From: Candidatus Omnitrophota bacterium
GTDB taxonomy: Bacteria; Ratteibacteria; UBA8468; B48-G9; JAFGKM01
Length of the DNA: 64,000 nt
Assembly: GCA_023819375.1 (NCBI GenBank)
Contig: JAMWDI010000003.1
Span: forward strand, 124,001 to 188,000
Direction: 5' to 3'
Shown: in pieces, positions 1 to 64,000 of the stretch
Layout of the letters: each line of letters opens with the position of its first letter
Position numbering within the stretch: the first letter of the stretch is position 1
The notes under the pieces: generated by a model
The model's input: the letters and a program-made list of their open reading frames with translations, nothing else
What the model was told of the DNA's origin: nothing
The model's database searches: none
Position numbers and translations under genes: made by a program

Positions 1-282
1 AAAAGATTTTATTTTTCAATAATGGAAAAAAATTTTAATTATGAGGGGAAATTTGAAATAAAAGAAAGTCCACTTGAGAAAATTATCCCAATTGTGAAAA
101 AAGATAAATATATTTTAATAGGTTCAGGAGTAAAAGATATTGTCAATTTTTTAAAATTAGAGGAAATAGAAACATTAGAATTTCTCTGGTATCCAAGAGC
201 AAGTTTGAATGGACTTCTGGCCTATGAAAAAATAAAAAGAAATATTCCAAGTCCTTTAATTGAACCAATATATGGGAAATAA
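1..282 (+). CDS. tsaB: TsaB, tRNA t6A-biosynthesis subunit (3' part only)
   Basis: Partial gene: the frame is open from base 1 and the true start lies before the window. The visible ~93 residues match the C-terminal part of TsaB, the inactive Kae1-like partner of TsaD that, with TsaE, puts the threonylcarbamoyl group on A37 of ANN-decoding tRNAs in the cytoplasm. The clues are the opening KRFYFS (family R-x-x-x-Y pattern) and the tail WYPRASLNGLLAY followed by EPIYGK, which corresponds to the usual YPRA...L and P-x-Y end. TsaD and TsaE are not in the window. The gene overlaps the next one by 11 bases. Assignment rests on the C-terminal half alone. Confidence 0.75.
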   Translation, partial: KRFYFSIMEKNFNYEGKFEIKESPLEKIIPIVKKDKYILIGSGVKDIVNFLKLEEIETLEFLWYPRASLNGLLAYEKIKRNIPSPLIEPIYGK

Positions 283-1351
283 AATTAAAATTGGATATTT
301 AATCGGAAGTTCTGAAGTTGGTGGAACTGAAAAAATGGTTTTAGAACTTGCAAAAAATCTTGACAGAAAAATTTTTGATTTTGTTTTTTTTACTTTAAAA
401 GGTGAAGGGAAGTTTACACAAAAAATTAGACAGGAAAATTTTAAAATCTATGTTTTAAATCTAAAAAAAAATCCTTTTTCTTTAATAAATTTGCTTCTAT
501 ATCTTAAAAGAGAAAAACTTGATATTCTTCATTCATTTTTATTTGTGGCAAACATAATTGGTAGAATTTATGGAAAAATTTTAAGAATAAAATTTATAAT
601 TTCATCTCAGAGAAGTACAGAGCCTTGGAGAAAGTGGTATCACTGGTTGTTAGAAAGATTCACAAAAAATTTTGTTAACTTAATTATTTCAAACTCCTAT
701 TCTGCTAAGGAAATTTTAATAAGAAAAGCAAAAATAAGTAGAAAAAAGATTAAAGTTATTCCTAATGGAATAAAAATTCCTGAAAAGAAAGAATTTCTAA
801 AAAATAAAGATTTTTTTGTAATAGGGACGGTAGGAAATTTAAGAAAAGCAAAGGGGCATATTTATTTAATTGAGTCAAGCAAAATTGTTCTGGAAAAAAT
901 AAAAAATGTTAAATTTTATATTGTTGGCGAAGGAGAATTGAAAGATTTGATATTAAATAAAATAAAAAAAGAAAATCTCGAGAATTACTTTGTTTTAACT
1001 GGATTTGTTGACAATATTTATGAATATTTGAAAACCTTTGACATTTTCGTTTTACCATCTTTATGGGAAGGTTGTCCTGTAAGTTTACTTGAAGCAATGG
1101 GATATGGTTTACCCTGTGTTGCTACAAATGTTGGAGATGTTCCTTATATTATAGAAAATGGAAAAGATGGTTTTATTGTAAAGAAGGAAGATTGTAAAGA
1201 AATGGCTGAAAAAATTATATATTTAATTGAGAATGAAGATGTAAGGAAACAATTTAGTGAAAAAGCGCAAGAAAAAATTAGGAAATATTTTAATCTTGAA
1301 GAAATGATTCATTCTTATTCATCTATATATTTAAAAGGGATAAAAGATTGA
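272..1351 (+). CDS. Glycosyltransferase family 4 (GT-B fold)
   Basis: Predicted cytoplasmic retaining glycosyltransferase of about 359 residues that would move a sugar from an NDP-sugar to a glycan or lipid acceptor. The N-terminal Rossmann half has the acceptor-side motif GSSEVGGTEKMVLELAK near residues 11-27. The C-terminal half begins after VIPNGIKIP and carries the donor-binding E-x7-E motif in LWEGCPVSLLEAMGYG. I place the start at ATG 272, overlapping the end of tsaB. A TTG at 260 is in frame but has no better ribosome site. Neither start has a clear Shine-Dalgarno, so coupling to tsaB is likely. The acceptor cannot be read from the sequence; cell-surface polysaccharide or lipid synthesis is the common role of the family. 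Confidence 0.85.
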   Translation: MGNKIKIGYLIGSSEVGGTEKMVLELAKNLDRKIFDFVFFTLKGEGKFTQKIRQENFKIYVLNLKKNPFSLINLLLYLKREKLDILHSFLFVANIIGRIYGKILRIKFIISSQRSTEPWRKWYHWLLERFTKNFVNLIISNSYSAKEILIRKAKISRKKIKVIPNGIKIPEKKEFLKNKDFFVIGTVGNLRKAKGHIYLIESSKIVLEKIKNVKFYIVGEGELKDLILNKIKKENLENYFVLTGFVDNIYEYLKTFDIFVLPSLWEGCPVSLLEAMGYGLPCVATNVGDVPYIIENGKDGFIVKKEDCKEMAEKIIYLIENEDVRKQFSEKAQEKIRKYFNLEEMIHSYSSIYLKGIKD

Positions 1352-1388
1352 GATATTAAGAAGAAAATGATAAAATTTTAAATTTAAA

Positions 1389-1925
1389 ATGAAAAATAAA
1401 GATTTTAAAAAAGAAACCTTTAACTGGTTTAAGTCATTATTTTGGGCTTTTATTATTGCTTTGTTTATAAGGACATTTTTTGTTGGAAATTTTAAAATTC
1501 CAACAACTTCAATGGTTCCGACTTTAAAAGTTGGCGATAGATTACTTTCCAACAACATAATTTATAAAATTAGAGAACCAAAAAGAGGAGAGATTATAAT
1601 CTTCAAATTTCCTGAAAGAAAAAAATATCTTGTTAAAAGATTGATCGGACTTCCTAAGGAAAGAATCATGATAAAAGATGGTAAAGTATATATAAATGGT
1701 AGAATCATTGATAATCCATTGATAAATAATAGGTATTATTATAGTTTTGGTGAATATGGAGTTGAAAATGAAATAGAAATACCTGAAAATAGTTATTATG
1801 TTCTTGGAGATAACAGTTTTAATAGCGATGATAGTAGATTTTGGGGTTTTGTTCCTAAAAAAAATCTTGTTGGAAAGGCTCTTTTTATTTATTGGCCACC
1901 ATGGCGAATGGGGATTATAAAATGA
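1389..1925 (+). CDS. lepB: Signal peptidase I
   Basis: Membrane-bound serine protease that removes signal peptides from exported proteins on the outer face of the inner membrane. One N-terminal membrane segment (about residues 17-34) is followed by the catalytic Ser in IPTTSMVPTL (Ser41) and the general-base Lys in YLVKRLIGLP (Lys83). The closing box YVLGDNSFNSDDSRFWG is the conserved substrate-pocket region. At 178 residues it is a compact, Gram-positive-like length with a single membrane anchor rather than the longer E. coli type. Its stop codon overlaps the grpE start as ATGA. The many signal peptides in this window are its expected substrates. Confidence 0.95.
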   Translation: MKNKDFKKETFNWFKSLFWAFIIALFIRTFFVGNFKIPTTSMVPTLKVGDRLLSNNIIYKIREPKRGEIIIFKFPERKKYLVKRLIGLPKERIMIKDGKVYINGRIIDNPLINNRYYYSFGEYGVENEIEIPENSYYVLGDNSFNSDDSRFWGFVPKKNLVGKALFIYWPPWRMGIIK

Positions 1926-2497
1926 AAAATGAAAGAATTTACTTTATCAAAGAGAGAGATTTAATAAACTTGAGAGAAGCCATAAGAAAAGTCAAAGAAT
2001 TGGAAAAAGAGAAAAGAGAAATTGAAGAAAAAAATGAAGAGTTAAAAGATAAGTATTTACGTTTACTTGCAGAATTTGATAATTTTAGAAAAAGAGTAGA
2101 GAAAGAAAAAAAAGAGATTTTGAAATATGGAAATGAGACGATTATTTTACAATTAATTCCATTTGATGAGATTTTTGAAAGTGTTTTGAAACAACTTGAA
2201 AAAACAAAAAATTTAGAGGAAATAAAAAGAGGAATTGAATTGTTAAAAAAAGAGTTTACAAAGTTGCTTGAAAGCCTTGGTGTGAAAAGGATAAAAGCAA
2301 AAGGAGAAAAATTTAATCCTGATTTCCATGAGGCAATCGGTATTGTGGAAACTGATGAACATCCTGATGGTATGATAATTGAAGAAGAAAAAAGTGGTTA
2401 TATTTATAATGATAGAGTAATCAGACCTTCACTTGTAAAAGTTGCAAAAAAGAAAACAGAAGATAATGCTGGAAATAAAAGCGCCTGCGAAAGTTAA
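1922..2497 (+). CDS. grpE: GrpE, nucleotide exchange factor of DnaK
   Basis: Cytoplasmic co-chaperone that makes DnaK release ADP. A long charged helix (about residues 15-60, with ELEKEKREIEEKNEELKDKY) forms the dimerising coiled coil. It is followed by the conserved FDNFRKRVEKEK and by the C-terminal beta domain with FNPDFHEAIG and GYIYNDRVIRPSLVKVAK, which contacts DnaK. The start is ATG 1922, overlapping the lepB stop; an upstream in-frame ATG at 1892 would run through the lepB C-terminus and is unlikely. At 191 residues it has the usual size. dnaK and dnaJ are not adjacent, which is unusual because grpE commonly sits in a heat-shock operon. Confidence 0.95.
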   Translation: MKNERIYFIKERDLINLREAIRKVKELEKEKREIEEKNEELKDKYLRLLAEFDNFRKRVEKEKKEILKYGNETIILQLIPFDEIFESVLKQLEKTKNLEEIKRGIELLKKEFTKLLESLGVKRIKAKGEKFNPDFHEAIGIVETDEHPDGMIIEEEKSGYIYNDRVIRPSLVKVAKKKTEDNAGNKSACES

Positions 2498-3320
2498 TCT
2501 TTTTTTAGAAGTTGGAGAAAAGGATAATTCATTACATAAAATTTTTTCTCTTATAGACCTTATTACTCTTTATGACTATATTTACATAAAGCCATCTAAT
2601 AAAACAGAAATAAGATTTATTTCTGAATGGGAAATTCCAGAAGATAACACTATCACTAAACTTATTTTATTACTAAAAGAAAAATTCAAATTTGAAGTTG
2701 AAATAACTATAAAGAAAAATATTCCTCCTGCTTCTGGACTTGGAGGTGGAAGTTCAAATTGTGCTTCTGTTTTAATTTTTCTTAATAAAATTTTTGGATT
2801 TAACTTAAAAACTGAAGAAATGATTGAAATTGCAAAAAAAGTTGGTTCTGATGTTCCTTTATTTCTCTTTGGAAAAAGATGTATAATAAGAAATTATGGA
2901 GAGGTTATAGAAGTTTGTGATGACTTTAAACTTTTTTATTTACTTCTTGTTCCCAATCTTCCAGTTAGTACAAAACAAGTTTATGATAGACTTGATAAAA
3001 TAAGTGAATATGGGAGTTTGACAGATTGTTATGAAAAAGTTAGAATTTTAATAGAGAAAATAAAATGTGGTGATATTGAAGGGGCAAAAAAGATAATGTT
3101 TAATAGATTAGAAAAACCGTGTTTTGACTTGAACAAAACGATAAAGGAGGTGAGAGATGAAGTAGAAAAAATAACAGGAGAGAAATTTTTTCTTTCTGGA
3201 AGTGGAGGGACATTATTTGCTGTTTTTAAAGAGAAGGAGAAAGTTTCAAAAGTGAACAGTAAAATATTTCTTGAAAATTGGAGAAAATTTGAAGTTGAAA
3301 GTTTAAATTTTGGCTTGTAA
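2466..3320 (+). CDS. ispE: 4-diphosphocytidyl-2-C-methyl-D-erythritol kinase
   Basis: GHMP-family kinase of the MEP pathway that phosphorylates CDP-methylerythritol with ATP, on the way to the isoprenoid precursors IPP and DMAPP. The N-terminus has KAPAKVNLFLEV, the ATP loop is PPASGLGGGSSNCAS (about residues 84-98) and the C-terminal GHMP motif is FFLSGSGGTLFAVF. The start is ATG 2466, placed by the KAPAKVN motif; an in-frame ATG at 2442 lies inside grpE. One oddity is that the usual DGYH segment after the first strand reads KDNSLHKI, keeping the His but losing Asp-Gly-Tyr. The gene overlaps grpE by 32 bases. Confidence 0.9.
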   Translation: MLEIKAPAKVNLFLEVGEKDNSLHKIFSLIDLITLYDYIYIKPSNKTEIRFISEWEIPEDNTITKLILLLKEKFKFEVEITIKKNIPPASGLGGGSSNCASVLIFLNKIFGFNLKTEEMIEIAKKVGSDVPLFLFGKRCIIRNYGEVIEVCDDFKLFYLLLVPNLPVSTKQVYDRLDKISEYGSLTDCYEKVRILIEKIKCGDIEGAKKIMFNRLEKPCFDLNKTIKEVRDEVEKITGEKFFLSGSGGTLFAVFKEKEKVSKVNSKIFLENWRKFEVESLNFGL

Positions 3321-3333
3321 AAGGAGGGTTAAG

Positions 3334-3720
3334 ATGGAAATCACTGAAACAAGAATTTCACTTGTGGAAAGACCAAATAGTAGATTAAGAGCCTATGCTT
3401 CAATAACTTTTGATGATTCTTTTGTCATAAGAGATATTAGAATTATAGAAGGTAAAAAGGGTCTTTTTGTGGCTATGCCAAGTAAAAAAATGCAAAGACC
3501 ATGTGCAAGATGCGGATTTAAAAATCCTATTACTCATAAATTCTGTGGTTCATGTGGAGTTTCTTTAAATCCTATTGGGCAGAAACTTTCTCCTTCTCAA
3601 CAACATAGAGATCTTGCTCATCCTATAAAAACAGAATTTAGGGAATATATACAGAAAAAAGTTCTTGAAGAATATGAAAAAGTTAAATCTGGTAAAGCAA
3701 AGAATTATCCACAGCAGTAA
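3334..3720 (+). CDS. spoVG: SpoVG-family protein with an inserted zinc ribbon
   Basis: SpoVG proteins are small regulators found in many bacteria; several bind DNA or RNA site-specifically. The SpoVG core is clear: MEITETRISLVE at the start, AYASITFDDSFVIRDIRII, GLFVAMPSKK, then DLAHPIKTEFREYIQKKVLEEY. Between the AMPSKK and AHPI motifs, normally separated by a short loop, about 40 residues are inserted with four cysteines (57, 60, 71, 74) spaced as in a zinc ribbon. The start is ATG 3334, seven bases after a perfect AGGAGG. It lies 13 bases after ispE, as in Bacillus-type chromosomes where spoVG is near ispE and followed by glmU and prs, the same order as here. The insert suggests an added nucleic-acid or protein contact. 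Confidence 0.9.
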   Translation: MEITETRISLVERPNSRLRAYASITFDDSFVIRDIRIIEGKKGLFVAMPSKKMQRPCARCGFKNPITHKFCGSCGVSLNPIGQKLSPSQQHRDLAHPIKTEFREYIQKKVLEEYEKVKSGKAKNYPQQ

Positions 3721-3739
3721 AAAATATTAAAATCTTACT

Positions 3740-3811
3740 TGCCCGGTGGTGTAAGTGGTAACACACCGGCCTTTGGAGCCGAGGATCAAGGTTCGAGTCC
3801 TTGCCGGGCAG
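3740..3811 (+). tRNA. tRNA-Gln (anticodon TTG)
   Basis: A 72-base cloverleaf. The acceptor stem TGCCCGG (3740-3746) pairs with CCGGGCA (3804-3810), with G as discriminator. The anticodon loop CTTTGGA reads TTG (Gln, CAA/CAG). The T arm has GGTTCGAGTCC. CCA is not encoded. It lies between spoVG and glmU and ends five bases before the glmU ATG, so it is probably cut out of a common transcript. Confidence 0.93.
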
Positions 3812-3816
3812 GATAA

Positions 3817-4596
3817 ATGAATATATTTAGAATGGAAAAATTTGAAAATTTTATTTTTGTTATACTGGCTGCAGGAATGGGTAAACGATTAGGGGGTGAT
3901 TGTCAAAAAACCGTAAGGAAAATTCTTGGTAAACCAATATTGAAATATCTTCTTGAAACAATTAAAAAATTTAAACCCGAAAAGATTGTTGTAGTAGTAG
4001 GATATAAAAAAGAAGAAGTTTTTAAAGAATTGGAAGATGAAGATGTTGAATATGTGGAACAAAAAGAATTAAAAGGGACGGGAGATGCAGTTTTGCAAAC
4101 TGAAACAATTTTAAAAGATTTTAAAGGTGATATAGTTGTTTTAAATGGAGATACTCCGTTAATTTCAGAAAATACAATAAAAAATCTTCTTAAAATACAT
4201 AGAGAAAGTAAAAGTTATTGTACATTTTTAACAACTTTTCTTGATGAACCTAAAGGGTATGGTAGAGTGGTAAGAGATGGAAATGGAAATGTTTTAGAAA
4301 TAATTGAGGAGATTGATGCAGATGAAGAACAGAAAAAGATTAAAGAAGTTAATGCTGGTGTATATGTTTTTAGAGCGGATAATTTGTTTTCTTCTTTGAA
4401 AAAAATAGAACTAAATCCTTTAAAACAAGAATATTATCTCACAGATATAATAAAAATCTTTAATTCTGAAAACAAAAAAATTGCCACATATACAACTCCT
4501 TTTCCTGAAGAAACTGTAGGAATAAATACACTTGAGGATTTAAAAAAAGTAGAAGATTATCTTTTAAAAAGGAGTAAAAAATGGATAGTTGCTTGA
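3817..4596 (+). CDS. glmU: GlmU-type UDP-GlcNAc pyrophosphorylase, uridylyltransferase domain only
   Basis: Nucleotidyltransferase expected to join UTP and GlcNAc-1-phosphate into UDP-GlcNAc, the precursor of peptidoglycan and lipid A. The glycine-rich motif is LAAGMGKRLGGDCQKTV. NGDTPLI (about residues 110-116) holds the metal-binding Asp, and GYGRVVRDGNG and KEVNAGVYVF match GlmU. At about 259 residues it covers only the N-terminal half of classic GlmU; the left-handed beta-helix acetyltransferase domain is absent, so acetylation of glucosamine-1-phosphate must come from another protein. The ATG at 3817 is five bases from the tRNA-Gln 3' end, and an ATG at 3832 is a reasonable alternative. 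The order spoVG-glmU-prs supports the assignment. Confidence 0.85.
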   Translation: MNIFRMEKFENFIFVILAAGMGKRLGGDCQKTVRKILGKPILKYLLETIKKFKPEKIVVVVGYKKEEVFKELEDEDVEYVEQKELKGTGDAVLQTETILKDFKGDIVVLNGDTPLISENTIKNLLKIHRESKSYCTFLTTFLDEPKGYGRVVRDGNGNVLEIIEEIDADEEQKKIKEVNAGVYVFRADNLFSSLKKIELNPLKQEYYLTDIIKIFNSENKKIATYTTPFPEETVGINTLEDLKKVEDYLLKRSKKWIVA

Positions 4597-5510
4597 TTTT
4601 CGCTGGTACTTCTAATGTTGAACTTTCAAAAAAAATAGTGAAATATTTAAATAAAGAGTTAAGTCCTATAAATATTTATAGATTTAAGGATGGAGAAATT
4701 TGTGTTAAGATTGACGAAAATATAAGAGGAAAAGATGTTTTTATAATTCAATCAACTTGTCCTCCTGTAAATGAAAATTTGATGGAATTGTTAATTACGC
4801 TTGATGCTTTAAAAAGAGCATCTCCACGAAGAGTGACAGCAGTAATTCCTTATTATGGTTATGCAAGACAGGATAGAAAAGATCAACCACGAGTTCCGAT
4901 AACCGCAAAACTTGTTGCAAATCTTCTTGTTACAGCCGGAGCAGATAGAATTCTTACTATGGATCTTCATGCTCCACAAATACAGGGATTTTTTGATATT
5001 CCAGTTGATCATCTATTTGCAGCACCTGTAATAATAAAGTACTTAAGAGAAAAAAAATTTAAAAATCCTGTTATAGTTGCTCCAGATGTTGGCAGTGTAA
5101 AAATGGCTCGTGCTTTTGCAAAAAGATTACCAGGAGGGCTTGCTATTGTTGATAAAAGACGAGAAAGTCCTGACAAAGTTGAAATGCTTTATGTAATAGG
5201 AGAAGTAAAAGGTTGTGAGGCAATAATAGTTGATGATTTGATTTCTACTGGAAGCACTATGATTCAGGCAGCAGAGGCATTACTGGAAAAAGGTGCTGTT
5301 GAAGTTTATGGAAGTTGTACACATGCTGTTTTAGCAGGAGATGCTATTGAAAAACTAAATAATTCTCCATTGAAGGAGATAATCATTACTGATACAATTC
5401 CCCATCAGAATTTACCAAATAAATTCACAATTTTAACAGTTTCTGAATTACTTGGAGAGGCAATAAAAAGAATACACCTTGAAACAAGTGTAAGTTCTCT
5501 CTTTATTTAA
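4581..5510 (+). CDS. prs: Ribose-phosphate pyrophosphokinase
   Basis: Makes PRPP from ribose-5-phosphate and ATP, feeding purine, pyrimidine, His, Trp and NAD synthesis in the cytoplasm. Class I features are RFKDGEICVKI, YYGYARQDRKDQPR, the Prs signature region MDLHAPQIQGFF, and the PRPP-binding loop VDDLISTGSTMIQAAEAL. At 309 residues it is full length. The ATG at 4581 follows AAGGAG by six bases and overlaps the glmU frame by 16 bases, so the two are translationally coupled. Confidence 0.97.
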   Translation: MDSCLIFAGTSNVELSKKIVKYLNKELSPINIYRFKDGEICVKIDENIRGKDVFIIQSTCPPVNENLMELLITLDALKRASPRRVTAVIPYYGYARQDRKDQPRVPITAKLVANLLVTAGADRILTMDLHAPQIQGFFDIPVDHLFAAPVIIKYLREKKFKNPVIVAPDVGSVKMARAFAKRLPGGLAIVDKRRESPDKVEMLYVIGEVKGCEAIIVDDLISTGSTMIQAAEALLEKGAVEVYGSCTHAVLAGDAIEKLNNSPLKEIIITDTIPHQNLPNKFTILTVSELLGEAIKRIHLETSVSSLFI

Positions 5511-5590
5511 ATTTTTCAATTAACCCATTGTAGGTTTTTTCCTATGGTTTGCTCTTTTACTTCTCCACCTTAACTTTCTCTTTTTTCTTC

Positions 5591-5665
5591 TCATTTTTTG
5601 CTACATTTTTTTGTTGATTTTTTTGTTGATTTTTTTGTCGTCTTTTTCGCTGCCTTTTTTGCCAA
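5591..5665 (-). CDS. 24-residue Lys/Ala/Thr/Ser-rich peptide
   Basis: A very short gene in the gap between prs and the next - strand gene. It starts with TTG at 5665 and stops with TGA at 5591. The peptide is a repeat of two-lysine units: it begins MAKKAAKKTTKK, then STKK twice, then CSKK. A near-ideal ribosome site (GGGGGTGAGG) lies five bases before the TTG, and a promoter (5700-5727) lies further upstream, so three signals line up. The composition resembles the basic tails of bacterial histone-like proteins, so a nucleic-acid-binding role is an inference. The chance of a spurious low-complexity frame is real, but the promoter and ribosome site argue against it. Confidence 0.5.
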   Translation of the reverse strand: MAKKAAKKTTKKSTKKSTKKCSKK

Positions 5666-5699
5666 TTTCCTCACCCCCTTTCATTTTTATTTTTCAAAA

Positions 5700-5727
5700 A
5701 TTTTACTATCTATTTCAATTTTGTCAA
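5700..5727 (-). promoter_or_regulatory. Sigma-70-type promoter of the Lys-rich peptide gene
   Basis: On the - strand, TTGACA (5727-5722), a 16-base spacer, then TAAAAT (5705-5700). It points at the short peptide gene whose start is at 5665, giving a leader of about 30 bases that contains its ribosome site. The -35 box is a perfect consensus. Confidence 0.5.
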
Positions 5728-5779
5728 ATTTTCTTTTTGGAGAATAATAATAACAAAATTGTTATTTGACAATTAACTT

Positions 5780-5819
5780 CACAAAAGATTATCTATAAAC
5801 ACAAAAGATTATCTATAAA
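5780..5819. repeat. Perfect 20-bp tandem duplication
   Basis: The 20-base unit CACAAAAGATTATCTATAAA occurs twice head to tail (5780-5799 and 5800-5819). It spans the last codons and the stop of the transglutaminase-like gene, so the C-terminus of that protein depends on this duplication. Two copies only; it looks like a replication-slippage product. Confidence 0.9.
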
Positions 5820-6425
5820 TTTATTTGTTTTTTCGAGAAGAGAATCATTCCAAAATCTTGGAGGATTTAGTAAGTATAAATCTATATTTGGATAAATTCC
5901 TTCAAATTCAACAAGATATTTTTCTGGTAAACTTATATTTTTTTCACCATCCCATTCTGTATAAGTCCAATTTTCTATATTTTTATAAACTTTATTATAA
6001 AGATCAAAATCAATAGTAGTATCCGCCTCAATCCATTTACCATTTAGAAAAACTGCACAACTAACGTGGACTGTTGGCTGATTAATCAATTCATAAATTT
6101 CTTTAGGAACTATTGGAAAAAAGACCTCTTTTTTTATTAAATAAACTTTATAACCAGAATAAATACCACAACTTCTGAGTAATGCTATCTGTAAATTTGC
6201 TTTATTAAAACAATTTCCATAACCTTTTTTAAGTGTTTCTGAAGCCTTTGTATAAGGATAATCAAATCTATATTTGATTTTATCTCTAACAAAATTAAAA
6301 ATTTCTATTGCTTTTTGTTTTTCAGAACAAATTTTTTTTGTTAATAAATACGCTTGCATTTTTATATCTGGACTATCTACATCACAGACTTTTGTTGCAG
6401 ATAAATATTCCTTTTCTATTTCCAT
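5793..6425 (-). CDS. Transglutaminase-like cysteine protein
   Basis: A 210-residue protein with the transglutaminase/protease-like core. The Cys is in KGYGNCFNKANLQIALLR (about residues 69-86), the His in PTVHVSCAVFLNGKWIEADT and the Asp in the same block, giving the Cys-His-Asp triad of the superfamily. No signal peptide or membrane segment is seen, so it is probably cytoplasmic. Bacterial members act as proteases, peptide N-glycanases or cross-linkers; the substrate cannot be told here. It is transcribed away from coaC. The 3' end lies in a 20-bp tandem duplication that sets its last residues. No clear Shine-Dalgarno precedes the ATG. Confidence 0.8.
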   Translation of the reverse strand: MEIEKEYLSATKVCDVDSPDIKMQAYLLTKKICSEKQKAIEIFNFVRDKIKYRFDYPYTKASETLKKGYGNCFNKANLQIALLRSCGIYSGYKVYLIKKEVFFPIVPKEIYELINQPTVHVSCAVFLNGKWIEADTTIDFDLYNKVYKNIENWTYTEWDGEKNISLPEKYLVEFEGIYPNIDLYLLNPPRFWNDSLLEKTNKFIDNLLCL

Positions 6426-6473
6426 TATATATATGATAAAATAAAAAGTGTAAAAGAAGCAAGAGGAGGAAAA

Positions 6474-7016
6474 TTGAAAAAAAATATTATAGTTGGGGTT
6501 TGTGGTTCAATAGCAATATATAAAAGTTGTGAAGTTATAAGGGGCTTGATAAAAAATAAATGGGTAGTGAAAGTAATTATGACCAAAAATGCACAAAGAT
6601 TTATATCACCTTTAGTTTTTGAAGTTTTATCAAAAAATATAGTTTATCTTGATATGTTTGAAAAAAAGACATTTGAAGAAGATCATATTGCACTTTCTGA
6701 TTTTGCAGATATAATACTTATATGTCCTGCAACTGCAAATATAATTGGAAAAGTTGCTTCTGGAATATGTGATGATCTTTTGACAACAACAATTTTTTCT
6801 TTTTCTGGACCAGTTATCTTTGCTCCTGCCATGAATGAGAATATGTGGAAGAATAAAATTTTGCAAGAAAATGTTGAAAAATTGAAAAAATATGGTTATT
6901 ACTTTATTGGACCAGAAGAAGGAGAATTGGCAAGTGGCAAAAAAGGCATAGGGCGTCTTGCAGACATTCAAAAAATTATTGATTTTGTTGAAAGAATTTA
7001 TAAAAAAGATAAATGA
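6474..7016 (+). CDS. coaC: Phosphopantothenoylcysteine decarboxylase (CoaC flavoprotein)
   Basis: HFCD-family flavoprotein that decarboxylates 4'-phosphopantothenoylcysteine to phosphopantetheine in coenzyme A synthesis. It has GVCGSIAIYKSCE at the FMN-binding N-terminus, the active-site His in FEEDHIALSDFADI and the substrate motif PAMNENMW. At 180 residues it is the CoaC domain alone; the CoaB ligase usually fused behind it is absent and must be encoded elsewhere. The start is TTG at 6474, seven bases after AGAGGAGG, and no in-frame ATG competes. It overlaps the AraC-type gene as ATGA. UbiX-type flavin prenyltransferases are related, but the PxMNxxMW motif favours CoaC. Confidence 0.88.
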   Translation: MKKNIIVGVCGSIAIYKSCEVIRGLIKNKWVVKVIMTKNAQRFISPLVFEVLSKNIVYLDMFEKKTFEEDHIALSDFADIILICPATANIIGKVASGICDDLLTTTIFSFSGPVIFAPAMNENMWKNKILQENVEKLKKYGYYFIGPEEGELASGKKGIGRLADIQKIIDFVERIYKKDK

Positions 7017-7816
7017 AAAAACTCCCAATAAAAGATTTTGCTACAGAAAAAGAAAGAGAATATCCATTTGATATTCAGATAATGAATTTTAACCTTAATG
7101 CAACATCTACTTTAGGTTACCATTCACAATTTGAAATTCATTTTTTTCAAAAAGGAGAGGGTTTTTATTTAATTAGTGATAGAAGATATTTTTTTTATCC
7201 TAATTCAATCATTATAATAAAACCAAATGAAGTCCATTGTTTCAGTTTAAAAAAAGAAGTGAGGAAATACAGTATATATTTTGATCCAACATTTTACAGT
7301 TCAATCTCCAACTTATTTTTTACACTTCCCCATTTAGTAAATCTTTCGGAGAAAGATGTAATAAAGATTGAAATTATTTGTAAAACTTTATTTGAAGAAA
7401 AAAGGGAAAAAAAAGAGATGTATTTGGATTTTGTTAGAGTTAAACTGAATGAATTTTTTTTAATTATTTATAGAGCATTAAAAGAGTATTCTAATAAAAT
7501 TGAAGAGGATTCCATATTTAGAGAAATAATTAACTTTATTGAAGAAAATTATGACAAAAGTATTACAATTGAAGATTTGGCGAAAAAATATCATCTTTCC
7601 ATTTCTTCTTTTTCCCATCAATTTAAAAAATATACAGGCCTGTCTCCTAAAGAGTATATAATTCAAAGGAGAATACTTGAAGCATATAGAATTTTAACTC
7701 AAGAAAATTTAAAAACAAAATTAGTTGCCCAACAAGTAGGTTTTTCAAATTATAGGTATTTTATAAAAAAATTCAAAGAAATAATAGGTATTTATCCTTC
7801 AATGGTTAAAAAATGA
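7013..7816 (+). CDS. AraC-family transcription regulator
   Basis: A 267-residue one-component regulator. The N-terminal cupin-like sensor (about residues 1-150, with YHSQFEIHFFQKGEGFYLI and PNSIIIIKPNEVHCF) resembles the sugar-binding domain of AraC proteins. The C-terminal ~100 residues form the double helix-turn-helix, with ITIEDLAKKYHLSISSFS as the first and VAQQVGFSNYRYFIKKFKE as the second. It overlaps coaC by four bases but lies just before a pseudopilin and a DUF4838 gene, so it probably controls that glycan-use locus. A repeated TGATACC motif downstream is a possible binding site. Confidence 0.93.
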   Translation: MKKLPIKDFATEKEREYPFDIQIMNFNLNATSTLGYHSQFEIHFFQKGEGFYLISDRRYFFYPNSIIIIKPNEVHCFSLKKEVRKYSIYFDPTFYSSISNLFFTLPHLVNLSEKDVIKIEIICKTLFEEKREKKEMYLDFVRVKLNEFFLIIYRALKEYSNKIEEDSIFREIINFIEENYDKSITIEDLAKKYHLSISSFSHQFKKYTGLSPKEYIIQRRILEAYRILTQENLKTKLVAQQVGFSNYRYFIKKFKEIIGIYPSMVKK

Positions 7817-7856
7817 TACCTATTTTATTAAATTAATTCAAATTTTGATACCATTT
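7814..7856 (+). promoter_or_regulatory. Possible AraC-type operator: two direct TGATACC repeats
   Basis: TGATACCTATTTT at 7814 and TGATACCATTTTT at 7846 are direct repeats 32 bases apart, about three helical turns, just upstream of the pseudopilin gene. AraC-type proteins often bind two direct half-sites spaced in whole turns. The first copy overlaps the regulator's own stop. No good -35/-10 pair is visible here, which would fit an activator-dependent promoter. Confidence 0.3.
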
Positions 7857-7920
7857 TTGCATAAAATTACTTGTATTTTTTATTCCAAAAGATTATTATT
7901 TTTCAAAAAGGAGGTGCATT

Positions 7921-8685
7921 GTGAGGAACAAATTTTCAAAGAGTTTTTCAAAACCACAGGGTTTCACATTAATAGAATTACTGGTAGTAGTTGCAATAAT
8001 TGCTATTCTTGCAGCGATACTTCTTCCTGCATTAAGTAAAGCAAGAGAAAGAGCAAGACAAGCAGTATGTATGAATAATTTAAAACAACTTGGATTAGCA
8101 ACTGCAATGTATATTCAAGATTATGATGATTTTATACCTTATGGATACAATCCAGCAGGGACTCCTTTTTCAGGATATGCTACCCCAAAATGTCCTGCAT
8201 GGTATATTTTATTATCTCCTTATCTGAAGTTACCTATTTATAACTATTACACAATAGGAAATTTAGTTGGAGGAAATTTAATTTACCCATCAAGTGCTTT
8301 AACCTGTCCTTCTCAATTAAAAGCAAAGACAAATAGTTTTAGATGGGGTGTTCCAGCCACTTATGTTCCAATAACTTCAGTTGCATATGCAGGAATAACT
8401 ACGCCTTCTGGTATTAAAATGGGGAAATATACAAGGATTAAAAAATCTTCTCAAAAAGCATGGCTTATGGATACTTCATATGATTCAAATTATTTTAAAT
8501 GTTTTTATAGAAATCCAAGTATAATTGCAGAATGGGAACAAAGTGCTATTCATAATAGAGGACTTAATATTTTATATTTTGACTGGAGTGTAAAATGGAT
8601 GTCTGTTGAAGAGGCTAAAAAATGGGCAGGTAATCTACTTGCTCCTGGTTCTCCATTTGGCGATTTTTATGAATTAGGTTGGTAA
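7921..8685 (+). CDS. Type II secretion pseudopilin-like protein (H-x9-DG family type)
   Basis: A 254-residue protein with a class III prepilin leader: a short basic N-terminus, then [20 protein letters not shown] and [13 protein letters not shown], cut after the Gly and N-methylated on Phe by a prepilin peptidase. After the helix, [21 protein letters not shown] is the pattern of the large planctomycete/Lentisphaerae pseudopilin expansion. Near the C-terminus [17 protein letters not shown] is a variant of the H-x9-DG box with Trp for Gly. Start GTG 7921 follows AAAGGAGGTG. It sits between an AraC regulator and a secreted glycosidase-like protein, the usual setting of these pseudopilins, whose exact role is unproven. 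Confidence 0.9.
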
Positions 8686-8696
8686 AGGACTTAAAA

Positions 8697-11267
8697 ATGT
8701 TAAACGAGATACATATAAAAAAATTTTTTATGATAAATTTTTTGATAGTTTTTTCTTTGTTTTCTCAGTCAATTATTATTGATAGGACAAAAGAGGTAAC
8801 AGTAAAGGCAAATTCTGAAGAAGTTTCAAATGCCCAAATTTTTATCAATATGTTTAAAAAAGTTTTACCCGATTTAAAAATTAAATTTGAAGAGAAAGAA
8901 GGTTCAAACTCAGAAAAAGCAAACGTTTTTTTAGTTTATATAGGTAGAACTGAAAAATTTGAAAAATTTTTGAAATTTGATAACTTTCATGAATATGGAT
9001 ATTTTATAAAAACACCTGATAGAAATACTTTAATAATTGCTGGCAAAATTAAGACAGCAACTGCATATGGAATTTATGACTTTTTTAAAAGATTTTGTGG
9101 TTATAGACAATTTGGTCATACTCAGTTGTATGAAATTTTTCCTAAAAAAGAATTCATAGAAATTCCTTATCCATTAGAAATTAAAGAAGAGCCATCTTTT
9201 GATAGTTTTGCTGCTTCAGGTTTTTTTGGAGTTAATGAGTTTTTTTATAGAAATTTAAGGATAACTTTGCCTGCAACACATAATTTTTTTAATATTTATC
9301 CACCTGAAAAATTTGCTAAAGAACATCCAGAATATTATCCATTTTCTCATGGGAAAAGATATATCCCCCCAGATGGTTCCATAGGACAATGGCAACCTTG
9401 TGTTAGTAATTCGGAAGTTATAAAAATTGCCCAAAATTATGTAAAAGATTACATAGAAAGTATTGGTAAAAAAGAGATAAAAGTTAAACTTACTCCTTTT
9501 ATGGCTCACTATTATTTTGAAAGGAATCCGTATCTTAAAGGAGTTATAATGGGGGTAAATGATGGCGCTGGTGATTGTTTATGTGAAGAATGCAAAAAGT
9601 TAAAAGAAAAATTTAATAACCAATATATAATGTTCTATAATCAGGTGGCGTCTTTTATGAGAGAAAATTATCCTGATAAATTTTTATGTTTTATTGCTTA
9701 TGGTGGTGCTTATAATCCTCCTATAAATATTAAACTTGAGCCTAATATATTTGTGGAAATTACAAAACTTAGAAAAGATTTAGGAGATAATTTTGAAATT
9801 ATTGAAAGATGGAGAGAAGTTGGAGCAAAAAAAATTGGTATTTATGATTATCTATATGGTGGAGGATATGTAGTTCCAAGATATTATCCTCGTATAATAG
9901 GAGAATACTGGAAGAAAATTTATAGAAAATATAATGGAGATGTTTTCCCTTCAACAATAGAATGTTGGACAGAAGTATGGCTATATGATGGACCTAAAAA
10001 TTATATATTAAGTGAATTAGCATGGAATATTGACGGAAATATAGAAGCCCTAATAGAGGACTATTTTTCAAATTTTTATAAAGAAAGTGCAAAACCAATG
10101 AAAGAATTTTTTGACAGAATAGAAGAAATTCATAGAAGGAAAAAAAATCCTTATTTTTTTGTGGAAGACTGGAAAAAAATTTCTCAATTTGAGCATTACA
10201 CATATGAAGATTTGAAATTTTTAAATGAGAAATTATTTGAAGCCCAATCTATGGCATATAATAGTGAAATAAAAGAAAGAATAAGACTTTTTTCTAAAAT
10301 ATGGAACTTATCAAAATTATTTGTAGAATCCTATTTGGTTTACAAAGATTTAAAAACAATTTATGAAATAAGAGATCCTAAAGAAATAGAAAAAGTAATT
10401 AATCTTGCTGAAATGGGTATAAAAAAATGTAATGAAATAGATGAATATAAACTCACTGAAGAAGAGGAAAAAAATATTTTTACGAAGACCACTTTAGAAA
10501 AATTTGTAAACCAAAGAACTTTGAGAATTGAACCTTATTTAGAGATAGAGATTGACAGAATTTTTAGCAAAATAACTGAATATCTCAAGAAAAAACATAA
10601 TGAAGATTTTGTAAAATCTTTTTGGTTAAAAAAAATAGAAAGGACTTCTAATGAAAAAATGAAAATTTTCTATTATACTCAGTTATACATGTTAGAACAA
10701 AAAAGTTTTGAGAATTTAATTGCAAATTCTTCTTTTGAAATTTTAATAGATAAAAAAGAATCTGAATTTACTGTTGATGAAGAGAAATTAGAATGGAAAA
10801 AGATTTCTGATAGATTAAAAAATTGGTTTGTTTGGGAATGGCCTCAATCAGAGGTAGATTTTAAACTTGATAATAAGGAATTCCGCTCAGGAAGATTTTC
10901 ATTTTCTATTGGTGAAAATCCTGTTGCTGGAGCATTATTAACAAAAATTAAAGTTAGCCCTAATGAGAGATATAAAGTAAGTTTTTGGGTTAAAAAGTTC
11001 TCTAATAATACTGCAAACTTTACTATAGATTGGCAAGATAAAGAAGGGTGGCTTTATAGAAAATTTACTAAATCCAAAAGAATAGAAATTGTATATCCTA
11101 AAGAATCAGAAAATAAATGGTGTCAAGTATCATTAACTTTTACTGTTCCAGAAGATGCAGAATATTGTGTATTAATTTTCAATGCACCAATTCAAGAGAA
11201 AGGAGAAAAAATAAATTTTGATGACGTTGAGTTAATAAAAATACTTGATCCTGCATTTAAATTTTAA
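8697..11267 (+). CDS. Secreted DUF4838 (glycosidase-like) protein with C-terminal carbohydrate-binding-like domain
   Basis: A large exported protein of about 856 residues. A signal peptide (FFMINFLIVFSLFSQS) is followed by a GH67-like N-terminal domain (to about residue 160, ending in TATAYGIYDFFKRFCGYRQ) and the DUF4838 domain with MGVNDGAGDCLCEECKKL and IAYGGAYNPP. After a helical region, the last ~150 residues (from ANSSFEIL to NFDDVELIKI) look like a carbohydrate-binding beta-sandwich. DUF4838 is related in fold to alpha-glucuronidase-type TIM barrels, so uronic-acid or sulfated-glycan processing is plausible but unproven. ATG 8697 follows AAAGGA; a TTG at 8679 and an ATG at 8730 are alternatives. 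Confidence 0.85.
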   Translation: MLNEIHIKKFFMINFLIVFSLFSQSIIIDRTKEVTVKANSEEVSNAQIFINMFKKVLPDLKIKFEEKEGSNSEKANVFLVYIGRTEKFEKFLKFDNFHEYGYFIKTPDRNTLIIAGKIKTATAYGIYDFFKRFCGYRQFGHTQLYEIFPKKEFIEIPYPLEIKEEPSFDSFAASGFFGVNEFFYRNLRITLPATHNFFNIYPPEKFAKEHPEYYPFSHGKRYIPPDGSIGQWQPCVSNSEVIKIAQNYVKDYIESIGKKEIKVKLTPFMAHYYFERNPYLKGVIMGVNDGAGDCLCEECKKLKEKFNNQYIMFYNQVASFMRENYPDKFLCFIAYGGAYNPPINIKLEPNIFVEITKLRKDLGDNFEIIERWREVGAKKIGIYDYLYGGGYVVPRYYPRIIGEYWKKIYRKYNGDVFPSTIECWTEVWLYDGPKNYILSELAWNIDGNIEALIEDYFSNFYKESAKPMKEFFDRIEEIHRRKKNPYFFVEDWKKISQFEHYTYEDLKFLNEKLFEAQSMAYNSEIKERIRLFSKIWNLSKLFVESYLVYKDLKTIYEIRDPKEIEKVINLAEMGIKKCNEIDEYKLTEEEEKNIFTKTTLEKFVNQRTLRIEPYLEIEIDRIFSKITEYLKKKHNEDFVKSFWLKKIERTSNEKMKIFYYTQLYMLEQKSFENLIANSSFEILIDKKESEFTVDEEKLEWKKISDRLKNWFVWEWPQSEVDFKLDNKEFRSGRFSFSIGENPVAGALLTKIKVSPNERYKVSFWVKKFSNNTANFTIDWQDKEGWLYRKFTKSKRIEIVYPKESENKWCQVSLTFTVPEDAEYCVLIFNAPIQEKGEKINFDDVELIKILDPAFKF

Positions 11268-11273
11268 AAAATT

Positions 11274-12350
11274 CTATTCATAACCTGATTTTTTATCTGA
11301 ACCTGTTTTGTGGTCTGGAATGAAAGCACCAGTTCCTTTAATTTTTCTCGCTTCTGAAGAATAAAACATTCTACTTGGTCTCCATATGCTTTCTTCATAA
11401 TAAGGATATACATAAGTCCCAGGAGGGACTATCTCATCAACTTTTTTTAATTCCTCTTCAGTTAATTTAATTTCACATGCTTTAAGGCCAGAAAGTAAAT
11501 ATTCTAAAGTTCTTGCACCATGTATTACAGAAGAAATTCCAGGCATATGCATAAGCCAAGCAAGAGAAAATTCTGCAAGTGTAATTCCTCTATTTTCAGC
11601 AAGTGGAATTAATTTTTCAATAATATCTAAACATTTTTCTATCACTTCATCTTTTTTTTCAACTCTCCATTTCATTCTTCCACTTTCTGCTTCAATTTCT
11701 TTCCTATATTTACCTGATAAAAGGCCTGCAGCAAGCGGGAAAAAAGGAGTTATCCCAATTCCATATTTAATTGCCATAGGAATTAATTCATTCTCTATAC
11801 TTCTATCAAGTATATTATAAGGTGGTTGTTCACTTACAAATCTTGTCCATCCATATTTTTCGCTTATAAAAATTCCTTCTAAAATTAAATAAGTTGGATG
11901 TTTTGATGTTCCTATATATCTTACTTTTCCATCTCTCACAAGTTTATCAAGTGCATATAATGTTTCTTCCATGGGAGTATTCGGGTCAACAACATGAATA
12001 ATATAAAGGTCAATATAGTCAGTTTTTAATCTCTTTAAACTACCTTCACATGCTTCTATTATATGTTTAATACTTGCTCCATAATCATTTGGCCCTTCTC
12101 CCATATACCATCCAAATTTAGTCGCAAGAATAACTTTTTCTCTTTTTTTTGTTTCACTTAAAATTTTTCCAATAACTTCTTCACTTTCACCATAGCAGTC
12201 CGCAGTATCTATAAAATTAATTCCATGATCAATTCCCGTTTCTATTATCTTTTTTGCTTCATCGTAATTTTGGAATGTAAAACCAATCATTGTGCCAATA
12301 CATAGTTTTGAAACACGTAATCCACTTTTTCCAAGTTGTCTATATTCCAT
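11274..12350 (-). CDS. Aldo/keto reductase
   Basis: A 358-residue cytoplasmic NAD(P)H-dependent oxidoreductase of the AKR TIM-barrel superfamily. The tetrad is visible: Asp and Tyr in FIDTADCYGES, Lys in LATKFGW and His in LYIIHVVDP. RYIGTSKHP and EFSLAWLMHMPGISSVIHGAR are the expected cofactor-site strands. The start ATG follows AAGGAG. It is divergent from the aminotransferase operon and converges on the DUF4838 gene with six bases between stops. Substrate unknown; neighbours suggest sugar or amino-sugar metabolism. Confidence 0.92.
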   Translation of the reverse strand: MEYRQLGKSGLRVSKLCIGTMIGFTFQNYDEAKKIIETGIDHGINFIDTADCYGESEEVIGKILSETKKREKVILATKFGWYMGEGPNDYGASIKHIIEACEGSLKRLKTDYIDLYIIHVVDPNTPMEETLYALDKLVRDGKVRYIGTSKHPTYLILEGIFISEKYGWTRFVSEQPPYNILDRSIENELIPMAIKYGIGITPFFPLAAGLLSGKYRKEIEAESGRMKWRVEKKDEVIEKCLDIIEKLIPLAENRGITLAEFSLAWLMHMPGISSVIHGARTLEYLLSGLKACEIKLTEEELKKVDEIVPPGTYVYPYYEESIWRPSRMFYSSEARKIKGTGAFIPDHKTGSDKKSGYE

Positions 12351-12360
12351 TTTTTTCTCC

Positions 12361-12389
12361 TTGATTTTTTTAAATTAATATTTTATAAT
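12361..12389 (+). promoter_or_regulatory. Promoter of the aminotransferase-to-yraN operon
   Basis: TTGATT (12361-12366), a 17-base spacer and a perfect TATAAT (12384-12389), with the ribosome site AGGGAG at 12410-12415 before ATG 12421. It faces right, in the gap shared with the divergent aldo/keto reductase. It may drive the ribosomal genes far downstream as well, because no gap over ten bases follows until yraN. Confidence 0.6.
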
Positions 12390-12420
12390 TTTAACTTTAA
12401 AAATCAATAGGGAGTTTACA

Positions 12421-13770
12421 ATGGGAAAACAATTTCCTCTTATTCCAGAAAAAGTTAAAAAAATAGAGACAAAATATAGAAAAATAGTTACAGATATTCC
12501 AGTTCCAGAGTCCTTGCCAATTCTTGAAAAATTAAGAAGATATGAACCTATTTCTATGACAGGACAACCTCCTATTATATGGGATAGAGCAGTGGGAATT
12601 AATGTTTATGATAAATATGGAAATATGTGGCTGGATTTTTCTTCAGGTGTCCTTGTTGCAAATGCTGGTCATGGGAATGAATATGTAATAAATGAAATTA
12701 AAAAAATTATTGAAAAACCTCTTTTACATAATTATTGTTTTCCATCAGAAATAAGAGCAGAATTAGTTGAAAAAATTGCTTCTCTTTCTCCAGAACCATT
12801 AAAAAAAGTTTTCTTGCTTACAACAGGAGCAGAAACAATTGAATGTGCAATTAAACTAGCAAGAACCTATGGAAAAAAAAGAAATAGAAAAATAATAATA
12901 ACGTTTGAAGGGGCTTTTCATGGAAGAACTCTTGGTGCTCAATCTGTTGGTGGAATACCTGAATTGAAAGAATGGATTGTAAATCCAGATCCAGATATAA
13001 TTGTAATGCCTTTTCCTGGAGATCCAAGATGTAAAGATAGAAGTTTTGATTTATTTCTTAAAATCTTAGCAGAAAGAAAAATAGAAGGAAAAGATGTTTG
13101 TGCTGTAATAAGTGAAACATATCAAGGTGGAAATGCTTCTTTTATGCCTGTTGAATATGCAAAAAGTTTAAGGGAATGGTGTGACAAAAATGGAGTTATT
13201 TTAATATTTGATGAAGTTCAAGCTGGTTTTGGTAGAACTGGGACTTTCTGGGGATTTCAACATTATGGAATAATACCTGACTTATTCTGTCTGGGGAAAG
13301 GGATTTCAAGTTCTTTGCCTATTTCTGCAGTTGTTGGTAGGGAAGATATTATGAATCAATATCAGCCAGGAACTATGACCAGTACTCATACTGGAAATCC
13401 TGTTTGTTGTGCCAGTGCTTTAGGCAGTATTAAATATATTGAAGAAAATAGATTGTGGGAAAATGCAGAAAGAATGGGAAGAGTTTTTGAAAGGGAGTTA
13501 AATAAATTGAAAAAATATGAATTGGTTGGATTTGTCTGTGGAAAGGGACTTGTTTGGGGATTACATATAGTTAAACCTAAAACAGAACAACCAGACTCTG
13601 ATAAGGCTTTTGAAATTGTAAAAAAATGTTATGAAAAAGGATTGCTTTTATTTGCTCCTGTTGGATATAAAGGGGCTACTATTAAAATAAATCCTCCTCT
13701 AATTATAAATGAAGAAGCGATAGTAGAAGGATGTAGTGTAATTGAAGAATCTATAAAGGAATTGATTTAA
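12421..13770 (+). CDS. Class III pyridoxal-phosphate aminotransferase
   Basis: A 449-residue PLP enzyme of the GabT/ArgD/acetylornithine group that transfers an amino group between an omega-amino or amino-sugar-like donor and a keto acid. It has TTGAETIECAIKLAR and FEGAFHGRTLGA near the phosphate site, the PLP-ring Asp in LIFDEVQAGFGRTG (about residue 263), and the Schiff-base Lys in CLGKGISSSLPIS (about residue 293). The Ser/Cys-rich block THTGNPVCCASAL is also typical. It starts a chain with an M20 peptidase and a Gfo/Idh oxidoreductase, which suggests a catabolic or salvage route for an amino compound. Exact donor unknown. Confidence 0.92.
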   Translation: MGKQFPLIPEKVKKIETKYRKIVTDIPVPESLPILEKLRRYEPISMTGQPPIIWDRAVGINVYDKYGNMWLDFSSGVLVANAGHGNEYVINEIKKIIEKPLLHNYCFPSEIRAELVEKIASLSPEPLKKVFLLTTGAETIECAIKLARTYGKKRNRKIIITFEGAFHGRTLGAQSVGGIPELKEWIVNPDPDIIVMPFPGDPRCKDRSFDLFLKILAERKIEGKDVCAVISETYQGGNASFMPVEYAKSLREWCDKNGVILIFDEVQAGFGRTGTFWGFQHYGIIPDLFCLGKGISSSLPISAVVGREDIMNQYQPGTMTSTHTGNPVCCASALGSIKYIEENRLWENAERMGRVFERELNKLKKYELVGFVCGKGLVWGLHIVKPKTEQPDSDKAFEIVKKCYEKGLLLFAPVGYKGATIKINPPLIINEEAIVEGCSVIEESIKELI

Positions 13771-13771
13771 A

Positions 13772-14992
13772 ATGAGTGAAATAATTGATAAGGATATTGA
13801 AGAAACAAAGGAATTTTTGAAAGAACTTATAAAATTTGATAGTATTTCAGGGAAAAATGAAGATGAAATTCAGAATTTTATTTTTGAAAAATTTAAAGAT
13901 TTTGGAAATTGTAAACTTGTTGAAATAGACAATAAAATCAAGGAAGATCCAGAATATACATTTAGTGATGTGGAGCCTGACTATACAAAGAGAAAAAACT
14001 TAGTTCTTGAAATAGGTGAAGATAAAGGATATAAATTGATTTTAAATACTCATTCAGATGTTGTTCCAGCAGGAGATTGGAATAATGCTTTCTTACCAGA
14101 GGAAAAAAATGGATTTATATATGGAAGAGGCGCCTGTGATGCTAAAGGGCAAATTGCAACAATTTATTTAATTTTACTTACATTGAAAAAAATGTCAATA
14201 GAGTTAAAAGGGAAATTAATAATTGAAGTAGTGATAGAAGAAGAAGTTGGAGGAAATGGAACTTTGTCTCTTTTAAGAAATGGATATACAGGAGATGGAG
14301 CAATTGTATTGGAACCTACAAATTTAAAAATTGCTCCAGCAAATAGAGGAGCAGTATGGTTTAAACTTGAAATTGAAGGGAAAAGTGTTCATATGGGAAA
14401 AATTTGGGAAGGAGTAAATGCTATAGAAAAGTTTTGTTTTCTTTATCCAAAAATGAAAGAATATGAAAAAAAATTAATTGAAGAAAGCAAAAATGTTCCA
14501 TTATTTGAAAATTATAAACAACCAGTTCAGTTGAATATTGGAATTATAAAAGGAGGGACTTGGCCGAGTATGGTTTGTGGGAAAGTTGAAGTTGAAGGAG
14601 GGATTGGATTTTTACCAAATAAATCTTTGAAGGAAATTAAGGAAGAGTTTGAAAATTTAATAAAAAATTGCGGAGATGAATGGATTAAAGAACATTATAA
14701 ATTGTCATTTCCAAAATTACATAATGATTCTTATTCAATTCCACCAAATCACATTCTTGTTGAAACACTTAAAAAATCAAGCGAAGAAGTAGGAATTAAA
14801 CCTGTTGTTGAAGGATTTATTGCAAGTTGTGATGCACGGCTTTTTAATAAAGTTGGCAATATTCCAGTTGTAGTATTTGGCCCTGGTTGCCTTGAAGATG
14901 CTCACTCAAGTAATGAAAAAATTAAAATTTCTGATATAAAAATTTCTGCTGAAATTCTCTTAAAAACAATTTTGAAACTCATAGGAGGTTAA
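13772..14992 (+). CDS. M20-family metallopeptidase (ArgE/DapE type)
   Basis: A 406-residue zinc-dependent deacylase or peptidase. The metal and catalytic residues appear in order: His in NTHSDVVPAG, Asp in GACDAKGQ, the Glu pair in VVIEEEVGGNG, Glu in VLEPTN and a late His in CLEDAHSSNEKI. The central lid domain has KSVHMGKIWEG. The family includes acetylornithine deacetylase, DapE and carboxypeptidase G2, and the sequence alone does not choose among them. It follows the aminotransferase with one base between them and has AAAGGA upstream. Confidence 0.92.
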   Translation: MSEIIDKDIEETKEFLKELIKFDSISGKNEDEIQNFIFEKFKDFGNCKLVEIDNKIKEDPEYTFSDVEPDYTKRKNLVLEIGEDKGYKLILNTHSDVVPAGDWNNAFLPEEKNGFIYGRGACDAKGQIATIYLILLTLKKMSIELKGKLIIEVVIEEEVGGNGTLSLLRNGYTGDGAIVLEPTNLKIAPANRGAVWFKLEIEGKSVHMGKIWEGVNAIEKFCFLYPKMKEYEKKLIEESKNVPLFENYKQPVQLNIGIIKGGTWPSMVCGKVEVEGGIGFLPNKSLKEIKEEFENLIKNCGDEWIKEHYKLSFPKLHNDSYSIPPNHILVETLKKSSEEVGIKPVVEGFIASCDARLFNKVGNIPVVVFGPGCLEDAHSSNEKIKISDIKISAEILLKTILKLIGG

Positions 14993-14995
14993 AAA

Positions 14996-16066
14996 ATGAT
15001 AAAACTTGGTGTTATCGGGCTTGGTAAATTTGGGACAAATATTTTAAATTCTTATAAACAACTTGAAAAAGAAGGAATATGTAAACTTGTTTCTGTCTGT
15101 GATATTAATGAAAAAGTCCTTGAAGAACAAGCAAGAAGATATAATGCAAAACCATATAAAGACTTTAAAGAGATGCTGGAAAAGGAAGAACTTGATGGAG
15201 TGGCGATTGCTACTCCAGATCCTTTTCATAAAGAACCTGCAATCTATTCTGCAAATAAGAAAATTCATATTTTTGTTGAAAAACCTCTTGATATAACAAT
15301 TGAGGGTTGTATTGAAATAATTGAAGCATGTAAAAAAAATAATGTTTTGCTTCAAGTTGATTTTCATAAAAGATTTGATCCATTTCATATTGCAATTAAA
15401 AGAGATATAGAAGAAGGAAAAATTGGAAAAGTTGAATATGGTTCCTGCCATATGGAAGATAAAATTGTTGTTCCTAAGGATTGGTTTCCAAATTGGGCAG
15501 GAAAAAGTTCTCCTGTTTGGTTTTTAGGAGTTCATTTTTTTGATTTAATAAGATGGTTGATAAAAAGTAATGCTAAAAGTGTTTTTGCCAAAGGGATAAA
15601 AAATAAACTTAAATCACTTGGAATAGATACATATGACTCTGTTGTTACAATAGTTGAGTTTGAAAATGGAGCGATTATATCTTTTGAACTTTCTTGGATT
15701 TTACCTGAAAATTTTGAAAGTATTGTTAATCAAGGATTTAGATTGGTTGGAGAAAAAGGAATAATAGAATGTGATAGTCAAGACAGAGGGACAAGAGTAT
15801 GTTATGAAAATGAAGGAGTTTTAACTTATAATCCTGTTTTTATAAATAAAAGAATGGATATGAAAGGAAATATTATTTATACTGGCTATGGTATTGAAAG
15901 TATTACAGATTTTGTGTATAATATAAAATATTTGAAAGAAGGTATAAAATTAGAAGACCTGAAGAATAATAGTATAAGTGCTTTTGGAGAAGATGGACTT
16001 GAAGTTACAAAAATAGCAGTATATGTTCATGAAAGTATAGAAAAAGAAAAAGAAATAAAATTATAG
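14996..16066 (+). CDS. Gfo/Idh/MocA-family oxidoreductase
   Basis: A 356-residue NAD(P)-dependent sugar or inositol-type dehydrogenase. The N-terminal Rossmann domain opens with LGVIGLGKFGTNIL and ends at the conserved HIFVEKPLDIT (Lys at about residue 96). The C-terminal alpha/beta domain has DFHKRFDPFH and WFPNWAGKSSPVWFLGVH with the catalytic-region His. It is a close paralogue of the gene at 21419, with the same ICDINEK, DFHxRF and Gly-Lys-Ser-x-Pro-x-Trp-Phe stretches. An ATAGGAGGT ribosome site sits before the ATG. It is the last metabolic gene before rpsP. Confidence 0.93.
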   Translation: MIKLGVIGLGKFGTNILNSYKQLEKEGICKLVSVCDINEKVLEEQARRYNAKPYKDFKEMLEKEELDGVAIATPDPFHKEPAIYSANKKIHIFVEKPLDITIEGCIEIIEACKKNNVLLQVDFHKRFDPFHIAIKRDIEEGKIGKVEYGSCHMEDKIVVPKDWFPNWAGKSSPVWFLGVHFFDLIRWLIKSNAKSVFAKGIKNKLKSLGIDTYDSVVTIVEFENGAIISFELSWILPENFESIVNQGFRLVGEKGIIECDSQDRGTRVCYENEGVLTYNPVFINKRMDMKGNIIYTGYGIESITDFVYNIKYLKEGIKLEDLKNNSISAFGEDGLEVTKIAVYVHESIEKEKEIKL

Positions 16067-16075
16067 GGGAAAAAA

Positions 16076-16318
16076 ATGGCAACAAAAATAAGACTTGTTA
16101 GAGTAGGAAAAAGAAATAGACCATTTTTTAGAGTTATTGCTGTTAGTGATGAAAAAGATGGAAGAGGCGATGTTTTAGAGGTTCTTGGTTATTATGACCC
16201 TTTACCAGACCCTGCCATATTTGAAGTCAAGGAAGAAAGAGTGAGATACTGGCTTAGTGTTGGAGCAAAACCAAGTCCGACAGTTGAGTCATTTTTGAAA
16301 AAGAAGGGAATAATATAG
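16076..16318 (+). CDS. rpsP: 30S ribosomal protein S16
   Basis: An 80-residue component of the small ribosomal subunit that stabilises the 5' domain of 16S rRNA. The typical start [19 protein letters not shown] is followed by [10 protein letters not shown] and [15 protein letters not shown]. Start ATG 16076 has AGGGGA upstream. It begins the ribosomal section rpsP-trmD-rplS, but the usual rimM (and the small KH-domain gene) between rpsP and trmD is absent: only seven bases separate rpsP from trmD. Confidence 0.97.
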
Positions 16319-16325
16319 AATTTTC

Positions 16326-17033
16326 ATGCGAATAGATATAATTACAATTTTCCCTGAAATTTTTACTCCATTAGATGTAAGTATTATTAAAAGGGCTAGA
16401 GAGAAAGGAATTGTAGAAATAAAAATATGGAATTTAAGAAATTTCAGTAAAGACAAACATAAAAAAGTTGATGATAAACCTTATGGTGGAGGGAAAGGGA
16501 TGGTTTTAAAGTGTCAACCTATATTTGATGCTGTTGAAAATATAAAAAAGGAAACCCCAGAAAGTAAAGTTATTCTTACAACTCCAGCAGGAATTCTATT
16601 CAATCATAAACTTGCACAGGATTTAAGTAAAGAAAAAGGGTTAATTATAATATGTGGCCATTATGAGGGTGTGGACGAAAGAGTTGTTGAAATTTGTGAT
16701 TATGAAATTTCAATAGGAGATTATATTTTAACAGGTGGAGAATTACCAGCAATGGTAATTGTTGATAGTGTGGTTCGCCTTTTACCAGGAGTTTTACCAG
16801 AAAAAGTTCCTATTTATGAAAGTTTCTATAATTATCTTCTTGATTGGCCATGTTATACAAGACCGAGGAATTTTAGAGGACTTAAAGTTCCTGAAATTTT
16901 ACTTTCAGGAGATCATAAAAAAATAGAAGAATGGAGAAAACAGAAAGCAATCGAAAAAACAAAAGAAAAAAGACCAGATTTATATGAAAAATATTTGAAA
17001 GAAGGAGGCATAGATGACACTCAAAAAAGTTGA
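16326..17033 (+). CDS. trmD: tRNA (guanine-N1-)-methyltransferase
   Basis: SPOUT methyltransferase that methylates G37 of tRNAs reading CNN codons and so prevents +1 frameshifting. It has the N-terminal [19 protein letters not shown], the loop [17 protein letters not shown], and the knotted cofactor site [11 protein letters not shown] and [15 protein letters not shown]. At 235 residues it is standard. It overlaps rplS by 20 bases. No strong ribosome site precedes ATG 16326, so it likely depends on coupling to rpsP. Confidence 0.97.
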
Positions 17034-17349
17034 AGAACTTGAAGAAAAATTAAAACCACAAAAAGAAATTCCTGAATTTTGGCCTGGAGACGAAATTGCT
17101 GTTCATATTAAAATTAAAGAAGGAGAAAAGGAAAGGATACAGGTTTTTACAGGTACCTGTATAGCAAGAAGAGGTAAAGGGATAAGAGAAACATTTACAG
17201 TCAGGAAAATTTCTTATGGTGAAGGGGTTGAGAGGATTTTCCCTTTATATTCTCCTAACATTGTAAAAATTGAAGTTTTAAAAACAAGAGAAAGAAATCG
17301 CTTAGCCCCAAGAGCAAAGATGTATTATTTAAGGAACAAGAATAGATGA
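17014..17349 (+). CDS. rplS: 50S ribosomal protein L19
   Basis: A 111-residue protein at the 30S-50S interface. Diagnostic blocks are [47 protein letters not shown] and [11 protein letters not shown]. The ATG at 17014 has GAAGGAGG upstream inside trmD. It overlaps yraN as ATGA. The order rpsP-trmD-rplS is conserved in bacteria. Confidence 0.97.
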
Positions 17350-17690
17350 GAAATATAGAACTCGGAAAAATCGGAGAGGAGAAAGCAATTAATTTTCTAC
17401 AGAAAAATGGATATAAAATAATTGATAGGAATTTCAGAACAAAATTTGGAGAAATAGATATAATAGCGAAGAAAAATAGAAAAATTGTATTTATTGAAGT
17501 TAAAACAAGAAGTTCAGACAATTTTGGTTTACCAGAAGAGGCGGTAAATAAGAAAAAATTGAGAAAAATTGAAAGAGTAGGACTTTGCTATATGAATTTA
17601 AAAAAAATAAATCTTCCATTTACGTTTGAAATTTTAAGTATTAGAATAGATAAAAATGATTTTAAATTTGAAATTATTCCAATTTTTTAA
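17346..17690 (+). CDS. yraN: YraN/UPF0102-family protein (endonuclease-like fold)
   Basis: A 114-residue member of UPF0102. The fold belongs to the PD-(D/E)xK nuclease superfamily, and the conserved pieces are visible: [32 protein letters not shown] and [14 protein letters not shown], giving the D-x(n)-ExK core. Its biological role is not established; it often lies near rplS and rnhB, as here next to rplS. The ATG overlaps the rplS stop. Its 3' end overlaps by four bases the end of the convergent HD-GYP gene. Confidence 0.93.
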
Positions 17691-19006
17691 AATTCAAATT
17701 TTCTTTTTTCAAACAGATTAATACAGATTTCTACGATTTCTTCATCAAATTTTATTTTTCTATTTTTATAGATTTCTTCAAGTGCATCTTCAATTCTCAA
17801 TGCAGGTCTATAAGGCCTATGAGAGACCATCGCCTCAATAACATCAGCCACAGATAATATTTTTGCTTCTTTCAATATATTTTTTTCTTTCAATCCATCT
17901 GGATAACCACTACCATCATTTCTTTCATGATGCTGTAAAACAATTTTTGCAATTGTTTCAAAATTTGGTATTTTTTTCAAAACGTTATAACCAATGATTG
18001 GGTGCTTCTTTACAATTTCAAATTCAAGAGGAGTAAGTTTCCTTGGAAGAACAAGGATTTCAGAAGGAATAGAAATTTTCCCTATATCATGTAATAAGGA
18101 AGCCCAGACAATTTCCCGAACTTTTTCTTCTTCATAACCTAATTCTTTGGAAATTCTCTCTGCAAGTTTAGAAACCTTTAATTGATGTCCTGCTGTATAT
18201 GGGTCCTTGACTTCAATAATTTCAGAAAAAGCATATATAGTTCCATTTAGTATCTTACTAATTAATTCATGTTCTTCCTTTAACTTTTTTTCATATTCAA
18301 CTCTATCAGTAATATCAAGAACACTTCCCATAATTACTTTTTTTCCCAAATAATTCGTTACTCTTCCTATAACTTTTCCATATTTCATTTTTCCATATTT
18401 ATCTATTGCTCTTAAATAAAAACTTACAATTTCTATTTCTCCACTAAATCTTTTTCTTGCCATTTCCAATAGCAAGGGAACATCTTCTTTATAAACAAGT
18501 TCATAAACTTTTTTCTTTAAAATTTCATCCTTTGAATATCCCCATATTTCACAAAAGGCAGGATTTGCATATAAAATATTAAAATCTTCGTCATAAATAT
18601 AAATACCGGAAACAGACTTTTCAGCAAGTTTTAACCATTCATTTAAAAGTGTTTCATTTTCTTTTAATTTTTTAATAAATGTAAAATCAGAAAGTATAAT
18701 TGCATAATATAAATTTTTTTCTTCTTTTATTTCTATCAATTCTATGCTCATTTCTCTTTTTTCACCTATTTTAGTTAAAACCTCTACAACAGGAGTTTTG
18801 CCCTCAAAAATTTCTTTTAATTTTTCCCCAGATATAAAAAAGGGGAGTTCATATAAATTTTTTCCAACTATCTCTTCAATTTCGTATCCTAAAGTTTCTA
18901 TTTTTTTATTGACTTCTATGACGTTTTTATTTTCATCAAGAATAAGAAGGATGGAAGGGATAAAATTAAAAATTGTTTTATAATTTGAAACAGAATTTTT
19001 TTCCAT
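17687..19006 (-). CDS. PAS-PAS-HD-GYP protein (probable cyclic-di-GMP phosphodiesterase)
   Basis: A 439-residue cytoplasmic signalling protein. Two PAS sensor domains (about residues 5-115 and 120-240, the second with GIYIYDEDFNILYANPAF and FCEIWGYSKDEIL) are followed by an HD-GYP domain with SLLHDIGKISIP (about residue 305), KKHPIIGYNVL, LQHHERNDGSGYPDG (about residue 367) and SVADVIEAMVSHRPYRPA. HD-GYP domains hydrolyse cyclic-di-GMP or cGAMP with a two- or three-metal centre, and all key residues seem present. No membrane segment. It lies 39 bases after nikR and lacks a clear ribosome site. The PAS ligand is unknown. Confidence 0.93.
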   Translation of the reverse strand: MEKNSVSNYKTIFNFIPSILLILDENKNVIEVNKKIETLGYEIEEIVGKNLYELPFFISGEKLKEIFEGKTPVVEVLTKIGEKREMSIELIEIKEEKNLYYAIILSDFTFIKKLKENETLLNEWLKLAEKSVSGIYIYDEDFNILYANPAFCEIWGYSKDEILKKKVYELVYKEDVPLLLEMARKRFSGEIEIVSFYLRAIDKYGKMKYGKVIGRVTNYLGKKVIMGSVLDITDRVEYEKKLKEEHELISKILNGTIYAFSEIIEVKDPYTAGHQLKVSKLAERISKELGYEEEKVREIVWASLLHDIGKISIPSEILVLPRKLTPLEFEIVKKHPIIGYNVLKKIPNFETIAKIVLQHHERNDGSGYPDGLKEKNILKEAKILSVADVIEAMVSHRPYRPALRIEDALEEIYKNRKIKFDEEIVEICINLFEKRKFEF

Positions 19007-19045
19007 ATTTGAAATTTTAACACAAAAAACAGAATTTTAAAATTT

Positions 19046-19462
19046 TCATACCAATTCCTTACCAGTCGTTGCTTTTGTTATAGATGAAAATTTAACTCCT
19101 TTTAATGCTTTAAGTAAAAAATAAAGTTCTCTGATTTTTTCAACAGTTCCTTTTACTGCTATTATTTCCATACAATTTTCTTCATCCATATGTATATGCT
19201 GTGTTGAAATTATAATATTTGAAAATTTATGCTGTATATCAATAATCTTATTTAAAATTTCCCTAACATCATGTTCATAAACAATTACTATACAACCAGC
19301 AACTTCTTTGTACTTTTCCCATTCTTCTTCTACAAATTTTTCCCTTATAATATCTCTTATGGCTTCTGACCTATTTTTATACTTATGCCTTTTTATAAAA
19401 TCATCAAATTTTTTAAGTAAAATTTCATTCATAGAAACACCAAATCTTTTTAATTTTCCCAT
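19046..19462 (-). CDS. nikR: NikR, nickel-responsive regulator
   Basis: A 138-residue ribbon-helix-helix repressor with an ACT-like metal domain. The N-terminal strand is KLKRFGVSMNEILLKKFD, the helices contain NRSEAIRDIIRE, and the nickel ligands are all in place: His78, His89, His91 and Cys97 (in STQHIHMDEENC), matching His76/87/89/Cys95 of E. coli NikR. It would bind DNA when nickel is sufficient and repress nickel uptake. GGAGG precedes the ATG. It directly abuts the gene for a 621-residue membrane protein with no gap, so that protein may be a nickel-regulon member. Confidence 0.95.
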   Translation of the reverse strand: MGKLKRFGVSMNEILLKKFDDFIKRHKYKNRSEAIRDIIREKFVEEEWEKYKEVAGCIVIVYEHDVREILNKIIDIQHKFSNIIISTQHIHMDEENCMEIIAVKGTVEKIRELYFLLKALKGVKFSSITKATTGKELV

Positions 19463-21328
19463 TTATTCCTCCATTTTACTTCTTTTTTCAAGATTATGAT
19501 AATATAGATACCATTCCCGTATAGCCAAAACGTAAAGAAATAAAGCAAAACCTTCAACTAAATATCTTGATAATCCTTTCGTTACATCTGAAAAGACTTT
19601 TCCAAGAATACCAACAACAGTTCCAAGAGAAGAGAAAATAGCCCATAATCTCATTATATGTGAATTAAATTCATTCCACGTATCAGCAGCACTTGTTATG
19701 TTTGGAGCATTTTCAAGTGTTCTATATAAATATTGAAGTCCAATCTGGCCTCCATATCTATTGACAGCAGCAAGAATTATGTTTGTTATAGCACCATAAA
19801 AAATGTAATAAATTAAAATTGTTATTTCTTTAAGTCCTTTTAAAAAAGTCGCAGAATATCCCATCGCAAAAAGAGAAAGAAGGGTGAAAAAATCAAGAAA
19901 TCTAAAAGGTTCTATTTTCCTTTTCGTTATACCTATAAAATATGAAATTTCTTCTTTTGTAATTTCTCTTTCTTCTTCTTTCAGTCTATCATATAAGAGT
20001 TTAAATGTCTTGTTTACAGGTAATCTTATAATATTTTCTTTAAATATTTCATCTATGTATTTATAAAGCATATATTCTCCCCCAGATTTAAGCAAGTTTT
20101 TTTCATAAAGATGTAAAATTTCTTTCTTTATTTCTTGTGTAATTTTGGTAACATCAATTTTTTGAAGATTATCCACAAAATATTTACACTCTTCAATTTC
20201 AAAATCTGAAAATTTGAATTCATTCTTTAATATTTCAAAAATTTCATCTTTTCTATTATTTTCAACAAGTTTATAAATATGAAATTTGAAGTTTGAGTAT
20301 TTTGAAGAAAGTTCCATAAAATCCTCTTTTCTTTTAAAAATATCAAAAAGAACTCTTTCAAAATTTTTCCAGGCGTTCACCTCTTTACTTTCACTAATTT
20401 CTTTAATTTTCCCTTTTTCAAAGATTCTCTTAATTTTAGTTGACGGGAAATTTTCAGTTAATTTTAACGATTTTTTCATAAAATAAACTTCAGCAGGAGC
20501 CCTTATAAAAGCAAGTATTCCTGACGTAAGTGTATACCAAGTATTTCCTTTCAATTTCTCTGCAACTCTAACAAATACACTTGCGACAACAATACTTCCT
20601 GCCAAATTACCAAAAACAGTTTGTCTTATTGCATGTTTAACTTGGGGAAAGAGGCCACTATCAGAATAGAAATTTTTTAAATTTGAACTTCCGAATCCAT
20701 AAATACTATTTTTTAACTTATTAAAAGGAGAAAAAGTAGTAGCAGTAGTTTCTGTTTCTTCATAATCAAGAAGAATATCATTTTCTTCCCCAATTTCTAT
20801 CAGATTTTTGACTTTAAAGACATATTGATAATTAAGTGGACAGATAAATGGTTTTCCTTTGTCTTTTAAAACTATTTCAACAAACGGTTTAGTTTTTATA
20901 ATTTCAATCTCTCCTTTGTTTCCTTCAACATATATTTCAAATTTCTTTTCATTTATAATTCTATAACTTTGACTTTCACAGATTTTATAGTTTCTTTTTC
21001 TTAAGAAGTTTATTATAAAATTTAATATAATCTCTTCGTCTGTTTTCCTATAGATTTTTTCATTTTTTATTATGTATTCTCTTTTCCCTTCTCTTAAATT
21101 TAAAAGTTTTTCTATTCTTGTCGGCACAACCTTTATAAAAATCTCCCCCTTTTTGTTTATTGTCCCTTTATATTCCCTGTTAAATGTGTCAAAGTATCTA
21201 TAATTTTCTCTGAAGGGATTAAACGTAAAAGATAATTCTTTAATGATTTGAGTATTTTTTAATCTTGCTATTTTTTCTATTCCTTCCTCTATTTTTTTAA
21301 GTTTTTCTTTTGTTGTCATCATATACAT
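19463..21328 (-). CDS. Unknown 621-residue membrane protein
   Basis: Not recognised. The N-terminal ~200 residues are charged and look like soluble alpha/beta domains. Hydrophobic clusters follow at about 235-280 (TVFGNLAGSIVVASVFV), 455-510 (FLDFFTLLSLFAMGY and ITILIYYIFYGAITNIIL) and 545-605 (IFSSLGTVVGILGKVF and YLVEGFALFLYVLA), with a long charged region between. That makes a polytopic protein with large soluble parts. No enzyme motif is apparent. It is divergent from the oxidoreductase at 21419 and abuts nikR. M3 (21322) or M4 (21319) would sit 8-11 bases after a possible -10 (TTGACA 17 bases upstream), so the real start may be there. nikR linkage hints at metal homeostasis. Confidence 0.6.
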   Translation of the reverse strand: MYMMTTKEKLKKIEEGIEKIARLKNTQIIKELSFTFNPFRENYRYFDTFNREYKGTINKKGEIFIKVVPTRIEKLLNLREGKREYIIKNEKIYRKTDEEIILNFIINFLRKRNYKICESQSYRIINEKKFEIYVEGNKGEIEIIKTKPFVEIVLKDKGKPFICPLNYQYVFKVKNLIEIGEENDILLDYEETETTATTFSPFNKLKNSIYGFGSSNLKNFYSDSGLFPQVKHAIRQTVFGNLAGSIVVASVFVRVAEKLKGNTWYTLTSGILAFIRAPAEVYFMKKSLKLTENFPSTKIKRIFEKGKIKEISESKEVNAWKNFERVLFDIFKRKEDFMELSSKYSNFKFHIYKLVENNRKDEIFEILKNEFKFSDFEIEECKYFVDNLQKIDVTKITQEIKKEILHLYEKNLLKSGGEYMLYKYIDEIFKENIIRLPVNKTFKLLYDRLKEEEREITKEEISYFIGITKRKIEPFRFLDFFTLLSLFAMGYSATFLKGLKEITILIYYIFYGAITNIILAAVNRYGGQIGLQYLYRTLENAPNITSAADTWNEFNSHIMRLWAIFSSLGTVVGILGKVFSDVTKGLSRYLVEGFALFLYVLAIREWYLYYHNLEKRSKMEE

Positions 21329-21365
21329 TAATTTTTCTCATTTATTTTGTAATTGTCAACAGTAT

Positions 21366-21394
21366 TTGACAAAGTCAATTATTATGTTTATATT
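21366..21394 (+). promoter_or_regulatory. Sigma-70-type promoter of the Gfo/Idh gene
   Basis: Perfect TTGACA (21366-21371), a 17-base spacer and TATATT (21389-21394), followed by AAAGGGGGA before ATG 21419. A second TTGACA on the opposite strand (21359-21354) points at the divergent 621-residue gene, so the two control regions sit back to back. Confidence 0.7.
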
Positions 21395-21418
21395 TAAACA
21401 AAATTTAAAGGGGGAAAT

Positions 21419-22438
21419 ATGGAAAGAATTAAATGTGCTGTTGTTGGAGTGGGAATATTTGGGGAGATACATGTAGCAACTTATAAAACTTATGAAAAAT
21501 CAGAACTTGTTAAAATCTGCGATATAAATGAGAAAAGGGCAAAAGAAATAAGTGAAAGATATAATGTAGAATACACAACTGATTATATGGAAATCGCCCA
21601 AGATAAAGAAATACAGGCAGTTTCAGTTGCAACACCAGATTTTCTTCATAAAGAGATAGTTGTTGAAATGTTAAGGAATGGGAAAAATGTTCTTGTAGAA
21701 AAACCCATGGCTACAAAAGTGGAAGAAGCAGAGGAGATGGTAAAGGAAGCAAGAATTCAGAATAAAATTTTGATGACTGATTTTCATAATAGGTTTAATC
21801 CATATTTTATTCAATTAAAAGAAAGTTTTGATAAAGGAGATGTTGGAAATATTTCTTTTATTTATGCAAGATTGAGTGATAGAATAGATGTCCCTCTTAG
21901 ATGGTTTACATGGTCTGGAAAATCTGGACCGCATTGGTTTTTGTTTCCACATATAGTTGATCTTTCTTGCTGGTTTGCGAATTCTTTACCAAAGAAAATA
22001 TTTGGAATTGGTAAAAAAGGTGTCCTTTCAAGTTATGGTGTTGATACATATGATTCAGTAACTGCAATTTTGGATTTTGGAGGATTTTATGCAACTATTG
22101 AAACATCTTGGATTATCCCAGAAACTTGGCCATCCATAGTTGATTTTTATTTTAAACTTGAAGGAAGTAAAGGACGCCTTATTGTAGATTTTAATGAGTT
22201 TATTACAAAAATTTCATCAGATGTAAAAAAAGAACTCTCTTTCCCCTTTGTTATAGGTAATACTCCTGTTTATAATAAACCTTTTGGTTTCGCAAGTTTA
22301 CCTATTCAACACTTTGTTGATTGTGTTTTTGAAAATAAAAAACCAATTATATCTCCTGAAGATGGATTAAATAATGTAAAAATTATTGAAAAAATAGTTG
22401 AATCAGTTGAAAAAGGGAAAATTTTAGAATTTGAATAA
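21419..22438 (+). CDS. Gfo/Idh/MocA-family oxidoreductase (second copy)
   Basis: A 339-residue NAD(P)-dependent dehydrogenase of sugars or polyols. The Rossmann start is CAVVGVGIFGEIHVATY, the cofactor-site Lys is in VLVEKPMATKVEEAEEMV, and the C-terminal domain has LMTDFHNRFNPYF and FTWSGKSGPHWFLFPHIVD. It resembles the oxidoreductase at 14996 along its whole length, so the two are paralogues. AAAGGGGGA is its ribosome site. It is followed after 14 bases by a TIM-barrel sugar isomerase, a common pairing in inositol or rare-sugar breakdown. Confidence 0.93.
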   Translation: MERIKCAVVGVGIFGEIHVATYKTYEKSELVKICDINEKRAKEISERYNVEYTTDYMEIAQDKEIQAVSVATPDFLHKEIVVEMLRNGKNVLVEKPMATKVEEAEEMVKEARIQNKILMTDFHNRFNPYFIQLKESFDKGDVGNISFIYARLSDRIDVPLRWFTWSGKSGPHWFLFPHIVDLSCWFANSLPKKIFGIGKKGVLSSYGVDTYDSVTAILDFGGFYATIETSWIIPETWPSIVDFYFKLEGSKGRLIVDFNEFITKISSDVKKELSFPFVIGNTPVYNKPFGFASLPIQHFVDCVFENKKPIISPEDGLNNVKIIEKIVESVEKGKILEFE

Positions 22439-22452
22439 AAAGGAGATAAAAG

Positions 22453-23223
22453 ATGAAACTTGGAATAGTTACATATATGATTGCTTCTGAATGGGATATA
22501 GACACAATAATTAAAAAATGTGAAGAACTTGGATATCAAGGTGTTGAATTAAGAACTCAGCATAAGCATAATGTTGAAAGTAGTTTGTCAAAAAAAGAAA
22601 GGGAAGAGATAAGAAAAAAATTTGAAAATTCTTATGTAAAATTAGTAGGTCTGGGAACATGTTTTGAATACCATAGTCCAGATAAAGAGGAATTAAAAAG
22701 AAATATAGAAGGAACAAAAGAATATGTGATTTTAGCAAAGGATGTAGGAGCAGAAGGAATAAAGGTAAGGCCAAATGCTTTTCCAGAAGGAATACCCAAA
22801 GAAAAGACAATTGAACAAATAGGAAAGGCATTAAGAGAAGTATCTAATTTTGCCTTTGATTATGGAATTAAGATTCGTCTTGAAGTTCATGGTAAAGAAA
22901 CTTCTAATCCAATTTATATAAGACAAATGATTGATATTGCAGATCACCCTAATCTTTATGTTTGCTGGAATTCAAATATGACCGATTTAGATGAGAATGG
23001 TTCAATTGAGAAAAATTTTAATCTACTTAAACATAGAATAGACATTGTTCACATAAATGAACTTTGGAATGAATATCCCTGGATAGAACTATTTAAACTT
23101 TTAAAAAGTATAAATTTTGAAAATTTTTGTCTTGCTGAAATTCCTTCAAACCCTGACCCAGACCGAATTTTAAGATATTATAAGGCTCTTTTTAATGCCT
23201 ATATGAAACTTGCTCAAATTTAA
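22453..23223 (+). CDS. Sugar phosphate isomerase/epimerase-type TIM barrel
   Basis: A 256-residue protein of the xylose-isomerase-like/AP-endonuclease-2 TIM-barrel superfamily. The first strand is KLGIVTYMIASEW, then GYQGVELRTQHKHN. Metal-ligand Glu and His are likely in IRLEVHGKETSN and the late block DIVHINELWNEYP. The family contains inosose dehydratases, hydroxypyruvate isomerases and sugar epimerases; which one applies cannot be read. AAAAGGAG precedes the ATG. Its operon with a Gfo/Idh enzyme suggests they act on the same sugar acid or polyol. Confidence 0.88.
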   Translation: MKLGIVTYMIASEWDIDTIIKKCEELGYQGVELRTQHKHNVESSLSKKEREEIRKKFENSYVKLVGLGTCFEYHSPDKEELKRNIEGTKEYVILAKDVGAEGIKVRPNAFPEGIPKEKTIEQIGKALREVSNFAFDYGIKIRLEVHGKETSNPIYIRQMIDIADHPNLYVCWNSNMTDLDENGSIEKNFNLLKHRIDIVHINELWNEYPWIELFKLLKSINFENFCLAEIPSNPDPDRILRYYKALFNAYMKLAQI

Positions 23224-23715
23224 TTTTTTAAATGCATTTCTTTTAAATACTGAAATATAATTTTTCTTTTTCTAATATCCTTCAAAATTTCAACAGAATA
23301 ATTTTGCTTCCCAAATAATTTTCAGGAAAACTTTCTTTTGCTTTAATATTTTTAAGTATTCAAATTTATTAGTACTTTCTCCCAAAATTTTTCTCTCCAT
23401 TATCTATCTGTATTGTTATTTTTAGCTCTTTATTCCACAACTTCTTAATTAAAAATATATTAAACTCACTCATAGGTATAAGGTAATGTATAAAAATTTC
23501 TGTAAAAAAAACAAAAAGGCCTTCTGTAAAAAAACATAAATTAGAGAAAAATTTCAAAAAAGAAAGTAGCACCGGAGAGATGAATATGAAAAAATTTGAC
23601 AATTTGGGATAAAAATAACTTAAAATTTTTGAAAAATTTAAAAACTTTAGGTGCCTCTAAATAATTTGTACAGAAAAATTTTGACATTACCTCTACAGGC
23701 TCCTTTTTATATATT
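23224..23715. other. 492-base gap with no supported gene
   Basis: AT-rich sequence between the isomerase and the convergent FAD oxidoreductase. Frames here are short, lack ribosome sites and have low-complexity Phe/Leu/Lys products. I see no tRNA, no strong hairpin and no repeat. It probably holds the weak 3' ends of the two flanking transcripts and decayed sequence. Confidence 0.5.
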
Positions 23716-24996
23716 TTATATTATTGCTTCTTGCTTTTTTAATATTTCCTGTATTTCTTTAATTTCAAGTTCTCTTGGCGGTATTTTTTTCTTACTTGAT
23801 AAATATGCACTGACTCCGGCAGCCTGTCCTGTAGCCATACATATTGCCATAACTCTTATTGCTCCTAATGCTTTATAATCACATGAAATACATCTTCCTG
23901 CAACAAGTAAATTGTCTATTTTTTTCGGAACTAAGCATCTATAAGGTATACCATAACTTGAATTTTTTAATTCTTTCCATATATCTCCAGAGCCATCAGG
24001 GACAAGAATATCTATAGGATAACTCCCTTTTGCAATATTATCTGGAAAATTTTTACATTCTAAAATATCTTCTTCTTTTAAAATATATTCTCCTATGATT
24101 CTTCTTGATTCTCTACCTCCTGCTTGTGTAAATGTCTGCTGAAGATATATTTTTTCAAATCCTTTTATATATTTCCTATAAAATTCTATAACTTTCCATA
24201 CCTGTCTTCTTAACTCAATTTCTGCTTTAGTCATTTCAAATATATCTGTTATATCTGCTGGGTATCTTGTTACATTCCCATATATTTCTCCTTTTCTTGG
24301 CATAGCAAATAAAGCACCTGGTGGATAGGTAGGACATGGATAATTCCCTTCTTCAAACTCTTTTTTCATTTTTTCCATTTCTTCTTTACTAATCTTAACT
24401 TTTGGCCAGTGTTTTTTACTAACCCCACCAATAATAAAAGTAGTTGTTAATGGTTGAAGTTTATTTTTGTTTCCCCATCCTTTAATAAAATCTACTCCAC
24501 TTAAATAGGCAACATCTCCATCTCCTGTACAGTCAATAAATACATCTCCTTCGCAATATATCTTTTGTCCTTTATAAAATATAACAACGCTTTTAATTTT
24601 ATTTTTTTCTTTTATTACATCATTCACAAAACCATGTAATATTAATTTAACATTAGCAGACAAAACAAATTCCTGTGAGACATATTTTGTAATTTCAGGA
24701 TATTGTCTAAAGCAATCATCTTTTTCAAGATTTTCCGCACCAGGAGTAAATATTTTTTGATATTTTTTTATTTCATTTACAAATTCATATGGTATACCTT
24801 TTATAACAAGATTACCTTTTCCGTCATTAAATGTTCTTATATTAATAACTCCTGCATTTGTCATATTCCCACCAAGAAATCCATACCTCTCAATTAAAAT
24901 TGTTTTTGCTCCTAATCTGCTTGAAGCAACTGAAGCAATTATACCAGCAGGCCCCCCTCCAATAACTATTACATCACCTTTTATTTTTTTCTCCAT
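23716..24996 (-). CDS. FAD-dependent oxidoreductase (FAD_oxidored family)
   Basis: A 426-residue flavoprotein. The dinucleotide-binding motif VIVIGGGPAGIIASVASSR and the following LIERYGFLGGNMTNAG are typical of the FAD_oxidored family often found with glycoside hydrolases. DVFIDCTGDGDVAYLSGVDF and the C-terminal LVAGRCISCDYKALGAIR complete the FAD site, and ATGQAAGVSAYLS is the usual end helix. No signal peptide. Substrate unknown; sugar or polyol oxidation is a reasonable guess from its neighbours. No ribosome site; the ATG is eight bases after a possible -10. Confidence 0.88.
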   Translation of the reverse strand: MEKKIKGDVIVIGGGPAGIIASVASSRLGAKTILIERYGFLGGNMTNAGVINIRTFNDGKGNLVIKGIPYEFVNEIKKYQKIFTPGAENLEKDDCFRQYPEITKYVSQEFVLSANVKLILHGFVNDVIKEKNKIKSVVIFYKGQKIYCEGDVFIDCTGDGDVAYLSGVDFIKGWGNKNKLQPLTTTFIIGGVSKKHWPKVKISKEEMEKMKKEFEEGNYPCPTYPPGALFAMPRKGEIYGNVTRYPADITDIFEMTKAEIELRRQVWKVIEFYRKYIKGFEKIYLQQTFTQAGGRESRRIIGEYILKEEDILECKNFPDNIAKGSYPIDILVPDGSGDIWKELKNSSYGIPYRCLVPKKIDNLLVAGRCISCDYKALGAIRVMAICMATGQAAGVSAYLSSKKKIPPRELEIKEIQEILKKQEAII

Positions 24997-25004
24997 TTTT
25001 GTTT

Positions 25005-25033
25005 AATTTAACATATTTTACAAATTGATACAA
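25005..25033 (-). promoter_or_regulatory. Possible promoter of the FAD oxidoreductase, leaderless
   Basis: On the - strand TTGTAT (25033-25028), 17 bases, TAAATT (25010-25005), then only eight bases to the ATG at 24996. No Shine-Dalgarno lies in those bases, so the mRNA would start at or near the AUG. The -35 match is weak. Confidence 0.4.
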
Positions 25034-25120
25034 AAATTCATTCTGCAACTTGATTAATAAATCAGATTGCAAAATAGATATTTTTGCCCCACTCTGTTTC
25101 ATCAAATAAAAATATATATG

Positions 25121-26390
25121 GTTGAGACATAATAAAATCTATATACTAACGCCTATCTGTTTTTCTCTTTTTTCTTCTATTCTTTTTCTATAAAATGGAT
25201 TTGTTCTTACTGTCTGATATAATAATTCCTGTAATTTAACTATTTCTCTTTTAAGTCTACTGGATTTAATAAATTTGTATTGTTCAGTCAATTTTCTTTT
25301 TATTTCTTCATTTATTTCAGGACATTCCATAATCCTCTTATAAAGGGTTTTGGCTTTATCATATCTTTTTATTACTTTACTGCCTAATCTTTTCTTTTCT
25401 ATTAATTTCATCTGTGGTTGGAAAAAGTTTCTGTTTCATATTTCTAGTATCCAACCGTCTTCCTTACTATATGCCAGTTCTTTTGCTCTACATAACAATT
25501 GTCATTTTTCCTATAAGGTCTTGTTCTTGCAAATGTTATTTTATTTCTCTGACAATATCTTGTTAAATACAAATTTATATATCTGAATTTATACCTAATA
25601 TTGGAAAAGGAAATTGTTTTATTATCTTATTTAATCCTTCAAAAACTTTTTTGTGATTTATTCTTTACACATATTGTCTCTGTTCAACCAGTTAATATAT
25701 CTGTCGCATCAAGTGTCTGCACATATATCCCTTTTCCATCTCCTCCATTATGACTTACTAAATCCATCTCTATAAAACCCGCTCTTTTTTCGTCCCACTC
25801 ACTAAATGTCCTTATTGGTATCTGACTCTTTAATAAACTACCTGGTTTTGTCTTTTTCCCTCTTATTTCCCATTTCTTTTTCTCTTCTTTTAATATCCTA
25901 TCTATTGTCCGAGCACTTATCTTATTAAGTTTTCCCCTCGTCTCTTTATCTAATTTTATCTCATTATGCCTCTCTAAAACAGGTATTATATCCTTCATAT
26001 AATCTACCAATCTCTTACTACAGGGAAAGTCCAATATAGCCCATATCTTCTTTAATGCAACCAAGACATTCTCATCATAAATCTTTCTTTTACTTCTCTT
26101 TTTCAGTAAATTCCTTTCACCTATAAAAATAGTCCTTTTGCCATTATCATATACCAATACCTTCCTTCCGTAATTCCTTAAAACCCAACTGGCATAACAA
26201 CGATTATATCCTATCAAAGCAACTATCCCATCTAATATCTTTCCTTTCTCTTTTTTCTTCGCTTTTTGACACCTCTGTGCCATTATTTTTGTTATCTTCT
26301 TCCTCTCTGCCATCGTTAATTCCTCCATTTTTACCCCCTTGTTTTTCTTAACAAGGAGATGTTTTCCTATAGATTTCTATTTGACGCAAC
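25121..26390 (-). mobile_element. Decayed insertion sequence with degenerate inverted repeats
   Basis: An IS remnant of about 1.27 kb that carries one broken transposase. Its ends form degenerate terminal inverted repeats: 25121-25143 (GTTGAGAC to CTATA) and the inverted copy 26368-26390 (TATAGATTT to GCAAC) match at 17 of 23 positions, with nine consecutive matches at the inner edge. No clear target-site duplication can be seen. It lies next to a truncated DUF4258 gene, which it may have cut, and just upstream of the helicase-methylase cluster. Confidence 0.75.
25139..26328 (-). pseudogene. DDE-integrase-type transposase, inactivated
   Basis: The remnant reads as one transposase in pieces. 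Residues 1-214 are intact (26328 to about 25687): MAERKKITKIMAQR, the helical DNA-binding region CSKRLVDYMKDIIPVLERH and the start of the catalytic domain RAGFIEMDLVSHNGGDG. It then meets TGA where the family has TGW. The following stretch (about 25440-25680) still encodes TETICVKNKSQKS, then in another frame PFPILGINSD, RYCQRNKITFARTRPYRKN and CYVEQKNWHIVRKTVGY, but with stops and frameshifts. A last shift leads into FQPQMKLIEKKRLGSKV, which runs in frame to the end at 25139. At least one nonsense change, two frameshifts and small deletions make it non-functional. Confidence 0.88.
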
Positions 26391-26425
26391 GATTAATTTT
26401 CGTATAGAATTATTATGGCGCAATT

Positions 26426-26530
26426 TACGGAATTAATATAGAAAAAGATTTTGTAGAAAGAGTTGTATTAAATCCAGACAGATTAAGACAGGGATACGGG
26501 GATAAATTGATTGCACAAAAAAATGGATGA
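26426..26530 (+). pseudogene. DUF4258-like remnant (partner of DUF2283)
   Basis: A 34-codon open stretch without a start, reading INIEKDFVERVVLNPDR, GYGDKLIAQK and then a stop. It resembles the middle of small DUF4258 proteins, which usually sit directly before DUF2283 genes as toxin-antitoxin-like pairs. The 5' part is missing where the insertion-sequence end begins (26390), and the usual C-terminal beta region is lost because the frame stops inside the DUF2283 start. It therefore looks like a truncated, dead partner gene. Confidence 0.5.
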
Positions 26531-26738
26531 AAAAATAAAGTATAGTAAAGATGTTGACATTTTGACTATTGAGTTTTCAGAAAAACCAATAGAGTATGCA
26601 GAAGAAAAAGGAAACTTTATTATACATTTTTCAAAAGATGGAGATATAGTTTTATTAGAAATTCTTAATGCAAAAGATTTTTTATTAACTTCAACTGCTA
26701 CCATTTTAAAAGAATCAGAAGAAATTTTAATTGAATAA
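26523..26738 (+). CDS. DUF2283-family small protein
   Basis: A 71-residue protein with the DUF2283 pattern: KIKYSKDVDILTIEFSEKP near the N-terminus, then FIIHFSKDGDIVLLEILNAKDF. Such proteins are frequent next to DUF4258 genes and are presumed antitoxin-like, though biochemical proof is thin. The start is ATG 26523; an in-frame TTG at 26511 would add four residues. It overlaps the decayed DUF4258 remnant, so it is an orphan here. No good ribosome site is visible. Confidence 0.75.
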   Translation: MDEKIKYSKDVDILTIEFSEKPIEYAEEKGNFIIHFSKDGDIVLLEILNAKDFLLTSTATILKESEEILIE

Positions 26739-26985
26739 AACCTATAAAATTTAGATCCAATTTAACTCCAAAAGTCAGTATAATTTCAATATACACAATT
26801 TATATGTTTATATAATATCTGCCATTTATTTGAATTTAAATACAAAAAAATGAAGGATTATTAATATTAGTTTACAAAAAATTTATAAAAGAAATGAAAT
26901 CTGTTTATGAAAGTCCTTTAATTAGAATTTTTATACCTTAAAATATTTAAAACTTTACAAAAAACCGTGTGGAGATGTTTTCTTT

Positions 26986-27014
26986 TTGAAAATATTAAAC
27001 AAAGTTTATATAAT
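26986..27014 (+). promoter_or_regulatory. Strong promoter of the helicase-methylase cluster, near-leaderless
   Basis: TTGAAA (26986-26991), exactly 17 bases, then a perfect TATAAT (27009-27014). The helicase ATG at 27031 is 16 bases after the -10, so the transcript would start about 7-10 bases before the AUG, with no ribosome site in between. Confidence 0.65.
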
Positions 27015-27030
27015 ATAATTAATTTAAAAA

Positions 27031-30000
27031 ATGGCATTTATTACAAACAGAGGTAATGAAAATTTAGGAAAAAGATTAAAAGAACTTATAGAGAGAAGTG
27101 GTGAAATTAAGATTTTAACGGGATTTTTTTATTTTTCAGGAATTCAAGAATTATATGATACCTTAAAAAAATTAGACGAATCAGGTAAATTAAATAAAGA
27201 ATTTATTAAAATTCTTGTTGGACTTGAAGTTGATGAAGGAATAAATGGCCTTTATGAGTATAGAAAAGTCAGTAAAATTTATAATATAAACTTACTTAAA
27301 GATGATTTTTTAGCCTCTCTTAAAAAAGCATTTAATTCTCATGAACTTGACAAGAAAGAAGTTTATGAACAAGCAGAATTTTTTATAAAATTACTAGAAG
27401 AAGGAAAAATTATTATTAAGAAGACCAAAGAACCAACTCATGCAAAACTTTATCTTTTTAAGTTACAGGATAATATAACTCCAAGTTTATTTATTACAGG
27501 AAGTAGTAATTTAACAAAAGCAGGCCTTATTTCTCAAAATGAACTTAATGTTGAAATTAAAGATTTTGGTTTTGATGAAGCAGAAAAATTTTTTGATAAT
27601 TTTTGGACAACATCTATAGAATTAGAGCCCGATGATATTAAAAAAACTCTCCAACAAGAAACATTACTTAAAAAGGTTACACCATTTATTGCCTGGGCTT
27701 ATCTATTAAAACTTTATATTGATTTGCATACTGGGATAGTTTCCGAAGATAAAGAATATATTAAATACCTTTTAGAAAAATCTGGTTATAAACCTTACAA
27801 TTATGAAATTGAAGCAATTCTACAGGCAAAAAGGGTAATAGAAATCCATAATGGTGTTTTATTAAGTGATGTTACAGGGCTTGGTAAAACTATCATTGCT
27901 TGTATTGTGGCTAAACTTTTGAAGAAAAGAGGGATTGTCATATGCCCACCCCATCTTATTGGAGACGAAAATAAAGAATATGGTTGGAAAAAATATCTTG
28001 AAGATTTTAAATTACATGAATGGGAAGTTCGTTCTATTGGAAAATTGAATGAGGTTCTTGATTTTGTTAATAAGCATAAAGATATTGAGGTAGTTATTAT
28101 TGATGAAGGCCACAGATTTAGAAATGAAAATACAGAAAGGTTCCATTATCTTCATGAAATATGTAGAGGAAAACTTGTAATAATACTAACAGCAACACCA
28201 TTTAATAACAGACCATCTGATATATTTTCTCTTTTAAAATTATTTACAATACCTAAAAAATCAACAATAGTTCTTGATGAGGACTTAAAAAATAGATTTG
28301 ATTGGTATGAAAGTTTATTTAGAAAACTTTCATATATAAAGAATTATTACAAATCAAAAGATAAACAAAAAAGAGAGAGAGCAGAAAAGTATTATAATGA
28401 AATCTTTGGAGACAAAAAAATAGAAATTTCCAAAGTTCAAAACCAAGCAAGACAACTTGCAAAAACGATAAGGAGCATATTAGAACCAGTTGTTATAAGG
28501 AGAAATAGATTAGACCTTAAAAATTATGGAGAAGAAATTGATATATCAGAAGTTAAAGACCCAAAAGAACGCTTTTTTGAATTGACAAAAGAACAATCTA
28601 ATTTTTACGATGAAGTAATTGAAACATTTCTTGATATTGATAATGGTGGAAAATTTACAGGTGCAATATATATCCCTATAAAATATGAAAAAGGCTCTCT
28701 TTCTGATGATGAAATTGAAAAACTTCCTCCTGAAGAAAATTTTATGTATGTTTTCCAAAGGAATCTTTATGATTTTATGAGAAGATTATTAGTTAAAAGA
28801 TTTGAAAGTAGTTTTGGTGCATTTGAAGAAAGTATTAACCATTTTACAAATATTCATGAATCTGCTCTTAAATTCATAGATAAGACAAAAAAATTTATTC
28901 TAAATAGAAAACTTATGAAAGAAATTTTAGAACTGGAAGATGACGAGGAAATTTTGAAAAGATTAAAAGAATATGAAGAGGAACTTGAAAAGGGAGAGTT
29001 GGATAGTAAATATCATAAAATTTATGAAATAGACAAATTTAAATTTAAAGACAAATTTTTAGATGATTTAAAAAAAGACAAACAACTATTTGAAGATATA
29101 TTAAAAAAATTTCAAGATTTAAAACTTAAAGAAAATGACCCAAAAGTGGAAGAACTAATTAAATGTATAGAAGAATTTTTAAAAGATAGAAAAGTTGTAA
29201 TTTTTACTGAATATATTGATACTGCAAAATATCTTGAAGAAAAATTAGATAAATTTAAAGATATTATTCTTCCTGCATACGGGAATTTAAACAAATCAAC
29301 AATAAATGCAATCTATGAAAATTTTGATGCCCAGTATGAAAAACAAAAAGACCAATATAAAATACTTCTTGCAACTGATAAACTTTCAGAAGGTTTTAAT
29401 TTAAATAGAGCAGGTGTTGTTATAAACTATGATATCCCTTGGAATCCAGTAAGAGTTATTCAAAGAGTTGGAAGGATTAATAGAATTGCTAAAAAAGTTT
29501 ATGATGAAATCTACATAGTTAACTTCTTTCCAACTGAAAAAGGAGCGGATATTGTAAAATCAAGAGAGATTGCTCAAAACAAAATGTTTATGATTCATAA
29601 AGTTCTTGGAGAGGATGCCAAAATCTTTTCTCCCGATGAAGAACCACAGCCAGCACAATTGTATAGAAGATTAACAGAATATAGAGAAGAGGAAGAAGAA
29701 AGTTTCTTTACAAAAGTTAGAAAGGAATTTGAAAAAATTAAAAAAGAATATCCAGATGTTATAAAAGAGATTGAAAATATGCCATATAGAATAAAAGTTG
29801 CAAAAAATGGAGAAAAAGATGAGGTCTTTGTATTTATTAAAAAAGAAAATGACATTTTTATAGGATATAAAGATTATAATGAAAAAATGCCAGAAGTAGT
29901 AAGTTTTGACGAAATTTTTGACAAAGTAAAAGTTGAGAATAAAGACGAAAAATCTCTTCCTTTAAGTGAAAATTTCTGGCAAAATTATTACCAAATTATA

Positions 30001-30357
30001 GAAGAAAAAGAATTTAAAAAACTACATTTACCAAAAGGAATAGATACGTCAGAGAGGGCAAAAAATCTATTAAAATCACTTATTGATATTGAACAATTAA
30101 AACCTTATCAAAATTTTATTTCAACTATAATTGATGATATACAATATTTTGGGACTCTATCAGAATATATTCTTGGAGAGATTGCTGACTGGGAGAAATA
30201 CTATAAAGATGGAATATGGGAGATTGATAAAATTATTGAAAAAATTGAAAATTTAAAAGATGAAATAGGAGAAAATTTTCTTGAAAAAGCACAAAAATAT
30301 TTAAAAGATAAAAAGGAAACTGTTATAATAGCAATAGAAAATAGAAAAAATGCTTGA
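27031..30357 (+). CDS. PLD-nuclease/SNF2-type helicase fusion (putative defence protein)
   Basis: An 1108-residue ATP-dependent DNA motor with an N-terminal phospholipase-D-like domain. The HKD-type half-site is PTHAKLYLF (about residue 136), followed by TGSSNLTKAGLISQNELNVE. The helicase core has Walker A TGLGKTIIAC (about 284), the DExH box IIDEGHRF (about 357), motif III LTATPFNN (about 388), and in the second half FTEYIDTAKYLEEKL and QRVGRINRIAKK (about 812). A charged ~250-residue insert separates the two RecA lobes. The C-terminal ~200 residues are unassigned. It overlaps the methylase gene by eight bases. PLD-helicases of this type occur in phage-defence and restriction modules, so a restriction role is inferred. 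Confidence 0.85.
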   Translation: MAFITNRGNENLGKRLKELIERSGEIKILTGFFYFSGIQELYDTLKKLDESGKLNKEFIKILVGLEVDEGINGLYEYRKVSKIYNINLLKDDFLASLKKAFNSHELDKKEVYEQAEFFIKLLEEGKIIIKKTKEPTHAKLYLFKLQDNITPSLFITGSSNLTKAGLISQNELNVEIKDFGFDEAEKFFDNFWTTSIELEPDDIKKTLQQETLLKKVTPFIAWAYLLKLYIDLHTGIVSEDKEYIKYLLEKSGYKPYNYEIEAILQAKRVIEIHNGVLLSDVTGLGKTIIACIVAKLLKKRGIVICPPHLIGDENKEYGWKKYLEDFKLHEWEVRSIGKLNEVLDFVNKHKDIEVVIIDEGHRFRNENTERFHYLHEICRGKLVIILTATPFNNRPSDIFSLLKLFTIPKKSTIVLDEDLKNRFDWYESLFRKLSYIKNYYKSKDKQKRERAEKYYNEIFGDKKIEISKVQNQARQLAKTIRSILEPVVIRRNRLDLKNYGEEIDISEVKDPKERFFELTKEQSNFYDEVIETFLDIDNGGKFTGAIYIPIKYEKGSLSDDEIEKLPPEENFMYVFQRNLYDFMRRLLVKRFESSFGAFEESINHFTNIHESALKFIDKTKKFILNRKLMKEILELEDDEEILKRLKEYEEELEKGELDSKYHKIYEIDKFKFKDKFLDDLKKDKQLFEDILKKFQDLKLKENDPKVEELIKCIEEFLKDRKVVIFTEYIDTAKYLEEKLDKFKDIILPAYGNLNKSTINAIYENFDAQYEKQKDQYKILLATDKLSEGFNLNRAGVVINYDIPWNPVRVIQRVGRINRIAKKVYDEIYIVNFFPTEKGADIVKSREIAQNKMFMIHKVLGEDAKIFSPDEEPQPAQLYRRLTEYREEEEESFFTKVRKEFEKIKKEYPDVIKEIENMPYRIKVAKNGEKDEVFVFIKKENDIFIGYKDYNEKMPEVVSFDEIFDKVKVENKDEKSLPLSENFWQNYYQIIEEKEFKKLHLPKGIDTSERAKNLLKSLIDIEQLKPYQNFISTIIDDIQYFGTLSEYILGEIADWEKYYKDGIWEIDKIIEKIENLKDEIGENFLEKAQKYLKDKKETVIIAIENRKNA

Positions 30358-33300
30358 AGATAAAATTAACTCTCTTATTTCTGATTTTTCTAATGGTAAT
30401 CTTATTGCTTACCTTGAAGAAAAAAATAAGAATTTTACTTTTTACAAAGAAGATAAAAACCTACTTTCTTATCAGAGCGAAACTTTTAGTGAAATTTATA
30501 AAATTGCAGATATTAAACTTGAGGATGAAACAAATTTTGCAGTTTTCACTATAAGAACAACAAAGGAATTAACAGAAAGAAGCAGTAAAAAAAATCAATT
30601 TGAATTAGGTAAAAAAATCCTTAAAAATGAAGGTTTTGATGCTGGTTTTTTTGTTTTCTATGATGAAAATAAAAATTTTAGGTTTTCACTTATTCATTCA
30701 ATTTACAAAGGAACAAGAAGAGAATTTAGCCATTACAAAAGATATACCTATTATGTTGAAAAAGATGCACCTTACAGAACATTCAAAGAATCCTTATTTA
30801 AACTCCAATTAACTAATCTTGAAGGAGTAAAAGATGCTTTCAGTGTAGAAAAAGTTACTGATGAATTTTTTAGTGCATATAAATATGCTCTTTATGAGAT
30901 TATTATGAAAAATATATGGGGCAATAATATTACATATCAGCAGAAACACTCTTTTGCTCAACAATTACTTTCAAGAATAATGTTTATTTATTTTATCCAG
31001 AAAAAGGGTTGGCTAAAATGGAAAGGGTATGTTCAGGATAAGGCATATATTAAAAATTTATGGTTAAAGTATAAAGAGCAGAAAACTTCTAATGACAGTT
31101 TTTATTCTGTTTGGTTATCCAGTCTGTTCTTTGGTGCTTTTAATAAAAAATCTCAATTAATACACAAAAATTTGCCAGAAGAAATACAAGAATCTTTTAG
31201 AATAATGCCCTATTTAAATGGAGGATTGTTTTCAAAAACAGATTTAGATGAATTAGGTTTTGATGTTCCTGATTGGATTTTTGAATGGCTATTTGAGCCT
31301 GATGAGAAAGGTAGTGATAAAAGAAAAGGGTTTTTAGAAATATTTAACTTCACCACAGATGAGTCCCAGCCTTTAGATGTTGAAGTAGCAGTTGATCCTG
31401 AGATGCTTGGAAAAGTTTATGAGTCTTTAATCTCAGAAGAAGAAAGGGGAAAAGCAGGAATATTTTATACTCCAAGGGTTGAGATTGATTTTATGTGCAG
31501 AATTTCCCTTACAGAATACCTTGCGAGTGAGACAAAAATAAATAAAGAAAAGATTATTGATTTTATTTTTGACCCTCATAATAAAATTCTTCAATTTTCA
31601 GAAGAAGAATTAAAAGAGATAAGAGAAAAACTGGATAAGGTAAAAATTGTTGATCCAGCAGTTGGTTCAGCATCATTCCTTGTTGGTATGATGAATATCC
31701 TTGTAGAACTTCACTCAGTATTAACTGAAAAGATTGAAAAAAGAGAGGAAAACCTTTTTGCTTTAAAGCAAAGAATTATCCAGGAAAATCTCTATGGCGT
31801 TGATGTAAAGGATTGGGCTTGTATGGTTGGAGAATTAAGATTGTGGCTTTCTCTAATTATAGAAACTGAAGAAAAATATATGGATATCTATACAAAGCCA
31901 CTTTTACCAAATCTAAATTTTAAAATAAGGCAAGGCGATTCACTTGTTGAAGAAATTGGAGGAGTCCAGTTAAGTTTAAGAAGGGAAACTCCAAGATACT
32001 TACCAAAATCAATTGAAACAAAAATCAAAGAACTTATAGATAAGAAAAATGCCTTTTTCTCAGGTCAAAGAAGTGCAGATTTAAGAGAAATTGAAGAAAT
32101 TGAAAAACTTGAGCATGATATTTTTACTGAGATTTTGGAATCAAAAATTGAAGACTTTTCCAAAAAAATTGAAAATCTTGAAAAAAATAAAACAGATTTA
32201 GAAGGTCAAAAAGATGTTTTTGACAAAGAAGATGAAAAAGCCAAACAGGAAATAAAAAATATTGAATCTGAAATTGAAGAACTAATAAAAGAAAAAGAGA
32301 AATACAAATCAGGATTAGCGAATCTTAAACAAAAAGCCAAAAAGGATTACTTTCTTTGGGAGGTTGATTTCGCAGAAGTATTTGCTGAAAGAGGTGGTTT
32401 TGATATTGTGATAGGTAATCCTCCTTATGTAAGGCAGGAAATGATTGCGCCGCCTTTGGAAAACAAAAATAATTATACTGATGAGGAATGGAGAAAATTA
32501 AAAAGCGAATACAAAGAAAAACTTATTAACTCAGTTAAAAATATCTGGCCTTATGTTAAAAAGATAGATAAAAAAAGTGATTTATATGTTTACTTTTATT
32601 ATCATGGACTATCACTTTTAAAGCCAAAGGGAATTTTCTGTTTTATAAATTCAAATTCATGGCTTGATGTAGGTTATGGTGCAGGTCTTCAAGAATTTTT
32701 ATTAAAAAATATGAAGCCAATTTATATAATTGACAATTTAAAAAAGCGTTCCTTTAAAGAAAGTGATGTAAACACAGTTATTGTTTTAATCCAAAGACCA
32801 GAAAAAAAACTAGATGATTATACAATAAAATTTGTAGCCTTTAAAAAACCATTTGAAGATGTAATAAATGCAGAGGTTATAAAAAGAATTGAAAAGGCAA
32901 ATAAACCTATTTTTGATGATGAAGATTTTAGAATATTTCCAAAAACAAAAAGAGAGCTTCTGCTTGAAGGTGTTGAAGAGCCTGAAGAAGAAGGTTTAAT
33001 TAAAGACCCAGAACTACTTCTTTATATTGGCAACAAGTGGGGTGGAAAATATTTAAGGGCACCTGAAATTTATTTTAAAATTTTGGAAAAAGGAAAAGGG
33101 AAACTTGTAAAATTGGGAGATATTGCGGAGGTAAGGCGTGGCTTTACAACAGGTGCGAATGAATTCTTTTATCTTGAGCCAATTGGAATGACGGTAAAAG
33201 AGGTTGTGGAGATAGCAGAGAAAAATCCAGATACTTTAATTCCTGTAAAGAACAGTGCAGGCTGGGAAGGAGAAATTGAGGCAAAGTTTTTAAAACCAGT

Positions 33301-34003
33301 GATAAAAAGCTCAAGAGAGCTTAAAACAATAATTGTAAGACTTGAAGATTTAAATCACCTTGTCTTTATGTGCCATAAATCTGAAAAGGAATTGAGGGGA
33401 ACAAAGGCATTAGAATATATAAAATGGGGAGAAAAACAGAAATATCATGAATTGGAGACAATGAGAAATAGAAATCCTTGGTTTGCTCTGAATTTTAAAA
33501 TGACAAAAATTTTAATGTTAAGAGCAAGCGCTGATAGGCCAGCATTTTATATTTCTGAAAAAAGTATTTTTCATGATCAAACCTTTTATTCTGTAAATCT
33601 TAAAAATCAAGAATTTGAAGAAATTTTAGGAATGCTGTTTAATAATACTTTTACTAATTTTTTATCCAGGGAAATTGAAAGTGGTGCAAGTTCATCACTG
33701 GGGCAAGGAGTGAAATGGTCTGCGGTATATGAATCAAGAAGATTATTAGTATTAGTTCCGAACACAATACTAAAGAAGGACTTACCACTCATAAAAAGAA
33801 TGCCAAGCTCCATCTTCACCGAACTCGGTTTCGACCCAGATAAACCCATTCGTGAGCAGGAGCCAAATCCACTTCCTGACAGAAAAGTCCTTGATGATAT
33901 TGTCTTTGATGCCCTTGGCTTAACCGAAGAAGAAAGAAAAGAAGTTTACTGGTCAGTTGCAGAACTGGTAAAAAATAGATTAGAAAAAGCGAGGAGTGTA
34001 TGA
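30350..34003 (+). CDS. Giant Eco57I-type DNA adenine methylase
   Basis: A 1217-residue class I SAM-dependent DNA methyltransferase. The cofactor motif is IVDPAVGSASFLVGMM (about residue 434) and the N6-adenine catalytic motif is IGNPPYVRQ (about 689). GIFYTPRVEIDFMCR is the usual pre-motif helix. A long coiled coil (about 590-665) is inserted between motif I and NPPY. The N-terminal ~170 residues (AVFTIRTTKELTERS and DAGFFVFYDENKNFRFSLI) resemble the extra domain of type IIG-like and BREX/DISARM-associated methylases. The last ~300 residues probably read the DNA target (ADIAEVRRG is absent but GDIAEVRRGFTTGANEFFYL is similar). No specificity subunit is nearby. Its start overlaps the helicase stop. 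Confidence 0.9.
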   Translation: MLEDKINSLISDFSNGNLIAYLEEKNKNFTFYKEDKNLLSYQSETFSEIYKIADIKLEDETNFAVFTIRTTKELTERSSKKNQFELGKKILKNEGFDAGFFVFYDENKNFRFSLIHSIYKGTRREFSHYKRYTYYVEKDAPYRTFKESLFKLQLTNLEGVKDAFSVEKVTDEFFSAYKYALYEIIMKNIWGNNITYQQKHSFAQQLLSRIMFIYFIQKKGWLKWKGYVQDKAYIKNLWLKYKEQKTSNDSFYSVWLSSLFFGAFNKKSQLIHKNLPEEIQESFRIMPYLNGGLFSKTDLDELGFDVPDWIFEWLFEPDEKGSDKRKGFLEIFNFTTDESQPLDVEVAVDPEMLGKVYESLISEEERGKAGIFYTPRVEIDFMCRISLTEYLASETKINKEKIIDFIFDPHNKILQFSEEELKEIREKLDKVKIVDPAVGSASFLVGMMNILVELHSVLTEKIEKREENLFALKQRIIQENLYGVDVKDWACMVGELRLWLSLIIETEEKYMDIYTKPLLPNLNFKIRQGDSLVEEIGGVQLSLRRETPRYLPKSIETKIKELIDKKNAFFSGQRSADLREIEEIEKLEHDIFTEILESKIEDFSKKIENLEKNKTDLEGQKDVFDKEDEKAKQEIKNIESEIEELIKEKEKYKSGLANLKQKAKKDYFLWEVDFAEVFAERGGFDIVIGNPPYVRQEMIAPPLENKNNYTDEEWRKLKSEYKEKLINSVKNIWPYVKKIDKKSDLYVYFYYHGLSLLKPKGIFCFINSNSWLDVGYGAGLQEFLLKNMKPIYIIDNLKKRSFKESDVNTVIVLIQRPEKKLDDYTIKFVAFKKPFEDVINAEVIKRIEKANKPIFDDEDFRIFPKTKRELLLEGVEEPEEEGLIKDPELLLYIGNKWGGKYLRAPEIYFKILEKGKGKLVKLGDIAEVRRGFTTGANEFFYLEPIGMTVKEVVEIAEKNPDTLIPVKNSAGWEGEIEAKFLKPVIKSSRELKTIIVRLEDLNHLVFMCHKSEKELRGTKALEYIKWGEKQKYHELETMRNRNPWFALNFKMTKILMLRASADRPAFYISEKSIFHDQTFYSVNLKNQEFEEILGMLFNNTFTNFLSREIESGASSSLGQGVKWSAVYESRRLLVLVPNTILKKDLPLIKRMPSSIFTELGFDPDKPIREQEPNPLPDRKVLDDIVFDALGLTEEERKEVYWSVAELVKNRLEKARSV

Positions 34004-34497
34004 AATATTTAATCTATGCAGCTTATGGTTCGAATTTACTTAAAGAAAGATTTATTGTTTATATAAAAGGTGGCTATTTTGAGAATAGACATTATGAAGG
34101 TAGTTCTGATAAATCAGATCCGGAAGATTTAGGTTGGATATATGTTCCTCACAGATTATATTTTGCCAAGAAATCTCCTACATGGGATAATAAAGGGGTT
34201 GCTTTTTTATCTTGTAAAAAAGAGGAAAATCCAGAATATCATGCAATAGTTCGTTTATGGAAAATTTCTGAAAAACAATTTGAAGATTTACATAAGCAAG
34301 AGGGACTAAAATGGTATCATAAAATTATGTTGCTTGGAGAAAAAAATGGATTACTAATAAAAACATTTACAGGTTGCTGGGAAAATGAAAAACAAGAGCC
34401 TTCTGAAAAATATCTCAATATTATAAAAAAGGGATTAAAGGAAACAACCGATTGGAATGAACAAAAAATTGAAGAATATATCAAGAAGTTTTTGTAA
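34000..34497 (+). CDS. GGCT-like (gamma-glutamylcyclotransferase-fold) protein
   Basis: A 165-residue protein with the GGCT fold signature YAAYGSNL (residues 6-13) and the catalytic Glu in DLHKQEGLKWYHKI (Glu101), matching the D-x-QEG block of human GGCT. Members cyclise gamma-glutamyl or related amides to 5-oxoproline-type products, yet many bacterial ones have unknown substrates. It overlaps the methylase stop as ATGA, so it is co-translated with the defence-like pair. The link is odd for a metabolic enzyme and suggests a role in the same system, for example acting on a small molecule or on a modified protein end. That is inference. Confidence 0.8.
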   Translation: MKYLIYAAYGSNLLKERFIVYIKGGYFENRHYEGSSDKSDPEDLGWIYVPHRLYFAKKSPTWDNKGVAFLSCKKEENPEYHAIVRLWKISEKQFEDLHKQEGLKWYHKIMLLGEKNGLLIKTFTGCWENEKQEPSEKYLNIIKKGLKETTDWNEQKIEEYIKKFL

Positions 34498-34507
34498 ATC
34501 TATAAAA

Positions 34508-35248
34508 ATGAAATTTAAACCAGATTTACTTTGGCTTGGCGAAAAATGGCTTGAATCCAAAATCCAGAGGATGCAGAATCTTCTTAAAATAGCCCTTCCA
34601 GATGAGGCGCTCTACAGGGAAATAATGCTTTCTCTCGGTTATCCGAAAAATAAGGTTAATTTTTTGGAATTGGCTTTGATAACTCCATATGCAGAAATAA
34701 AAAAATTAAAAGAAAAAACTACAATACAACAGGCACTTTTATATAGAGCAGGATTTATAGATGAAAAAGAGGGATTACCTGAAAATTTTGATTTTTCATT
34801 AAGGATGGACAAAAGTATATGGGAATATAAAGGAATAAGACCTGCAAACTATCCAGAAAAAAGAATTAAAGGTATATCCCCTCTCCTATCAGAAAGTATA
34901 GAAAAAGGATTGGTTAATTTCTTTCTTGAAAAAATAAAATCTCAAACAAAAAATAAGAATGTTAAATCTGCTTTAAAAAATATAATGAATTTTAAAGGTA
35001 TTGGGATTCAGAGAAAAGAGGAGATGTTTTTCAATATTATTATGCCTTTTATGATTGTTTTTACAGAAAATAGAGATATCAAAAAATTTCTAAAATATAT
35101 GTTTGAAAACTATCCACCTCTTGCTCAAAATAAAATTATAAAGTCATTTAATGTTCAATATCCTGAAATCAAACTGAAAAATGTCAAAGCTTATATGGGT
35201 GCTATATTTTTTCAATCTAAGATTCAACATTTTCCAAAAGATGTTTGA
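34508..35248 (+). CDS. Half-length DUF2851-family protein
   Basis: A 246-residue protein from ATG 34508, ten bases after the GGCT-like gene. It matches the C-terminal half of DUF2851 proteins: ALYREIMLSLGYPKNKVNF, then QQALLYRAGFI, GIRPANYPEKRIKG and KGIGIQRKEEMFFNIIMPF. Full family members are about 400-450 residues, so the N-terminal half is missing and this is either a truncated gene or a natural short form. The family has no proven function. It belongs to the operon by spacing. The frame continues past its TGA into a methylase-tail remnant in the same frame. Confidence 0.7.
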   Translation: MKFKPDLLWLGEKWLESKIQRMQNLLKIALPDEALYREIMLSLGYPKNKVNFLELALITPYAEIKKLKEKTTIQQALLYRAGFIDEKEGLPENFDFSLRMDKSIWEYKGIRPANYPEKRIKGISPLLSESIEKGLVNFFLEKIKSQTKNKNVKSALKNIMNFKGIGIQRKEEMFFNIIMPFMIVFTENRDIKKFLKYMFENYPPLAQNKIIKSFNVQYPEIKLKNVKAYMGAIFFQSKIQHFPKDV

Positions 35249-35320
35249 ATTGACCAGTTAGTTTACAAATTGTATGATTTAACAGAAGAAGAGATAAGAA
35301 TAATAGAAGAAAAAAATTAA
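35249..35320 (+). pseudogene. Orphan C-terminal tail of an Eco57I-type methylase
   Basis: Directly after the DUF2851 stop, and in the same frame, 23 codons read IDQLVYKLYDLTEEEIRIIE and end at TAA. This is the well-known closing helix of many Eco57I-type R-M methylases (typically ID-x-LVYELYGLTEEEI). No methylase body precedes it, so it is a leftover of another methylase gene lost by recombination. The large methylase in this cluster ends differently (FDALGLTEEERKEVYW). Confidence 0.6.
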
Positions 35321-35370
35321 CTTTTTGATAAATAAATCTTTTTCTCAAATTTGCAAGATAAAAATAGAAG

Positions 35371-35790
35371 ATGAAAATAGTAAGAAAAAATTTAAAAATA
35401 AATGATAAAAAAATAATTCAAAAGAATAATTTGCAAAATTCAAGAAGTAATGCTGATTATTTTTTGTTAGAACTTTTTAAAATAATTATTACTGTCTCTG
35501 GAATCAGTTTAACTTTATGTTTGAGTTTAATGCCTTCTTTTTTAATAAAAAAGAAACTTATTAAAATCTCAATGGTTTTGTTATTTATTTCAATTATTTC
35601 TTCAGTTATAGGAATAGGTGAACTTCAAGGGCTTGTTTATAAACATGAATGGGAAATTTCGTCTAAAAAGGATTTGGTGAAGAAACCTTTAATGGGAAGT
35701 ATGAAAGGTTTAGAAATGAGTGGTTGGATTTCATATGTGTGTTTTTTATTTGGAATGTTTTTGATTTTTATATCTATTTTGTTATTATAA
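35371..35790 (+). CDS. Small membrane protein of unknown function
   Basis: A 139-residue protein with a basic, polar N-terminus (about 30 residues rich in Lys and Asn) and three predicted membrane spans: about 31-54 (LFKIIITVSGISLTLCLSLM), 64-84 (ISMVLLFISIISSVIGIG) and 117-139 (ISYVCFLFGMFLIFISILLL). I recognise no family. Only one base separates it from the class II amidotransferase, with which it is probably co-transcribed. No clear ribosome site. Confidence 0.6.
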   Translation: MKIVRKNLKINDKKIIQKNNLQNSRSNADYFLLELFKIIITVSGISLTLCLSLMPSFLIKKKLIKISMVLLFISIISSVIGIGELQGLVYKHEWEISSKKDLVKKPLMGSMKGLEMSGWISYVCFLFGMFLIFISILLL

Positions 35791-35791
35791 A

Positions 35792-36571
35792 ATGTGTAGA
35801 TTGTTTGGGATAGTTGCGAATAAAAAGGTTGATATAAAGTTTTCAATGTTAGAGGCAAGTAGGAGTTTTAAATTACAAGGTAAAAAGAATCCAGATGGTT
35901 GGGGAGTTGGATGGTATGAAGAAGGTAAAGTTAAAATTGTAAAATATGGAGAAAATGCATTTTATTCAAATAGATTTGATGAACTTGTAAAACAACTTAA
36001 AGCAGAAATTATAATAGCACATGTCAGAGATGCATCTTGCGGAAATACATCAGATGAAAATGCTCATCCATTTGGATATAATAACTGGATATTTGCTCAT
36101 AATGGAACGATAAATAAAAAAAGAATAGAGAATTTATTAAAAGAACCTTATAGTCAGAATTTTACAAGTGAGCCAATAGATAGTGAAATTTATTTTAGAT
36201 ATATAATTCAGTGTATTGAAGAGAAGAAAGATGTAATAAAAGGCATAGAAGAAGGTGTTAAAGAGGTGATAAAAGAAGGATGTTGTGGAGCGAATTTTTT
36301 ACTGTCAGATGGTGAAAAACTATATGCCTTTAAGTATGGAAGAGATTTATTTTATTTAAAGAGAGACAAATTAACAGGTCTATCTTTTAAATCAAAAGAA
36401 ACAAATTTAAATGCACTTATTAAATCAAAAATGGCTTCTTCTGAAAAGGCGATACTTGTTGCTACTGAAAGATTGACTGATGAGAACTGGCAAATTTTAA
36501 ATGATGGAGACCTTCTTATAATTGATAAACTACTTCAAATAAACATAAAGAAACTTAATTTATATTTGTAA
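35792..36571 (+). CDS. Class II glutamine amidotransferase-like protein
   Basis: A 259-residue Ntn-hydrolase of the GATase_4 group. The catalytic Cys follows the initiator Met in MCRLFGIVANK. PDGWGVGWYEEGKVKI, IIAHVRDASCGNTSDENAHPF and WIFAHNGTINKKRIE are the glutamine-site motifs. It has only the glutaminase domain, like YafJ, and no synthetase partner, so its amide substrate is unknown. No signal peptide. It is the last gene before tRNA-Leu on this strand. Confidence 0.9.
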   Translation: MCRLFGIVANKKVDIKFSMLEASRSFKLQGKKNPDGWGVGWYEEGKVKIVKYGENAFYSNRFDELVKQLKAEIIIAHVRDASCGNTSDENAHPFGYNNWIFAHNGTINKKRIENLLKEPYSQNFTSEPIDSEIYFRYIIQCIEEKKDVIKGIEEGVKEVIKEGCCGANFLLSDGEKLYAFKYGRDLFYLKRDKLTGLSFKSKETNLNALIKSKMASSEKAILVATERLTDENWQILNDGDLLIIDKLLQINIKKLNLYL

Positions 36572-36665
36572 TCCTCAGGTTTCCATATAAGGACACCTCG
36601 GAAGTGGAATTTGGAGATTGTGGATTTTCAAAGGTTTCGAGATTGGGATGAGGAGATAATTTTAC

Positions 36666-36694
36666 TTGATTATTAAAAAAAATTGAAATATAAT
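36666..36694 (+). promoter_or_regulatory. Promoter of tRNA-Leu
   Basis: TTGATT (36666-36671), 17 bases, TATAAT (36689-36694); the mature tRNA starts nine bases later at 36704, so transcription begins almost at the mature 5' end. Confidence 0.7.
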
Positions 36695-36703
36695 TAATAA
36701 AAA

Positions 36704-36788
36704 GCCGGGATGGCGGAAAGGAAGACGCAACGGACTTAAAATCCGTTGGGAGTTTTCTCCCGTGAGGGTTCGAATCCCTCTCCCGGCA
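36704..36788 (+). tRNA. tRNA-Leu (anticodon TAA)
   Basis: An 85-base class II tRNA. The acceptor stem GCCGGGA pairs with TCCCGGC (36781-36787), with A as discriminator. The anticodon loop reads TAA within ACTTAAAAT. A long variable arm (GGGAGTTTTCTCCC) is typical of Leu. The T arm has GGTTCGAATCC. No encoded CCA. Confidence 0.95.
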
Positions 36789-36952
36789 TTTGTTTATCAA
36801 TGTATTTCTAAATTTAAAATGTGAAATTTTATTCATTTTTATTCTTTTTCTGTACCAAAATTTTATACCAATTTTTTCTCTTTTATTTCCTGTAAACATA
36901 AAATATGGAACCCAAATCAGTTTTGTAAATTGTAAAATTTTTTTATGGATGT

Positions 36953-38563
36953 TTAGGGATTAATGTAATATATGCCGTAATTTTCTTCATGTAAGTAATT
37001 GTTTATGATTTTTATTTCAAAAACCCAATCTTTTGGAGAAAACATATATTTTGGAGGTATTCTACCAATTCCTTGAAATACACATTTCAGTTCAAGTATA
37101 TTTTCAGTATATATTGGATTCATAAAAATTGTAAAAATTCCCTTCTTTCCTGTTTGAATAAAAATAGGTATTTCCTTTGTTTCTACTATTTTCCTTTCCG
37201 GAGATAAAATAGAAAGAACAATTTTCCCTTCAAAGTTATAATTTCCATAATTAGATAAAGTAATTTCACAGGAAGGAGTATAATATGGTGGAGGGTTTTC
37301 TTCTAAAATTTTCCCAAATTTTTCAAGGATTTTTTCGTGTCTTTCTGATTCAGGAATAGAAAAAGTTTTGCAAAATTTTTTTAATGGAGGATCTCCATCC
37401 CAAAAACTATATACTTTTACTTTCAACCATTTTGCAAAATCCATTTCATCTATTAAATTATTTATAAATGTAAAAATTTCCTCTATATGTAAATCAATAG
37501 TTAATACGTAAAGATCTACAAAGTCATCATAATTATATGATAAAAGATCACTTTTTAAATAAACTCCCTTTTTATTCTGTAATTTTTCGTATAGGATGTC
37601 AAAATCATTTGCAGAAATTTCTAAAATTTTTTTGTTAAAATTTACTTCAGAAAAAATATTTTCAAAAAAATCTTTAGATGTTTCCATATTTTTCCTTACC
37701 AATTCTATACCAGCATAATATTTTGCTGTTCGTAAATCTTTACATATTAAATCTATTAATTTTTTATCCCTTGAAATATCTTTTTGTAATTCTTTAAGTT
37801 TGCTTAAAGTAATTCTTGGCAATTTAAATGATGAAAGGGGCGATTTTACAGTAATTGTTTTGGGTGAGTAAATATTTTCCTGTATATCATAAAAGTAAAG
37901 GGTTTCGCTTAATTTTGAAATTAAGTTTTTATAAATCAAATTCAAATACATTACGTACCCAAAAACTATGTAATAATATATTTTTTCTCTTTCAGAATAA
38001 TGGATAGATACATTTAAAGCATTTTCAAAATTTTTAATTCCTTCTTTGAAGTACCCATTTTTCAGATTTTCTTTTCCCTGAGAAATTAAATTCAGTATTT
38101 TATTTTTTTCTTCTTCTCTTAAAAGGTTAATATCAAGGAAAGGCCATCCAATCAATATTTCTTTATCATCTCTCAAAATTAAAACTGCTTTTGGCACTTT
38201 AATATTTTCAATTTTTAATTTTTTATTTAATGTTTCAAATTTAAAAAATTTTTGATTATCTATTGCAAGGATAATGTCATTAACTTTTAAATTTGCTCTT
38301 TCAGCAGGAGAGGAAGGAACAATTTCTTCTATCAAAAATCCCTTTTTTTCAATTTTTTTTAATTTCAATCCAAGTTGTTTATAAATTTCTTCTTCTGCTT
38401 CCTTTTCCTTTATTTCTTCCTCACTTGTGATTTTTTTTTCGTCATATTTTTCTTCAACTGTTTCTTTTGAAAAATCTTTATCAGTTGAAATTTCTTGAGA
38501 AAAAGAAAGAATAGTTGTAAAACATGCAAATAATATCAATTTAATTATAATATCCTTGCTCAT
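36953..38563 (-). CDS. Exported PDZ-domain protein
   Basis: A 536-residue protein with an N-terminal signal peptide (IIIKLILFACFTTILSFSQ), a Glu/Lys-rich linker (about 25-60) and one PDZ domain at about 60-135 (GFLIEEIVPSSPAERANLK, then VNDIILAIDNQKF). The remaining 400 residues are not recognised; residues 150-230 could be helical repeat-like (ILNLISQGKENLKNGYFKE), and the last ~100 look like a beta-sandwich (EITLSNYGNYNFEGKIVLS). No protease domain is present, so it is a periplasmic scaffold or adaptor. A promoter is seen 12 bases before the ATG. It is followed by tRNA-Leu on the other strand. Confidence 0.75.
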   Translation of the reverse strand: MSKDIIIKLILFACFTTILSFSQEISTDKDFSKETVEEKYDEKKITSEEEIKEKEAEEEIYKQLGLKLKKIEKKGFLIEEIVPSSPAERANLKVNDIILAIDNQKFFKFETLNKKLKIENIKVPKAVLILRDDKEILIGWPFLDINLLREEEKNKILNLISQGKENLKNGYFKEGIKNFENALNVSIHYSEREKIYYYIVFGYVMYLNLIYKNLISKLSETLYFYDIQENIYSPKTITVKSPLSSFKLPRITLSKLKELQKDISRDKKLIDLICKDLRTAKYYAGIELVRKNMETSKDFFENIFSEVNFNKKILEISANDFDILYEKLQNKKGVYLKSDLLSYNYDDFVDLYVLTIDLHIEEIFTFINNLIDEMDFAKWLKVKVYSFWDGDPPLKKFCKTFSIPESERHEKILEKFGKILEENPPPYYTPSCEITLSNYGNYNFEGKIVLSILSPERKIVETKEIPIFIQTGKKGIFTIFMNPIYTENILELKCVFQGIGRIPPKYMFSPKDWVFEIKIINNYLHEENYGIYYINP

Positions 38564-38575
38564 TTCAAACTTTTT

Positions 38576-38604
38576 ATTATATCAGTAAATTTGCAATAAA
38601 TCAA
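38576..38604 (-). promoter_or_regulatory. Promoter of the PDZ-protein gene, near-leaderless
   Basis: On the - strand TTGATT (38604-38599), 17 bases, perfect TATAAT (38581-38576), then 12 bases to the ATG at 38563 without a Shine-Dalgarno. The predicted transcript start is within about six bases of the AUG. Confidence 0.6.
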
Positions 38605-38611
38605 AATAAAT

Positions 38612-39868
38612 TTAATGGGATAGAATTGGTGGCTCCTTATATTGAGAAACCTCCCTTACCATTTTCATAACTCTTATTATATTTTCTCCAAGTATATTTC
38701 TTATTTCTTTTTCAGAAAGTCCTCTTTGGACAAGTCCAACTGTGAATAAAGGAAAGTTTGTCCATACAAGAGATTTCGTTTTTTCTGATATTTTAACTTT
38801 TTTATTTTTTACTCTCCAGAAATTATTCCATTTATTTCTTATTTTTATACCTCTTTTTTTCATAAAGGAGTTTAACTTTTTATATTCAATTTCAAGTTCT
38901 GGTGGTTGATAAGCGATATCTGTGCCAATTGCAACATATTCAGATCCAAATTTTTTAACAACATAAACTATATGATCAAGGAAAGCATTTATATCACAAG
39001 TTCGTCCAAGAAAAAACGGAATACAGCAAATACCTATAAATCCTCCAGTATCCGCTATTTTTGATATAACCTTATCTGTTTTATTTCTTGGATGCTCCCA
39101 CAAAGACATACAAGCAGAATGGCTGACAACGACAGGCGCAGAAGAGATTTTACAAGCATCAAGGCAAGTTTGTAAACTACTATGAGCAACATCAACAATA
39201 ATCCCAATTTTATTCATTTCCTTTACTACAACTTTCCCAAAATCACTTAGCCCTCCATCTTTTTCTTCCATACAACCATCTCCAATTAAGTTTCTCCGGT
39301 TATAAGTAAGATGCATCATTCTAACGCCTAATTGATAGAAGACTTTTATGTATTTTATCTCGTCTTCAACAGAAATAAACTGATTAGTTAAAGGAACTCC
39401 ATTTGTTGTTAAACATAAACAATGGGCGTTTGCTTTTTTGGCAACAATTACTTCTTCTGGAGATGTTATTTTTCTTAAAGAGGGTTTCAATAAGTCAGTT
39501 AGCCAGATAAACCGTGCTAATCTCTTTATCAATATTTCTATAAGATTACTTTCCTCTCCTGCATTTTGAGTTATACAAGTTACTCCTGCGGTTTCCCATA
39601 TTTTTAAAAACTCTTCTCTTGTAGAGAAATCTTTTAAATATCCTGTCTGTGTGATTTCTTCTTTTAAGTCTAACATTTCAATCTCAGAAGCACCATCTTT
39701 GACTATTTTTTCTATTTCTTTGGATTTGAAATAATAAAGGGGAGCAAAGCCGTAAGCATCCCATACAATTGATTCTTTATGAATTTTTATACCTTTTTCA
39801 AATTCTTTTCTCGATGGTTTTAAAATATTTAGTGCTATGTCCCAGCATTTTTTTACTTCTTTATTCAT
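38612..39868 (-). CDS. M19-type membrane dipeptidase-like protein
   Basis: A 418-residue protein of the amidohydrolase-fold M19 family, which in bacteria cleaves dipeptides. It has GVRMMHLTYNRRNLIGDGC, MNKIGIIVDVAHSSLQTC, VVSHSACMSLWEHPRNKTD, and GSEYVAIGTDIAYQPPE, the last three carrying His and Asp of the metal site. However, the first metal motif (usually D-x-H-x-D) reads IVWDAYGFAP, so a zinc-ligand His appears to be missing and the activity may differ. No signal peptide, so despite the family name it is likely cytoplasmic. TATAAT is 13 bases before the ATG. Confidence 0.85.
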   Translation of the reverse strand: MNKEVKKCWDIALNILKPSRKEFEKGIKIHKESIVWDAYGFAPLYYFKSKEIEKIVKDGASEIEMLDLKEEITQTGYLKDFSTREEFLKIWETAGVTCITQNAGEESNLIEILIKRLARFIWLTDLLKPSLRKITSPEEVIVAKKANAHCLCLTTNGVPLTNQFISVEDEIKYIKVFYQLGVRMMHLTYNRRNLIGDGCMEEKDGGLSDFGKVVVKEMNKIGIIVDVAHSSLQTCLDACKISSAPVVVSHSACMSLWEHPRNKTDKVISKIADTGGFIGICCIPFFLGRTCDINAFLDHIVYVVKKFGSEYVAIGTDIAYQPPELEIEYKKLNSFMKKRGIKIRNKWNNFWRVKNKKVKISEKTKSLVWTNFPLFTVGLVQRGLSEKEIRNILGENIIRVMKMVREVSQYKEPPILSH

Positions 39869-39881
39869 TTTTCTTTTAGGG

Positions 39882-39910
39882 ATTATAACATTAATTTTCT
39901 TTGTGGTAAA
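39882..39910 (-). promoter_or_regulatory. Possible promoter of the M19 gene, near-leaderless
   Basis: On the - strand TTTACC (39910-39905), 17 bases, TATAAT (39887-39882), then 13 bases to the ATG at 39868. The -10 is perfect and the -35 is weak. No Shine-Dalgarno is seen in the short leader. Confidence 0.45.
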
Positions 39911-39951
39911 GTTAATTCTGCAAAAGAAATTTTACTTCTGAAAAAAGAGAA

Positions 39952-39980
39952 TTGACAATTCAGTTCTTAAGGGATAAATT
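39952..39980 (+). promoter_or_regulatory. Possible promoter of the membrane-protein/POR operon, leaderless
   Basis: TTGACA (39952-39957), 17 bases, TAAATT (39975-39980), then eight bases to ATG 39989. It would produce a leaderless mRNA for the membrane protein that precedes the POR genes. Confidence 0.45.
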
Positions 39981-39988
39981 TAACAAAT

Positions 39989-40672
39989 ATGAAAAAGATT
40001 TACAGAGATGTTTTGAAAATCAAAAAAAAAGAGTTTTTTCTGTTTTTACTTACTTTTTTATATGTTTTTTTAAAGAATTTATTTTTACAAAAAATTACTT
40101 CCTTCTTTTTTATCTCATTTTTGTTTGAGATTTATATTACAATTTGCGTTTATTATGGAATTAAAAAATCACTTTACGATGGAGATTTTTTCTTTCTGGA
40201 TATTTTTAAAGGTGGATTTTATTATTTTCCCTTTATTTTAACTTATAATTTTTTACTTGCAATTTGTGGTGGATTAGTTTATTTAATTGCAACAGGCTTG
40301 ATAAATTCTATAAAAACCTTTTCAGGTTATTCAATTTTTCTTTTTATTTTGATAATTATCTGGGCTTCAATTCCTTACTTTTTTTTATTTCTTACAATTT
40401 ATACTCCATTTATAATGTTGATTGAAAACGAAACTCTTATGTGTTCTATAAATAAAAGTGTAAAATTCATAAGAGAAAATTTGAGTTCTTTAATTTCACA
40501 TTTTTCTCCTTTCTTGTTTCTCTGGGTAATTTTTTTTACAATTTTTAATAAATATGGTAAAATTTTTTCTTTGAAACTTTTTTTGTTGGCTGTAGTATCT
40601 TTACTTGAAATTTTAACAGTTAAATTTGTATTTATAGTATACAAGGGAGTGAAAAATGAGAGAAGTTTTTGA
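39989..40672 (+). CDS. Polytopic membrane protein of unknown function
   Basis: A 227-residue hydrophobic protein with about six predicted spans, for example FLLTFLYVFLKNLF, FFFISFLFEIYITICVYYG, FILTYNFLLAICGGLVYLIA, FLFILIIIWASIPYFFLFL, HFSPFLFLWVIFFTIF and LKLFLLAVVSLLEILTVKF. The layout loosely resembles DUF4013/YciC-like membrane proteins, but I see no defining motif. It overlaps the POR gamma gene by 17 bases and so heads that operon, yet nothing in it suggests a redox role. Confidence 0.7.
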   Translation: MKKIYRDVLKIKKKEFFLFLLTFLYVFLKNLFLQKITSFFFISFLFEIYITICVYYGIKKSLYDGDFFFLDIFKGGFYYFPFILTYNFLLAICGGLVYLIATGLINSIKTFSGYSIFLFILIIIWASIPYFFLFLTIYTPFIMLIENETLMCSINKSVKFIRENLSSLISHFSPFLFLWVIFFTIFNKYGKIFSLKLFLLAVVSLLEILTVKFVFIVYKGVKNERSF

Positions 40673-41234
40673 AATAAGGTGGCATGGAAGAGGGGGACAA
40701 GGTGCAAAAACAGCAGCACTTCTTTTTGGAGACGCTTGTCTTGCAACTGGAAAATATATTCAAGCATTCCCTGAATATGGTCCAGAAAGAATGGGAGCAC
40801 CTGTTACGTCTTTCAATAGAATAAGTTCCAAACCAATAAGAATTCATTCTGGTATAGAAAATCCAGATATTGTTGTTGTTCTTGATTTTACATTAATTCA
40901 ACAGGTAAATGTATGTGAAGGGCTTGACGAAAAAAATGGGATTTTATTGATCAATACTCCAAAAACACCAAACGAAATAAGAGAAAAGATAGGGTTTAAG
41001 GGAAAAATTTTTACAGTAGATGCTTCTAAAATTGCTATGGAGACAATAGGAAGGAATATTCCGAATACCCCAATGATGGGGGCTCTTGTAAAAGTTACAA
41101 AAATTTTAACTCTTGAAGAACTTCTGCAAGACACAAGAAAGAAACTTGAAGTGAAATTTAGAAATAGACCAGAAATAATAGAAGGTAATTTGAAAGCAAT
41201 TGAAAGAGCATATTATGAGGTAAAAGGAGATTGA
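40656..41234 (+). CDS. porG: 2-oxoacid:ferredoxin oxidoreductase, gamma subunit
   Basis: A 192-residue gamma subunit of a pyruvate- or 2-oxoacid:ferredoxin oxidoreductase, which joins 2-oxoacid oxidation to ferredoxin reduction and acyl-CoA formation in anaerobes. The signature is RWHGRGGQGAKTAALLFG, then AFPEYGPERMGAPVTSFNR and ADIVVVLD-like PDIVVVLDFTL. AAGGGAG precedes the ATG. The operon order gamma, delta, (extra gene), alpha, beta follows the four-subunit type of thermophiles such as Thermotoga, apart from the extra gene. Pyruvate as substrate is likely but not proven. Confidence 0.95.
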   Translation: MREVFEIRWHGRGGQGAKTAALLFGDACLATGKYIQAFPEYGPERMGAPVTSFNRISSKPIRIHSGIENPDIVVVLDFTLIQQVNVCEGLDEKNGILLINTPKTPNEIREKIGFKGKIFTVDASKIAMETIGRNIPNTPMMGALVKVTKILTLEELLQDTRKKLEVKFRNRPEIIEGNLKAIERAYYEVKGD

Positions 41235-41236
41235 AA

Positions 41237-41524
41237 ATGGAAAAGAAAATGACTTGGAAAGAATTAATTGTCGGCGATATTCTTGAAGGAGGGACATCTT
41301 TAAAGTTTAAAACAGGGAACTGGAGAAGCAAAAGACCTGTTCATATCCCTGAAAAGTGTATTAATTGTTTGATTTGCTGGATTAGTTGCCCTGACGATGC
41401 TATTATTGTTGATAAAGAGAATGGCAAATTTTTAAGTTTTAATTATGATTATTGTAAGGGATGTGGGATTTGTGCATATGAATGTCCTAAAAAAGCGATT
41501 GAAATGAAGGAGGAAACAGTTTAA
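41237..41524 (+). CDS. porD: 2-oxoacid:ferredoxin oxidoreductase, delta subunit (2x[4Fe-4S])
   Basis: A 95-residue ferredoxin-like subunit carrying two CxxCxxCxxxC clusters: CINCLICWISCP and CKGCGICAYECPKKAI. It relays electrons from the TPP-bound intermediate to ferredoxin. The N-terminal part (WKELIVGDILEGGTS, then WRSKRPVHIPEKC) matches PorD. I use ATG 41237, eight bases after AAAGGAGA; a TTG two codons earlier overlaps the porG stop. It ends in TAATG shared with the next start. Confidence 0.95.
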   Translation: MEKKMTWKELIVGDILEGGTSLKFKTGNWRSKRPVHIPEKCINCLICWISCPDDAIIVDKENGKFLSFNYDYCKGCGICAYECPKKAIEMKEETV

Positions 41525-41805
41525 TGAAAAAGAAACTTTATTTTGCTTTAATCCTTTTTCTTTCTGGATGGCTTTTTTCAGGAGTTCAGTATATTGTTTT
41601 CAAAAATAAGGAAGAAAAATTAAGAGAAGAAATTGTTGAGAAAGAAAAAGAAATTGTGACTTATAAATCATTTTTAACAGAGATTAAAAAAGCAAAAGAG
41701 GAAGTGGATAATATTTTAAAAAGTTTAAATAATTTGAAAATGAAACTTCAGGAGATCGAAAATAAAGTAGAACAAGGGGAGAGAAATGGGAATAAAGGTA
41801 GTTAA
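41524..41805 (+). CDS. Small membrane-anchored coiled-coil protein inside the POR operon
   Basis: A 93-residue protein not recognised as a known subunit. An N-terminal hydrophobic segment (KLYFALILFLSGWLFSGVQY, residues 4-23) serves as an anchor or signal. The remaining ~65 residues are a charged coiled coil (KEEKLREEIVEKEKEIV and LKMKLQEIENKVEQG). It begins with AAGGAGG and TAATG overlap with porD and overlaps porA by 20 bases, so it is firmly embedded between delta and alpha. A guess is that it attaches the oxidoreductase to the membrane or is an assembly factor. Confidence 0.7.
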   Translation: MKKKLYFALILFLSGWLFSGVQYIVFKNKEEKLREEIVEKEKEIVTYKSFLTEIKKAKEEVDNILKSLNNLKMKLQEIENKVEQGERNGNKGS

Positions 41806-42976
41806 AACAGGGAATGAAGCATTTGCTGAGGGAATGAGACAGATAAACCCTGATGTTGTTGCAGCATATCCAATTACTCCTCAGACAGAAATAGTTCAGA
41901 TTTTTTCTCAATTTGTTGCTGATGGGCGTGTTAAAACAGAATTTATTCAGGTTGAAAGTGAACATTCTGCGATGAGTGCTTGTATTGGAGCAAGTTGTGC
42001 AGGTGCAAGAGCAATGACAGGGACTTCTTCTCAAGGTCTTGCCTATATGTGGGAAATGTTATATATTGCTTCTGGTTTACGTCTTCCAATAATTATGGCT
42101 GTTGTAAATAGGGCTTTATCTTCTCCTATAAATATTCACTGTGATCATTCAGATACTTTTGGTGCAAGAGATAGTGGATGGATACAGATATATTCAGAAA
42201 ATGTTCAAGAGACTTATGATAATTTAATTCAAGGAGTTAGAATTGCAGAACATCCAGAAGTAAGGTTGCCGTGTATGATAATGACAGATGGATTTATTTT
42301 GAGTCATTGTCTTGAAACGATGGAAATGCTTACAGATGAAGAGGTCAGGGAATTCGTAGGAGAACCTCCGGAGAGGGGAAATTTAATAAAGGCAGTTGTT
42401 GAAAATAAACCTATTACTATTGGTGCTCTTGATCTTCAAGATTATTATTTTGAACATAAAAGACAGCAAGCAGAAGGGATGAAAAATGCATTAAAAGTAA
42501 TTCCTGAAGTCGGAAAAGAATTTGGGGATAAATTTGGTAGATATTATGGAATGGTTGAAAATTATAAACTTGATGATGCAGATATAGGCGTAGTTGTTAT
42601 TGGTTCAACAGCAGGGACTGCTAAGGAAGCAGTTGATAAATTAAGAAGTAGGGGAATTAAAGCAGGACTTTTGAAAATAAGAGTTTTTAGACCTTTACCA
42701 GTTGTTGATATTAAGGAATCATTAAAAAATTTAAAAGTTGTTGGTGTTATGGATAGAGTAGAGGGAATGAATGCTTTTTGTGGACCTTTATATTCTGAAA
42801 TTTGCGCTTGCCTTTATGAACTTGAAAAGAGACCAATTTTAACTAATTTTGTTTATGGACTTGGTGGAAGAGATGTTAAAGTTGAGGATATAGAACTTAT
42901 TTTTAATGAGTTATTAAGAGTTCTTGAAAAAGGTGTTAAGGAATATACTCTTAAATATATAGGAGTAAGAGAATAA
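41786..42976 (+). CDS. porA: 2-oxoacid:ferredoxin oxidoreductase, alpha subunit
   Basis: A 396-residue subunit with the pyrimidine-binding TPP domain and the transketolase C-terminal domain. Key blocks are VVAAYPITPQTEIVQIFSQ, FIQVESEHSAMSACIGAS, RAMTGTSSQGLAYMWEML, and SSPINIHCDHSDTFGARDSG. The late block VVVIGSTAGTAKEAVDKLR leads the C-terminal domain. GGGGAGAG precedes the ATG. Length and motifs match PorA of the pyruvate enzyme better than the larger 2-oxoglutarate subunit. Confidence 0.95.
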   Translation: MGIKVVKTGNEAFAEGMRQINPDVVAAYPITPQTEIVQIFSQFVADGRVKTEFIQVESEHSAMSACIGASCAGARAMTGTSSQGLAYMWEMLYIASGLRLPIIMAVVNRALSSPINIHCDHSDTFGARDSGWIQIYSENVQETYDNLIQGVRIAEHPEVRLPCMIMTDGFILSHCLETMEMLTDEEVREFVGEPPERGNLIKAVVENKPITIGALDLQDYYFEHKRQQAEGMKNALKVIPEVGKEFGDKFGRYYGMVENYKLDDADIGVVVIGSTAGTAKEAVDKLRSRGIKAGLLKIRVFRPLPVVDIKESLKNLKVVGVMDRVEGMNAFCGPLYSEICACLYELEKRPILTNFVYGLGGRDVKVEDIELIFNELLRVLEKGVKEYTLKYIGVRE

Positions 42977-42992
42977 AAAGGAGGAAATAAAA

Positions 42993-43913
42993 ATGCCAAG
43001 TTTAAAGGAACTTGTTAAAAGAGAAAGCAGGTTTGTTTCAGGGCATCGTTTGTGTGGTGGATGTGGTGCTGGTATAGTAATGAGATTAGTTCTTCTTGCT
43101 ATTGATAAACCTGTTATTGCTTCTTGTGCTACTGGTTGTGTTGAAGTTGCAACAACTATCTTTCCTTATTCTGCTTGGAAAATCCCGTGGGTTCATTCTG
43201 CTTTTGAAAATTCTGCTTCAACAATAAGTGGAGTAGAGGCAGCATATAGAGTTTTTAAAAGAGAAGGCAAAATTGATAAAGAAATTGTTTTTGTTGCTTT
43301 TGGAGGAGATGGAGGAACTCATGATATTGGTCTTCAGGCTTTGAGTGGAGCAGCAGAAAGAAATCATAATGTTTTATATGTTTGTTATAATAACCAAGCA
43401 TATATGAATACAGGAATTCAAAGATCAGGAGCAACTCCTAAATATGCTCATACAACAACTTCTCCAGTAGGAAAAGTTATTCCAGGGAAGATTCAATGGC
43501 AGAAGAACCTTGTTGAAATCATGGTTGCACATGGAATTCCTTATGCTGCAACAAGTATTCCTGGACGTTGGAATGATCTTGTAAGCAAAGTAGAAAAAGC
43601 AGTAAAAATAGAAGGATTTAAATATATTGAAGTTCTCTCTCCATGTCGTCTTGGTTGGCCACATGAACCAGAATTAACTTTAGAAATCAGTAGGCTTGCA
43701 GTTGAAACTTGTATCTGGCCATTATATGAAGTTGTTGAAGGTAAATATAGATTAACCTATAAACCCAAAGAGAAAAAACCAGTTATTGAATGGTTTAAGT
43801 TGCAGGGTAGGTTTAGACATTTACTTTTGCCTGAAAATGCTCATCTTTTAGAAGAAATACAAAAGGAAGTTGATAGAAGATGGGAAGAATTGCTTAAAAA
43901 ATGCGAGAGTTAA
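42993..43913 (+). CDS. porB: 2-oxoacid:ferredoxin oxidoreductase, beta subunit
   Basis: A 306-residue TPP-binding subunit. SGHRLCGGCGAGIVMRLVL and CATGCVEVATT hold the Cys residues of the third [4Fe-4S] cluster; FVAFGGDGGTHDIGLQALSG with CYNNQAYMNTGIQRSG is the diphosphate-Mg site GDG-x(n)-NN. An AAAAGGAGGAAA ribosome site lies before the ATG. It closes the operon and converges on the GH2 gene with one base between stops. Confidence 0.95.
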   Translation: MPSLKELVKRESRFVSGHRLCGGCGAGIVMRLVLLAIDKPVIASCATGCVEVATTIFPYSAWKIPWVHSAFENSASTISGVEAAYRVFKREGKIDKEIVFVAFGGDGGTHDIGLQALSGAAERNHNVLYVCYNNQAYMNTGIQRSGATPKYAHTTTSPVGKVIPGKIQWQKNLVEIMVAHGIPYAATSIPGRWNDLVSKVEKAVKIEGFKYIEVLSPCRLGWPHEPELTLEISRLAVETCIWPLYEVVEGKYRLTYKPKEKKPVIEWFKLQGRFRHLLLPENAHLLEEIQKEVDRRWEELLKKCES

Positions 43914-43914
43914 A

Positions 43915-45627
43915 TTATTCCTCTATTTTTGCCTTTTGAGTATTTATTTTCCTTATTATTTCTGGGTCAAATTTTGGTTTCCTTGAATATGTATATAAAC
44001 CATTTACTTCTTGTTCAATATCATAAAGCTGGGTATAACAAAAACCACATATTCTTGGATGGTTTAATAATACTTCAGTTAATTTTTTATATCTTTCTAT
44101 AAATTCTTCTTTTGTTTTTGGTCTTTCTCCATATCCCCAACCTTCCTTTATTCCTTCTATATCCCACCATATTCCTCCATATTCACTTACCCAATATGGT
44201 TGTCCTCTATAAGGAGCATCAAATTGAGGAAAATTTTGCCAAACTTTATCTTCTTTCTCAAATGGTTCAAAATCCCTTTTAAATTCTTCAGGATTTTGTT
44301 TATAATTGTGACAATCGTAAATATCTGTTTCCACATGTATATACCCTGAAGTGTCTATAACAGGTCTTGTTTTATCAACATTTTTTGTAATTTTATATAA
44401 ACTTCTTACAAGTTCATTATCTTGTGGCATATGAGTTTCATTTAGAGGACACCAGCCAATTATTGAAGGGTGATTAAAATCCCTTTCAATTGCTTCAATC
44501 CATTCTTTTACTATTGTTCCAAAACTTTCATGGCTTATTCTACTTTTTACTCCCCAGTTTGGATATTCTTCCCATACAATATATCCTAATTTATCTGCCC
44601 AGTATAAAAATAATGGTTCAAAAATCTTTTGGTGTAATCTGGCACCGTTAAATCCCATATCTTTTGAAATTTTTATATCATTTATAATTGCTTGTTCACT
44701 TGGTGCTGTATAGATTCCATCTGGATAATAACCTTGATCAAGAACCATTCTTAAAAATATTGGTTTTCCATTTAAAAGGATTTTTTTATCTCTTGTTTCA
44801 ATTTTTCTAAAGCCAAAGTATGTTTCTACTTCATCTTCCAATACTTTATCTGAATATAAAGAGATTTTGACATCATAGAGAAAAGGATTTTCTATATCCC
44901 ATGGTATAAAATTTTTTATTTTAAAAAACAAGAAAACAGTTCCACTGCCATAAGTTTTCTTTTCGTCAATTTTTTCACTTTCTTTGTGAATTTCAACCTT
45001 TACTTCTCCTTCTTTGTCAATATCTATCAAAAACAAAACTTCTCCAGTGTCAAAATTGGGATAAATCTTAAAATTTTTGATATAGTTTTTTCCTGTTGCT
45101 TCCATATAAACTGTTTGCCATATCCCAGTTACCCTTGTATAATAACAACCATATGAATTATATTTTTGAGATTGCTTACCACATGGTTGTAAAAAAGTTC
45201 TGTTATCGTCGTATGCATTTAAAACAATAAAATTTTCTTTTTTCAAAAACTCTGTTATTTCAAATTTAAATGGAGTATAACCACCTTTATGAGTACCAAT
45301 ATGTCTTTCATTTATCCATAAATTTGTTAAAAAATCTACAGCCCCAAAATTTAAGAATATTCTTTTATTTTTCCATTCTTCTGGTATTTTTATTTCCTTT
45401 TTATACCAGACAGAAACCATAAAATCCTTATTTTCAATTCCTGATAATTTACTTTCTGGGGGAAATGGAACAACTATTTTTTCTTTGAATTTCTTATCCT
45501 TTAAATAAAATCCTTTTTCTATACCTGTATTTGAAATATCTATTTCAAAATCCCATACACCATTTAAATTTATCCAATCTTTTCTTTTAAAATCTGGTCT
45601 TGGATATTCTTCTCTTGGTATTTTCAT
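43915..45627 (-). CDS. GH2-family glycoside hydrolase
   Basis: A 570-residue member of glycoside hydrolase family 2 (beta-galactosidase, beta-glucuronidase, beta-mannosidase group). The N-terminal sugar-binding domain has DWINLNGVWDFEID, then NFGAVDFLTNLWINERHIG and GGYTPFKFEITEFL. The catalytic barrel has GWCPLNETHMP with the acid/base Glu and PYWVSEYGGIWWD with the nucleophile Glu. It lacks the C-terminal extension of LacZ and has no signal peptide, so it probably works on imported oligosaccharides. ATG lies eight bases after a -10. Confidence 0.92.
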   Translation of the reverse strand: MKIPREEYPRPDFKRKDWINLNGVWDFEIDISNTGIEKGFYLKDKKFKEKIVVPFPPESKLSGIENKDFMVSVWYKKEIKIPEEWKNKRIFLNFGAVDFLTNLWINERHIGTHKGGYTPFKFEITEFLKKENFIVLNAYDDNRTFLQPCGKQSQKYNSYGCYYTRVTGIWQTVYMEATGKNYIKNFKIYPNFDTGEVLFLIDIDKEGEVKVEIHKESEKIDEKKTYGSGTVFLFFKIKNFIPWDIENPFLYDVKISLYSDKVLEDEVETYFGFRKIETRDKKILLNGKPIFLRMVLDQGYYPDGIYTAPSEQAIINDIKISKDMGFNGARLHQKIFEPLFLYWADKLGYIVWEEYPNWGVKSRISHESFGTIVKEWIEAIERDFNHPSIIGWCPLNETHMPQDNELVRSLYKITKNVDKTRPVIDTSGYIHVETDIYDCHNYKQNPEEFKRDFEPFEKEDKVWQNFPQFDAPYRGQPYWVSEYGGIWWDIEGIKEGWGYGERPKTKEEFIERYKKLTEVLLNHPRICGFCYTQLYDIEQEVNGLYTYSRKPKFDPEIIRKINTQKAKIEE

Positions 45628-45635
45628 AGTTTTTT

Positions 45636-45663
45636 ATTTTATTATCATTTTAAAAAATGTCAA
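45636..45663 (-). promoter_or_regulatory. Promoter of the GH2 gene, leaderless
   Basis: On the - strand perfect TTGACA (45663-45658), 16 bases, TAAAAT (45641-45636), then eight bases to the ATG at 45627. Transcription would start at or next to the AUG, and no Shine-Dalgarno is present. Confidence 0.6.
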
Positions 45664-45723
45664 GAAAAATGAAACTTTTTTGTCAATTTAATTATCTAAA
45701 TTAAATGAAAAAAGGAGGTGAAA

Positions 45724-46617
45724 ATGAAATGGTCAGTTTATCCAAAAGATGCTGAATTACCAGAGGAAATTCAAACACTTGCTAAACAAATAGAAAAAGA
45801 TGGTGGTAAAGTATTATCAATTTATAAAGAACCATATGAAGGAAACTGGCAATTATTTTCTTTATTGCCACTTAGAAAAATAACACCTACTCCATTCCAA
45901 AGAGATTTATCACCTTCCCATGTTGAAAGATTAGTTGAAGTCATTGCTGAATTGAAAAGATTTCTTGACCCTATTATTGTTATAAGGACGCCTTCAGGTG
46001 AATACTGGACACCAAATGGTAATCATAGAAGAGAAGCAATGGCTCAGTTAAATAGAGAGATGATAAGTGCAATTGTTGTTCCTGATGTTAAAGTTGCTTA
46101 TCAAATTCTTTCTTTAAATACTGAAAAAGCCCACAATGTCAAAGAAAAAGCCCTTGAAGTTATAAGAATGTATCGTGGTTTATTAGAAGAAGATGGAAGC
46201 ATTAAAGAAAGTGATTATGCATTCCATTTTGAGGAACCATATTTAATTACTCTCGGTTTAATTTATGAAAAAAGAGAAAACTTTAGTGGTTCAGCCTATG
46301 TACCTGTTTTGAAAAAAGTAGATACGTTCTTTGATGAACCATTACCTGAAGCAATAAAAAAACATCAGAGTAGAGCAGAATTACTTGAAAAGGTTGATGA
46401 ACTTGTAGAGCCAATTGTTCATAAACTAAAGGAAAGAGGAATAAATCATCCATTTCTTAAACAGGCTGTGGTTTCAAAAGTAAATCCTATAAAGAGAAAA
46501 AGAATTATTGAGTTGACATATGAAGAGACAATGACCAAAATGCTAAATGCTTTGAAAAAATTAGATCCAGAAAAAATAACACTTGAGGAAATATCTGAAG
46601 CAGTAATAGAGGTATAA
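45724..46617 (+). CDS. ParB/Srx-domain protein
   Basis: A 298-residue protein with a ParB-type CTP-binding/nuclease-like domain at about residues 45-130: LLPLRKITPTPFQRDLSPS, LVEVIAELKRFLDPIIVI, and TPNGNHRREAMAQL as the GxxR-like box (here GNHRREA). The helix-turn-helix of classical ParB is not obvious in the rest. It is not next to a parA gene, so a partition role is unlikely; stand-alone proteins of this type occur in archaea and bacteria without known function. ATG 45724 follows AAAGGAGGTG closely; a GTG two codons earlier overlaps that site. Confidence 0.8.
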   Translation: MKWSVYPKDAELPEEIQTLAKQIEKDGGKVLSIYKEPYEGNWQLFSLLPLRKITPTPFQRDLSPSHVERLVEVIAELKRFLDPIIVIRTPSGEYWTPNGNHRREAMAQLNREMISAIVVPDVKVAYQILSLNTEKAHNVKEKALEVIRMYRGLLEEDGSIKESDYAFHFEEPYLITLGLIYEKRENFSGSAYVPVLKKVDTFFDEPLPEAIKKHQSRAELLEKVDELVEPIVHKLKERGINHPFLKQAVVSKVNPIKRKRIIELTYEETMTKMLNALKKLDPEKITLEEISEAVIEV

Positions 46618-46710
46618 ATTTTAATTTAAGAGTATTATTAAATTCTCAAGAACTTTCAAAGTTTTTCTTTTTTTCTTTTAGTTTTTTACTTTTTTGTAAA
46701 TAATTAAAAA

Positions 46711-46737
46711 GAGAGCTCCCTTTTTATGGGAGCTCTC
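46711..46737 (-). terminator. Rho-independent terminator of tRNA-Lys
   Basis: A perfect 10-bp hairpin, GAGAGCTCCC and GGGAGCTCTC with a 7-base loop. On the - strand it is followed by TTTTTAATT. It sits 28 bases after the 3' end of tRNA-Lys and fits as its terminator. Confidence 0.85.
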
Positions 46738-46765
46738 CGAAAGGGGGTGAGGGGGGTGAGGAGTT

Positions 46766-46838
46766 TAGGCCGCGCAGGACTCGAACCTGCTACCCCCGCC
46801 TTAAAAGGGCGGTGCTCTGCCTGGTGAGCTAGCGGCCC
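46766..46838 (-). tRNA. tRNA-Lys (anticodon TTT)
   Basis: A 73-base cloverleaf on the - strand. The acceptor GGGCCGC pairs with GCGGCCT (one G-T), A discriminator. The anticodon stem CCGCC/GGCGG encloses CTTTTAA, anticodon TTT. The T arm has GGTTCGAGTCC. No encoded CCA. Confidence 0.95.
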
Positions 46839-46861
46839 TTTTAAAAAAATTTTAAGGAATT

Positions 46862-46889
46862 ATTATACTTCAATTTTAAAAATTGTCAA
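46862..46889 (-). promoter_or_regulatory. Promoter of tRNA-Lys
   Basis: On the - strand TTGACA (46889-46884), 16 bases, TATAAT (46867-46862), both perfect. Its -35 box overlaps the last codons of the upstream membrane-protein gene. The tRNA begins 23 bases after the -10. Confidence 0.7.
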
Positions 46890-47500
46890 TTTTTTAAAAT
46901 TAAATTTATGCCCCAAAAGAAATAAATCGCTACTCCAAATATTTTACTATATTTTTTTCTGATTGTAAATAGATTAAATTTGTTCCAGATATAAGGAGAT
47001 AGAATACTTAAAATCAATACTGGACCTATTATTGTTCCAAAAGAAAAAACTACACCTGCAATAATTCCAAATAGAATTCCTTTTGTGACATAAGAAAGAT
47101 ATACTAAAAACCAAAAGTTTGGTCCACATGGGGTAAAACCATATAAAATACCAAGAAAAAAGGGAGATAGTGAAAACTTTAACTTAAAAATGATTTTTTT
47201 TATTTCAGGAGTAATATAAAACCATAAGCCATAAAGGATAAAAAGAGATCCAACTATTATTTGAGAAATTCTATTTGTAAAAAAGTTTTCAAATAAATAA
47301 TGAGAATAGGAAACAAAGCCACCAAGAATGGAAAAAGAGAGTATTTTTCCAAAACCAAAAAGAAAACCGTTTTTAAGACCGTCTTTCCAACTTAAACTTA
47401 CATTTCCAATAGATGGAATAAGTAATAATCCACATCTTAAAATGCATAAACTCCATCCAACTAATATTCCCGATAATAAAAAATTAAACAACAACTTCAT
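46886..47500 (-). CDS. CcdA/UreH-like membrane transport protein
   Basis: A 204-residue protein with about six membrane spans. Cys pairs sit in the first and fourth spans (CILRCGLLLIPS and LYGFTPCGPNFWFLVYLS), as in the DsbD/CcdA and UreH/SafE group that moves electrons or metals across the membrane. The TPCGP motif is the strongest clue. The family splits into thiol-electron carriers and nickel-related UreH proteins; no domain decides between them. It is the last gene of the long - unit, 36 bases after the MEMO-AMMECR1 gene. Confidence 0.75.
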   Translation of the reverse strand: MKLLFNFLLSGILVGWSLCILRCGLLLIPSIGNVSLSWKDGLKNGFLFGFGKILSFSILGGFVSYSHYLFENFFTNRISQIIVGSLFILYGLWFYITPEIKKIIFKLKFSLSPFFLGILYGFTPCGPNFWFLVYLSYVTKGILFGIIAGVVFSFGTIIGPVLILSILSPYIWNKFNLFTIRKKYSKIFGVAIYFFWGINLILKN

Positions 47501-47536
47501 TTTTATTTTTTAAATTTGAAAAGTGTTTAAATAAAA

Positions 47537-48982
47537 TTATTTAAATTCACCTTCTGAAAAAACTTCTGCCTGAAAAATATAAAGTTCTGTTTTAGGATCT
47601 TTCCAAGCATCTGGTGGTAATCCTGCTTTGTGAGAACATAGATAACTTAAAAACTCTTCCTTTGTCCACCCAGTTTCTGCAGCAACTTGAGGTAGAAAAA
47701 CTCCTTGATTAAATCCTCTTTTGACAATTACACCATCTCTTCCAAGAACAATTTCGTCTGCACTTTTTACTTTTTTCGGAACAGTTAAAACTGATATTTC
47801 TATTTCTATATCTTTTAATTCATCATAACTTACTGGATTAAACCTTGGGTCCTCCGTTGCTGAATGTATTGCCATTTCCCTTACAGCAAGATAGAGAGGT
47901 TTTATCGGTTCAATATAACCAATACATCCTCTTAAATTGCCCTTCTTTTTTAAAGTAACAAAAACACCCCTTTTTTCTGTTAAAACTGGATCATCTATTT
48001 TTAATTCTGGTAATTTTTCTCCTTTTAAATAATTCTCTAAAGTTTCTCTTGCAATTTTTAATAATAATCTTTTTTGTTTTTCAGTTAACATATTTCCTCC
48101 TTTGTTTCCATTTTTTAAAATTACTGCTGAACCATATCCAACAACTTTACTTTTATCACCTGAAGTATCACCTGAATTTGCATAATATAAAACTTTAACC
48201 TGATAATTACCAATTTTTTCTGCAAATTTTAATAGAGTTAATACTCCGGCATCTCCACACATTTCAATTTTTCTATTTGAAAGATAGGAATAAAGCAGAT
48301 CAATATTTTTTGTTTTCAAAGTTTCAAGAAGTAAAAAATCCATCTTCTTTGCAATATCATAAGGATAATAATGGGAAAGATCAGTGCTAGATACAATAAG
48401 ATAATTTTTTTTATTCTTTAAAACTTCAAATAAATCATCCGCGATTTTTTCTACATTTTTTCTTGAAGAATCACCTAATAAGATAGGGAAAATTTTGAAA
48501 TCTTTTAAAATATACTGAAGGAAAGGAATTTGGACTTCAAGAGAATGTTCTTTGTCCAACAAATCATAATTCGTAAAATAGTTTCCTTTTTTATTTAATT
48601 TTGTGAAAATTTCTTCATCAATTTCTACTTTACCCAAAGGAGTTTTCCATGCCTTTCTATCATCAACTATCCCACCTTTGAAAAAACCAAGGTGACTTTT
48701 TCCAAGTAATATGACTGTTTCAATTTTAGTTCCTTCAAGAATTTTAAAAGAATAAGCAGCAATCTGTCCAGAATAAATATAACCTGCATGTGGAGAAATT
48801 ATACCAACAATTTTTTCTTTCTCAATTATGTTTTTATATTTTACATTTTTAAAGAAATTGTTAAGCATCAACTTTAATTTTTCTTTGTCCTCTGGATAAA
48901 ATATACCTGAAAAAGAAGGATTTCTGTATGTCTCAGGAAAAATTGAAATACAAAACAAAAATATAAAAAAAATTTTTTTCAT
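47537..48982 (-). CDS. AmmeMemoRadiSam fusion: MEMO (B) + AMMECR1 (A) with signal peptide
   Basis: A fusion of about 481 residues. After a signal peptide (MKKIFFIFLFCISIFPE), residues ~20-285 are the MEMO/dioxygenase-like domain (FYPEDKEKLKLMLNNFF, GIISPHAGYIYSGQIA, SSTDLSHYYPYD, and EMCGDAGVLTLL). Residues ~295-481 are the AMMECR1 domain (FVTLKKKGNLRGCIGYIEP, then REMAIHSATEDPRFNPV). Together with the preceding radical SAM gene this forms the complete AmmeMemoRadiSam system, whose chemistry is unknown. The predicted signal peptide would place it outside the cytoplasm. Start: ATG 48982 or 48988; both overlap the radical SAM stop. Confidence 0.9.
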   Translation of the reverse strand: MKKIFFIFLFCISIFPETYRNPSFSGIFYPEDKEKLKLMLNNFFKNVKYKNIIEKEKIVGIISPHAGYIYSGQIAAYSFKILEGTKIETVILLGKSHLGFFKGGIVDDRKAWKTPLGKVEIDEEIFTKLNKKGNYFTNYDLLDKEHSLEVQIPFLQYILKDFKIFPILLGDSSRKNVEKIADDLFEVLKNKKNYLIVSSTDLSHYYPYDIAKKMDFLLLETLKTKNIDLLYSYLSNRKIEMCGDAGVLTLLKFAEKIGNYQVKVLYYANSGDTSGDKSKVVGYGSAVILKNGNKGGNMLTEKQKRLLLKIARETLENYLKGEKLPELKIDDPVLTEKRGVFVTLKKKGNLRGCIGYIEPIKPLYLAVREMAIHSATEDPRFNPVSYDELKDIEIEISVLTVPKKVKSADEIVLGRDGVIVKRGFNQGVFLPQVAAETGWTKEEFLSYLCSHKAGLPPDAWKDPKTELYIFQAEVFSEGEFK

Positions 48983-50064
48983 TCCCATATCCCGTCTATT
49001 TTTTCTTGACAGAATTTACATTTTCCATTTATTATATTATTTTCAATAACTGAAAAACCTATCCTTTTTATTAATAATTTACCACATTTTGGACAATAAG
49101 TATTTTCATATTCTGAGCCAGGAACATTTCCAACATAGACATATTTCAGTCCAGTGCTTTTAGCAATCTTAACTGCCATTTCAAGTGTTTCAACTGGAGT
49201 AGATGGGACATGGATCATTAAATACATTGGATAAAACCTTGAAAAATGGATAGGAATCCCATCTCCAAGATTTTCTTTAATCCAGATACACATTTTTTTA
49301 ATCTCTTCTGGATTGTCATTATAATTAGGAATTATTAAATTAGTAATTTCAATCCATATTTTATTTTTTTTAAGAATTTTTAAAGTGTTCAAAACCACAT
49401 CAAGTTCTCCTTCACAAATATTTCTGTAAAAATTACTATTAAAACTTTTCAAATCAACATTTACAGCGTGAAGATATTGACATAATTCTTCAAGTGGTTT
49501 GGGATTTATAAAACCTGCTGTGTGAACTATATTTTTAATTCCTTTCTTTTTTGCTATTTTGGCAGTATCAAGCATATATTCATAGAAATTAACTGGTTCT
49601 GAGTAGGTATAAGCAATTGAGGGACATTTATATTTTACGGCAAGTTCAACAACTTTTTCTGGTGGTAAATAAATATTTTTTGTTTCTTCAGGAGAATATT
49701 GTGATATTTCCCAGTTTTGACAGAACTTACATTTCAATGAACAACCAGCAGAAGCAATTGAAAAGGTCTTTGTTCCTGGGAGAACATGAAAGAATGGTTT
49801 TTTTTCAATAGGATCAATATGAACTGCACAGGGATTTGAATATCCCATTGAGTATAATTTTCCTTTTATGTTTTTTCTCGCCCTACAGAATCCATATTTT
49901 GAAGGAGGAATTATACAAGTTTTAGGACAAAGAAGGCACTGAACAAGATCATTGTTTAATTTTTTATAATATAAACTTTCTTTTTTTTCCTGAGAGAAAA
50001 CCAAGAGAGAAAAGGAAATTAAAAAAATTATAAATTTTTTAATTTCTCCCTTATATACTTGCAA
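48979..50064 (-). CDS. amrS: AmmeMemoRadiSam system radical SAM enzyme
   Basis: A 361-residue radical SAM protein. The cluster motif is AGCSLKCKFCQNWEISQ (CxxxCxxC, about residue 110) and an N-terminal Cys cluster appears in CLLCPKTCIIPPSKYGFCRAR. The closing CPKCGKLLIKR and CKFCQEK add a zinc-ribbon-like tail. It resembles PflA-type activases but belongs to the AmmeMemo group. The apparent N-terminus from TTG 50064 has a strongly hydrophobic stretch FIIFLISFSLLVFSQE that reads as a signal peptide, odd for an iron-sulfur enzyme. AAGGGAG lies inside the start region, so translation may begin a few codons later. It overlaps Mut7-C. Confidence 0.88.
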   Translation of the reverse strand: MQVYKGEIKKFIIFLISFSLLVFSQEKKESLYYKKLNNDLVQCLLCPKTCIIPPSKYGFCRARKNIKGKLYSMGYSNPCAVHIDPIEKKPFFHVLPGTKTFSIASAGCSLKCKFCQNWEISQYSPEETKNIYLPPEKVVELAVKYKCPSIAYTYSEPVNFYEYMLDTAKIAKKKGIKNIVHTAGFINPKPLEELCQYLHAVNVDLKSFNSNFYRNICEGELDVVLNTLKILKKNKIWIEITNLIIPNYNDNPEEIKKMCIWIKENLGDGIPIHFSRFYPMYLMIHVPSTPVETLEMAVKIAKSTGLKYVYVGNVPGSEYENTYCPKCGKLLIKRIGFSVIENNIINGKCKFCQEKIDGIWE

Positions 50065-50477
50065 TGGTCCCCCTCCCAGTAAATTTTATTACATTTTCTA
50101 CAAATAGAAAACTCCTCTTTTGTTTTGTAAACATATTCAGGGACAAGGTTTTTAACTTTTTCTTTTTCTATTTCTTCAAGATAAGTATTACATATTGAGC
50201 AAATTTTAAAAAGATTTTCTTCTTTAATTTGTAAACCAAATTTTTTTACAACCTCTTTAAATTGCTGGAAAGTATTATTGCCTTCTATATAAAAAACAAG
50301 TTTTGGGAAATTAGATGCAAATTTTTTATCTTTTGTTAAAATTATTCTTTTTTCTTTTTCTGCAGTTCTTATAAGTTCAATTTTTTTGTTGGTGTTGAAA
50401 TATAAAGTATCATATCCAATTATCCTTAACCATCTTCCAACACCTCCAAGCATACCATCAACTATAAATTTTTCCAT
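50028..50477 (-). CDS. Mut7-C RNase-domain protein
   Basis: A 149-residue PIN-like protein. The N-terminal block is FIVDGMLGGVGRWLRIIGYD with the metal-binding Asp, then IILTKDKKFASNF with a further Asp. Two Cys pairs (CSICNTY and CRKCNKIYW) form the C-terminal zinc ribbon typical of Mut7-C. The family is thought to be a ribonuclease, but its targets are unknown. It follows tRNA-Met in the - unit and overlaps the radical SAM gene by 37 bases. Confidence 0.9.
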   Translation of the reverse strand: MEKFIVDGMLGGVGRWLRIIGYDTLYFNTNKKIELIRTAEKEKRIILTKDKKFASNFPKLVFYIEGNNTFQQFKEVVKKFGLQIKEENLFKICSICNTYLEEIEKEKVKNLVPEYVYKTKEEFSICRKCNKIYWEGDHCKYIREKLKNL

Positions 50478-50505
50478 ATCATTTTAATATTCAGAGATTT
50501 ACAAT

Positions 50506-50577
50506 TGGCGGGATGGGGATTTGAACCCCAGACATACCGGGTATGAGCCGGTTGCTCTGCCACTGAGCTATCCCGCC
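50506..50577 (-). tRNA. tRNA-Met (anticodon CAT)
   Basis: A 72-base cloverleaf on the - strand. GGCGGGA pairs with TCCCGCC, A discriminator. The anticodon loop CTCATAC reads CAT. The first pair is G-C, so it is not the initiator tRNA. It could be elongator Met or the Ile tRNA whose C34 is lysidine-modified; the sequence alone does not settle this. It is embedded between rdgB and Mut7-C in the same unit. Confidence 0.9.
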
Positions 50578-50589
50578 TTAAATTTTATT

Positions 50590-51186
50590 TTACCCTTCTT
50601 TCGCTTTTTTAATCAAATATTCTTTCAGTTTTTTAAAAGCAATTGATCTATGACTTATTTTGTTTTTTTCTTCTGTTTTCATTTCTGCAAAAGTTTTTCC
50701 TATTTCTGGAATTTCAAATATAGGGTCATATCCAAATCCATTTAATCCTCTTGGTTCAAAAGTTATATAACCCTCTATTTCACCCTTAAAAAAAACCTTT
50801 TCTCCTTTTCCAAATAAACAAGCAACTGTTATAAATCTGGCTTTTCTACTTTCTTTTGTTTTTAAATCTTTCATCATATAGAGTAATTTTTCTATATTCT
50901 TTTTATCGTCTCTTTCTCCAGAAAAAATTGCAGAATTTATTCCTGGTAAACCATTCAATTTTTCAACAAAAAGTCCTGAATCTTCCCCAACAATATATTC
51001 ATTTTTTATAAATCTACTTAAATATTCCGCTTTCAAAAAGGCATTTTCTTCTAATGTTTTTCCTTTTTCTTCTGGAAACTCAATATTATCAGGTGGTAAT
51101 AGAATTTCTATTTCTTCACCAATTATTTCCCTTATTTCTTTAAATTTATTCTTATTTTTAGTCGCCAAGTAAAAACATAATTTCAT
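50590..51186 (-). CDS. rdgB: XTP/dITP pyrophosphatase (RdgB/HAM1)
   Basis: A 198-residue house-cleaning enzyme that hydrolyses non-canonical purine triphosphates (ITP, dITP, XTP) to the monophosphates. It has LATKNKNKFKEIREI, the metal site VGEDSGLFVEKLNGLPGI (E-D-S-G-L), FGYDPIFEIPEIG near the base pocket, and NKISHRSIAFKKL at the end. It overlaps rph by 29 bases; this rph-rdgB pairing is conserved across many bacteria. Confidence 0.95.
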   Translation of the reverse strand: MKLCFYLATKNKNKFKEIREIIGEEIEILLPPDNIEFPEEKGKTLEENAFLKAEYLSRFIKNEYIVGEDSGLFVEKLNGLPGINSAIFSGERDDKKNIEKLLYMMKDLKTKESRKARFITVACLFGKGEKVFFKGEIEGYITFEPRGLNGFGYDPIFEIPEIGKTFAEMKTEEKNKISHRSIAFKKLKEYLIKKAKEG

Positions 51187-51898
51187 CTTTTAAAACCTCT
51201 TTTTCAATTTCTATTATTTTTTTAATTCCCTTTTCGGCAAGAGAAAGTAATTGTTCAAGTTGTTTTTTGGTAAAAGGATATCCTTCGGCAGTTCCTTGAA
51301 TTTCTATAAATTCCCCATTTCCTGTCATAACAATATTCATATCAACAGAAGCAAGGGAATCTTCAGAGTAATCTAAATCAAGTAGTAAATTCCCTTGAAC
51401 AATTCCTACGCTTATTGCTCCAATATAATCTTTTAAAACAGGGACTCTTATCAGTCCTAAATTTTTCATTTTGTTAAAACATTCAACAAGGGCAACAAAG
51501 CCTCCGATTACACTTGCAATTCTTGTTCCTCCATCTGCTTGGATAACATCACAATCAATCCAGAATGTCCTTTCTCCAATTCTTTTCAAATCTACAATTC
51601 CTCTTAGAGATCTTCCTATCATTCTCTGTATTTCTTGTGTTCTTCCAGATAAAATAGTACTTCTTTGAATTCTTTCTGTTGTTGCAGAAGGTAAAAGTGA
51701 ATATTCAGCAGTAATCCATCCGTTTCCTGTATCTTTTAGCCATTGCGGGACTTTATCTTCATAGTTTACAGCACATATAACCTTTGTATCTCCAAGTTCA
51801 ATAAGACAGGAACCTTTTGCAAATTTAAGAAAATTTTTCGTTATTTTTAATTCTCTTATTTCGTCATATGCTCTACCACCTTTCCTTTTTATTTCCAT
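51158..51898 (-). CDS. rph: Ribonuclease PH
   Basis: A 246-residue phosphate-dependent 3'-5' exonuclease that trims tRNA 3' ends. Phosphorolytic motifs are RKGGRAYDEIRELK, GWITAEYSLLPSATTER, LSGRTQEIQRMIGRSLR with the phosphate-binding Arg, and DCDVIQADGGTRIASV. Standard length. It overlaps lptD by ten bases. Confidence 0.96.
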   Translation of the reverse strand: MEIKRKGGRAYDEIRELKITKNFLKFAKGSCLIELGDTKVICAVNYEDKVPQWLKDTGNGWITAEYSLLPSATTERIQRSTILSGRTQEIQRMIGRSLRGIVDLKRIGERTFWIDCDVIQADGGTRIASVIGGFVALVECFNKMKNLGLIRVPVLKDYIGAISVGIVQGNLLLDLDYSEDSLASVDMNIVMTGNGEFIEIQGTAEGYPFTKKQLEQLLSLAEKGIKKIIEIEKEVLKDEIMFLLGD

Positions 51899-53796
51899 TT
51901 TGTAAACCTCCTTTGCCAGTTATTTTCAAAAAATATAGAAGGCATTATAAAAAAATAAAATGATATATTTTCTTTATCCTTTGTAAATCTGAAATCAACA
52001 ACTAAACAATGAATTTTTTTCCAGATTTCATAACTCTGGGAAAACAATTCTTTTGACTTGTAATCAAAGAATAAACCTATTCTATAATTCCAGTCATTTC
52101 TCAAAGTTTGTTGAAGCCAACTTTCAAAACCTAATATTTTTGCATCAATATCTCTTCTTGTCCCTAAAGAAAATTTAAACCTTTCTTTTTCATAGGATAC
52201 TGTATTTGTTCCAAATCTATATATTCCATTTTTTGTATCCCATTCATTTTCGCCCTCAAATTTTAAATCTTTTTTTTCAAATTCGTATTTAAATAATAAA
52301 TTTTCAAATGTGTTTTCAGTAAAAGCATAATCACTTTTAATCTCGCAATATCCAGAAAAGTTTTTTTCTAAATTTACATTCCATCTTAAATTTGTTGAAA
52401 TAAATTCACCGCTTTTTTTATTTTCAAATTCATCAAATTTTGTAAAATATTCTGGTTCATATCTTGTCCACCTTTTAAAAACTGAAATTTCAGGAATAAA
52501 ATATATGTTTTTATTTAAATCCCAAAAAATTGTTGACAAACTTAAACCAGTTTCTCCTATGTAATTAAATGTTTCAGGGTCAGTATTTAAATAATTAATT
52601 GAAGAAAATGAAATGTAAGGCTTTAAAGTAAAAAAATTAAAATCTTTTTTATGTGTCAAATCCCATTTATTTAATATCCTTATAGTGTCAACTTTTTCCT
52701 CATCAAAATTTGTCAATCTAAAGTCATATGAAAAAAACAAAGGAATTTTTGAAATCTGGAAATATGGTAAGAAATATCTCAATTCAGGTAGTTTTTCAAC
52801 ATTTAAGATATTTTCATTAGCATTTTCTCTTAAATTTAAACTCCAGAGCCCATTTCCCATTTTTCCTGTCAGGTAAAAATAATTATACATTTTTGATTTA
52901 TTTAAAAATTCATCCCTAAAAAATTCACAGAAGAATTCATCATTTTTCATCCATCTCCAATCAATTATTAAATCTATATCTTCAAATTTTTTACTGAATT
53001 CTATATATCCACCAGGTTCTACTTCATTTTCATCATATTTTTTGAAAGCATATGTTTTAAAGTTTAGGTTATATTTATCAGAATGTATTCCAAATCCTAA
53101 TCCTGTTCCCTTTGTTCCTACAAAAATTTTATTATTTAAGATAAAATCTTTTTTTTCAAATGGTCTTAAATTAAAATTAAATTCAAGAAATGTCCCTGTT
53201 TTTGTTTTATAGCCTATCACAGGAACAAAAAAGGGTTTCATCGTTTCTAAATCAATTGTAAATCTTGGAAAATAAAAAATTTTAAATTTATCTCCAAAAA
53301 CAATCTGAAATCTTTCCAATTTTAAGTATTCATCTTTTAAAAATTCTATTTTACCAGCACTTATTCTATAATGGGGTTTTTCCAACTCACAAGTTGTAAA
53401 ATAGCCATTTTCAAATTTATAAATTTTTCCACTTTTTACAAGATTTTCTGCTTTACCAAAAAATTGATCTATTTTAAATTTTGCATTTTTAATAATTATG
53501 GTTTCTTCTGAAATAGAGTATTCTAAATAATCTGAGTTTAATTTATCTTCATCACTTATTATTTCAACATTTCCTTCACATTCAATTTGATTTTTTTTTC
53601 TATCGTAAGTTGCCTTTTGTGCTTTAAAGATGATATTCTTATAAAAAATTGTAATATTCCCTTCAAGATAAATCTTTTCTATTTCACCATTTTCATCTAA
53701 AGAAACAGTCATGTTATCTGCAGTATATTTTATTTCTTCTGAATAGAGTAAAAAAGATAAAGAAAAAATGATGATAAAAAATATTTTAAATTTCAT
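51889..53796 (-). CDS. lptD: LptD-like LPS-assembly outer-membrane protein
   Basis: About 635 residues. After a signal peptide (FKIFFIIIFSLSFLLYSE), the N-terminal LptA-like jellyroll (about 22-125) has NMTVSLDENGEIEKIYLEG, IIFKAQKATYDRKKNQI and EGNVEIISDEDKL. The remaining ~500 residues have the alternating hydrophobic pattern of beta-barrel strands ending near the C-terminus. LptD takes LPS from LptA and inserts it in the outer membrane with LptE. It is shorter than E. coli LptD (about 780) and lacks the two Cys pairs. The start is ATG 53796; an ATG at 53802 is possible. This gene is the strongest sign of an outer membrane. Confidence 0.85.
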   Translation of the reverse strand: MKFKIFFIIIFSLSFLLYSEEIKYTADNMTVSLDENGEIEKIYLEGNITIFYKNIIFKAQKATYDRKKNQIECEGNVEIISDEDKLNSDYLEYSISEETIIIKNAKFKIDQFFGKAENLVKSGKIYKFENGYFTTCELEKPHYRISAGKIEFLKDEYLKLERFQIVFGDKFKIFYFPRFTIDLETMKPFFVPVIGYKTKTGTFLEFNFNLRPFEKKDFILNNKIFVGTKGTGLGFGIHSDKYNLNFKTYAFKKYDENEVEPGGYIEFSKKFEDIDLIIDWRWMKNDEFFCEFFRDEFLNKSKMYNYFYLTGKMGNGLWSLNLRENANENILNVEKLPELRYFLPYFQISKIPLFFSYDFRLTNFDEEKVDTIRILNKWDLTHKKDFNFFTLKPYISFSSINYLNTDPETFNYIGETGLSLSTIFWDLNKNIYFIPEISVFKRWTRYEPEYFTKFDEFENKKSGEFISTNLRWNVNLEKNFSGYCEIKSDYAFTENTFENLLFKYEFEKKDLKFEGENEWDTKNGIYRFGTNTVSYEKERFKFSLGTRRDIDAKILGFESWLQQTLRNDWNYRIGLFFDYKSKELFSQSYEIWKKIHCLVVDFRFTKDKENISFYFFIMPSIFFENNWQRRFTKWK

Positions 53797-54730
53797 AACC
53801 ATAATTTTTAGCAAAATTTAACAAATCTTCCCAATCTTTAACTCCAGAAGTTGCTCCTATTTCAGTTGTTATTTTAGCACCAACAATATTTGCAAGAAGA
53901 CCACATTTTTCAAAACTGTAATTTTCAACAAGACCTTTTATAAATCCAGCAACATAACCATCTCCAGCCCCAGTTGTGTCAACAACATTTACTTTTAAGG
54001 CTGGAAAATAATATCTTTCTTTTTCGTTTATTATATAAGAACCATTTTCCCCCATTTTTAGACAAACATTCTTAACGCCTTTTGAAATGAAAAATTCACA
54101 AATCTTTTCCTTTTCTTTTTCACCTGATATCATCTTTCCTTCTTCAAAACTTACGAAAAAATAGTCAATATAAGGGAGAGAATCTTTAATCCCTTCAAAC
54201 CATTTCCCGAACGGATCCCAGACAGTATCAACTGTAGTTATTATTTCCATTTCTTTTATTTTTTTTAATGTTAAATAAAGTCCTTCTCCTATGAAATTGG
54301 GCATAAGGAATGGACCTGCAATATGAATGAGTGAGAAATTTTTTAATAATTCAAAATCAATATCTTTAATTGAAAAATCAGAATTTGAACCAACAGAATG
54401 TAAGAATGATCTTTCTCCATCTGAATGAACAAGAACACTTGTTCCAGAAGTGGTAAATTTTTCAGAAATTTTTATATATTCTGTATTTATTCCTTCTTCT
54501 TTAAGTTTATTGATTATAAATTTCCCAAGATTGTCATTTCCTACTTTTCCCATAATTGAAACATTTACACCAAGTTTTTTAAGGACTATTCCTGTATTTG
54601 TTGCACAACCTCCTATATGCAATTCAGTTTTACCTACAAGTGTTAACTTTCCTCTTTCAGGCATTCCTTCAACAGGCTTTGCTATAAAATCACCTACAAT
54701 TATTCCAAGGCATAAAACGTCATTTTTCAT
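53786..54730 (-). CDS. PfkB/ribokinase-family sugar kinase
   Basis: A 314-residue ATP-dependent kinase of the ribokinase family. The N-terminal Gly-rich block is LHIGGCATNTGIVLKKLGV, then GKVGNDNLGKFI; the catalytic C-terminal block is VNVVDTTGAGDGYVAGFI with the base Asp and anion hole. GTSVLVHSDGERSF fits the lid region. Substrate unknown: ribose, fructose, adenosine or 2-keto-3-deoxy sugars are all possible. TAGGAGGT precedes the ATG, and it heads the long - unit that continues through lptD to 46886. Confidence 0.9.
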   Translation of the reverse strand: MKNDVLCLGIIVGDFIAKPVEGMPERGKLTLVGKTELHIGGCATNTGIVLKKLGVNVSIMGKVGNDNLGKFIINKLKEEGINTEYIKISEKFTTSGTSVLVHSDGERSFLHSVGSNSDFSIKDIDFELLKNFSLIHIAGPFLMPNFIGEGLYLTLKKIKEMEIITTVDTVWDPFGKWFEGIKDSLPYIDYFFVSFEEGKMISGEKEKEKICEFFISKGVKNVCLKMGENGSYIINEKERYYFPALKVNVVDTTGAGDGYVAGFIKGLVENYSFEKCGLLANIVGAKITTEIGATSGVKDWEDLLNFAKNYGYEI

Positions 54731-54766
54731 TTAAAACCTCCTAATTTCAATAAATATTACCATATC

Positions 54767-54796
54767 TTGACGGAAATTAGAAGTTGAAAATATAAT
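54767..54796 (+). promoter_or_regulatory. Promoter of tRNA-Ala
   Basis: TTGACG (54767-54772), 18 bases, TATAAT (54791-54796); the tRNA begins 14 bases later. Confidence 0.65.
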
Positions 54797-54809
54797 AGTA
54801 TTTAAAAGT

Positions 54810-54882
54810 GGGGGATTAGCTCAGTTGGGAGAGCACCAGGCTGGCAGTCTGGGGGTCAAGGGTTCGAATCCCTTATCCTCCA
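54810..54882 (+). tRNA. tRNA-Ala (anticodon GGC)
   Basis: A 73-base cloverleaf. GGGGGAT (54810-54816) pairs with ATCCTCC (54875-54881, one G-T), with A discriminator. The anticodon loop reads GGC within CTGGCAG. D arm AGCTCAGTTGGGAGAGC and T arm GGGTTCGAATCCC are standard. A run of seven T follows the tRNA (54884-54890) and may end transcription. No encoded CCA. Confidence 0.95.
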
Positions 54883-54888
54883 CTTTTT

Positions 54889-55824
54889 TTATTTTAAGAA
54901 AGATAGAAAGATAGGTATAGTTATAAGAGATAGCAAATGAGTTAAAAGAACTGACTCAGCAGCAAATTTGCTGTCACTTTCAAAGGCAGAACTTAGAACA
55001 ATGCTTGCTATTGCAGTTGGCATAATTGCTACAACAAAAAGAACTTTTTTAATTTCGTAAGGGAAGGAAAATAAGTTAAATAAAGAAATTGAAGTTAAAG
55101 GGATAAGAATAAGACGCAAAAAAGAAAGAAATAAATACTTGAAATTAAATAAATTTTTAAATTCCACTTCTCCCATTTTTGCGCCTGCAATAAATAAAGC
55201 AATGGGTATTGTGGCATTTCCCATAAGGTTTAAAACATTTAAAATTGATTTTCCGGTTTCAACAAGAATTTCATTTTTTATCACAAGAATATCTTTAAAA
55301 AATATAATAAGTACTGAAATTAATATTGAAATCATAGGGATACTTAGAAGATTTTTAAGTGATTTTCTCTCAAACTTATTTCCTGTAAGGGCTAGAATTC
55401 CGATAGTCCATACAGAAATTTCAGAACCAAATGTGGAAAGAATTAGTAAGGGGACATATCTTTCGCCAAAGAGAAAAAGAATGATAGGAAGAGGTAAGAA
55501 AGAGTAATTATTAATTGTACATTGAAAGTGGAAAGTATTTTTTTCTTTTTCATTTTTAAATGGCAAAATTTTAGAAAATATAAAACCATATATATATCCA
55601 CATAACATAATTAAGAATGTTCCAATAGGCAAGAGGGAGTTTTTTGTAAGGTCTGAAAAATTAAAATTTTTTAAAAAAGAAGAAAATATTAAGGAGGGAT
55701 AAAAAACTTTTGTAATAACGATTGATGTTTCTTTTATAGTGATAGGCGAAATAAGTCCCTTTTTTCTTATAAAAATTCCAGCAATAATTATCAAAAAAAC
55801 CGATAAAATTTTTATTAAAAGCAT
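54889..55824 (-). CDS. AEC-family transporter
   Basis: A 311-residue integral membrane protein of the auxin-efflux-carrier/malonate-type family, with two inverted repeats of about five spans. The first half ends with KTFVTKVF-like IVITKVFYPSLIFSSFLKN, and the second half has GNATIPIALFIAGAKMGEVEF and AIMPTAIASIVLSSAFESD, the usual conserved Pro regions. Members carry dicarboxylates, malate or other organic acids. Five bases separate it from the MFS gene upstream, so they probably form one unit. Substrate not readable. Confidence 0.85.
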   Translation of the reverse strand: MLLIKILSVFLIIIAGIFIRKKGLISPITIKETSIVITKVFYPSLIFSSFLKNFNFSDLTKNSLLPIGTFLIMLCGYIYGFIFSKILPFKNEKEKNTFHFQCTINNYSFLPLPIILFLFGERYVPLLILSTFGSEISVWTIGILALTGNKFERKSLKNLLSIPMISILISVLIIFFKDILVIKNEILVETGKSILNVLNLMGNATIPIALFIAGAKMGEVEFKNLFNFKYLFLSFLRLILIPLTSISLFNLFSFPYEIKKVLFVVAIMPTAIASIVLSSAFESDSKFAAESVLLTHLLSLITIPIFLSFLK

Positions 55825-55829
55825 AATTT

Positions 55830-56909
55830 TTATTTTAACAGATATTTCTGAAGGAAAAAAATAGAAAGAATTAAAATGCCTGAATAAATAAAACCATTGG
55901 ATACTCCTAAAATTTGACTTAAAATTCCTATAATTAAGGGACCTGTAAATAGTCCTATACCAATAATTGATTCGTTAAGTTCGGTTGAATAACCTTTTTC
56001 AATTATTTTTAAAATTCCCATTCTAAATGAAAAAGCAGAACTTGTTCCTATTAACAAAAAGGATAAAATATGAAAATAAGGAATTTTTGAAAGTCCAGTT
56101 AATATTAAAGCAATAGAAATCGTTAAATATGATATAAATAATATTTTTTCAGAAAACTTTGGACTTATTCTGCTAAAAAAATAAAACATAAAAAACCTCG
56201 TTATAAAAAGACATGTAATGATATTGCTTATCAGTGGTGTTGAATATCCTAAATTTATAGCAAGTTTAGGGAAAAGAAAAAGTATTCCACCAACTGATAA
56301 AAAGTTAACAAAATTTAGAAAAAAAACTTTTTTTATTTCTATTTCTGGCTTTTTATTTATAAGAAGTTTTTCTGGTAAATTTTTATAAATTGAGAGAAAG
56401 TTCTTAAAATTCATAATTCCCAAAATAAAACCTATAAATGCAAAAAAACTACCAATATAAAAGGGCAAAATATTTTTAATTTTTAAAATATAACCTGATA
56501 TGAAAACGCCAAAAATTACACCGAAGGACCAAGAAAGATTATATCTGTCAAGATTTTCTGAATTTGAACTGAAAAAATACTGAATTGAGGGCCAAAATCT
56601 ACTATAAAATATACCATTGATAAAAAGTAATAAAAAAAGAAAAATGTAAGATGGGCAAATTGTAAGTAAAAAATATATAAACGAGATAAAGAGAGAAGAT
56701 ATGATAAACCAAGGAAAGTGGAGTTTCCATTTTGCTTTATAAAATATATAGGTGAACATTGCATAAGCAAAATTACCGAAAAAACCTGTAATTCCAAGAA
56801 CGAAAGGGGAAGCGGAAAATTTTGAAATAAGATATAAAGGAAGAGAAAAATTCACAATATAATTTGAAGACGATAGTAAAAAAGAGATCAAATAAACAAT
56901 TCTTTCCAT
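55830..56909 (-). CDS. MFS transporter
   Basis: A 359-residue protein with about 10-12 predicted membrane spans and short loops. The first half contains VLGITGFFGNFAYAMFTYIF and the MFS-like linker after span 2, and the mid-section ISGYILKIKNILPFYIGSFF. No motif identifies the substrate; it lacks the sugar-specific signatures. Its length is slightly short for MFS. It starts without a clear ribosome site and is divergent from the acyl-CoA synthetase. Confidence 0.7.
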   Translation of the reverse strand: MERIVYLISFLLSSSNYIVNFSLPLYLISKFSASPFVLGITGFFGNFAYAMFTYIFYKAKWKLHFPWFIISSLFISFIYFLLTICPSYIFLFLLLFINGIFYSRFWPSIQYFFSSNSENLDRYNLSWSFGVIFGVFISGYILKIKNILPFYIGSFFAFIGFILGIMNFKNFLSIYKNLPEKLLINKKPEIEIKKVFFLNFVNFLSVGGILFLFPKLAINLGYSTPLISNIITCLFITRFFMFYFFSRISPKFSEKILFISYLTISIALILTGLSKIPYFHILSFLLIGTSSAFSFRMGILKIIEKGYSTELNESIIGIGLFTGPLIIGILSQILGVSNGFIYSGILILSIFFLQKYLLK

Positions 56910-56971
56910 TTTTTAAATTTATAATTTTACCCATCTTTTTATTTATTTCAAATTGAATACTTTCTAAAAAG

Positions 56972-57000
56972 TTGACATCTTACAAAATATGGTTTTTAAT
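56972..57000 (+). promoter_or_regulatory. Promoter of the acyl-CoA synthetase gene
   Basis: Perfect TTGACA (56972-56977), 17 bases, TTTAAT (56995-57000), then an AAGGGGG ribosome site before ATG 57022. Confidence 0.65.
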
Positions 57001-57021
57001 CTATTTTAACAAGGGGGAAAA

Positions 57022-58515
57022 ATGAATGTGGGTAAAATTTTAAGAGAAATAGTAGAAAAAAGAAAGGATGAAGTTGCTTTTGTTTTTAAAGATGTTGAAT
57101 ATAGTTATAAAATACTTGAAGAAAATGTGAATAAATATGCAAATTTTTTTAAAGATATCGGAGTTAAAAAGGGTACAAAAGTCGCAATTTACATGTTTAA
57201 TAATCCTGAATATATTTATACCTATTTTGCTATTTTCAAAAATGAAGCAATTGCAGTTCCTCTTGACCATAGATTGAAAACTGAAGAGATTTTTCCTTTG
57301 CTCAATCACTGTGGTGCAGAGTTTTTAGTAACAATGCCAACAAAAGAATTTAATCCTCAATTAATAAAAAATAATATTCCTTCTCTAAAAAATATAATCA
57401 TCACAAAAGGAGAATTTGAAGGTTGCATATCATTAGGAAAAGTTATTGATAATTACTCAACAGAGTTTCCTGTTTTGGATATTGATGAAAATTCTATCTC
57501 GGCAATTTTTTATACTTCAGGAACTACAGGAATCCCAAAAGGTGTTATATGGACTTATAAACATCTTGATAGTCCAATTGAAACAATTTGCAAATATTAT
57601 CAATATTTTAAAGAAAGAGATGTATGTGTATGCCCAATCCCTTTTTCTCATAATGGTGGTATTGTTGGAGTGCTTCTTATTCTTTTTGATGTTAAAGTTG
57701 TAGTGATGGAATACTATCATCCACTGGAACTTTTGAGAAATTTACAAAAATATAATGTTACAGGAATTTTCCTTGTTCCAACTATGTTTATAGGTATGAT
57801 GGAACTTAAAGAATTTGAAAAAGTCCAACTTCCCAATTTGAGATGGGCTGCAGTTTTTGGGGCTCCTTTTTCTCCTGATGTAATTAAAAGATTTAATCAA
57901 GTTGCTCCTAATGCAATTTTACTTTCTGGTTACGGATTAACAGAAAGTGCAGCACCGAATGTTTTACCTCCTTTAGAGAAAGTGAAATTTGGATCTGTTG
58001 GAAAGCCAGTTCCTTGGGTTGAAGTAAAAATTGTTGATGCTGATGGTGTTGAAGTTCCACAAGGAGAAGTTGGAGAAATTATTATGAAAGGATGGCCAAT
58101 AACACCAGGATATTATAATCAACCAGAGTTGACAGCAGAAGCAATAAAAGATGGATGGTTATATACTGGAGATCTTGGTAAATTTGATGAAGAAGGTTAT
58201 CTTTACATTGTTGGTAGAAAGAAAGATGTAATAATTGTTGGAGGTCTTAATGTTTACGCAACAGAAGTTGAAGGGGTTATTTATAAACATCCAAAGGTTA
58301 AAGAAGTTGCTGTTGTTGGTGTTCCAGATAAAATGATGGGAGAGGTTGTAAAAGCAGTAATTGTTCCAAAGGAAGGAGAAGAGATCACAGAAGAAGAGAT
58401 AAAAACTTTCTGTAAAAAACATCTTGCTCCATATAAAGTTCCAGTAATAATAGAATTTAGAAAAGAACTACCAAAAACAGGAAGTGGTAAAATAAGAAAA
58501 GAAGTTTTGAGATAA
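57022..58515 (+). CDS. Acyl-CoA synthetase/AMP-forming ligase
   Basis: A 497-residue adenylate-forming enzyme of the ANL superfamily that activates a carboxylic acid with ATP and joins it to CoA. The P-loop is IFYTSGTTGIPKGVIW, then LSGYGLTESAAP, the GWLYTGDLGKFDEEGYLYIV hinge box, and the catalytic Lys in LPKTGSGKIRKEVL. Length and motifs fit long- or medium-chain fatty acyl-CoA ligases as well as phenylacetate-like ones; the acid is not readable. AAGGGGG precedes the ATG. It converges on GH130. Confidence 0.93.
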   Translation: MNVGKILREIVEKRKDEVAFVFKDVEYSYKILEENVNKYANFFKDIGVKKGTKVAIYMFNNPEYIYTYFAIFKNEAIAVPLDHRLKTEEIFPLLNHCGAEFLVTMPTKEFNPQLIKNNIPSLKNIIITKGEFEGCISLGKVIDNYSTEFPVLDIDENSISAIFYTSGTTGIPKGVIWTYKHLDSPIETICKYYQYFKERDVCVCPIPFSHNGGIVGVLLILFDVKVVVMEYYHPLELLRNLQKYNVTGIFLVPTMFIGMMELKEFEKVQLPNLRWAAVFGAPFSPDVIKRFNQVAPNAILLSGYGLTESAAPNVLPPLEKVKFGSVGKPVPWVEVKIVDADGVEVPQGEVGEIIMKGWPITPGYYNQPELTAEAIKDGWLYTGDLGKFDEEGYLYIVGRKKDVIIVGGLNVYATEVEGVIYKHPKVKEVAVVGVPDKMMGEVVKAVIVPKEGEEITEEEIKTFCKKHLAPYKVPVIIEFRKELPKTGSGKIRKEVLR

Positions 58516-58516
58516 T

Positions 58517-59440
58517 TTAAATCTTATTCTTTTTTAACAAATTTAACATATCAGAAACAGAAACAAAGGCAATTGCAATACATCTATCACAAGTTCCGTA
58601 ATAGATTATCAATTCTTTTTTGTCCTTTTTGAAAACATACCCTGTTGGAAAGACAACATTTATTGCATTTCCAATTCTTTCATAATCTTTTTCAGGAGCA
58701 AATACCCAATCCTTTGTTCTTGCTATTACTTTTTCAGGAAATTCTTTATCAAGTAGTGCCAGTCCAACTCTATATATAGGAATTGAAGCAGTAAATCTTA
58801 TTCCATGGTATATAATTATCCAGCCATCCTCTGTTTCAATTGGTGGACATCCAAGACCTACTCTGTGACAATCCCACATTCCTGGTCTGACAGGTAGAAG
58901 AATTTTATGTTCTCCCCAGTGAATTAAATCTGGGGAATAGGAAATCCAGATATGTCCTTCTCCTCTTATAATTGGTCTGTGAATTAAAACATATTTACCT
59001 TTAAATTTCTTAGGAAATAAAGCACCATCTTTATCTTCTGGTGGAACAAGTGCTCCTTTTCTTTCAAAATTCTTAAAATCAGAAGTTAATATCAAGGAAA
59101 TTAATGGACCACCAGGTGAAAAAGAAACATACGTGATTGCATATTTTTTAAGATCTTCAAGATATGTAATTCTTGGGTCTTCAATACCCCATTTTTCTTC
59201 ATCAAAATTTTGATCAGGCAACAAAGTTGGTTTTTCTGATATTTCCCAATTTGTAATTCCATCCTTACTTTTTGCAATTGTTAAGTGAGAATATCCGTCA
59301 AATGTTTCAACTCTACAGAGGAGATAAACATAACCATTAAATTCTATTGCACCAGGATTAAAAACAGCATTACAAGGATAAGTCCATTTCTCTGGAGATA
59401 AAATTGGATTACCTTCGTATCTTTTAAAAATTTCTTCCAT
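58517..59440 (-). CDS. GH130-family mannoside hydrolase/phosphorylase
   Basis: A 307-residue five-bladed beta-propeller of family GH130, whose members phosphorolyse or hydrolyse beta-mannosides such as mannosyl-glucose or 1,2-linked beta-mannobiose. The catalytic-site pattern is clear: NPILSPEKWTYPCNAVFNPG, RVETFDGYSHLTIAKS, WGIEDPRITYLEDLKKYAI, and WDCHRVGLGCPPIETEDGW with IYHGIR. No signal peptide, so it acts on imported sugars. It is one base from the upstream alpha/beta hydrolase. Hydrolase versus phosphorylase cannot be decided here. Confidence 0.92.
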   Translation of the reverse strand: MEEIFKRYEGNPILSPEKWTYPCNAVFNPGAIEFNGYVYLLCRVETFDGYSHLTIAKSKDGITNWEISEKPTLLPDQNFDEEKWGIEDPRITYLEDLKKYAITYVSFSPGGPLISLILTSDFKNFERKGALVPPEDKDGALFPKKFKGKYVLIHRPIIRGEGHIWISYSPDLIHWGEHKILLPVRPGMWDCHRVGLGCPPIETEDGWIIIYHGIRFTASIPIYRVGLALLDKEFPEKVIARTKDWVFAPEKDYERIGNAINVVFPTGYVFKKDKKELIIYYGTCDRCIAIAFVSVSDMLNLLKKNKI

Positions 59441-59441
59441 T

Positions 59442-60323
59442 TTATAACTCCTTTTTATTATAAAGTAAATAATTGATAAAAAAATTTTTTACTTTCTCTC
59501 TATATTCACGTGTATATGCCCTATCAAGACCTGTGTGAGGACCTTCAACAATATATAATTCTTTTGGTTGATTTGCCTTTTTATATAATCTTTCAGCATG
59601 AGAAAATGGAACAAATTCGTCATTTTTTGAATGTATTATTAAGATAGGACATTTAACTTTATCAATAAAATTTTCTGGGCTATTTTCTCTGAAATCTTTT
59701 TTAAAGACATATTTCCCAAGAAAAATAGAAAAAGTTGAAAATATGTATTTTAAAGGCCCAAGATTTTTATAATAATTCCTAACCATATCAGGAAAATTTG
59801 CAAAAGCAGAATCAGTAACAATTGCCTTTATTTCACTATATTTTGCAGAAGAGATAATGGCAACTGCTCCCCCAAAGGAATAACCCCAGATACCGATAGG
59901 TAAATCTCTTAATCTTTTATCATTTTTGATAAATTCAATTGCACTTTTTACATCAAGGAATTCCTTAAGTCCAAAATAACAAACTTTCCCTTGGCTTTCT
60001 CCATGAGCCCTAAAATCAAAAAATAAAAGGGAAAATTCAGGATATAAAAATTCAACAACTGGCAGGATATCTGATTTATTTGCAGGATAACCATGGAGGC
60101 AGATAATTATTCCTTTACTTTTTTCAGAATAAATTAACCATCCCTTTAAAATTTTCCCATCTTCAGTTTTTAAAATAATATTTTCGTACTTTAATCCCAA
60201 ATCTTCTGGTTTTATATATATTTCCATTCTTGGAGGAATTACTGCCCTTGCTCCAATTATAAGTGAGAGAAAAAAGACAATTATCAAAAAGTCTACAATT
60301 ATTCTAACCCACATCTTCTTCAT
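59442..60323 (-). CDS. Membrane-anchored alpha/beta hydrolase
   Basis: A 293-residue protein with an N-terminal membrane anchor (VDFLIIVFFLSLIIGARAVI) and an alpha/beta-hydrolase domain. IICLHGYPANKSD is the oxyanion strand, the nucleophile elbow is IWGYSFGGAVAII (G-x-S-x-G), the acid Asp is in IIHSKNDEFVPF, and the His is in EGPHTGLDRAY. Substrates could be esters, lipids or peptides; none is indicated. It overlaps DUF4416 by four bases. Confidence 0.88.
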   Translation of the reverse strand: MKKMWVRIIVDFLIIVFFLSLIIGARAVIPPRMEIYIKPEDLGLKYENIILKTEDGKILKGWLIYSEKSKGIIICLHGYPANKSDILPVVEFLYPEFSLLFFDFRAHGESQGKVCYFGLKEFLDVKSAIEFIKNDKRLRDLPIGIWGYSFGGAVAIISSAKYSEIKAIVTDSAFANFPDMVRNYYKNLGPLKYIFSTFSIFLGKYVFKKDFRENSPENFIDKVKCPILIIHSKNDEFVPFSHAERLYKKANQPKELYIVEGPHTGLDRAYTREYREKVKNFFINYLLYNKKEL

Positions 60324-60853
60324 TTTTCTTGCAATTTAATTTGAGTTTTATATTTTTCCCTCATTTTTAAAAAAAATCTTATATAATTTTCCGTTTTATA
60401 ATCTGGATATGTCCATTCCAGGAAATTATATTTTCCTTTTGAGTAATATAATGTTAGTTCTGCAAAAATTCCTTTCCCTACATAAATTCTATGGTAAAAA
60501 TCTTTAGTTGAGAGTAAAATAACTTTTGAACTGTCTAAATATCCAGGGTCTATATTTATTTTTCTTTTTTCATTTTCAGAAAAATAATTTTCAATTTTAT
60601 TTGTAAAAATTTTCCACTCATAAACCTTTTCAGGTATATGAAGTTTTTCAAAGGATACAAATTTTCTCAAAAGGTCTTTCCCCATTTCTTTTTCATAATA
60701 ATCGGTAAAATTAAAAAGATAAGGACCTTCGCAAATATCAATATTCCCCCATTTTTTTTCAAGATATGATAAAGTTTTTTCAAATATTTTTTCCTCTCTG
60801 TAAATGATACCACAAAAAATTTTAACAGGATGAATTTTTTTTATTTTCCCCAT
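60320..60853 (-). CDS. DUF4416-family protein
   Basis: A 177-residue soluble protein matching DUF4416: VKIFCGIIYREEKIFEKTL, a central FNFTDYYEKEMGKDLLRKF and the final NIDPGYLDSSKVILLSTKD with EWTYPDYKT. The function is not known; it has no motif suggesting catalysis. It starts a three-gene unit with the hydrolase and GH130. ATG is eight bases after a -10 box, without a ribosome site, and it is divergent from mnmE. Confidence 0.85.
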   Translation of the reverse strand: MGKIKKIHPVKIFCGIIYREEKIFEKTLSYLEKKWGNIDICEGPYLFNFTDYYEKEMGKDLLRKFVSFEKLHIPEKVYEWKIFTNKIENYFSENEKRKINIDPGYLDSSKVILLSTKDFYHRIYVGKGIFAELTLYYSKGKYNFLEWTYPDYKTENYIRFFLKMREKYKTQIKLQEK

Positions 60854-60861
60854 TAATTTAA

Positions 60862-60890
60862 ATTCTAAATCTAAATCTTCCTTTTTTCAA
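60862..60890 (-). promoter_or_regulatory. Promoter of the DUF4416 unit, leaderless
   Basis: On the - strand TTGAAA (60890-60885), 17 bases, TAGAAT (60867-60862), then eight bases to ATG 60853. No Shine-Dalgarno is present, so the AUG would lie at the 5' end of the mRNA. Confidence 0.5.
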
Positions 60891-60917
60891 CAAATTTTTA
60901 AAGGTAAAATATTATGT

Positions 60918-62312
60918 ATGGAAAAGGATACAATCGTTGCAATTTCAACACCTCTTGGAATAAGTGGAATTGGCATTGTAAGATTAAGTGGCAAAGATAC
61001 TTATAGAATTATAGAGGAAATTTTTGTCCCTGGCAAAAATCCTAAAAAAAGAAAAAAATTAAAAATAGAAAATCTTCCTTCTCATACAGTTTATTATGGT
61101 CATATAGTTGACAATGGAAAAATAATAGATGAAGTGATTGTTACGATTATGAAAAGCCCAAAAAGTTATACCAGAGAAGATATGGCAGAGATTGGTTGTC
61201 ACGGAGGAATTATTCCTTTGAAAGAAGTTTTGAATTTATGTATTAAAAAGGGTGCAAGACTTGCTGAACCTGGAGAATTTACAAAGAGAGCATTTTTGAA
61301 TGGCAGAATAGATTTACTCCAAGCCGAAAGTATTCTTGATATCATTTACAGTAAAACAGAATATGCTCTTGAAATAGGAATTAAAAAATTGAAAGGAGAT
61401 TTAAGTAATTTTATTTCTGAGATAAGAAAGAAAATTTTTGATTTGCTTGTAAATATTGAAGGTAAAATAAATTTTCCAGAAGAGGATGATATTGAAAATT
61501 TAAATTTAGATTTAGAAAAGAAACTTAAAGAAATAAAAAAAGAAATTGATAAATTTTTGTCAAGATGTAACAGGGGAAAGATAATCCAAAATGGAGTAAA
61601 AGCGGCTATTATTGGAAGTCCAAACGTTGGAAAATCAAGTTTGTTGAATGCTTTTTTGAAAGAGGAGAGAGCAATAGTGACAGAAATTCCAGGAACAACC
61701 AGAGATGCAATAATTGAAGTGATTAATATAAAAGGGATTCCTGTAAATATAATTGACACTGCTGGGATAAGATCAGCAAAAGATGAAATTGAAAGAATTG
61801 GAATTGAAAAGGCAATTGAATGGATGAGAAGGGCAGAAATAAATTTACTTATGATTGACTGGAGCAGAAAATTAAATGAATATGATTATGAATTGATGAA
61901 GTATATAAAGGAGAAACCATATCTGTTAATAGTCAATAAAATAGATCTTCCAAGAGAAGTAGAGATTGATTTTATTGAAAAGGAATTCCCTGAAGAAAGA
62001 ATAATAAAAACCTCGATAAAAAACTGGATTGGAATTGAAGAAATAGAAGAAAAACTTTATTCTCTTATAATGGAAGGTTTTGGGGAGATGAAAGGAGACG
62101 AATTATTTTTGAATTTGAGGCAAGAAAAGAAAATCAATACGGCCGGATTCTATATAGAAGAAGCACTTAAAGAAATAGAAAATGAGAATATGCTTGAACT
62201 TGTAGCAGAAAATTTAAAAAATTGTTTGAATGAAATTGATGAATTAATAGGGAATAAATATAGTGAAGAGATTTTAAATGAGATATTTTCAAATTTTTGT
62301 ATAGGTAAATAA
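60918..62312 (+). CDS. mnmE: tRNA U34 modification GTPase MnmE
   Basis: A 464-residue GTPase that, with MnmG, adds the cmnm5 group to U34 of tRNAs reading split codon boxes. The folate-binding N-terminal domain has ISTPLGISGIGIVRLSGK and ADMAEIGCHGGI-like MAEIGCHGGIIPLKEVL, the helical part has PGEFTKRAFLNGRIDLLQAE, and the G domain has IIGSPNVGKSSLLNAF, EIPGTTRDA, DTAGIR and NKIDLP. The end FCIGK provides the catalytic Cys. MnmG is not in the window. Expression start is unclear: a possible -10 (TAAAAT) lies seven bases before the ATG without a good -35. Confidence 0.96.
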   Translation: MEKDTIVAISTPLGISGIGIVRLSGKDTYRIIEEIFVPGKNPKKRKKLKIENLPSHTVYYGHIVDNGKIIDEVIVTIMKSPKSYTREDMAEIGCHGGIIPLKEVLNLCIKKGARLAEPGEFTKRAFLNGRIDLLQAESILDIIYSKTEYALEIGIKKLKGDLSNFISEIRKKIFDLLVNIEGKINFPEEDDIENLNLDLEKKLKEIKKEIDKFLSRCNRGKIIQNGVKAAIIGSPNVGKSSLLNAFLKEERAIVTEIPGTTRDAIIEVINIKGIPVNIIDTAGIRSAKDEIERIGIEKAIEWMRRAEINLLMIDWSRKLNEYDYELMKYIKEKPYLLIVNKIDLPREVEIDFIEKEFPEERIIKTSIKNWIGIEEIEEKLYSLIMEGFGEMKGDELFLNLRQEKKINTAGFYIEEALKEIENENMLELVAENLKNCLNEIDELIGNKYSEEILNEIFSNFCIGK

Positions 62313-62315
62313 TTT

Positions 62316-62849
62316 TTATTTTGGTAACTGAATTCCTCTTGCTTTGTTGTATTTTCCTGATATGTCTTTATAAGATTTTTCACAGATTTCTTCTGAAGAA
62401 AGAAATATGACCTGCCCTATTCCTTCACCAGCATAGACTTCTGCAAAAACTGGAGTCAAATTTGCTATTTGAATTGTAATATATCCTTCCCATTCAGGTT
62501 CAAGAGGTGTGACATTTATAACTATTCCACATCTTGCATAAGTTGATTTCCCAAAACATACACCAATTACATCTCTTGGAATTTTGAAGTATTCTATACT
62601 TCTACCAAGAACAAAACTATTAGGAGGAATTCTGCATATCTTACCTTTAAATTTTTCAAAATCTTCTTTTTTTATTTTCTTTGGAGATGTTATTTCTCCT
62701 TTAAATATTAAAAATTCATCAGAAAGGGTAAAATCATAACCATAGGAAGACAAACCAAAAGAAATTCCCTTTTTAATCTTTTCTGGAAAAAAGGGTTTTA
62801 TCATTCCCTTTTCGGCCATCTTTTTAATCCATCTATCTGACTTAACCAT
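62316..62849 (-). CDS. dcd: dCTP deaminase
   Basis: A 177-residue trimeric enzyme that deaminates dCTP to dUTP, the precursor of dTTP. Dcd blocks are FGLSSYGYDFTLS, IPPNSFVLGRSIEYFKIP, KSTYARCGIVINVTPLEPE and EGYITIQIANLTP with the catalytic Glu (about residue 119) in the block ending TPLEPEWEGY. A bifunctional dCTP deaminase/dUTPase is possible, since these look alike, but not provable here. tRNA-Thr lies just upstream on the same strand, and a single promoter probably serves both. Confidence 0.92.
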   Translation of the reverse strand: MVKSDRWIKKMAEKGMIKPFFPEKIKKGISFGLSSYGYDFTLSDEFLIFKGEITSPKKIKKEDFEKFKGKICRIPPNSFVLGRSIEYFKIPRDVIGVCFGKSTYARCGIVINVTPLEPEWEGYITIQIANLTPVFAEVYAGEGIGQVIFLSSEEICEKSYKDISGKYNKARGIQLPK

Positions 62850-62868
62850 TTTTAAGGGGGAAATTGAA

Positions 62869-62940
62869 AGCCACCTCGGGGATTTGAACCCCGGACCTGA
62901 GCATTACAAGTGCCCTGCTCTACCGCTGAGCTAAGGTGGC
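62869..62940 (-). tRNA. tRNA-Thr (anticodon TGT)
   Basis: A 72-base cloverleaf on the - strand. GCCACCT pairs with AGGTGGC (in the tRNA, GCCACCT with AGGTGGC at the 3' side), discriminator T. The anticodon stem GGGCA/TGCTC (one G-T) encloses CTTGTAA, anticodon TGT. The T arm has GGTTCAAATCC. No encoded CCA. Confidence 0.93.
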
Positions 62941-62952
62941 TTCCTTTTAAAT

Positions 62953-62982
62953 ATTATAGTAAAAATTGAATATTTCTGTCAA
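62953..62982 (-). promoter_or_regulatory. Promoter of tRNA-Thr and dcd
   Basis: On the - strand perfect TTGACA (62982-62977), 18 bases, perfect TATAAT (62958-62953); tRNA-Thr starts 12 bases later at 62940. It overlaps a promoter facing the other way. Confidence 0.7.
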
Positions 62983-62993
62983 TAAATTATGAT
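62966..62993 (+). promoter_or_regulatory. Possible promoter of the small membrane-protein gene
   Basis: TTGAAT (62966-62971), 16 bases, TATGAT (62988-62993), followed by AAGGAGG and ATG 63020. Its boxes interleave with those of the tRNA-Thr promoter on the other strand, so polymerase can occupy only one at a time. Confidence 0.5.
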
Positions 62994-63019
62994 AAAATTA
63001 AAGAAAAAGGAGGATAAAG

Positions 63020-63256
63020 ATGGAAGAAATAAAAGAAATAAAATTAAAAATTGATGGATATACTAAGTTTCTTCTTACTTTAATTGCTATTGCTTTATGG
63101 GGCTTACTTATCAATTTTATATGTAGTTATCAAATTGCTAAAGCAGCTCCGGAGACAATAAATGTGAACATTGAGAAAGTTGGAGGGAGAAGTCTTCCAA
63201 CAGGTAGAATAGATGGGCTTTTGAGAGATGTTATTCCTGTAAAAATAACAAATTGA
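63020..63256 (+). CDS. Small single-span membrane protein
   Basis: A 78-residue protein with a charged N-terminus (MEEIKEIKLKIDGYTKF), one membrane span at about 17-37 (LLTLIAIALWGLLINFICSY) and a periplasm-type tail with ETINVNIEKVGGRSLP and DVIPVKIT. I recognise no family, although similar one-span proteins of this size occur in candidate phyla and Deltaproteobacteria. A clear AAAGGAGGA lies before the ATG. It precedes cstA by 70 bases. Confidence 0.7.
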   Translation: MEEIKEIKLKIDGYTKFLLTLIAIALWGLLINFICSYQIAKAAPETINVNIEKVGGRSLPTGRIDGLLRDVIPVKITN

Positions 63257-63272
63257 AATAAATTTTAGAGAA

Positions 63273-63301
63273 TTGACTGGATTCTAAAAAGATTATAAAT
63301 T
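63273..63301 (+). promoter_or_regulatory. Possible promoter of cstA
   Basis: TTGACT (63273-63278), 17 bases, TAAATT (63296-63301), then AGAAGGAG and ATG 63327. The spacing is right; the -10 match is moderate. Read-through from the small upstream gene is also possible. Confidence 0.4.
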
Positions 63302-63326
63302 ATATTTTTAAAAAGAAGGAGTTTAA

Positions 63327-64000
63327 ATGAATTCTTTATTTGTTGCAGGAATTGCTTTATTTTCCTTCTTATTTTTCTATGTTGTTTATGGAAAATACCT
63401 TGAAAAATTATGGGAGATTGATGAAAATAGAAAAACACCTGCTTGGGTAAAAACAGATGGGGTAGATTATCTTCCTGCAAAACACTATCTTATCCTTTTT
63501 GGCCACCATTTTGCTTCAATTGCTGGTGCAGGCCCAATTTTAGGACCTGTTATTGCTGTATGTTTATGGGGATGGGGACCTGCTTTTTTATGGATAGTGC
63601 TTGGTTCAATTTTTCTTGGTGGAGTTCATGATTTTTCTTCTCTTGTTTTAAGTGTAAGAAATGAAGGGCAAACAATAGGAGAATTAACAAAAAGAATTTT
63701 AGGAGAAAAAAGTAAAGTCTTATTTTCTTTATTTTTATGGTTTTCCTTAAGCCTTGTCATTGCTGTTTTTTCAGCAGTAACTGCTAAAACATTCATTGAA
63801 GAACCTGAAATTGTTTTACCAACTTTTTTTCTTATTATTAATGCAATAATTTTTGGTTATCTTGTTTATAAAAAAAATCTACCATTTTTACTTGTAACAA
63901 TTTTCTGCCTTTTTTTGCTTTTCGTGTTTTTCCTTTTTGGTAAAGAAGTTCCTGTAGTTTTAAAATTCAAATCAGGAATCAAAATCTGGATAAGTATTCT
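63327..64000 (+). CDS. cstA: CstA-family carbon-starvation/peptide-pyruvate transporter (5' part)
   Basis: Partial gene that runs off the window end. The ~224 visible residues match CstA: FVAGIALFSFLFFYVVYGKY, then GVDYLPAKHYLILFGHHFAS, IAGAGPILGPVIAVCLWGWG and GSIFLGGVHDFSSLVLSVRN, with WFSLSLVIAVFSAVTAKT. CstA/BtsT proteins take up pyruvate or peptides across the inner membrane. An AGAAGGAG ribosome site lies nine bases before ATG 63327. With POR in the window, pyruvate use is a plausible link, but this is an inference. Confidence 0.93.
   Translation, partial: MNSLFVAGIALFSFLFFYVVYGKYLEKLWEIDENRKTPAWVKTDGVDYLPAKHYLILFGHHFASIAGAGPILGPVIAVCLWGWGPAFLWIVLGSIFLGGVHDFSSLVLSVRNEGQTIGELTKRILGEKSKVLFSLFLWFSLSLVIAVFSAVTAKTFIEEPEIVLPTFFLIINAIIFGYLVYKKNLPFLLVTIFCLFLLFVFFLFGKEVPVVLKFKSGIKIWISI

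Follow-up and report, generated by a model that had tools for sequence, protein, structure and literature searches.

Four genes that overlap or abut one another within a 64,000-nucleotide stretch of DNA (here called the window) raise the question of whether they make up one new defence system, as a sequence-only reading had proposed, or a restriction-type pair of helicase and methylase accompanied by genes of a looser kind. We favour, with a probability of roughly 0.6, a modular system resembling restriction-modification (RM), in which the methylase body can be swapped, a DUF2851 protein serves as partner and a slot takes up cargo.

The cluster and its helicase-methylase pair

All four open reading frames and their junctions were found again where they had been placed before (Table 1). 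Helicase and methylase overlap by eight bases, methylase and GGCT share an ATGA, and ten bases separate the GGCT and DUF2851 genes; the DUF2851 frame has its first ATG at 34457, but the start common to the homologues, ten bases past the GGCT stop, most likely marks the beginning of the gene. Of the strong promoter claimed ahead of the cluster, the site itself stood, being the top-scoring one of its region with 11 of 12 consensus matches, but promoter-like sites overall were at chance level (52 against 50.6 in shuffled sequence).

Table 1. Features of the cluster, in window positions
Feature	Positions	Strand	Basis or remark
Sigma-70-like promoter (candidate)	26986-27014	+	TTGAAA, 17, TATAAT; very short leader would precede ATG
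PLD(HKD)-SNF2 helicase/translocase, 1108 aa	27031-30357	+	ORF list, Pfam, PADLOC, motifs, homologues with adjacent methylase
PLD (about residues 38-192) and helicase (about 253-821) parts of the 1108-aa protein	27031-30357	+
Eco57I-type N6-adenine methylase, 1217 aa	30350-34003	+	motif I at residue 436, NPPY at about 690
Methylase N-terminal segment, residues 1-155, putative docking domain	30350-30814	+	co-variation with helicase
Coiled-coil-like insert in methylase, residues 586-662	32105-32335	+	weak Pfam/SMC-like matches
GGCT-fold protein, 165 aa, optional cargo	34000-34497	+	predicted fold, catalytic Glu E101 kept
Half-length DUF2851 protein, corresponding to the C-terminal half of the family in Pfam	34508-35248	+	recurs with window-type methylase body
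Orphan N6-methylase 3' end (IDQLVYKLYDLTEEEIRIIEEKN*), fossil tail bounding cargo	35249-35320	+	translation of 72 bases

Just 5' of the promoter site (26420-26740) lie remnants that we take to be a DUF4258/DUF2283 pair, and a minus-strand frame of 214 residues at 25684-26328 resembles a truncated transposase, with no Pfam family above threshold. Shortly 3' of the GGCT gene, positions 35792-36571 hold a gene for a class II glutamine amidotransferase (GATase); in a Pyrococcus island, GGCT and class II GATase genes are likewise adjacent (PMC5126054). Farther away, a minus-strand gene at 43918-45627 matches the CARF/beta-galactosidase fusion profile of PADLOC over residues 15-136 (E 7e-26), possibly through the glycosidase part only.

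The fusion of PLD nuclease and SNF2 helicase and the large Eco57I-type methylase with its coiled-coil-like insert, both described from the sequence before, are borne out by Pfam and by motifs. In the helicase, PLDc_2 is joined to SNF2/Helicase_C, the PADLOC model ‘HKD+Snf2’ matches residues 21-940, and the PLD motifs (HxK, GSSN and E), GLGKT, DEGH and motif VI are intact; the methylase matches the Eco57I methylase family of Pfam and retains motif I and NPPY. These catalytic motifs of PLD, helicase and methylase are kept across 16-17 homologues, and the two genes are found side by side on plasmids, in genomes and on viral contigs as well. Intact nuclease, motor and methylase motifs in adjacent genes are what an RM-like pair calls for, and, as judged from its sequence, restriction-modification is the most likely mode of action for the pair, in agreement with the restriction-type pair suggested earlier.

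The nearest solved chains to the methylase are of the BrxX type and match weakly. Relatives of its body were absent from the phages searched, and a prospective search of two phyla revealed no further copies of the window-type body. Among the six window-type methylases, three (loci L022, L128 and L129; genomes G051, G562 and G419) are interrupted by a frameshift or stop, the cause being decay, phase variation or assembly error. Traces of related systems were seen as well: G003 carries a fragment 88% identical to the C-terminus of the window methylase, and in L165 (G399 contig 24, 1626-2161) an internal deletion joins a helicase N-terminus to a methylase C-terminus, behind this fusion come another gene and the orphan tail of a methylase, the locus as a whole being a fossil remnant of this system. 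In the window's genus, loci L030 (G003) and L023 (G005) share their chromosomal position behind a radA-like gene but differ in the defence genes found there.

Exchange of methylase bodies

Across 16 loci, helicase similarity followed the similarity of methylase residues 1-150 closely (Mantel r 0.956, P 2e-4), with r falling to 0.10 (P 0.17) for residues 161-690 of the same loci; sliding windows placed the sharp fall at residues 150-160. The window-type body was found paired with three types of helicase, each time behind the matching N-terminus, and loci L199 and L200 display a clean swap of the body (helicase 31%, N-terminus 23%, body 78%). Sixteen independent loci on viral contigs gave r values of 0.934 for the N-terminus and 0.774 for the body, in the same direction with a weaker contrast. 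As the N-terminal segment and the helicase gene adjoin on the DNA, linkage contributes to their correlation; the breakpoint lies well inside the methylase gene and not at its start, a position that points to a need for the N-terminus to fit the helicase. From this pattern we infer that the N-terminus docks the helicase, while the body would be exchangeable. The system shows where restriction-like helicase-methylase pairs swap parts, and the likely docking segment named here suggests a site for building functional hybrids.

DUF2851, GGCT and the cargo slot

The methylase and DUF2851 searches covered the same 386 genomes, together with inspection of loci. A half-length DUF2851 gene lies 3' of the window-type methylase body in all six loci with a readable 3' flank, namely the window, G051, G383 (cut by a contig edge), G419, G562 and G655; a seventh member, G005, was left out of the count, its contig breaking off within the methylase gene. 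What stands between the two genes varies: GGCT in the window and G051, a metallo-beta-lactamase with an uncharacterised gene in G383, a two-gene cassette of an uncharacterised 305-residue protein and DUF5131 in G419, Schlafen-AlbA in G562, and AAA_13 with a Y1 transposase in G655. Loci with other methylase bodies contained DUF2851 in one case out of ten (G719), which differs from 6/6 with a hypergeometric P of 9e-4 in this small set of loci, assembled within the analysis. Since DUF2851 is present in 6/6 loci despite the varying cargo, it is the recurrent partner and GGCT the optional one, and DUF2851, which a single paper in the literature searched mentions, gains a specific partner to test; to judge by its distribution, it probably acts as an accessory of the methylase body.

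Apart from the window-type body, DUF2851 was found in G719, in G465 beside a PLD-SNF2 helicase, in G470 and G399 at DUF1156/DUF499 loci and in G024 near a toxin-antitoxin pair, and as a pseudogene in G520. The half-length described before was confirmed, as the Pfam match (PF11013) covers profile positions 153-305 of 375 and not the full domain; the homologues begin at the same point, so this is a natural half-length form. Its role is a guess, given that an AlphaFold prediction (two sequences) reached a pLDDT of 38.7; a PDB profile search revealed nothing meaningful, and scans of viral contigs revealed no relatives.

For the GGCT protein, the Pfam match (AIG2_2) lies slightly under the cut-off, and the AlphaFold model (pLDDT 95.6) finds its best Foldseek matches in human GGCT (E 3e-8). 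E101 aligns with the human catalytic E98 and is invariant in 10 orthologues, so that model and alignment support the predicted GGCT fold with its catalytic Glu intact, as had been read from the sequence. In both GGCT and DUF2851, third codon positions are the most divergent, indicating constraint at the protein level.

One argument for a new defence system in which all four genes, GGCT among them, are obligate is a distant genome, that of Brevinematales spirochaete G051 (L022/L051), in which the same order is found with identities of 48% for the helicase, 60% for the methylase (broken there by its frameshift or stop), 65% for GGCT and 54% for DUF2851; the kept active-site Glu and the protein-level constraint on GGCT also speak for it. 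Among the loci examined, however, that genome and the window are the only two in which the order occurs as a unit, and unrelated cargo takes the place of GGCT in the other four of the six loci (G419, G562, G655 and G383). Scanning the genome collection for GGCT uncovered at least 12 orthologues (57-73% identity); among the matches listed, only the one from Brevinematales (1/12) adjoins helicase, methylase and DUF2851, whereas the other 11 stand without any of them, several in housekeeping surroundings and two (L044 and L049) near other genes that look defensive from their context. None of the helicase-methylase loci on viral contigs has a GGCT gene, nor did viral-contig scans with GGCT as query reveal relatives. 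Homologues on actinobacterial plasmids are distant (26-32% identity), and the Nocardia one that was inspected lies outside any RM locus. GGCT is optional, interchangeable cargo. An obligate four-gene system was therefore rejected, as GGCT is replaced or absent elsewhere, and we regard it as highly improbable. The sequence-only reading had made its four-gene idea depend on both smaller genes being conserved with the pair; DUF2851 recurs with the methylase body and GGCT does not, so that half of what was to count against the idea has been found.

The variety of accessory genes and the housekeeping contexts of GGCT orthologues would also suit an ordinary defence island, in which the pair has chance neighbours and no functional link to them, but DUF2851 in 6/6 testable loci and the tight gene overlaps render this improbable. 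The main rival is that half-length DUF2851 travels with, or assists, a mobile unit that includes a Y1 REP-type transposase and inserts at methylase 3' ends, and is not a defence component. In G024, G655, G719 and G470 the gene immediately 5' of DUF2851 encodes such a transposase, and G520 has a fragment of one; at L127, L130, L150 and L151 the transposase gene touches the start of the half-length DUF2851 gene or runs into it; in G719, tail repeats (95 bp, 92%) enclose transposase and DUF2851. Against it, the window, G051, G419 and G562 have an intact and constrained DUF2851 with no transposase beside it, and DUF2851 stays while the cargo changes, which makes this explanation unlikely, if less so than the preceding two.

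If the system is modular, as we prefer, the methylase would mark host adenines, and the PLD-SNF2 protein would dock on methylase residues 1-155, translocate along unmarked incoming DNA and cut it with its HKD nuclease in defence of the host. Recombination near residue 155 would move the methylase body between helicase engines; the body would bring along its own 3' partner, the half-length DUF2851, which may assist or regulate it, and the slot between the two would hold interchangeable accessory genes, here GGCT, with a presumed accessory role.

The boundary of the cargo offers a further view of this exchange. In translation, the 72 bases after the window DUF2851 gene give the C-terminal end of an N6-methylase, and a degenerate pattern of such tails gave 50 matches in the 386 genomes, the reversed control giving 0. 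In the loci examined, 32 tail matches end full-length proteins, the criterion being an open frame of over 250 residues ahead of the tail; another 22 are orphans, some of them at contig edges or in split genes. Two tails flank a short insert in six loci (L151, L044, L166, L155, L185 and L173) as direct repeats of 66-145 bp with 84-95% identity; the inserts include Y1 transposase and DUF2851 in L151, GGCT in L044, PIN and ASCH in L185 and RhuM in L173. In five of the six, L044 being the exception, the paired copies are closer to each other than to the other tails compared. As a single tail is left in the window and the window methylase ends differently, an insertion there amounts to an interpretation of a fossil. 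Tentatively, methylase 3' ends may be recurrent attachment sites at which cassettes of defence genes enter and exit, possibly driven by Y1 transposase-DUF2851, with the repeat regenerating the methylase end; one helicase engine would thus be able to swap methylase bodies at residue 155 and cargo at the tail of the methylase. The analysis in this way marks out methylase 3' ends as putative sites of repeated entry for accessory defence genes and offers a mechanism of defence-island turnover that can be tested.

Comparison with known systems

The closest likeness is to the Type-2 BREX-related systems (Hma-like, DUF499-centred), which have an HKD nuclease N-terminal to a Swi2/Snf2 helicase, an N6-methylase, DUF499 and DUF3780 (PMC12839542). 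The PLD-helicase fusion, found as claimed, is thus not distinctive, since it is already known as their effector. The window shares the HKD-Snf2 helicase and an N6-methylase with them, and half-length DUF2851 occurs also at loci with DUF1156/DUF499 genes; the window methylase, in contrast, is of the Eco57I type, and the flanking window proteins scanned gave no match to the DUF499 ATPase, the DUF1156 methylase or DUF3780.

DISARM and BREX membership was rejected, as their partners are missing among the neighbouring genes, where the absence of DrmB, PglZ, BrxC and HsdS noted in the sequence-only reading holds. With DISARM of the DrmD and DrmMI class, the likeness lies in a helicase match to DrmD (NCBIfam, 140 bits, far under the curated cut-off of 610) and methylase matches to DrmMI profiles; matches of the helicase to DrmA are likewise below the curated cut-off, and neither DrmA nor DrmB (DUF1998) was matched among the flanking proteins. 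In the PADLOC check proposed earlier, the helicase was thus recognised and the DISARM partners were missing from the neighbourhood. The methylase shares core and size with BREX PglX/BrxX and type IIG methylases, yet PglZ and BrxC had no match among the 18 window proteins scanned, BrxL is absent from the neighbours, and the N-terminal segment of the window copy carries, as read, no clear ExK motif.

SauUSI, a type IV enzyme, combines a PLD nuclease with a helicase-like ATPase. It forms a dimer held by the nuclease, translocates driven by ATP and shreds DNA (PMC7913695), and may by analogy serve as a mechanistic model for nuclease and translocase, although SauUSI cuts methylated DNA, whereas the window system encodes a methylase alongside. 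Regarding the tails, PMC3031569, citing Nobusato 2000, describes RM genes inserted with a long target duplication; direct repeats of tens of bases around inserted genes are common to both cases, but, compared with that account, the end of an N6-methylase gene serves as the repeat here time and again, and what is inserted is an accessory gene.
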